Below, in pieces: positions 1-23,206 of a DNA stretch of 23,206 nucleotides. The DNA comes from Clostridiales bacterium (lineage in GTDB: Bacteria; Bacillota; Clostridia; Christensenellales; Pumilibacteraceae): NCBI GenBank assembly GCA_029069015.1, contig JAIEBL010000303.1, forward strand, positions 1 through 23,206, read 5' to 3'. Each line of letters begins with the position of its first letter. Position 1 is the first letter of the stretch. The notes beneath the pieces were generated by a model. That model saw only the letters and a list, made by a program, of their open reading frames with translations, was not told where the DNA came from and made no database searches. Both the position numbers and the translations under genes were made by a program.

Positions 1-3
1 GGT

Positions 4-9
4 TATAAT
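4..9 (+). promoter_or_regulatory. Probable -10 box of the tuf promoter
   Basis: A perfect TATAAT lies about 90 nt before the tuf start codon. The -35 box would fall outside the window, so the promoter is only half visible. The leader that follows is very A-rich and ends in a GGAGG ribosome site at 84-88. Confidence 0.55.
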
Positions 10-98
10 ACTCTAAGCGGAATCGTTTGAACGAAAACCGCAAAAACAAAAAATAAAAACAAAAAATAAAAAAAGAGATTTTTGGAGGAATATTCAAA

Positions 99-1295
99 AT
101 GGCAAAAGCGAAGTTTGACAGAAGCAAGCCGCACGTCAACATTGGTACGATTGGCCACGTTGACCACGGTAAAACCACCTTGACCGCCGCCATCACCATG
201 GCGCTTGCTGCGAAAGGTCTTGCTGAAAAGAAAAAATACGATGAAATCGACTCCGCGCCCGAGGAAAAGGCGCGTGGTATTACGATTAACACCGCGCACG
301 TAGAGTACCAGACCGAAAAGCGTCACTACGCGCACGTTGACTGCCCGGGCCACGCCGACTACGTAAAGAACATGATCACCGGCGCTGCGCAGATGGACGG
401 CGCGATCCTCGTTGTTGCGGCGACCGACGGCCCCATGCCTCAGACGCGTGAGCACATCCTGCTTGCCCGCCAAGTAGGCGTGCCCAAGATCGTTGTTTTC
501 CTTAACAAAACCGACCTTGTGGACGACGAAGAACTTCTCGATCTCGTAGAGATGGAAGTTACCGAACTTTTGGAAAGCTACGGCTTCGAAGGTACGAAGA
601 TCATCCGCGGCAGCGCCGTGAAAGCGCTCGAAGCTGCGATGGCCGGCAACACCAGCGATCCCGCACTTAAACCCATCTACGACCTTATGGACGTTGTAGA
701 CAGCGAAATCCCTTCGCCCGTCCGCGACACCGATAAGCCCTTCCTTATGCCTGTCGAAGACGTATTCACGATCACCGGTCGTGGTACCGTTGCTACGGGT
801 AGAGTAGAACGTGGCCAAATCAAGATCCAGGATCCCGTAGAAATCGTAGGTATCAAAGCTACGAAGTCCAGCGTTGTAACGGGTATCGAAATGTTCCGTA
901 AGAGCCTTGACTTCGCGCAAGCGGGCGACAACGCAGGTATCCTTCTCCGCGGTATCGACCGTAAAGACATCGAGCGCGGCCAAGTTATCGCAAAACCCGG
1001 CACGATTACCCCGCACACCGAGTTCACCGCCGAGATTTACGTCCTTAAAAAGGAAGAGGGCGGCCGTCATACCCCGTTCTTCAACGGTTACCGTCCGCAG
1101 TTCTACTTCCGTACCACCGACGTTACCGGTACGATCGAACTTCCCCAGGGCGTTGAAATGGTTATGCCCGGCGATAACGTTTCCATCACCGTTAAGCTCA
1201 TCGCGCCCATCGCTGCTGAGCAAGGTTTGCGCTTCGCTATCCGCGAAGGCGGCCGTACGGTTGGTTCGGGCGTTGTAGCTAAAATCATTAAATAA
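99..1295 (+). CDS. tuf: Translation elongation factor Tu (EF-Tu)
   Basis: EF-Tu is the GTPase that delivers aminoacyl-tRNA to the ribosomal A site in the cytoplasm. The 398-residue length is normal for the family. The G1 loop GHVDHGKT lies near residues 19-26, followed by the effector region with RGITI, the G3 motif DCPGH and the G4 motif NKTD. Domains 2 and 3 follow, with [13 protein letters not shown] and a C-terminus ending in VVAKIIK. The start is fixed by GGAGG at 84-88, ten bases before the ATG. The gene stands alone here: no fusA or rpsG is visible, upstream lies outside the window, and a terminator follows 37 bases after the stop. Nothing is unusual in the catalytic motifs, and the identification is secure. 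Confidence 0.98.
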
Positions 1296-1332
1296 GGAAA
1301 ATTCCTTATTCCATTATTACGAAACAAAGAAG

Positions 1333-1361
1333 ACCGTTGGGTATTGCCCGACGGTTTTTTT
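1333..1361 (+). terminator. Intrinsic terminator of tuf
   Basis: ACCGTTGGG pairs with CCCGACGGT (one G-T pair) around a short loop, followed by seven T. It sits 37 bases after the tuf stop. Confidence 0.9.
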
Positions 1362-1566
1362 GTGGTGCTTGCGCGGCTTATAGCCGTCGCCATACTTCGC
1401 CTCGGCTGCGGCAACCCTCGGTCATTTACAAAAAGTAAACTCTCTTGGGTTTTCCTCGCGCGCCTTGTCTTGCTCGGCTCTAAACCGCGCAAGGTAGAGA
1501 GATACGCAAAGTTAACTACTTTGAGAGAGGGTTTTGATAATGAAAGCAAGGTTTGTTCCCTTTTCT
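1362..1566. other. Intergenic stretch without a recognisable gene
   Basis: No reading frame here has a convincing start and ribosome site. The stretch holds an operator-like palindrome at 1373-1387 and a GC-rich block at about 1390-1500 that I cannot classify. It runs into the composite repeat that begins at 1567. Confidence 0.5.
1373..1387. promoter_or_regulatory. Operator-like palindrome resembling the regulator operators
   Basis: GCGGCT-TAT-AGCCGT matches the ACGGCT-N3-AGCCGT operators at 2225, 2254 and 2281 at 11 of 12 arm positions. It has no adjacent promoter that I can see and lies about 840 bases from the other three. It may be a stray binding site or chance. Confidence 0.3.
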
Positions 1567-1821
1567 CCGTCATTCCGAGAACAGCGCCGTAGGCGCGCCG
1601 AGGAATCCAGCGAAGCGTAGTAGACTAAAAAACGAAAGCCGCATGATAAACGTGCGGCTTGTCTTTGTAATGTTGATTCGCTATAACCGTTCCCTTTGTG
1701 GAAAAGACGAGAAGGACTACGCTCGCCTTGCTCGCTAGATCCCTCCACTACGGTCGGGATGACGGAAGGGGATAGACTTGTCTGTGCCTTCTGGAATCAA
1801 CGGCTTGCTCGTGGCGTTCGC
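1567..1821. repeat. Composite palindromic repeat, copy 1
   Basis: The palindromic core runs from CCGTCATTCCGAG at 1567 to CGGGATGACGG at 1756-1766, with complementary inner arms (GAGGAATCCAGCGAAGCG against CTCGCTAGATCC). A central hairpin lies at 1636-1660. The right side carries a further 34 bases (1788-1821) identical to 3673-3706 in copy 2. Short frames inside it are not genes. Confidence 0.8.
1636..1660 (+). terminator. Terminator-like hairpin inside repeat copy 1
   Basis: AAGCCGCAT pairs with GTGCGGCTT over nine pairs around a seven-base loop. The following T-run is interrupted (GTCTTTG), so termination would be weak. Its equivalents are at 3522-3544 and 20434-20457. Confidence 0.45.
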
Positions 1822-1911
1822 TCGGCTGAGCGGGGTGATAAGACTGCCGCTTTGACTGCTTGGACTGTTTGCAGAAGCGGGGAATAATAGGCGTAGCTGT
1901 CCGCGCTTCTC

Positions 1912-1952
1912 TGTCATTTCGAGCGGAGCATAGCGAAGTCGAGAAATCTAGG
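1912..1952. repeat. Solo arm of the palindromic repeat family
   Basis: TGTCATTTCGAGC followed by AGTCGAGAAATCTAG matches one arm of the dispersed palindromes, without its partner arm. A similar arm in the same orientation lies at 2733-2765, on the other side of the regulator pair. Confidence 0.6.
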
Positions 1953-1959
1953 TGTTAGC

Positions 1960-1974
1960 TGTAAATAATTTACA
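1960..1974. promoter_or_regulatory. Short perfect palindrome of unknown role
   Basis: TGTAAAT-A-ATTTACA is a 15-base perfect palindrome just beyond the bidirectional terminator that ends the minus-strand regulator gene. It could bind a regulator or be a second small hairpin. Nothing else supports a role. Confidence 0.3.
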
Positions 1975-1976
1975 AG

Positions 1977-2013
1977 TTAAAAAGTAGCGGTATACTCTAT
2001 CGCTACTTTTTAA
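1977..2013 (-). terminator. Bidirectional intrinsic terminator of the minus-strand regulator
   Basis: A perfect 13-bp stem (TTAAAAAGTAGCG at 1977-1989 with CGCTACTTTTTAA at 2001-2013) has an 11-base loop and T-runs on both strands. It overlaps the stop codon of the minus-strand gene (2010-2012). It would also stop plus-strand transcription arriving from the repeat. Confidence 0.85.
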
Positions 2014-2213
2014 TCTGTTAAGCCTAATAAAAAGTCTGCGCTGACATTCAGTACTTTGCAAATCGAAATCAGCACATCTAAGGACGGCTCTCTTTTGCCC
2101 GTGCAATAATTATTGACCACGGCTTGTGACATAAAGATTTTTTGCGCAAGTGTGACTTGCGTTAAATTGTTTTCTTCTAATGCTTCTTTTAGGCGATCTT
2201 TAAATATATTCAT
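2010..2213 (-). CDS. Small Cro/C1-type (XRE) helix-turn-helix regulator
   Basis: This 67-residue protein is essentially one XRE helix-turn-helix domain. The pattern is clear: LKEALEENNLTQVTLAQKI, then the recognition-helix region MSQAVVNNYCTGKREPSLD, then the third part ending in the typical VSADFLLGLTD. There is no dimerisation or protease domain, so it is far shorter than lambda CI. It is divergent from a second HTH gene at 2323, and three palindromic operators lie between them. No Shine-Dalgarno sequence precedes the ATG, and a TATAAT at 2225-2220 ends only six bases before it, so the message may be leaderless. The gene is AT-rich compared with the flanking operons. Repressor and self-regulator is the natural inference; the target genes are unknown. 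Confidence 0.93.
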   Translation of the reverse strand: MNIFKDRLKEALEENNLTQVTLAQKIFMSQAVVNNYCTGKREPSLDVLISICKVLNVSADFLLGLTD

Positions 2214-2219
2214 ATAAAT

Positions 2220-2225
2220 ATTATA
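2220..2225 (-). promoter_or_regulatory. -10 box of the minus-strand regulator promoter
   Basis: TATAAT on the minus strand, with its first base shared with operator 1. No good -35 box is present (AAGCTA at the right distance). The expected start point falls at or next to the ATG at 2213, so the transcript would have little or no leader. Confidence 0.6.
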
Positions 2226-2239
2226 CGGCTGACAGCCGT
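2225..2239. promoter_or_regulatory. Operator 1 of the divergent regulator pair
   Basis: Perfect palindrome ACGGCT-GAC-AGCCGT. It overlaps the -10 region of the minus-strand promoter, so occupancy should block that gene. Confidence 0.75.
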
Positions 2240-2246
2240 TTTTAGC

Positions 2247-2275
2247 TTGACATACGGCTCATAGCCATATATAAT
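2247..2275 (+). promoter_or_regulatory. Consensus sigma-A promoter of the plus-strand regulator
   Basis: TTGACA at 2247-2252 and TATAAT at 2270-2275 are separated by exactly 17 bases. Both boxes are perfect. The 15-base operator 2 fills nearly the whole spacer and operator 3 covers the expected start point near 2282. Confidence 0.9.
2254..2268. promoter_or_regulatory. Operator 2, inside the promoter spacer
   Basis: ACGGCT-CAT-AGCCAT differs from the perfect palindrome at one arm base. It lies between the -35 and -10 boxes of the plus-strand promoter, 29 bases centre to centre from operator 1 and 27 from operator 3. Confidence 0.75.
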
Positions 2276-2276
2276 A

Positions 2277-2299
2277 TACTACGGCTGATAGCCGTAGTA
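2277..2299. promoter_or_regulatory. Operator 3, the longest palindrome of the set
   Basis: The core ACGGCT-GAT-AGCCGT at 2281-2295 is extended by TACT and AGTA into a 23-base palindrome with perfect 10-base arms. It covers the expected transcription start of the plus-strand gene. Confidence 0.78.
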
Positions 2300-2322
2300 A
2301 AGCGTAAACAAAGGAGCAAAAA

Positions 2323-2520
2323 ATGGACAAGCTGATAAATACAAATCTAATAACGGAGTACATAACCGCAAACCGTTTGACCCAAAAAGAATTTTGCAAG
2401 CAGTGCAAAATCGGGCTGTCGCAGCTTTATCGTATCATGCGCGGCGAGAACGTTATGCTGACGGCAGTATGGAAAATATCGAAATATATGGGTGTAGATT
2501 TGTGTCAGTTGTTTGCATAG
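2323..2520 (+). CDS. Small Cro-like helix-turn-helix regulator
   Basis: This 65-residue protein is a single Cro/C1-type HTH. It reads LITEYITANRLTQKEFCKQC for the first two helices, then GLSQLYRIMRGENVML for the recognition helix and following turn, and ends in YMGVDLCQLFA. AAGGAG at 2311-2316 sets the ATG. The promoter is a perfect consensus one overlapped by two operators, so the gene should be strongly expressed unless repressed. By position it takes the place of cro opposite a CI-like gene, but the two proteins differ in sequence and need not share a binding site. No phage structural or integration genes lie nearby. It could be the remnant of an element or a stand-alone switch. Confidence 0.88.
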   Translation: MDKLINTNLITEYITANRLTQKEFCKQCKIGLSQLYRIMRGENVMLTAVWKISKYMGVDLCQLFA

Positions 2521-2526
2521 CAAGCA

Positions 2527-2552
2527 CTTTGATTATGATAGCATGAGCTATC
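2527..2552 (+). repeat. Short repeat with hairpin, copy 1
   Basis: CTTTGATTA is followed by the hairpin GATAGC-ATGA-GCTATC. The same nine bases followed by a hairpin of different sequence occur at 3431-3455. It lacks a proper T-run, so it is at best a weak terminator of the HTH gene. Confidence 0.45.
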
Positions 2553-2573
2553 CCCGTCCCTTTCGTCATTCCG

Positions 2574-2684
2574 AGCGAAGTCGAGGAATCCAGGCGTTAG
2601 CCGAAATTTAAAGTTAATATATGCTTCGCTATGCTCGCTGGATTTCTCGCCGCGCCGCAGGCGGCGCTTCTCTCGAAATGACGG
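2574..2684. repeat. Palindromic intergenic repeat element
   Basis: About 111 bases with outer arms CGTCATTCCGAG and CTCGAAATGACG and inner arms GTCGAGGAATCCAG and CTGGATTTCTCG. It belongs to the dispersed palindrome family and could fold into one long hairpin. It fills most of the gap between the HTH gene and the membrane protein gene. Confidence 0.8.
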
Positions 2685-2732
2685 AACGGGAGAGCATGAC
2701 TAAGCCTTAAAAAATCAATGCACCCTCTGCCG

Positions 2733-2765
2733 TTTCGGTCGACGCGAGCGAAGCGGAGAAATCTA
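2733..2765. repeat. Solo arm of the palindromic repeat family
   Basis: TTTCGGTCGAC followed by GAAGCGGAGAAATCTA is one arm only, in the same orientation as the solo arm at 1912-1952. Confidence 0.55.
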
Positions 2766-2781
2766 AAATGGCAGGAAGCAT

Positions 2782-2810
2782 TTGCCAAAGGGGCTGTTTT
2801 ATGTTAAAAT
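2782..2810 (+). promoter_or_regulatory. Promoter of the membrane protein gene
   Basis: TTGCCA at 2782-2787 and TAAAAT at 2805-2810 are separated by 17 bases. The start would be near 2817, giving a short leader of about 25 nt. Confidence 0.65.
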
Positions 2811-2841
2811 TGATGTAGATATAGTTAATTAGGGGGGGATC

Positions 2842-3402
2842 ATGGAAATAGCTTTAAGAATCATTACGGGCGGTATACTTTCGTTTTTTGTACCGTTGCT
2901 TATCAATGTGATCATTCGCTCGAAAATGCCCAAATGGGAAAAATGGGAAATGGAAAATGAGCAGGAAGCAAAATCCAAAAACTACGTTAAATTAGACAAA
3001 AACTTTTACATGTTCTTTTTGGTTGCTTGCATAATTGTGAATCTGACGGGGATTTTGATAGTCGCTTTGCCTAAGTTGATTACCAAATATATTGGATTTA
3101 GCTATATAGTTATTCTTATCATTTGGTGGGCGATGTTGATTTTTGATGATACTATGCTTTGTTTAATGTGTACACAAGCAACGTATGACGACGAAAAAAT
3201 TGTTGTAAAGAAAGTGTTTTGCAAACCGAAAGAATATTATTACAGCGATATAGTCGATTATACCGTAAAGGGCAATCTGAAAGTAAAAACGACAAAAGGC
3301 AATTTTCTTTTATTCAATTTGTGTGCCGGCACAAGTAGTTTGAGAGATCTGATAATACGAAAATGCAATAATCCCATGCGGCACAGTAATACAGACAAAT
3401 AG
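2842..3402 (+). CDS. AT-rich membrane protein of unknown function
   Basis: I do not recognise the family. The 186-residue protein has a first membrane segment at about residues 4-25. A charged cytoplasmic stretch containing KWEKWEMENEQEAKSK follows. Two more membrane segments lie at about 53-77 and 85-108. The C-terminal domain of about 75 residues alternates hydrophobic and charged residues in short beta-like strands (KIVVKKVF, YSDIVDYTV, LKVKTTKGNFLLF). This resembles the pleckstrin-like tail of small Firmicute membrane proteins, but that is only a resemblance. AGGGGGGG at 2831-2838 sets the start. Base composition is far more AT-rich than the ABC or hydrogenase operons, which suggests separate ancestry. 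It has its own promoter and is followed by repeat copy 2, whose hairpin probably terminates it. Confidence 0.85.
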   Translation: MEIALRIITGGILSFFVPLLINVIIRSKMPKWEKWEMENEQEAKSKNYVKLDKNFYMFFLVACIIVNLTGILIVALPKLITKYIGFSYIVILIIWWAMLIFDDTMLCLMCTQATYDDEKIVVKKVFCKPKEYYYSDIVDYTVKGNLKVKTTKGNFLLFNLCAGTSSLRDLIIRKCNNPMRHSNTDK

Positions 3403-3430
3403 CTGCAGAGAATATAATAGCCTTCAAGAG

Positions 3431-3455
3431 CTTTGATTACGGCGGTGTGAGCCGT
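3431..3455 (+). repeat. Short repeat with hairpin, copy 2
   Basis: CTTTGATTA is followed by a hairpin ACGGC/GCCGT around GGTGTGA. The stem sequence differs from the copy at 2527-2552, yet pairing is kept. Confidence 0.45.
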
Positions 3456-3458
3456 TTC

Positions 3459-3706
3459 TGTCCTTCCGGCATCCGAGCTTAGTCGAGGAATCCAGCGTAG
3501 CGTAAGTAAACTTAGAAAACGAGCCATGCGGGTGTTGCATGGCTTGTGTTTTTTTTGTTGATTGTACTATAACCGTTTCCTTTGCGGGGAAAGCGAGAAG
3601 CACTACGCTCGCCTTGCTCGCTAGATCCCTCCACTACGGTCGGGATGACGGAAGAGGATAGGCTACCCGCGTCTTCTGGAATCAACGGCTTGCTCGTGGC
3701 GTTCGC
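3459..3706. repeat. Composite palindromic repeat, copy 2
   Basis: The left arm is degenerate (3459-3500, with GAGGAATCCAGCG). The core closes at CGGGATGACGG (3641-3651), and a further 34-base block at 3673-3706 is identical to 1788-1821. The central hairpin at 3522-3544 has the best T-run of the three copies. No gene is supported inside. Confidence 0.78.
3522..3544 (+). terminator. Terminator inside repeat copy 2
   Basis: AGCCATGC pairs with GCATGGCT over eight pairs around GGGTGTT, followed by TGTG and eight T. It is probably the working terminator for the membrane protein gene 120 bases upstream. Confidence 0.75.
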
Positions 3707-3737
3707 CCTACGGGCTCGGCTAAGGACGCGGCGATTC

Positions 3738-3820
3738 TGTCACCTCGACCAAGCGCGAAGTGCGCGCGGAGAGGTCTCTTTTAGAGATTTCTCGACTCTC
3801 GTTGCTCGCTCGAAATGACA
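3738..3820. repeat. Palindromic intergenic repeat element
   Basis: The outer arms are TGTCACCTCGACC and GCTCGAAATGACA. The centre pairs AGAGGTCTCT with AGAGATTTCT. It is closely related to 13966-14056 and ends 18 bases before the stop of the small minus-strand gene. Confidence 0.8.
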
Positions 3821-3838
3821 AATTAAACTGAAAAAGCA

Positions 3839-3994
3839 CTACTCCTCTATTTCAAAGTGGCAGTCGGCGCTTTGGGTGGGCGGCATTTTGCTGCCCTCTT
3901 TTACGTAGACGGATGCGACGACGCGGCCGTTCTGCCCGATGACGGTATACGTGCCCGTTTTGGGTGCGATTTCACCCGCAAATAATTTCAGCAC
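3839..3994 (-). CDS. Small YjzC-like protein, 51 codons
   Basis: A minus-strand frame starts at GTG (3994) and ends at TAG (3841-3839), giving 51 residues. The sequence reads LKLFAGEIAPKTGTYTVIG, then NGRVVASVYVKEGSKMPPT, then QSADCHFEIEE. The pattern of a glycine/proline start (G-E-x-A-P-K-T-G-x-Y) and a later E-G-x-x-x-P-P-T resembles the small YjzC family found in Firmicutes, whose function is not known to me. A strong AGGAGG (4010-4005) lies ten bases before the GTG, which is what makes the frame convincing. There is a TATAAT at 4047-4042 but no good -35 box. The gene is divergent from the ABC exporter operon. The family call is from memory of the pattern only. Confidence 0.68.
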   Translation of the reverse strand: MLKLFAGEIAPKTGTYTVIGQNGRVVASVYVKEGSKMPPTQSADCHFEIEE

Positions 3995-4041
3995 TGATGT
4001 TGCACCTCCTTTTGTCGCTATTGTCTGTTGCTCGGCATACT

Positions 4042-4047
4042 ATTATA
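4042..4047 (-). promoter_or_regulatory. Probable -10 box of the YjzC-like gene
   Basis: TATAAT on the minus strand, about 48 bases before the GTG start. The hexamer at the -35 distance (AGAGGA) is poor. Confidence 0.4.
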
Positions 4048-4145
4048 CGGGGAAAACGTGCTTTTCCTCTTTTAACGTACGGGGGCGGTTGATTTGTACT
4101 ACATATGGTTACCGTGGCGCAAGCTTTGCGTGGCGTCGGATTTAA

Positions 4146-4174
4146 TTGACAAAGCAGGCAAAAAGTGGTACAAT
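4146..4174 (+). promoter_or_regulatory. Promoter of the ABC exporter operon
   Basis: TTGACA at 4146-4151 and TACAAT at 4169-4174, spaced 17 bases. A small hairpin (CGCAA-GCT-TTGCG, 4118-4130) lies just upstream and might be an operator. The predicted leader is about 96 nt. No regulator gene is next to it. Confidence 0.85.
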
Positions 4175-4276
4175 GCCCTTCGTATACACTTTTGAGAAAA
4201 GCGTTTGTGGGTTGGCGTATGCTATTGCAACGCGCAGAAGAGAGCAGGGAAGCAAATATGAAAAAGGGAGAACCCT

Positions 4277-6034
4277 ATGTTCAGACTTTTTAAGTATCTT
4301 CGCAAACGGGATTGGGTCTACGCCTTGTGTTGCGTAGGGCTGATCGTGTTGCAGGTATGGTTGGAATTGACGATCCCCGACTATACGAACGAGATCACCA
4401 GACTTGTATCGCCGCCGCAGATCGGCACGATGAAGCAGATCCTTACGGCGGGCGGCAAAATGATTGCGTGCGCCCTCGGCAGTATGGCGAGCGTCATCGT
4501 GGTGCACTTTTTCGTGGCAAAGATCAGCGCGTCGTTTGCCATGCGCCTGAGAGAAGTGCTCTTTAACAAAGTAGAAAGCTTTTCGATGGCGGAGATCAAC
4601 AAGTTTTCCACGGCGAGCCTTATCACGCGCTCGACGAACGACATCACGCAAGTGCAGACGGTGCTCGTTATGGGCTTGCAAGCGGCGATCAAAGCGCCCA
4701 TTATGGCAGTATGGGCTGTCGTGAAAATTCTTTCCCGCAGTTGGCAGTGGTCGCTCGTCGTTGCGGCGGCGGTCGGCATATTGGTGCTGATGGTGCTCAT
4801 CGTCGTGCTCTTTGCCGTACCGAAGTTCAAACGCATTCAGGCGCTGACCGACGACATCAACCGCGTGATGCGCGAGAATCTGACGGGCGTGCGCGTGGTG
4901 CGTGCGTACAACGCCGAACGCTATCAGGAAAACAAGTTCGAGGGCGCGAACGAAGCGCTTACGAGCAACAACCTTTTTGCCATGCGCGTTATGGCGCTCA
5001 TGGGTCCCTTGATGATGGTCATTATCAACGGCATGAGTCTTTCCATCTATTGGGTGGGCGCGGTGCTCATTAAAAACGCGTCGATCATGGATAGGCTCGG
5101 TCTTTTCGGGGATATGATGTCTTTTATGAGCTACGGCATGCAGGTCGTTATGTCGTTCATGATGCTGACGATGATTTTCGTCATGCTGCCGCGTGCGCTC
5201 GTTTCGGCACGCCGCATCAACGAAGTGCTCGACCTTCCGCCCTCGATCGTCGATCCCGCGACGCCTGTTGTGCCCGACGAAGAAAGAAAGGGCGAAGTGG
5301 AATTCCGCGGCGTCTGCTTTAAGTATCCCGATGCCGAGGAATACGTCCTCAAAGATATTTCGTTCAAAGCAAAGAAGGGCGACACGATCGCCTTTATCGG
5401 CTCGACGGGTAGCGGTAAGTCCACGCTCATCAACCTCGTGCCGCGCTTCTACGACGTTACGAAAGGCGAAGTGCTCGTAGACGGCGTGAACGTCAAAGAC
5501 TATTCGCTCGATGCGCTCCACGCCAAGCTCGGCTACGTTCCGCAGCGCGCCGTGCTGTTTACGGGCAACGTTGAGTCCAACGTCAACTACGGTGACGGTG
5601 CGGAAAACCGTACCGAAGAGGACGTCAAGCGCGCGGTCGCCATTGCGCAGAGTACGGACTTCGTAGAGAAAATGGAAGGGCAGTACCATGCGCCCATTGC
5701 GCAGGGCGGCACGAACGTATCGGGCGGGCAGAAGCAACGCCTTTCGATCGCGCGCGCGGTGGTGCGCGACCCCGAAATCTTTATCTTCGACGACAGTTTT
5801 TCGGCGCTCGACTATAAAACCGATCGACTGCTTCGCGATGCGCTCAAAGAGCAAACGGGGGATGCGACGCGCCTGATCGTGGCGCAGCGTATCGGCACGG
5901 TGCTCGACGCCGACCAGATCCTCGTGCTCGACGAAGGCAAGGTCGTGGGCGCGGGTACGCACAAAGAGCTGATGGAGTCCTGCGAGGTGTACCGTCAGAT
6001 CGCCTATTCGCAACTTAGCAAGGAGGAACTGTGA
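4277..6034 (+). CDS. Heterodimeric ABC exporter, degenerate-site subunit
   Basis: This is a half-transporter of 585 residues, with six membrane helices (about residues 15-330) followed by a nucleotide-binding domain. Walker A is GSTGSGKST (375-383), the signature is VSGGQKQR (near 481-488), and Walker B ends FIFDD (504-506). The catalytic glutamate after Walker B is an aspartate (D506), and the switch histidine is a glutamine (Q537, in VAQRIGTV). This is the pattern of the inactive-site partner in heterodimeric exporters such as TM287/288 and BmrCD. The next gene supplies the other half. The substrate cannot be read from sequence; drug, lipid or peptide efflux are all possible. The GGGAG ribosome site at 4266-4270 supports the ATG. 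It is the first gene of a probable six-gene operon. Confidence 0.95.
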   Translation: MFRLFKYLRKRDWVYALCCVGLIVLQVWLELTIPDYTNEITRLVSPPQIGTMKQILTAGGKMIACALGSMASVIVVHFFVAKISASFAMRLREVLFNKVESFSMAEINKFSTASLITRSTNDITQVQTVLVMGLQAAIKAPIMAVWAVVKILSRSWQWSLVVAAAVGILVLMVLIVVLFAVPKFKRIQALTDDINRVMRENLTGVRVVRAYNAERYQENKFEGANEALTSNNLFAMRVMALMGPLMMVIINGMSLSIYWVGAVLIKNASIMDRLGLFGDMMSFMSYGMQVVMSFMMLTMIFVMLPRALVSARRINEVLDLPPSIVDPATPVVPDEERKGEVEFRGVCFKYPDAEEYVLKDISFKAKKGDTIAFIGSTGSGKSTLINLVPRFYDVTKGEVLVDGVNVKDYSLDALHAKLGYVPQRAVLFTGNVESNVNYGDGAENRTEEDVKRAVAIAQSTDFVEKMEGQYHAPIAQGGTNVSGGQKQRLSIARAVVRDPEIFIFDDSFSALDYKTDRLLRDALKEQTGDATRLIVAQRIGTVLDADQILVLDEGKVVGAGTHKELMESCEVYRQIAYSQLSKEEL

Positions 6035-6035
6035 T

Positions 6036-7820
6036 ATGCCCCCTATGAGAGGACCAATGGTGGGCGGCAAAGCAAAGAACATGCGCGCCGCTCTCGTTAA
6101 ACTTTTAAAATACTGCAAACGGTTCTTACCCGCGATCATCGTTGCGCTCGTGCTCGCGATCGCGTCTACCGTGTTTGCCATTATCGGACCGGATAAGTTG
6201 GGCGACGTTGCCGAATACATTCAACAGGGTATCATCGGCGAAATGCCGTATAAAGACAAGATTTTCCCGATTTGCATATTCCTGGTCATCATCTACGGGC
6301 TGAGCGCGGTATTCCAATACGTGCAAGGCTTTATCATGACGACCGTCACGCAAAAGCTGACGAAGTCGCTGCGCGGCGATATTTCCAAAAAAATCAACCG
6401 TTTGCCGCTCCGCTATTTCGACGGCAATTCGTTCGGCGATATCTTAAGCCGCGTCACGAACGACGTCGACACGATCGGGCAGTCGCTGGGAAACAGCACC
6501 GTAACGCTCGTATCCAACGTGGCGCTACTCGTGGGCGTGGTCGTCATGATGTTCTCCATCAATGCGATCTTGGCGGCGACGGTTATCGGGACGGCGCTTT
6601 TGGGCTTCGTGTTCATGATCATCATCATGGCAAAATCGCAAAAGCACTTTTTTGCGCAACAGGTATCTTTGGGCGCGGTCAACGGACACGTGGAAGAAAC
6701 GTATTCGGGGCACAACGTCATCAAGGTGTTCGGCGCGGAAAAGCAGGTAAAACAAACCTTTAACGGAATCAACAACAAGCTCTATACGAGTGCGTGGAAA
6801 TCGCAGTTTTTGTCGGGACTTATGATGCCCATCATGAACTTTATGGGCAACTTAGGTTTCGTGGCGGTGTGCGTCGTGGGCGGTGCGCTCATTATCACGG
6901 GGCACGCGGGCATCGGCGTCATGGCGTCGTTCATGATCTACGTACGCCTCTTTACCAACCCGCTTTCGCAGATCGCGCAGGCGGCGACGAGCATGCAGAG
7001 TGCGGCGGCGGCGAGCGAGCGCGTGTTCGAGTTCTTAGACGAAGAGGAACTGACGCCCGACCGGCCGACGACGACCTTGGAAAGCGTCAAGGGCGAGGTG
7101 TGCTTCAATAACGTGCAGTTCGGCTACAATCCCGACAAAACGATCATCCACAACTTTTCGGCAGAGGTAAAGCCGGGACAAAAGGTGGCGATCGTAGGAC
7201 CGACGGGCGCAGGCAAGACCACGATGGTCAATCTTCTGATGCGGTTCTACGAAACCAACAGCGGCAGTATCACGATCGACGGGGTGGACATCAAGGATCT
7301 GACGCGCGAAAACATTCACGACCTCTTCGGCATGGTGTTGCAAGATACCTGGCTGTTCGAGGGCAGCGTGCGCGACAATATCGTATACAGCAAAAAGGAT
7401 GCGTCCGACGAAAAGGTCGCGGCGGCGGCAAAGGCGGCGGGACTCGATCACTTTATCCGCACGCTTCCCAACGGTTACGATACGGTGCTCAACGATAAGA
7501 CGTCCATTTCGGCGGGGCAAAAGCAGCTCATCACGATCGCTCGCGCGATGGTGGAAGACGCGCCCATGCTCATTTTGGACGAAGCGACGAGCTCGGTCGA
7601 TACGCGTACCGAAGTGCTCATTCAGGAAGCGATGGATCGGCTGACGAAGGGCAGAACGAGCTTCGTGATCGCGCACCGTCTTTCCACGATTAAGAACGCT
7701 GATCTGATTTTGGTCATGAAAGACGGCGACGTCATCGAGAGCGGCAACCACGAAACGCTGCTTGCGCAAAAAGGCTTCTACGCCGATCTGTATAATTCGC
7801 AGTTTGCCGCAAACGCGTAA
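6036..7820 (+). CDS. Heterodimeric ABC exporter, catalytic-site subunit
   Basis: The partner half-transporter, 594 residues, starts one base after the stop of the first subunit with AAGGAGG just before it. Six membrane helices precede the nucleotide-binding domain. Walker A is GPTGAGKTT (from 388), Walker B is LILDE with a true catalytic glutamate (E516), and the switch histidine is present (H547 in IAHRLSTI). The signature is ISAGQ (491-495) instead of LSGGQ. The altered signature faces the degenerate ATP site of the first subunit, so the two genes show complementary defects and leave one working site. The N-terminus carries a short MRGPMVGGKAKN stretch before the first helix, common in this subfamily. 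Efflux of an unknown substrate through the cytoplasmic membrane is the inferred role. Confidence 0.95.
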   Translation: MPPMRGPMVGGKAKNMRAALVKLLKYCKRFLPAIIVALVLAIASTVFAIIGPDKLGDVAEYIQQGIIGEMPYKDKIFPICIFLVIIYGLSAVFQYVQGFIMTTVTQKLTKSLRGDISKKINRLPLRYFDGNSFGDILSRVTNDVDTIGQSLGNSTVTLVSNVALLVGVVVMMFSINAILAATVIGTALLGFVFMIIIMAKSQKHFFAQQVSLGAVNGHVEETYSGHNVIKVFGAEKQVKQTFNGINNKLYTSAWKSQFLSGLMMPIMNFMGNLGFVAVCVVGGALIITGHAGIGVMASFMIYVRLFTNPLSQIAQAATSMQSAAAASERVFEFLDEEELTPDRPTTTLESVKGEVCFNNVQFGYNPDKTIIHNFSAEVKPGQKVAIVGPTGAGKTTMVNLLMRFYETNSGSITIDGVDIKDLTRENIHDLFGMVLQDTWLFEGSVRDNIVYSKKDASDEKVAAAAKAAGLDHFIRTLPNGYDTVLNDKTSISAGQKQLITIARAMVEDAPMLILDEATSSVDTRTEVLIQEAMDRLTKGRTSFVIAHRLSTIKNADLILVMKDGDVIESGNHETLLAQKGFYADLYNSQFAANA

Positions 7821-7867
7821 GGCATAGAGCGGTGCGCTCGCATGGGGGCGGACCCGAGGAAAAGAAA

Positions 7868-8371
7868 ATGGACAAGCATGAACGGATAGACGCGGCGTTT
7901 CGCTGTTTTTGCGACTACATGGACGGCGAAGGGCTCAAATACAAAGCGGAAACGAAAGAGGGCGAGGACAAGCGTCTGCTTTTGGGCTTTATGGGCGACG
8001 ACCGCCCCTTGGACGCGGTTTTCGTGTTCGAAACGGAGGCCGAGCGCATTTATATCGGTAGCCTTCTGCCCTTAAAGAGCAGAAAAGAAACGGAAGACGA
8101 ATTATTGCTCGCCGTTCTGCATGCCAATCAGCTCGTGGCGATCGGCTCGTTTGTTCTCGATACCGAAAACGGGCATATCAGCTTCGAATCCAACGAAACG
8201 ATTGCGGGCGTAGGCGCGTTTGAACGCGAATATGCCGAGCGCGTGATCGTTTCCGTATTTACGGTGGTCAAGCAGTTCTGCGGGCAGTTCGCGGCGGTTA
8301 TCGACGGTACGCTGTCGGCAAGCGATATCACCGCCGAGTCGGCCGAGGCGGACGGGGAGGAAGCGCAATGA
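7868..8371 (+). CDS. YbjN-like protein, first of a tandem paralogous pair
   Basis: This acidic, soluble protein has 167 residues. The start at 7868 is chosen because GAGGAAAAG lies directly before it; an upstream in-frame start at 7832 has no ribosome site. Its pattern matches the next protein: an N-terminal helix with CDYM and LKYK, a beta-rich middle, LHANQLVAIGSFVLD, GHISFESNET, and a C-terminal helix with ERVIVSVFTVVKQF. This alpha-beta layout resembles YbjN and the type III secretion chaperone-like fold, but I cannot confirm membership. The stop overlaps the next start by four bases (ATGA), so the two are translationally coupled. It is co-transcribed with htpG, which would suit a role in handling proteins; that is inference only. 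Confidence 0.85.
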   Translation: MDKHERIDAAFRCFCDYMDGEGLKYKAETKEGEDKRLLLGFMGDDRPLDAVFVFETEAERIYIGSLLPLKSRKETEDELLLAVLHANQLVAIGSFVLDTENGHISFESNETIAGVGAFEREYAERVIVSVFTVVKQFCGQFAAVIDGTLSASDITAESAEADGEEAQ

Positions 8372-8856
8372 GCAGTATCGAGCGAGCATTCGAAGCGTTT
8401 AAAGCGATTTGCGACTTTATGCGCGCGGCGAATCTCAAATACGAAGTGCCGCAAGGGAAGAACGTCGTTTTCACGACGATCAAAGGCGAAGAGTTCCCCG
8501 TCACACTCATGATTTCCGTCAGCGAAGCGAACGAGCGTGTGGACGTCTACTGCGAACTGCCTTTTACGGTAAACGAAGAAGATTGTCTCGGCTTTGCGAA
8601 AGCGCTGAACGGGATTAACGACGTGCTGCCCATGGGGAAATTTTGCTATTACCCGCAAGAGGGCATTTGCTCGTTTGAAAACAGCGAGTACTTAAGCGGG
8701 CTGAGCGGACTGACGGAAGAGTACGGGGCGGCGATCGTGTCGGGTGCGTATTCGATGATCCAAAGCTACGTTTCGTTACTGTTCGACCTCTCGCGCGGAC
8801 AAGCGACGGCGGAGCAAATTATACAAAGCATTAAGCAGAAAAAAGAAAAGCAATAA
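8368..8856 (+). CDS. YbjN-like protein, second of the tandem pair
   Basis: The 162-residue protein is a paralogue of the one before it. Shared points in order are CDFM and NLKYEV near the N-terminus, LPFTVNEEDCLGFAKALNG in the middle, MGKFCYYPQEGICSFENSEY, and EEYGAAIVSGAYSMIQSY near the C-terminus. It ends in a lysine-rich tail (IKQKKEKQ). It is probably soluble and may pair with its neighbour, given the four-base overlap of the genes. It lies 15 bases before htpG. No catalytic motif is visible. The family call (YbjN-like) rests on the overall pattern and is tentative; the paralogy between the two proteins is firm. Confidence 0.85.
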   Translation: MSSIERAFEAFKAICDFMRAANLKYEVPQGKNVVFTTIKGEEFPVTLMISVSEANERVDVYCELPFTVNEEDCLGFAKALNGINDVLPMGKFCYYPQEGICSFENSEYLSGLSGLTEEYGAAIVSGAYSMIQSYVSLLFDLSRGQATAEQIIQSIKQKKEKQ

Positions 8857-8871
8857 GTGAGGAGTCATATC

Positions 8872-10674
8872 ATGGCAAAGAAACAATTCAAAGCGGAATC
8901 GAAAAAGCTTCTCGATCTGATGATCAATTCCATCTATACGAATCGCGAAATTTTTCTTCGCGAGCTCATCAGTAATGCAAGCGACGCGATCGACAAGCGG
9001 CACTACATGAGCCTGACCGATACGTCGCTTTCGGCGGATTTTAAAATCGAACTGACGCCCGACGCGGCGGCGCGCACGCTGACGATCACCGACAATGGTT
9101 GCGGCATGACGCAAAGCGAAATGGAAACCAATCTCGGCACGATCGCAAAATCGGGCACGAGCGAGTTCAAGGCGGCGAACAAGACGGACGAAAGCCTGAT
9201 CGGGCAGTTCGGCGTCGGGTTCTATTCGTCGTTCATGGTGGCGGATAAAGTGACGGTCGTAAGCCGCAAAGCGGGCGAAGAACAAGCGTACAAATGGGAG
9301 AGCACGGGCGCGGATGGCTATACGATATCGCCTTGTGACAGCGGCGAAACGGGGACGTCGATCACCCTGCACTTAAAGGAAGACGACGAAGACTGCTCCT
9401 ATGGGCAATTCACCGACGAAAACGCATTGAAGCGCTTAGTCAAGAAGTATTCCGACTATATCCGCTATCCCATAAAGATCAAGGACGAAACGGTCAACTC
9501 CATGGTCCCCTTGTGGCGTAAACGCAAATCGGAAGTGCAAAAGGAAGACTACGACCGCTTTTACCGCGAAAAGTTCTTTGACTACCAAGAACCCGCGAAC
9601 ACGTTCGTGGCGCAGGTCGAGGGCAATATCAACTATTCCATGCTCGTGTTCGTGCCGCAGAAAGCGCCCTACGATTTTTATTCGCGCGACTACAAAAAGG
9701 GTTTGCAGCTTTACAGCGGCGGCGTCCTTATCATGGAAAAGTGCGCCGACCTTTTACCCGACTATTTAGGGTTTATGAAAGGTCTTGTGGACTCGCCCGA
9801 TATCAGTCTGAACATTTCGCGCGAGCTTTTGCAAAAGGACCGCCAGATGCGCGCGATCGCCGTATCGCTTGAAAAGAAGCTGCGTGGCGAGCTTAGCAAG
9901 TGGCTCAAAAACGACCGCGAGGGGTATGAGAAATTCTTCGACGAGTTCGGGAACGCACTCAAAATGGGCGCGTACGATAATTTCGGCGAAAAGAAGGACG
10001 AGCTCAAAGACCTCTTGCTTTTTAAGTCGAGCGAAAACAAATACGTTACGTTTGCCGAATACGTTTCGCGCTTGAAAGAAGGGCAGGACGCCATCTACTA
10101 CGCGGTAGGCCCGAATGCGGACGCGATCAAGGCGTTGCCGCAGGTCGAGCACTTTGCCGAAAAAGGGTACGAAATTCTGTACTTGCAAGACGGCATCGAC
10201 GAGTTCGTGATCAAACTCATCGAGAACTACGACGGCAAAAAATTCGTATCCGTGGCAGGTAAAGACGCCGCCGCGCTCACCGACGAAGAGAAAGCCGATC
10301 TGGAACAAAAGACGAAGGATTCGGACACCGTTCTTAAAAAAATCAAAGAACTTTTAAGCGGCAAAGTAAAAGACGTGCGTTTGACCGCACGCTTGAAGAG
10401 CGCCGCCGTCTGCCTTACGAGCGACAGCGAAATTTCGCTTGAAATGGAAAAGGTGCTTCGCGCCATGCCGGGGAACACAGGGGTGCTTGCCGACCGCGTG
10501 CTCGAACTCAACCCTGCGCACGCCGCCGTGCAAAAGACGCTTGCGCTTTCGCCCGACGACGAGACGCTCAAAGACCATGCGTTCGCCTTGTACAGCGCCG
10601 CGTGTCTGAACGAAAACTTGCCAATCGAGGACAGCGCCTCGCTCGCAAGCCTGCTCGTCAAACTTCTCTCGTAA
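8872..10674 (+). CDS. htpG: Molecular chaperone HtpG (Hsp90)
   Basis: HtpG is the bacterial Hsp90, an ATP-driven cytoplasmic chaperone. The N-terminal GHKL ATPase domain shows all classic motifs: REIFLRELISNASDAIDK, DNGCGMT, GTIAKSGTSEF and IGQFGVGFYSSFMVAD, followed by GTSITLHL. The middle domain has the LFVFVP-like MLVFVPQKAPYDF and the segment around SLNISRELLQ, and the C-terminal dimerisation domain ends in LVKLLS. The length from the chosen start is 600 residues, within the family range. The start at 8872 is preferred because GTGAGGAG directly before it is the ribosome site; a GTG 15 bases upstream overlaps that site. It is embedded in an operon with two small YbjN-like proteins and a nitroreductase. 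No heat-shock (CIRCE) operator is visible upstream. Confidence 0.97.
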   Translation: MAKKQFKAESKKLLDLMINSIYTNREIFLRELISNASDAIDKRHYMSLTDTSLSADFKIELTPDAAARTLTITDNGCGMTQSEMETNLGTIAKSGTSEFKAANKTDESLIGQFGVGFYSSFMVADKVTVVSRKAGEEQAYKWESTGADGYTISPCDSGETGTSITLHLKEDDEDCSYGQFTDENALKRLVKKYSDYIRYPIKIKDETVNSMVPLWRKRKSEVQKEDYDRFYREKFFDYQEPANTFVAQVEGNINYSMLVFVPQKAPYDFYSRDYKKGLQLYSGGVLIMEKCADLLPDYLGFMKGLVDSPDISLNISRELLQKDRQMRAIAVSLEKKLRGELSKWLKNDREGYEKFFDEFGNALKMGAYDNFGEKKDELKDLLLFKSSENKYVTFAEYVSRLKEGQDAIYYAVGPNADAIKALPQVEHFAEKGYEILYLQDGIDEFVIKLIENYDGKKFVSVAGKDAAALTDEEKADLEQKTKDSDTVLKKIKELLSGKVKDVRLTARLKSAAVCLTSDSEISLEMEKVLRAMPGNTGVLADRVLELNPAHAAVQKTLALSPDDETLKDHAFALYSAACLNENLPIEDSASLASLLVKLLS

Positions 10675-10689
10675 TTTTGGGAGAAACGC

Positions 10690-11283
10690 ATGGACATTTT
10701 TGAAGCCGTCAGAACGCGCAGAAGCACGCGGGTTTTCGAAAAGAAAGAAATCGAAAGCGAAAAGCTGGACGCAATAATCGAGGCGGGTCGCTTCGCACCG
10801 AGCGGGGGCAACAGCCAAACGACGCACTTTATCGTGATCCGCTCCGAGAAGATTCTTGCCGAGCTTGCGGAGATTGTTGCGCGGGAATTTGCTGAAATGA
10901 ACGTAGAGGAGGGCATGTACCGCTCGCTCGTCGCGTCCATCACCGCGTCGAAAAAAGGGCATTACGTGTTCCACTACAACGCGCCCGTGCTGATCGTCAC
11001 GGCGAATAAGGCGAACTATGGCAACAACATTGCCGACTGCGCTTGCGCGCTGGAAAACATGATGCTCGCGGCAAACGCGCTGGACTTGGGGAGTTGCTGG
11101 ATCAACCAACTCAAATGGCTTAATCGGAACGGACGCGTCGTCGCTTACCTGCAAACCCTCGGACTCGAAGAGGATGAAATCGTCTGCGGTGGATTAAGCG
11201 TGGGGTATCCGAAATCGAAAGACGGGCTTCCTTGCCGCGAACCTTTGAAACGCACGGGCAATCCCGTAACGGTCGTGGATTGA
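10690..11283 (+). CDS. Nitroreductase family flavoprotein
   Basis: The 197-residue protein fits FMN-dependent nitroreductases, which reduce nitro compounds, quinones or flavin-linked substrates with NAD(P)H. The N-terminal IFEAVRTRRSTRVF and FAPSGGNSQ are the phosphate- and FMN-binding motifs. A central region LENMMLAANALDLGSCWINQL is typical, and the C-terminal IVCGGLSVGYPKS is the second flavin contact. It starts 15 bases after htpG with GGGAG before the ATG, so it is the last gene of the operon. No terminator is seen before the mgtE promoter at 11306, so some readthrough into mgtE is possible. The true substrate is unknown. Confidence 0.93.
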   Translation: MDIFEAVRTRRSTRVFEKKEIESEKLDAIIEAGRFAPSGGNSQTTHFIVIRSEKILAELAEIVAREFAEMNVEEGMYRSLVASITASKKGHYVFHYNAPVLIVTANKANYGNNIADCACALENMMLAANALDLGSCWINQLKWLNRNGRVVAYLQTLGLEEDEIVCGGLSVGYPKSKDGLPCREPLKRTGNPVTVVD

Positions 11284-11305
11284 GAAAACCGCAAAGGCGA
11301 TTCGA

Positions 11306-11334
11306 TTGACATTTTTCGCAAATCTTTATATACT
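11306..11334 (+). promoter_or_regulatory. Promoter of mgtE
   Basis: TTGACA at 11306-11311 and TATACT at 11329-11334, spaced 17 bases. The start would be near 11341, so the leader is only about 33 nt. That leaves no room for an M-box or other magnesium riboswitch. Confidence 0.85.
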
Positions 11335-11373
11335 GAAAGTGTAAGGAAAAACAAAAACGGTGGAGGTAGAGAT

Positions 11374-13035
11374 ATGGAAGAAGAACTGAAAACGTATCTT
11401 GCCGACAAAAAATTCGACGAAGCCGCCGAGCTTCTCAGGAAAGAAGAGCCGGCGTTCATTGCCGAGGTCCTCGCTACCTTAGGTGACGACGACTTGCTGC
11501 CCTTCTGCCGTGCGCTGGAAAGCGGCGTGATGGCGGATGTTCTCGTGTTGCTCGATACGTCGTTGCAACAGAAGATCGTAGAGGGTCTGCACGACGACGA
11601 GTTAAAGGACGTCATGGACGACGTGTCGGTTGAAGACACGGCGGATATTATCGAAGACTTGCCCGAAGACGTCGCCAGCCGTATTGCCGAAAAGGACGAA
11701 ATTCTGCACCTTCTCGAAGAAAAGAAGTTCGCCGTCTTAAAACCGTTGCTCGCGTCCATGAACGAGATCAACCTCGCCGACGTGTTCGAGAGCGCGAAAG
11801 AAGAGGATATGCCCGTTCTGTTCCGCATCCTTCCCAAAGACTTGGCGGCGGAAATGTTCGTCGAAATCGACCGCGACACGCAGGAAGCGCTCTTAAAGAA
11901 GCTGACCGACCGAGAGATCAAGGACGTCATGGACGAACTGTTCCTCGACGATACGGTCGACCTTATCGAAGAAATGCCCGCGAACGTCGTGCGGCGACTG
12001 CTTGCGCAGAGCGACAACGAAACGCGCTCGTATATCAACGAACTTTTGCAATACCCCAAGAACAGCGCGGGGAGTATCATGACGATCGAGTTCGTGTCCT
12101 TTACGCCCGAAATGACGGTGGAGGCGGCGTTCGACCGCATCCGCAGCACGGCGATCGACAAGGAAACGATCTACACCTGCTACGTCACCGACAAGGAACG
12201 GCGGCTTGTGGGGCTCGTGACCGCGAAGGACCTGCTGCTCGCCCAAAAGGACGCGATCATTTCCGACATCATGGAAGACAAGGTGATCTATTCTAACACC
12301 CTTGACGACAGAGAGGACGTTGCGCGAAAGATCTCCGACTACGGCTTTCTTGCCATCCCCATCACCGACAACGAGCGGCGGCTTGTGGGTATCGTCACGA
12401 TCGACGACGCTATCGACGTCTTGCAGGAAGAGAACACCGAGGATATCGCGCGCATGGCGGCAATTTTGCCTGAAACCAAACCGTACTTAAAGACGAGCGT
12501 GTTTTCCATTTGGCGGCACCGCGTCCCTTGGCTTCTGATCCTGCTTGTCAGCGCAACCTTTACGGGACTTATCTTAAACAATTTTGAAAGTATGCTCAGC
12601 ACGGCAATGCTCGCATGCGTGCCCATGCTCATGGACACGGGCGGCAACTCGGGCTCGCAAGCGTCCGTCACGATCATCCGCTCTCTTGCCTTGGGTGAGG
12701 TGTCAACCAAAGATACGCTCAAAGTGGTATGGAAGGAAATCCGCGTCGCGATTCTTTTGGCGGCAACGCTCGCCGTCGCGTGCTTCGGAAAGCTTCTCCT
12801 CATCGACAGACTGCTTTTCGGATTTGACGGCTATACGGTGGGCGCCTGCGCCGTCGTTGCGCTCGCGCTGTTCTGCACGGTCATTCTCGCAAAACTCGTG
12901 GGTTGCTTGCTTCCCCTTCTCGTCAAGAAGTGCAAGCTCGACCCCGCGGCAGTCGCAAGCCCCTTTATCACGACCATCGTCGACGCCGCATCGCTCATGC
13001 TCTTCTGCCTTCTTTCCGGCGCCATTCTGAGCTGA
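11374..13035 (+). CDS. mgtE: Magnesium transporter MgtE with a doubled N domain
   Basis: MgtE is a Mg2+-gated channel of the cytoplasmic membrane. At 553 residues it is about 100 longer than the usual 450. The excess is at the N-terminus, where the superhelical MgtE_N region occurs twice. The first copy (about 1-105) has DDDLLPFCRALESGVMADVL and LKDVMDDVSVEDTADIIEDL. The second (about 107-232) has EDMPVLFRILPKDLAAEMF and IKDVMDELFLDDTVDLIEEM. Two CBS domains (about 235-360) follow, with VGLVTAKDLL and VGIVTIDDAIDVL. The membrane domain (375-553) carries the conserved pore motif PMLMDTGGNSGSQAS from 417 and ASPFITTIVDAASL near 527. GGAGG precedes the ATG. It is a single-gene transcription unit. 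Confidence 0.96.
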   Translation: MEEELKTYLADKKFDEAAELLRKEEPAFIAEVLATLGDDDLLPFCRALESGVMADVLVLLDTSLQQKIVEGLHDDELKDVMDDVSVEDTADIIEDLPEDVASRIAEKDEILHLLEEKKFAVLKPLLASMNEINLADVFESAKEEDMPVLFRILPKDLAAEMFVEIDRDTQEALLKKLTDREIKDVMDELFLDDTVDLIEEMPANVVRRLLAQSDNETRSYINELLQYPKNSAGSIMTIEFVSFTPEMTVEAAFDRIRSTAIDKETIYTCYVTDKERRLVGLVTAKDLLLAQKDAIISDIMEDKVIYSNTLDDREDVARKISDYGFLAIPITDNERRLVGIVTIDDAIDVLQEENTEDIARMAAILPETKPYLKTSVFSIWRHRVPWLLILLVSATFTGLILNNFESMLSTAMLACVPMLMDTGGNSGSQASVTIIRSLALGEVSTKDTLKVVWKEIRVAILLAATLAVACFGKLLLIDRLLFGFDGYTVGACAVVALALFCTVILAKLVGCLLPLLVKKCKLDPAAVASPFITTIVDAASLMLFCLLSGAILS

Positions 13036-13049
13036 CATTTTTAAGTTTT

Positions 13050-13084
13050 AACAAGCGGGCGTTGCGTATGCCCGCTTGTTTTTT
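13050..13084 (+). terminator. Intrinsic terminator of mgtE
   Basis: AACAAGCGGGC (13050-13060) pairs perfectly with GCCCGCTTGTT (13070-13080) over 11 pairs, followed by a run of T to 13084. Confidence 0.93.
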
Positions 13085-13134
13085 GCGTTTCATGACTGTG
13101 CGATAAACAATAATTTAGCGAGGACTTGATTTCA

Positions 13135-13617
13135 ATGCAGAATAATGAAATTGAAATACGCAGAGCAAAACTGTCTGATATGGAAAGAATTGACTGCTTG
13201 CTTTTTCAGGTACACAAAGTACACAGCGACGCACGTCCCGACTTATTTGTATCGGGGGTAAAAAAATATACCGACGAACAGTTAAGGCAAATTCTTAAAG
13301 ACGAAACTAAACCCATATTCGTTGCAACGCAAAACGGCAAAGTGTTGGGTTATGCGTTTTGCGTGTTCATTAACAACGGCGAAAACGCATCGCATACCGA
13401 TATTAAAACGCTTTATATTGACGATTTGTGCGTGGACGAAACCTGTCGCGGAAAAGGTATAGGAAAGTCGTTGTATGAATACGTAATCGGATTTGCAAAA
13501 AAATGCGGTTGTTATAATGTAACGCTTAATGTATGGGCGGATAATAAAAATGCCGTTGCTTTCTATGAAAAAATAGGGATGCATGTACAAAAAATAGGCA
13601 TGGAAAAAATATTGTAA
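13135..13617 (+). CDS. GNAT-family N-acetyltransferase
   Basis: The 160-residue GNAT protein transfers an acetyl group from acetyl-CoA to an amine; the acceptor cannot be inferred. The N-terminal strand is EIEIRRAKLSDMERI. Motif A reads LYIDDLCVDETCRGKGIGKSL, with the acetyl-CoA pyrophosphate loop RGKGIG. Motif B is VTLNVWADNKNAVAFYEKIGM. The ATG at 13135 is preferred because AGGA lies ten bases before it; a TTG three codons upstream is possible. The gene is clearly AT-rich beside GC-rich mgtE and the hydrogenase operon, and it is flanked by terminators on both sides. Single-gene gain by transfer is therefore likely. No clear promoter was found. Confidence 0.93.
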   Translation: MQNNEIEIRRAKLSDMERIDCLLFQVHKVHSDARPDLFVSGVKKYTDEQLRQILKDETKPIFVATQNGKVLGYAFCVFINNGENASHTDIKTLYIDDLCVDETCRGKGIGKSLYEYVIGFAKKCGCYNVTLNVWADNKNAVAFYEKIGMHVQKIGMEKIL

Positions 13618-13624
13618 GATAAAC

Positions 13625-13668
13625 AGAGCCCGTTAGTTTCGTAAGTGAAAATAACGGGCTCTTTGTTT
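13625..13668 (+). terminator. Intrinsic terminator of the acetyltransferase gene
   Basis: AGAGCCCGTTA (13625-13635) pairs perfectly with TAACGGGCTCT (13652-13662), followed by TTGTTT. It begins eight bases after the stop. Confidence 0.9.
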
Positions 13669-13700
13669 GCGGGGATACGTTCTCTATGAAACGAGGTGCG

Positions 13701-13726
13701 CGGCGGCGGAAGAAAACCGTGGCGGC
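13701..13726. repeat. 26-base dispersed repeat, copy 1
   Basis: The segment beginning CGGCGGCGG and ending AACCGTGGCGGC occurs again at 20791-20816 with one mismatch. Both copies are intergenic and border palindromic repeat blocks. It has no coding function that I can see. Confidence 0.6.
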
Positions 13727-13750
13727 AAAAAGGCAAGAAGCGTGTAGCTG

Positions 13751-13834
13751 TGTTATTTCGAGCGAAGTCGGGAAATCCAAACCGAAAAACAAAAAAGAGA
13801 TTTCTCCGCGCGCATGTGCTCGCTCGAAAGGACA
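13751..13834. repeat. Palindromic intergenic repeat, first of three
   Basis: The arms TTATTTCGAGCGAAG and GCTCGCTCGAAAGGACA close the element, with inner arms GGGAAATC and GATTTCTCC. It is first in a row of three such elements. Confidence 0.75.
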
Positions 13835-13861
13835 ATGGGGATGGGCGTTCCTTTCGTTATT

Positions 13862-13954
13862 CGTCATTGCGAGGCATTTATGCCGAAGCAATCCAGAACG
13901 GAAGTGGGTTGGGGGTCTGGATTGCTTCGCTCGCGTTGCTCGCTCGCAATGACG
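13862..13954. repeat. Palindromic intergenic repeat, second of three
   Basis: The outer arms are CGTCATTGCGAGG and CTCGCAATGACG. The inner arms GAAGCAATCCAGA and TCTGGATTGCTTC are perfectly complementary. This CATTGCGAG type occurs in many bacterial genomes as far as I recall. Confidence 0.85.
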
Positions 13955-13965
13955 AGGGGCTCCGT

Positions 13966-14056
13966 TGTCACCTCGACCGAAGCGTAGCGTAGCGGAGAGG
14001 TCTCTTGTTGAGATTTCTCCGCTTCGTTCGCTTCGCTCACTACGGTCGAAATGACA
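13966..14056. repeat. Palindromic intergenic repeat, third of three
   Basis: The outer arms are TGTCACCTCGACC and GGTCGAAATGACA, and the centre pairs AGAGGTCTC with GAGATTTCT. It is nearly the same as 3738-3820. A solo arm (GAGCGAAATGACA) follows at about 14069-14081. Confidence 0.82.
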
Positions 14057-14160
14057 AGATAGCAGCTGAGCGAAATGACAAAGAGATAAACGTATTCTTA
14101 GCAATCATTCTTCATCCTTAATTGGCAATAAGTGGCACGCGAAGAATGACGAAAAAAGAA

Positions 14161-14189
14161 TTGCCATAAGTGCGGGGTTGTGGTATACT
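14161..14189 (+). promoter_or_regulatory. Promoter of the hydrogenase-purF operon
   Basis: TTGCCA at 14161-14166 and TATACT at 14184-14189, spaced 17 bases. The -35 region lies in the second of two near-identical direct repeats (ATTGGCAATAAGTG at 14121 and ATTGCCATAAGTG at 14160). Downstream, TGCGAATA occurs twice (14201 and 14214) between GGATAT and ATATCC. Either pair could be a regulator site. Confidence 0.75.
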
Positions 14190-14263
14190 GTTTTGGGATA
14201 TGCGAATAGGGTTTGCGAATACATATATCCTATCGGAATAAAAGAACATCGGAGGCGAAAGAA

Positions 14264-14509
14264 ATGGAAATCAAGGTTTGTATCGGGTCGTCTTGCCATC
14301 TTCGCGGCAGCTATGACGTGATCGAAAAGCTGAAAGCGTTGATTGCGGAGAACAATCTTTCCGAAAAGGTCGTGCTCAAAGCAAGCTTTTGTTTGGGCAG
14401 ATGCGGCACGGGCGTTACCGTCGTATCGGACGGCGATGATTTTTGGGAGAACGCGACGCCCGACACGATCGAGCAGCTCTTTGCCGAAAAAGTGCTTGCC
14501 CGTGTATAG
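14264..14509 (+). CDS. Thioredoxin-like [2Fe-2S] ferredoxin
   Basis: This 81-residue electron carrier has a thioredoxin-like fold, related to the NuoE/HymA C-terminal domain. The four cluster cysteines are visible as C6-x4-C11 (in VCIGSSCHLRGS) and C43-x3-C47 (in FCLGRCGTGV). The start at 14264 is chosen because GGAGG lies nine bases before it; an upstream in-frame start has no ribosome site. It is the first gene of the operon, and its stop overlaps the ribosome site of the hydrogenase-like gene 12 bases later. In family terms such proteins pass electrons to or from [FeFe] hydrogenases and complex I-like modules. Partnership with the next gene is inferred from position. Confidence 0.93.
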   Translation: MEIKVCIGSSCHLRGSYDVIEKLKALIAENNLSEKVVLKASFCLGRCGTGVTVVSDGDDFWENATPDTIEQLFAEKVLARV

Positions 14510-14521
14510 GGGGACGTATCC

Positions 14522-16222
14522 ATGCACGTAGAATATCTGAATTTCCAATCGGAAAGCTGCAAAAACTGCTACAAGTGCTTGCGCGAGTGCCCCGTGAAGG
14601 CGATCACCGTTCTGGGCGATCGGGCGCGCATTCGTGAAGACCTGTGCGTGCTTTGCGGACATTGCACGTACGCTTGCAGCTTCAATGCCAAAAAAGTCGT
14701 AGACGATACGGCGGCGGTGAAAAAACTGCTCGGCGGCAAGAAGAAAGTGATCGCTTCCGTTGCGCCCGCGTTCGTATCGAGCTTTGCGCCCGACTTCGGC
14801 GCGTTCAAGTCCGCGCTCTTAAAGCTCGGCTTTGCCGACGCGTTCGAGACGGCGGAAGGCGCGCGCGAAGTGACCGAGTGCTACCGTAAGCTTTTAGACG
14901 GCGGCGCATATAAGAACCTGATCGCATCGGCGTGCCCCTCGATCGTGCGCCTCATCGAAATCTACTATCCCGACGCGCTCAAATATCTTGCGCCCGTCGA
15001 TTCGCCCATGGTGGCGCACGCGCGCATGTTGCATGAGCGGTATCCCGACTGCAAGGTCGTCTTTATCGGACCTTGTATCGCCAAAAAACGCGAGGCGGAC
15101 GAGAGCGGCATGATCGACTTTGCCCTCACGTTCGAGGAACTCAGTCGCCTCTTTGAAGAAAAGGGGATCGACCCCGCCGCCGAGCCGTCCACTTTGGTTT
15201 TGGAAACGGAGCGGAACACGGCGCGCAATTACCCCATCAACAGCGGTATCATCAAGTCGTTCAACGTGTATTCGGACGGCTACGAGTACGTGAGCGTGGA
15301 CGGACTTGCCCGCGCAAAAGAAGTGCTCGCCAACATCGACACGCTCTCGGGCATGTTCATCGAAATGCACGCGTGCGAGTTCTCGTGCATCAACGGGCCG
15401 TGCGCGTTACATAAAGAAAAAGGCGGCTTTATCAAAGCGACCGAAACGGTGCGCGCCTACGCAAAGACGGGCAGCGCGGCGCAAGTCCCGCCCAGCGAGC
15501 TGTCGTTCGCGCACAAATACGAAAAGAAAAAGAACGCGAACAAAGTGCCGAGCGAGGAAGAGATCCGCAAAGTGCTTGCCGCAACGGGCAAGACGCGCGT
15601 AGAAGACGAACTCAACTGCGGCGCGTGCGGCTACAACACCTGCCGCGAAAAAGCGATCGCCGTCTTAAACGGCATGGCGGAGATCAGCATGTGCGTACCT
15701 TTTATGCGCGAGCGTGCAGAAGGGCTTAGCTACGACATCATTCAGAACAGCCCGAACGGCATTATCGCGGTAGACGAAAACTTCGTGATCGCGCAGATCA
15801 ACGAAAAGGCGGCGCAGCTCATCGGCGCGGAACGTAAGCTTGCAAAAGGCGAGGCGCTCGACCGCTTCTACAACCCCGCCGATTTCTACATGGCGGCGGC
15901 GGGCGAGATCATCACGCGTCGCAAAATATTTATCGACAAAACGTCCGCTTGGGTGGAAATGACGATCCGTAAGGTGACGGGCGACATGCTGTTCTGCATT
16001 ATGAAGGACATCACCGCGGATATGAAGTACCGTGACCGCCTCGATCAGATCAAAGCCGAAACGGTGGAAGCGGCAAATCGCGTCGTCAGCAAACAGATGA
16101 GCGTCGTACAGGAGATCGCGTCGCTGCTCGGCGAAACGACCGCCGAAACCAAGATCGCGCTCTTAAAGCTGCGCGACACGCTGACCAAAGAAAGCGTCGG
16201 CGACGATCCGGAGAACGCATAA
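14522..16222 (+). CDS. Sensory [FeFe] hydrogenase-like protein with PAS domain (group C-like)
   Basis: This 566-residue protein has, in order: two [4Fe-4S] ferredoxin motifs (C13, 16, 19, 23 and C42, 45, 48, 52); an H-cluster domain (about 75-330); a further Fe-S motif CGACGYNTC (C366, 369, 374, 391); a PAS domain (about 405-505); and a short helical tail. The H-cluster motifs are altered. L1 reads ASACPS, where alanine (A137) replaces the proton-relay cysteine and C138 is the ligand. L2 is GPCIAKK (C185), and L3 is HACEFSCINGPC (C285, C289). Loss of the relay cysteine together with a PAS domain and an adjacent phosphatase is the known hallmark of sensory hydrogenases such as Thermotoga HydS. 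It probably senses hydrogen or redox state rather than turning over quickly. Confidence 0.92.
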   Translation: MHVEYLNFQSESCKNCYKCLRECPVKAITVLGDRARIREDLCVLCGHCTYACSFNAKKVVDDTAAVKKLLGGKKKVIASVAPAFVSSFAPDFGAFKSALLKLGFADAFETAEGAREVTECYRKLLDGGAYKNLIASACPSIVRLIEIYYPDALKYLAPVDSPMVAHARMLHERYPDCKVVFIGPCIAKKREADESGMIDFALTFEELSRLFEEKGIDPAAEPSTLVLETERNTARNYPINSGIIKSFNVYSDGYEYVSVDGLARAKEVLANIDTLSGMFIEMHACEFSCINGPCALHKEKGGFIKATETVRAYAKTGSAAQVPPSELSFAHKYEKKKNANKVPSEEEIRKVLAATGKTRVEDELNCGACGYNTCREKAIAVLNGMAEISMCVPFMRERAEGLSYDIIQNSPNGIIAVDENFVIAQINEKAAQLIGAERKLAKGEALDRFYNPADFYMAAAGEIITRRKIFIDKTSAWVEMTIRKVTGDMLFCIMKDITADMKYRDRLDQIKAETVEAANRVVSKQMSVVQEIASLLGETTAETKIALLKLRDTLTKESVGDDPENA

Positions 16223-16235
16223 GGTGGGCGCGCGT

Positions 16236-17396
16236 ATGGACGTTATCGAATACGGACGCGTTTCGCTCAACAAAAAGGGCGAAGAGCTCTGCGGCGACAA
16301 TGTGGAAGTCATCAAGGGCGAGGACGGCACCTGCACGTTCGTGCTTGCCGACGGCTTGGGAAGCGGCGTGAAAGCGAATATCCTTTCCAAGCTGACCGCC
16401 AAAATTCTTTGCACGCTTGCGGCGGCGAAAGTGCCGCTCGACGAGTGTATCGACACGATCACGGGAAGCCTTCCCGTGTGTAAGGTGCGCGGCGTGGCGT
16501 ATTCCACGTTTACGCTCCTCATTCTCTCACCCGACGGCGACGGGTACTTGGCGGAGTTTGACAACCCGCCCGCGATCCTCTTGCACGAGGGCGTTGCCGT
16601 ACCCTTGGAGCGAGTGGAACGCAACTATGACAATAAAAAACTCTACATCAGCAAAGTGCACTTGACGCGCGGCGACTGCCTGCTTGCGTTTTCGGACGGC
16701 GTGGTGCACGCGGGCGTGGAGCAGACGCTCAACTTCGGTTGGGACATCAAAGAGATCCGCGAGTTTGCCGAAATTCAGTACGACGAAGCGCTTTCGGCGC
16801 AGACGATGGCGAGCATTATGGCGAACGCGTGCTACGAGCTGTACGGTCACCGCCCCGGCGACGACACGACCGTTCTGGCGGTCAAGTACCGTGCGCCGCT
16901 CACCGTCAATATGATGGTGGGACCTCCGTCGAGCGCGGACAGCGACGCGCTGGTCGTGCAGTCGTTCATGGCGCAGGAAGGCAAGAAGGTCGTTTGCGGC
17001 GGCACGAGCAGTCAGGTGGTGGCGCGCGAACTCGGCACGGAAGTGCGCACGAGTTTCGATTACCCCGATAAAGACGTTCCGCCCATCGGGTTCATCGACG
17101 GTATCGACCTTACGTGCGAGGGCGTGCTGACGCTCAAAAAGCTCTTGCAGTATGCCGAAAAATACGTGTCCGTTTCCGACCCCGACATTCGCATATTCAA
17201 GGGGAAGGACGGCGCAAGTCTGCTTGCAAACCTCTTGCTCATTCAGGCGAGCGCGGTCAATATCTTCGTGGGCCGCGGCGTCAACCTTGCGCACGAGGGC
17301 TTGCAGATCGACAACAAGACCAAACTCGACACGGTCGTTAAGCTTCTGAATATTTTCAAAACGCTCAACAAAACGGTGGATATCAAGTATTATTAA
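16236..17396 (+). CDS. SpoIIE/PP2C-family serine phosphatase linked to the sensory hydrogenase
   Basis: The 386-residue protein begins with a PP2C-type phosphatase domain (about 1-225). Visible motifs are GDNVEV, the metal-binding VLADGLGSGVKAN, LAFSDGVVHAG and HRPGDDTTVLAVKY, with the expected aspartates. The remaining 160 residues form a second domain with VVCGGTSSQVVAREL and IFVGRGVNLAHEG, which I recognise only as the usual tail of phosphatases encoded beside PAS hydrogenases. The ATG at 16236 follows AAGGTGGG; a GTG at 16224 overlaps that ribosome site. It probably dephosphorylates an anti-sigma-type or other regulator in response to the hydrogenase sensor. The target is not in this window. 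No membrane segment is present. Confidence 0.9.
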   Translation: MDVIEYGRVSLNKKGEELCGDNVEVIKGEDGTCTFVLADGLGSGVKANILSKLTAKILCTLAAAKVPLDECIDTITGSLPVCKVRGVAYSTFTLLILSPDGDGYLAEFDNPPAILLHEGVAVPLERVERNYDNKKLYISKVHLTRGDCLLAFSDGVVHAGVEQTLNFGWDIKEIREFAEIQYDEALSAQTMASIMANACYELYGHRPGDDTTVLAVKYRAPLTVNMMVGPPSSADSDALVVQSFMAQEGKKVVCGGTSSQVVARELGTEVRTSFDYPDKDVPPIGFIDGIDLTCEGVLTLKKLLQYAEKYVSVSDPDIRIFKGKDGASLLANLLLIQASAVNIFVGRGVNLAHEGLQIDNKTKLDTVVKLLNIFKTLNKTVDIKYY

Positions 17397-17403
17397 GGGC
17401 AGA

Positions 17404-17415
17404 CGGCGAAAGCCG
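17404..17415 (+). other. GNRA-type intercistronic hairpin
   Basis: CGGC-GAAA-GCCG begins eight bases after the phosphatase stop. It has no T-run, so it is not a terminator. It may protect or process the message. Confidence 0.4.
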
Positions 17416-17425
17416 CATCAAAAAA

Positions 17426-17457
17426 AGGAGGGGCGCACAAAAACAGCGCCGAAAAAT
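17426..17457 (+). promoter_or_regulatory. Ribosome site separated from its start by a hairpin
   Basis: AAGGAGG is at 17425-17431, but the start codon is 26 bases further on. Between them GGCGC (17432-17436) pairs with GCGCC (17446-17450) around ACAAAAACA. If this folds, the effective spacing becomes seven bases. No in-frame start codon lies in between. Confidence 0.6.
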
Positions 17458-18912
17458 ATGGACAGAGTTTTCGACACGAAAGTGCAACTTCTTAAATATA
17501 AAGCGATCAAAGCGGTCATCGAACGGGCGTACAGCGGCAAGCTGGATATGGCGCTCTACGAAATTCCCAAAGAGATTGTCCCCGGTCCGAAGTCGGACAT
17601 GCGGTGCTGCATCTACAAAGAGCGCGCCGTCATCGAAGAGCGCGTGCGCATGGCAATGGGTGGCGACAAGGACAACCCCAACGTCATCGAAACGCTGCCC
17701 GTCGCGTGCGACGAGTGCCCTATGGAAAGCTACTTCGTGACCCCCGCGTGCCGCGGCTGTATCAACCATAAATGTATGGAGGTCTGCCCCAAAGGCGCGA
17801 TATCCATGCAGGGCAAACACGCGGTCATCGATTCGGAAAAATGTATCGAGTGCGGCAAGTGCGCAAAGTCTTGCCCGTACGGCGCGATCATCGAGCTGAC
17901 GCGTCCCTGCGTCAAGGCATGTAAGATCGGCGCGCTCAAAATCAGCGACGAGAAGACGGCGCAGATCGACAACGACAAATGTGTCATGTGCGGCGCGTGC
18001 GTGTACGCTTGCCCGTTCGGCGCGATCGTGGATAAGTCGTACGTGCTCGAATGCGTAGATATCTTGAAGGAAGCGGAAAAGAGTGGTCGCAAGGTGTACG
18101 CGATCATTGCGCCCGCGATCGTCAGCCAGTTCAAGTACGCCAAGATCGAACAGATCGTAGAGGGCATCAAAAAACTCGGCTTCCATCAGGTCATCGAGAC
18201 CGCCATGGGCGCGGACATCACGCTCGGCAAGGAGATGGAAGAACTCAAAGAGCGCGACAAAATGACGACGAGCTGCTGCCCGAGTTTCGTAATGTATATC
18301 GAGCGGCATTTCCCCAAACTCGTGCCGTACATATCGACCACGCCCAGTCCCATGGTGGAAGCGGCATCGCTCATCAAGCGCACGTCGCCCGACAGTAAAG
18401 TCGTGTTTATCGGACCTTGCGCGTCCAAAAAACACGAGTACAAGCTCGAAAAGACGAACGGCGCGGTGGACTGCGTGATCTCCTTCGAGGAGCTGCAAGC
18501 GTTCCTGGACGCGCGCGGTATCGACGTTTCCACGCTTCCCGAAAGCCCCCTGAACAATGCGAGCAAATACGGACGTATCTTTGCAAAGAGCGGCGGCATC
18601 TCGCAGGGCGTAAAAGACCTTAAAGATAAGTACGGGCTTGGCGATAAAGAAGTCTGCCCGCTCGCACTCAACGGATTGGAGCAGATCCGCCTTGCCATGC
18701 TTCGCTTGAATGCGGGAAAACTCCCCGAAAACTTCCTCGAGGGCATGGCTTGCGAGGGCGGGTGCTTAAACGGTCCGCTGTGTCTGAGCCACGGCGACAA
18801 AAATATCGTAGACGTAGACAAGTACGGCGATCAGGCAAAGGAAAAGGACATCGCGGCTACGCTCACCATGTACGAAATGACAAAATCGCTTGAAGAGGGC
18901 GGCAATTTATAA
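17458..18912 (+). CDS. [FeFe] hydrogenase, group B type
   Basis: This 484-residue monomeric hydrogenase of the group B1/B3 type is likely to make or take up H2 in the cytoplasm with ferredoxin-like electron carriers. The N-terminal signature PGPKSDMRCCIYKERA and MAMGGDKDNPNVIE is characteristic. Iron-sulfur motifs follow: C84/C87, C98-x2-C-x4-C-x3-C, C129-C139 and C175-C185. The H-cluster motifs are complete. L1 is TSCCPS, with the relay cysteine C273 and ligand C274. L2 is GPCASKK (C321), and L3 is MACEGGCLNGP (C432, C436). This contrasts with the altered site in the sensory protein two genes upstream. Translation starts behind an unusual hairpin-bridged ribosome site. It lies 13 bases before purF. 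Confidence 0.95.
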   Translation: MDRVFDTKVQLLKYKAIKAVIERAYSGKLDMALYEIPKEIVPGPKSDMRCCIYKERAVIEERVRMAMGGDKDNPNVIETLPVACDECPMESYFVTPACRGCINHKCMEVCPKGAISMQGKHAVIDSEKCIECGKCAKSCPYGAIIELTRPCVKACKIGALKISDEKTAQIDNDKCVMCGACVYACPFGAIVDKSYVLECVDILKEAEKSGRKVYAIIAPAIVSQFKYAKIEQIVEGIKKLGFHQVIETAMGADITLGKEMEELKERDKMTTSCCPSFVMYIERHFPKLVPYISTTPSPMVEAASLIKRTSPDSKVVFIGPCASKKHEYKLEKTNGAVDCVISFEELQAFLDARGIDVSTLPESPLNNASKYGRIFAKSGGISQGVKDLKDKYGLGDKEVCPLALNGLEQIRLAMLRLNAGKLPENFLEGMACEGGCLNGPLCLSHGDKNIVDVDKYGDQAKEKDIAATLTMYEMTKSLEEGGNL

Positions 18913-18925
18913 CGGGAGAATATTT

Positions 18926-20293
18926 ATGCGAAAGTTGAACGAAGAATGCGGCGTACTCGGTATTTACGACAACGACGGCTTGAACGTGGCGCACTACCTC
19001 TATACGGGTCTGTTTGCGTTGCAGCACCGCGGGCAACAGAGTTGCGGTATCGTTACGAATAACGACGCGCATCTCCATCAGATCAAAGATAAGGGGCTCG
19101 TCAGCGAGGTCTTTAACGAGCAGAACCTCGCCACGCTTACGGGTAATATCGGCGTCGCGCACGTTCGGTACGCAAAAGAGGGCGATACTTCGCGCGAGAA
19201 CGCGCAACCGCTCGTGTCGCGGTACTGCAAGGGCAGTATCACGCTCGCCCATAACGGCAGCATTCTGAACGCAAACGAATTGCGGCAGGAACTGGAGAAC
19301 GGTGGCGCGATCTTCCAGTCCACCAACGAAACCGAGGTCATTATGCATCTCATCGCCATTGCCCGCACGCACACGCGGAGCATCGAAGAAGCGGTGCTCG
19401 AAGTCATGGGCAAGATCAAGGGCGCGTACAGCATGGTGCTCATGTCGCCCCGTAAACTTTTGGGTATCCGCGACCCGCAGGGCTTCCGTCCGCTGTGCTT
19501 GGGTAAGCTTGGCAACGACTATATCCTTGCGAGCGAAAGCGTGGCGTTCGACGTGATGCACGCACAGTTTATCCGCGATATCGAACCGGGCGAAGTGGTG
19601 CTCATCGAAGAGGGCGGAAAACTGACGAGCTTTAAAAATCATTGCGGGCAGAAACCCGCGCTCTGCGTGTTCGAATACGTGTACTTTGCGCGTCCCGATT
19701 CGGTCATCGACGGCGTGAGCGTATACAGCGCGCGTATCGAAGCGGGCAAGCAGCTTGCCATCACGCACCCCGTAGAAGCGGACATGGTCATCGGCGTCCC
19801 CGACAGCGGCACGAGCTTTGCGCACGGTTACGCCTTGCAGAGCGGCATTCCCTTCGGCGACGGGCTCATCCGCAACCGCTACACGGGCAGAACGTTCATC
19901 AAGCAGACGCAAGCCGAACGCGAAATGGCGGTTTCCATCAAACTCAACGTGCTTAAAAGTAACGTGGCGGGCAAGCGGATCGTCATGGTAGACGATTCGA
20001 TCGTGCGCGGTACGACCTCCAAAAACCTCATCAAAATGCTCAAAGACGCAGGCGCGACCGAAGTGCATTTGCGCATCGCAAGCCCCGCGTTCCTCTGGCC
20101 GTGCTACTACGGCACGGATATCCCCAGCCGCGAACATCTTTTCGCCGTCCGCTATTCGCAGGAAGAAATGCGCAAACAGCTCGGCGCGGACTCGCTTGGC
20201 TTCCTGCCCCTCGAATCACTCCATAAAATCGGACTCAGAGAAGACTTCGGCTATTGCAGCGCCTGCTTTATGGGCAAATACCCTGTGGAGTAA
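18926..20293 (+). CDS. purF: Amidophosphoribosyltransferase (first step of purine synthesis)
   Basis: PurF makes phosphoribosylamine from PRPP and glutamine. The 455-residue form is the Bacillus type, with a short propeptide (MRKLNEE) before the catalytic nucleophile C8. The glutaminase part shows CGVLGIYD, LQHRGQQSCG and VAHVRYAKEGD. The PRPP site is KRIVMVDDSIVRGTTS, near 350-365. The four structural [4Fe-4S] cysteines are all present: C247, C393, C444 and C447. The start at 18926 follows GGGAG, 13 bases after the group B hydrogenase stop. No other pur genes are visible in the window. Ending a hydrogenase operon is unusual for purF. The shared feature is an oxygen-labile Fe-S cluster; whether that explains the arrangement is unknown. 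Confidence 0.96.
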   Translation: MRKLNEECGVLGIYDNDGLNVAHYLYTGLFALQHRGQQSCGIVTNNDAHLHQIKDKGLVSEVFNEQNLATLTGNIGVAHVRYAKEGDTSRENAQPLVSRYCKGSITLAHNGSILNANELRQELENGGAIFQSTNETEVIMHLIAIARTHTRSIEEAVLEVMGKIKGAYSMVLMSPRKLLGIRDPQGFRPLCLGKLGNDYILASESVAFDVMHAQFIRDIEPGEVVLIEEGGKLTSFKNHCGQKPALCVFEYVYFARPDSVIDGVSVYSARIEAGKQLAITHPVEADMVIGVPDSGTSFAHGYALQSGIPFGDGLIRNRYTGRTFIKQTQAEREMAVSIKLNVLKSNVAGKRIVMVDDSIVRGTTSKNLIKMLKDAGATEVHLRIASPAFLWPCYYGTDIPSREHLFAVRYSQEEMRKQLGADSLGFLPLESLHKIGLREDFGYCSACFMGKYPVE

Positions 20294-20326
20294 AATAAAA
20301 CACTTTATAAAAAAGAAAAACGAGAG

Positions 20327-20357
20327 AAAGACCATGATTGTAAAAACATGGTCTTTT
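20327..20357 (+). terminator. Intrinsic terminator after purF
   Basis: AAAGACCATG (20327-20336) pairs perfectly with CATGGTCTTT (20347-20356), followed by T-rich sequence. It closes the operon that begins at 14264. Confidence 0.92.
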
Positions 20358-20366
20358 ATTCTCTCT

Positions 20367-20583
20367 CCGTCATTCCGAGCATAGTGCCGTAGGCACGACG
20401 AGGAATCCAGCGAAGCGCAAGTAGACTGAAAAGAGTCGTGCGGTTATCCGTACGGCTTCTGTTTTTTCATTGACGCTTTTCTTTGCCGTTTTCTTTGCGG
20501 GGAAGGCAAGAAAGACTACACTTCGCTCCCGCTCGCTAGATTCCTCGTCGCTCCGCTGCGCTTTGCTATACTCGGGATGACGG
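20367..20583. repeat. Composite palindromic repeat, copy 3
   Basis: Runs from CCGTCATTCCGAGC to CTCGGGATGACGG, with inner arms GACGAGGAATCCAGCG and CGCTAGATTCCTCGTC. The central hairpin at 20434-20457 matches those of copies 1 and 2 in place. It lacks the extra right-hand block those copies share. Confidence 0.82.
20434..20457 (+). terminator. Terminator-like hairpin inside repeat copy 3
   Basis: AGTCGTGCGG pairs with CCGTACGGCT over ten pairs (two G-T) around TTAT. TCTG and six T follow. It would act as a backup behind the purF terminator. Confidence 0.6.
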
Positions 20584-20654
20584 AACATGAGAATAGCGCA
20601 TGCTACCGCAATCATAGGGTTTTCCCTCGGGGCGAAATGACAAGGCGTCGCTTT

Positions 20655-20740
20655 CGTCATCTCGGAGACAACTTTTTGTTGAAGCAATCCAGAAGAGAAA
20701 GCAAGTTGAGGGGCTGGGCTACTTCGCTCGCAATGATGAG
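20655..20740. repeat. Degenerate palindromic repeat of the CATTGCGAG type
   Basis: CGTCATCTCGGAG and GAAGCAATCCAGA on the left, and TACTTCGCTCGCAATGATG on the right, match the element at 13862-13954 with decay. It holds no gene. Confidence 0.55.
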
Positions 20741-20790
20741 GGAGGTGGATAGCGCTACTTTATAATAAAAAGTGAATAGGTAAAAGTCAG

Positions 20791-20816
20791 CGGCGGCGGG
20801 AGAAAACCGTGGCGGC
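20791..20816. repeat. 26-base dispersed repeat, copy 2
   Basis: Same sequence as 13701-13726 with one mismatch. It ends just before the AT-rich promoter region of the last gene. Confidence 0.6.
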
Positions 20817-20858
20817 GATCCGTATCTTTTTCAATTCTTGTAGAAAATGCGAAAGCTA

Positions 20859-20887
20859 TTGACTTTTCTCTGCAAATGCAGTATACT
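20859..20887 (+). promoter_or_regulatory. Promoter of the structured leader RNA
   Basis: TTGACT at 20859-20864 and TATACT at 20882-20887, spaced 17 bases. The spacer ends in the palindrome CTGCA-AA-TGCAG (20870-20881), a possible operator. The expected start falls at about 20894, exactly the first base of the closing stem of the RNA. Confidence 0.85.
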
Positions 20888-20893
20888 AACTAT

Positions 20894-21055
20894 GCCAAAC
20901 AAACTTTACAACCCGAATTGAGGAGTGCGGGATTTTTTATACCCATTTTAAAAAAGTTCTATTTGCATATACTTTTAGAATTGGCAAAAATGCAAATTCC
21001 ATTTATGTATGTGCAGAATAGAGAGTGTTTCCGTACTACGTAAAGTTTGTTTGGC
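20894..21055 (+). ncRNA. Structured AU-rich leader or small RNA, family not recognised
   Basis: Sixteen bases at 20894-20909 are perfectly complementary to 21040-21055 and close a 162-nt RNA (P1). Inside, 20957-20972 pairs with 21007-21023 over 16 pairs, with one bulged G and two G-U pairs (P2). Within P2, GAATTG at 20978 pairs with CAAATTC at 20993-20999, with one bulged A (P3). The left internal loop holds CCCG/CGGG (20912-20931). A competing pairing, ATTTGCAT (20961-20968) with ATGCAAAT (20990-20997), would break P2. No protein frame is convincing. It matches no riboswitch I know; a 6S-like rod is possible. Confidence 0.6.
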
Positions 21056-21078
21056 GACAATCGGAGTTTGCGTTTTTC

Positions 21079-21114
21079 GTGCGCTGACTTTCGGTTGGCG
21101 CACTTTTTAATTTT
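21079..21114 (+). terminator. Terminator between the leader RNA and the lipoprotein gene
   Basis: GTGCGCTGAC (21079-21088) pairs with GTTGGCGCAC (21094-21103) over ten pairs (two G-T) around TTTCG, followed by TTTTTAATTTT. The ribosome site ACGGAGG begins at the very next base (21115). The lipoprotein gene can be read from the upstream promoter only by passing this terminator. Confidence 0.85.
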
Positions 21115-21128
21115 ACGGAGGAATCGTT

Positions 21129-23165
21129 ATGAAAAGGAAGGTTTTACGTACGCTTTTGCTTTGCCTTGTGTTGTCGCTTGTCGGGTTTGCGTTTATCGCT
21201 TGCGGCGATAAGAGCGACGGGAACCCTTGTGCGGCGGGGCATTCGTACGACGCGGACGGCGTATGCACCGTTTGCAGATACAGCCCATATACGCAGGGAT
21301 TGGAGTTCGAGTTGAACGATGACGGCGCGTCGTATACCGTTATGGGCAAAGGGACGGCTACGGGGCAAGCGCTCGTTATTCCCGAAAAGTATCACGGCTT
21401 GCCCGTTACGGCGATTGCCGAAATGGCATTTTCAATACGCCCCGGTAACGAAAACGACTTTGAGCGTTTAGATATATCGGATTCGGTTACGCATATCGGC
21501 GCGTACGCATTCCAGGGTTGTCACATGCTGATGAGCGTGCGTATCGGGAGCGGCGTAACGAGTATCGGAGAGAGAGCGTTCGGCGGTTGTAGCTTTTTGG
21601 AGAGCATAACCGTAGACGACAACAACGCGACGTATCACAGCACAGGTAATTGCGTGATCGAAACGGCGACCAAAACGTTGGTCGCGGGTTGCAAAGCCAG
21701 CGTGATCCCCTCGGACGGCAGCGTCACGACGATCGGCACGCGCGTATTTGAAAACGACCTCGGGTTAACAAGTATCGTCATACCGCAAGGTGTTACGAGT
21801 ATCGGAGATCACGCATTCGGGTCTTGCTTTGCCTTGGAGAGCGTCACGCTCGGTAGCAGCGTTACGAGTATCGGCGAAAGTGCGTTCAACGGTTGCAAGC
21901 TGAGAAGCATAGAGCTTCCGCAGTCGCTTCTGAGTATCGGAAGCGGAGCGTTTTCGTCTTGCGGCGGGCTGACGAGCGTAACGATCCCGCAGTCGGTCAC
22001 GACGATCGGCAGCGGCGTGTTTTCCGGTTGTGACGGTTTAACGGTATATTGCGAAGCAAGCACAAAGCCGAGCGATTGGGACACCGAATGGAACAACAAT
22101 AATTGCCCCGTCATATGGGACTCTAAGAACAACGATAAAGACGAAGACGGCTATGCGTATGCGGAGACAGACGGTTTGCGCTATCGCTTCAAAGACGGGG
22201 AAGCAACCGTAATAAAGAGGAGCGGTATCAGCGGAGAGGCCACCGTGCCGGCAAGCGTGCTGTATAAGGACGAAAGCTACGCCGTCAAGAGTATCGGAGA
22301 GCGTGCATTTAAGTTGAGTACCGGCTTAACGGGCATTAAGATCGGTAGTAGCGTCGTGCGTATCGAGAAAGAGGCGTTTTACGGTTGCAATAACGTAAAA
22401 AACATAGAGCTTCCGTCCTCGCTCTCGCGGATCGGAGACAGAGCTTTCTACGAATGCCGTAGTTTAACGAGTATGGTCGTACCAACTAGTGTAGGGACGA
22501 TCGGAACGAACGTGTTCTACGGGTGTGAATGCTTAACGCTCTATTGCGAGGCAGGATCGCGGCCGGGCAGCTGGTATCTCAAATGGCACAACGATTGCCC
22601 CGTGGTATGGGATTGCGAAAATAACGACGAAGACGAAGACGGCTATGCGTATGCGATCATAGGCGGCTTGCGGTACAGCTTCAAAGACGAGATGGCAACC
22701 GTGTTGCGGCAAGTGCGTGGCGGCGAGTTCGGCGAATTGACGATTCCGCAAACCGTTTCGTATAAGGACAAAAATTATACCGTATTGAGCATCGCGGATA
22801 GCGCGTTTTATCAGCAGAGCAGCTTGAAGTCGATTACGCTACCCAATAGCGTCATGACGATTTTTGCGAATGCGTTCTACGGTTGTACGAATTTGAAGAG
22901 CGTCACGCTGTCGGATCGCTTAGAGTTTATCGGTATCGGTGCGTTCGAAAATTGCAGTGTGCTTACGAGCATTACGATCCCGCAAGGCGTTGAGAATCTT
23001 TGGACCAGGATGTTCTACGGTTGCAGAAGCTTAAAGAGCGTCACGATCCCGAGCAGCGTAACGCGCGTCGATAACAGCGTGTTTGAAAATTGCAGCGCCC
23101 TTGAGAGTATAACGTATGAAGGAACGAAAGCAGAGTGGGGAACCGTTACGAAGGGAAGCGGCTGA
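21129..23165 (+). CDS. BspA-type leucine-rich-repeat surface lipoprotein, frameshifted near its 3' end
   Basis: The 678-codon frame begins with a lipoprotein signal peptide: MKRKVLRTLLL, a hydrophobic core and FIAC with the lipidated C25. A small cysteine motif (CAAGHSYDADGVCTVC) follows, then repeats of the LRR_5/BspA kind with cores such as SIGERAF..C..L.SI.. and VTSIG. A unit of about 190 residues is duplicated: YCEASTKPSDW, CPVIWDSKNNDKDEDGYAYA and YRFKDGEATV in the first copy correspond to YCEAGSRPGSW, CPVVWDCENNDEDEDGYAYA and YSFKDEMATV in the second. Such proteins sit on the cell surface and may bind host or other cells. ACGGAGG sets the start. The frame stops at TGA (23163-23165) where a tryptophan is expected (see the next entry). 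Confidence 0.9.
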   Translation: MKRKVLRTLLLCLVLSLVGFAFIACGDKSDGNPCAAGHSYDADGVCTVCRYSPYTQGLEFELNDDGASYTVMGKGTATGQALVIPEKYHGLPVTAIAEMAFSIRPGNENDFERLDISDSVTHIGAYAFQGCHMLMSVRIGSGVTSIGERAFGGCSFLESITVDDNNATYHSTGNCVIETATKTLVAGCKASVIPSDGSVTTIGTRVFENDLGLTSIVIPQGVTSIGDHAFGSCFALESVTLGSSVTSIGESAFNGCKLRSIELPQSLLSIGSGAFSSCGGLTSVTIPQSVTTIGSGVFSGCDGLTVYCEASTKPSDWDTEWNNNNCPVIWDSKNNDKDEDGYAYAETDGLRYRFKDGEATVIKRSGISGEATVPASVLYKDESYAVKSIGERAFKLSTGLTGIKIGSSVVRIEKEAFYGCNNVKNIELPSSLSRIGDRAFYECRSLTSMVVPTSVGTIGTNVFYGCECLTLYCEAGSRPGSWYLKWHNDCPVVWDCENNDEDEDGYAYAIIGGLRYSFKDEMATVLRQVRGGEFGELTIPQTVSYKDKNYTVLSIADSAFYQQSSLKSITLPNSVMTIFANAFYGCTNLKSVTLSDRLEFIGIGAFENCSVLTSITIPQGVENLWTRMFYGCRSLKSVTIPSSVTRVDNSVFENCSALESITYEGTKAEWGTVTKGSG

Positions 23166-23206
23166 ATAAGAATACCGGCAATTACACCTTTAAGTGTGCG
23201 GACGGA
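23163..23206 (+). pseudogene. Out-of-frame continuation of the lipoprotein gene
   Basis: After GSG the family usually continues W-N-K-N-T-G-N-Y. Here the sequence is TGAATAAG; one extra G would give TGG AAT AAG. From 23165 the shifted frame reads NKNTGNYTFKCADG without a stop to the window edge. A single missing base, real or from sequencing, explains this. Confidence 0.8.

Follow-up and report, generated by a model that had tools for sequence, protein, structure and literature searches.

A rod-shaped RNA before a BspA-type lipoprotein gene as a probable member of a large attenuator family in Clostridia

In a contig of a Clostridiales bacterium (assembly GCA_029069015.1, contig JAIEBL010000303.1, positions 1 to 23,206), the RNA that starts near position 20894 is probably the leader of a BspA-type lipoprotein gene and, judging from sequence comparison, one of a large family of RNAs that attenuate transcription in cis. 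This stretch of 23,206 nucleotides, called the window below, comes from a fragmented genome (407 contigs, 1.63 Mb). A first-pass annotation had described there an unassigned structured RNA closed by a perfect 16-bp stem; the observation is confirmed, and it understates the case. The rod of 162 nt that it delimited stands, but the functional unit extends past the closing stem P1 through an intrinsic terminator, T2, to about 21108. Comparison among relatives supports the position of the promoter, the rod, P1, P4, P5, T2 and the complementarity of the antiterminator AT, together with covariation, as well as the energy balance, the ORF in register and the bias towards surface proteins. The parts come in the order promoter, rod of about 40 bp, short linker, intrinsic terminator, ribosome site and ORF.

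18890-20293: glutamine amidotransferase/phosphoribosyltransferase gene, the upstream neighbour of the leader
20859-20887, + strand: promoter with -35 TTGACT (20859-20864), 17-nt spacer and -10 TATACT (20882-20887), from a consensus scan
20894-20909, + strand: 5' strand of P1, GCCAAACAAACTTTAC, at or adjoining +1; perfect 16-bp complement of 21040-21055
20924-20932, + strand: 5' strand of a 9-bp rod helix in the predicted fold, partner 21029-21037
20933-20955, + strand: side hairpin (20933-20939 with 20949-20955), from the predicted fold only
20957-20972, + strand: 5' strand of a rod helix of 16 bp with one bulge in the predicted fold, partner 21007-21023 (P2 of the first-pass annotation)
20978-20999, + strand: P4, apical hairpin of the predicted fold (20978-20986 with 20991-20999), with double changes in relatives
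20986-21000, + strand: X, putative switching strand AAAAATGCAAATTCC, either loop and 3' arm of P4 or the linker's partner in P5; complementary to 21063-21077
21040-21055, + strand: 3' strand of P1, exact reverse complement of the 5' strand, from sequence and fold
21056-21078, + strand: linker, predicted to pair through 21063-21077 with X (P5) or through 21058-21073 with 21081-21097 (AT), from fold, covariation and controls
21079-21108, + strand: T2, intrinsic terminator with an 11-bp stem (21079-21089/21093-21103) and a U-run (21104-21108), from a scan and pairing in relatives
21117-21121, + strand: ribosome-binding site GGAGG of the downstream gene, from the sequence
21129-23165, + strand: BspA-type leucine-rich-repeat gene of 678 aa with a lipoprotein-like start (Pfam LRR_5, E 1.1e-101; N-terminus read)

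Between the amidotransferase gene and the promoter (20320-20760), repeated palindromic pieces of the kind CATTCCGAG...GGAATCC / AGCAATCC are seen by eye.

The promoter and the rod

The promoter had been said to set the start of transcription at the first base of the closing stem; a predicted +1 near 20894 fits, because the -10 of the TTGACT-17-TATACT promoter ends at 20887. Relatives have the same register: in 143 of 151 elements a -10-like hexamer ends 5-7 nt ahead of P1, as against 90 of 730 random positions upstream. A -35-like start at a spacing of 16-19 nt accompanies 140 of these 143. The inner helix of 16 pairs was also recovered, with one bulge, but P1 additionally encloses a 9-bp helix, a side hairpin and an apical hairpin. 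The fold energy of the 162 nt is -55.3 kcal/mol, a value reached by none of 200 dinucleotide shuffles (z -6.8), and the RNA of 215 nt has a z of -6.4. The antisense strand of the 162 nt folds almost equally well (z -6.5), as is expected from the rod shape. The minimum free energy (MFE) structure of the whole 215-nt RNA of the window consists of the rod and T2, with AT absent.

Most members of the main group were gathered by a pattern of the linker that allowed no indels. From 151 elements, 145 were aligned, and 72 of these (<70% identity, good P1) make up the main alignment; the alignment of distant relatives holds 49 of 61 elements, near-duplicates, L203, L215 and both L276 having been removed by hand (labels beginning with L, G and C are handles for loci, genomes and contigs). 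In the 72 elements, aligned blind to structure, 99.2% of the P1 cells are paired over 11 pairs, eight of which are doubly changed, while the lower five pairs are weaker (71.8% paired). In the distant relatives, P1 is 97.2% paired and all 12 of its 12 pairs are doubly changed. These covariation counts are raw, kinship being taken into account for one column pair only (275-314, below). For the whole structure, none of 500 shuffles reaches any of the five measures in the main alignment, and sliding the partners lowers pairing to 32-47%. The loss of P1 and P2 pairing in relatives, named beforehand as what would speak against the RNA, is not seen: P1 is kept, and the rod interior encloses X with a median of 25 pairs as against 9.1 with shuffled interiors, the native count being higher in all of the 205 elements compared (from 207, two with no located X being left out). 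Between P1 and the tip, the shape of the rod is conserved and its sequence is not. Columns with one base in at least 85% of the 72 elements lie in P1, P4 and its loop, X, the linker, T2 and the U-run, plus the isolated columns 39 and 123. No conserved unpaired core was seen in this alignment outside the switch strands, which makes a classical aptamer less likely.

Strand X, the linker and the terminator

In the predicted switch, X (AAAAAUGCAAAUUCC, 20986-21000) has two partners: it pairs within P4, and a 15-bp complement to it lies in the linker (GGAGUUUGCGUUUUU, 21063-21077). P4 is 89.3% paired, and all seven of its seven aligned pairs are changed on both sides in relatives. P5 is paired in 98.0% of cells in the 72 main-group elements, but only two of its 15 pairs are doubly changed, the near-invariance of the linker in this group being partly due to selection by the linker pattern. 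In the distant relatives, in which X and the linker differ widely, P5 is 92.0% paired with seven of 14 pairs doubly changed (49 aligned). In the 19 rows of the main alignment that were found by blastn rather than by the linker pattern, 281 of 285 P5 cells are paired. Swapping X and linker between distant elements weakens the duplex: none of 5000 permutations is as low as the native X:linker pairing (n=60). One distant element, L203, is essentially without P5 (-2.1 kcal/mol). Where P4 is broken, the change lies in the 5' arm only in 42 cells, in the 3' arm (X) only in seven and in both arms in five; substitutions in the X arm comprise 35 transitions and four transversions, those in the 5' arm 37 and 32. 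This skew of the breaks and the transition bias on X suggest that X is held by a second partner. With the rod present, P5 would be a pseudoknot.

The first five stem pairs of T2 are 99.4% paired in the 72 aligned elements. AT would be formed by the linker with the 5' arm, the loop and the first 3' bases of T2; in the main group it overlaps the top of T2, so that the lower part of the T2 stem could form even so. Over nine AT pairs, two of them doubly changed, 97.5% of cells are paired in the alignment of 72 elements, and 169 of 171 cells are paired in the 19 rows outside the linker pattern. At the AT column pair 275-314, AU is found 31 times, UA 23, UG 10 and GU once, with 6 of 71 unpaired; on a tree made from the rod only, column 275 (linker side) changed at least 6 times and column 314 (T2 side) at least 18 times. 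Three of the five AT measures beat all shuffles; the numbers of AT pairs with a double change and with further pair types were no better than in shuffles (320 and 165 of 500).

Energies were compared over 147 main-group and 61 distant elements, one of which (L211) was unparsed. Over 152 unique combinations, the linker:T2 duplex has an energy of -16.5 in native, -13.3 in swapped and -9.9 in shuffled form; none of 5000 permutations is as low, also within the main (96) and the distant (56) groups, and in 139 of the 152 combinations the native duplex is lower in energy than the mean of its swapped versions. The median difference between the AT-type fold, defined here as the best fold that keeps the last 7 nt of T2 unpaired, and T2 is 0.0 kcal/mol for native linkers (207 elements), 2.3 for swapped and 8.2 for shuffled ones, and swapped linkers alone already give low AT energies. 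At least six linker-T2 pairs are present in 206 of 207 native and 173 of 207 shuffled cases, so that pair counts separate the two poorly. In the window, linker and terminator without the U-run give -16.6 kcal/mol for the AT fold and -15.3 for T2 alone; once the U-run is included, the MFE (-17.3 kcal/mol) belongs to the T2 form. The distance from linker to U-run is 17 nt in 147 of 147 main-group elements, which is partly selection, and 16-22 nt in 60 distant ones. A U-run was found in 148 of 151 elements, and in these it ends 50-56 nt past P1, part of this distance having been fixed by the collecting pattern. Judged by sequence comparison and energies, the 5' leader carries a predicted expression platform like that of a riboswitch, in which antiterminator and terminator exclude each other.

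Shared strands link P4, P5, AT and T2 into a chain (P4 arm - X - linker - T2), so P4 with AT excludes P5 with T2. Transcription would start at the foot of the rod of about 40 bp (P1 and the inner helices), whose tip would present X paired in P4. In the stop state, the linker would invade X to form P5, leaving T2 free to fold, and transcription would end. In the read-on state, the linker would form AT with T2, taking up its 5' arm, its loop and the first bases of its 3' arm, so that T2 is blocked and the gene is read. During synthesis, P4 and the rod would presumably form first, after which the emerging linker would take X or await the 5' arm of T2; the outcome would thus hang on the stability of P4 and on polymerase speed, and a ligand, a protein, temperature or pausing might therefore influence it. 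Expression would be set by whatever moves X between P4 and P5, or by the speed of the polymerase past the linker. From the sequence, we infer that the leader is transcribed, that AT lowers termination and which state is the default. A homodimer formed in trans through X and the linker may also be considered; pairing in cis is the simpler account of the copy-by-copy fit.

Downstream genes and distribution

An ORF of at least 60 aa with an SD sequence begins 62-95 nt past P1 in 91 of the 137 elements used for this count (from 151), as against 36 of 685 positions chosen at random and 5 of 132 cases in the direction that leads away from the promoter. With the ORF start so near to T2, there would be hardly any room between them for a promoter of the gene's own. 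Control of surface proteins by a leader was the best of three guesses in the first-pass annotation, and it holds in part: a signal-peptide-like start is found in 69 of 123 downstream ORFs (123 of 151 were used) versus 66 of 372 control ORFs taken from these loci (Fisher 2e-15), and such a start with a lipobox in 36 of 123 versus 13 of 372 (Fisher 4e-14), as called by simple rules rather than a trained predictor, but nearly half of the downstream ORFs are without a signal-peptide-like start. Their median length is 260 aa, some being cut by contig ends, and many targets are single genes. Pfam matches in the 123 ORFs include LRR_5 (15), the Listeria-Bacteroides repeat (7), AMP-binding (4) and singletons such as an EcoRI-type methylase. 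PADLOC matches in the same ORFs are few (UzuA 2, MTase_II 1, DpdF 1), and hence a pure defence theme is not supported. The downstream ORFs differ from copy to copy, with no common pathway apparent. Loci L254, L247 and L272 have, by eye, an AbrB/SpoVT-like ORF of about 79-80 aa after the element and no surface protein, possibly a regulator under the same switch. Some copies lack a good near ORF, L198 and L200 among them; the stretch common to these two downstream consists, by eye, of an antisense-tRNA-like fragment and a strong hairpin.

The window's own genome has three copies; the two further, near-complete ones, found by blastn at C241 and C90, each stand before a lipoprotein-like ORF. Matches by blastn occur in 34 of 101 near genomes, own included. 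A covariance model, R1, built from the 72 elements of <70% identity, likewise matches at E<=0.001 in 34 of the 101 near genomes, and in 89 of the 391 genomes sampled from the class (own included), with at most six candidates scored per genome and rough model E-values. Among class genomes of good quality, 59 of 317 match. In a phylum sample whose class share is not listed in full, the own genome is the sole match among 299. In one set of 30 hits, seven (E 0.0005-0.009) cover real elements on the antisense strand; a match near E 0.001 can therefore be an artefact of the palindrome. Counts per genome range from 3 to 20 in 20 genomes picked for having matches; G652 has 20, of which 12 were confirmed as loci. 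At order level, 41 of 396 genomes match the linker pattern with up to three mismatches, and a reversed control pattern matches none. At least 118 stretches of public genome contigs matched the linker pattern; among the 80 matches listed, the titles are Clostridia, Oscillospiraceae, Ruminococcus and similar, mostly MAGs. A record of Pumilibacter intestinalis carries a copy (L064).

In another set of hits, 42 of 45 were inspected; L199 and L200 (= L239, L252), L212 (P1 broken, by eye) and one L271 unit (a near-copy of L262) were not carried over. Complete units with their own promoters stand in tandem in L261 and L271, and further close pairs occur elsewhere; the close pairs on the same strand are L261:247-653, L271:1202-1580 (minus), G670:C80:15654-16040, G072:C37:164-598 and G785:C33:11059-11509. 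In L261 and L271, transcription from the first unit could reach the gene only past two terminators.

Three viral contigs of IMG/VR share an identical element (L281:2767-2974; L280; L283) and a fourth carries another (L282:5364-5575), which suggests that the element rides on phage-like DNA too. A stricter pattern gave no match in IMG/VR, and no element was found in the plasmids scanned. In L281 and L282, the element stands before an ORF without a known role, close to phage terminase genes, as though accessory genes carried by phages made use of this leader as well. It is also present at 338-535 of L279 (MT835503.1), an unverified 'Bacteriophage sp.' record that may be a bacterial contig; judged by eye, the ORFs after it resemble an adenine methyltransferase of EcoRI type, a protein with an HNH end and the beginning of a MATE-like transporter.

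Competing explanations and comparison with known systems

A promoter, a closed 5' end and a strong terminator make up a complete small-RNA gene, and with copies lacking a near ORF and complete units in tandem, the element might be taken for a stand-alone, trans-acting RNA of about 215 nt, 6S-like or other, from which the next gene is reached by leaky termination only. This is unlikely, as ORFs in register are far above controls and differ between copies, and the mutual fit of X, linker and T2 is better inside one copy than across copies, which points to action in cis. The 6S-like form of it, proposed in the first-pass annotation, fails on the presence of a separate 6S match above the Rfam cut-off in the own genome (G000:C189:3851-4073, its sole RF00013 match above that cut-off, outside the window) and in three other genomes searched. 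An ordinary metabolite riboswitch, in which the rod would hold an aptamer and the P5/AT/T2 chain would serve as expression platform, would account for a platform of riboswitch type and for many copies per genome before different genes; yet it is improbable in that the alignment has no conserved unpaired core, only columns 39 and 123 standing isolated outside the switch parts, P1 and U-run, the rod interiors vary while remaining paired, and the downstream genes are without an apparent common pathway. The earlier suggestion of a new riboswitch class may still hold: a predicted expression platform is present, but the conserved positions lie in P1, P4 and its loop, X, the linker and the terminator, with two isolated columns besides.

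The put and EAR elements are RNA families of processive antitermination. An RNA acting likewise on RNA polymerase, with the near-constant distance to T2 (50-56 nt past P1 to the end of the U-run in 148 of 151 elements, partly fixed by the collecting pattern) as its reach, is very improbable, the balanced linker:T2 pairing being a simpler account of the arrangement and many targets being single genes of modest length. Hardly tenable is a miniature transposon (MITE) with P1 as its terminal inverted repeat. It would explain inverted repeats at both ends and several copies per genome, but the promoter lies outside P1 at a fixed distance (143 of 151), as do the terminator and the ORF start, and P1 is not constant, changing by compensation with G-U pairs included. 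A 12-mer is shared by at most 4 of the 146 upstream flanks and at most 3 of the 101 downstream ones, and no target-site duplication is visible by eye around the element of the window, as the first-pass annotation had already noted in disfavouring a transposon. An integron attC site or gene cassette was rejected because no 12-mer is common to more than a few flanks, and a leader ORF from the conserved ATG in X because this ATG is missing, by eye, in several relatives.

The cis-acting attenuator is thus preferred. If it is right, these leaders are a widespread class of RNA regulators, with matches in 89 of 391 class genomes and no Rfam 15 family for them among the loci that were scanned; its switching logic would be readable from sequence, and it would offer a handle on control of the surface repertoire (BspA-type repeats and lipoproteins meeting the host) in mostly uncultured gut Clostridia. 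The question is then what a rod without a conserved core senses. Tentatively, and with more doubt than confidence, the element may be a portable, gene-agnostic attenuator with no sequence-defined aptamer, in which the state of the long, sequence-free rod is sensed through its folding speed or through a general factor that binds double strands or pauses the polymerase; one common signal could then jointly set as many as about 20 genes in a genome (surface, restriction-modification and phage-borne ones) across much of Clostridia.

That the structured RNA is unassigned, as first stated, agrees with Rfam 15: no family reaches its gathering score in the window, where four hits at E<=10 lie far below their cut-offs; none does so in 20 loci of relatives apart from tRNA genes, and in 19 loci of distant relatives only tRNA is found at E<=0.01. 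In the literature searched, which included PMC8040213, PMC11109978 and PMC8632094 among the papers queried by term, no description of this leader RNA was found.

Among known systems, type III toxin-antitoxin (ToxIN) loci have the same order of promoter, structured RNA, terminator and ORF. The ORFs downstream of this leader, in contrast, are of many families, and no ToxN-type toxin is among the 25 listed of the 42 Pfam families in the 123 downstream ORFs. 6S RNA (RF00013) is a long rod-like RNA closed by a terminal stem and of similar size; this leader differs from it in that the window has no RF00013 match and that many copies are tied to downstream genes. The closest likeness is to trp-type leaders, which are four-strand amino-acid attenuators, and to transcription-attenuating riboswitches, both having a chain of exclusive helices in which an antiterminator competes with a terminator before the ribosome site. 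Unlike in these, no conserved ligand core is seen and no leader peptide was noticed, the rod starts at +1 and is free in sequence, and many targets are accessory surface genes. So far qualifying neither by an aptamer nor by a leader peptide, the leader would, by analogy, work like a riboswitch-type or trp-type attenuator.
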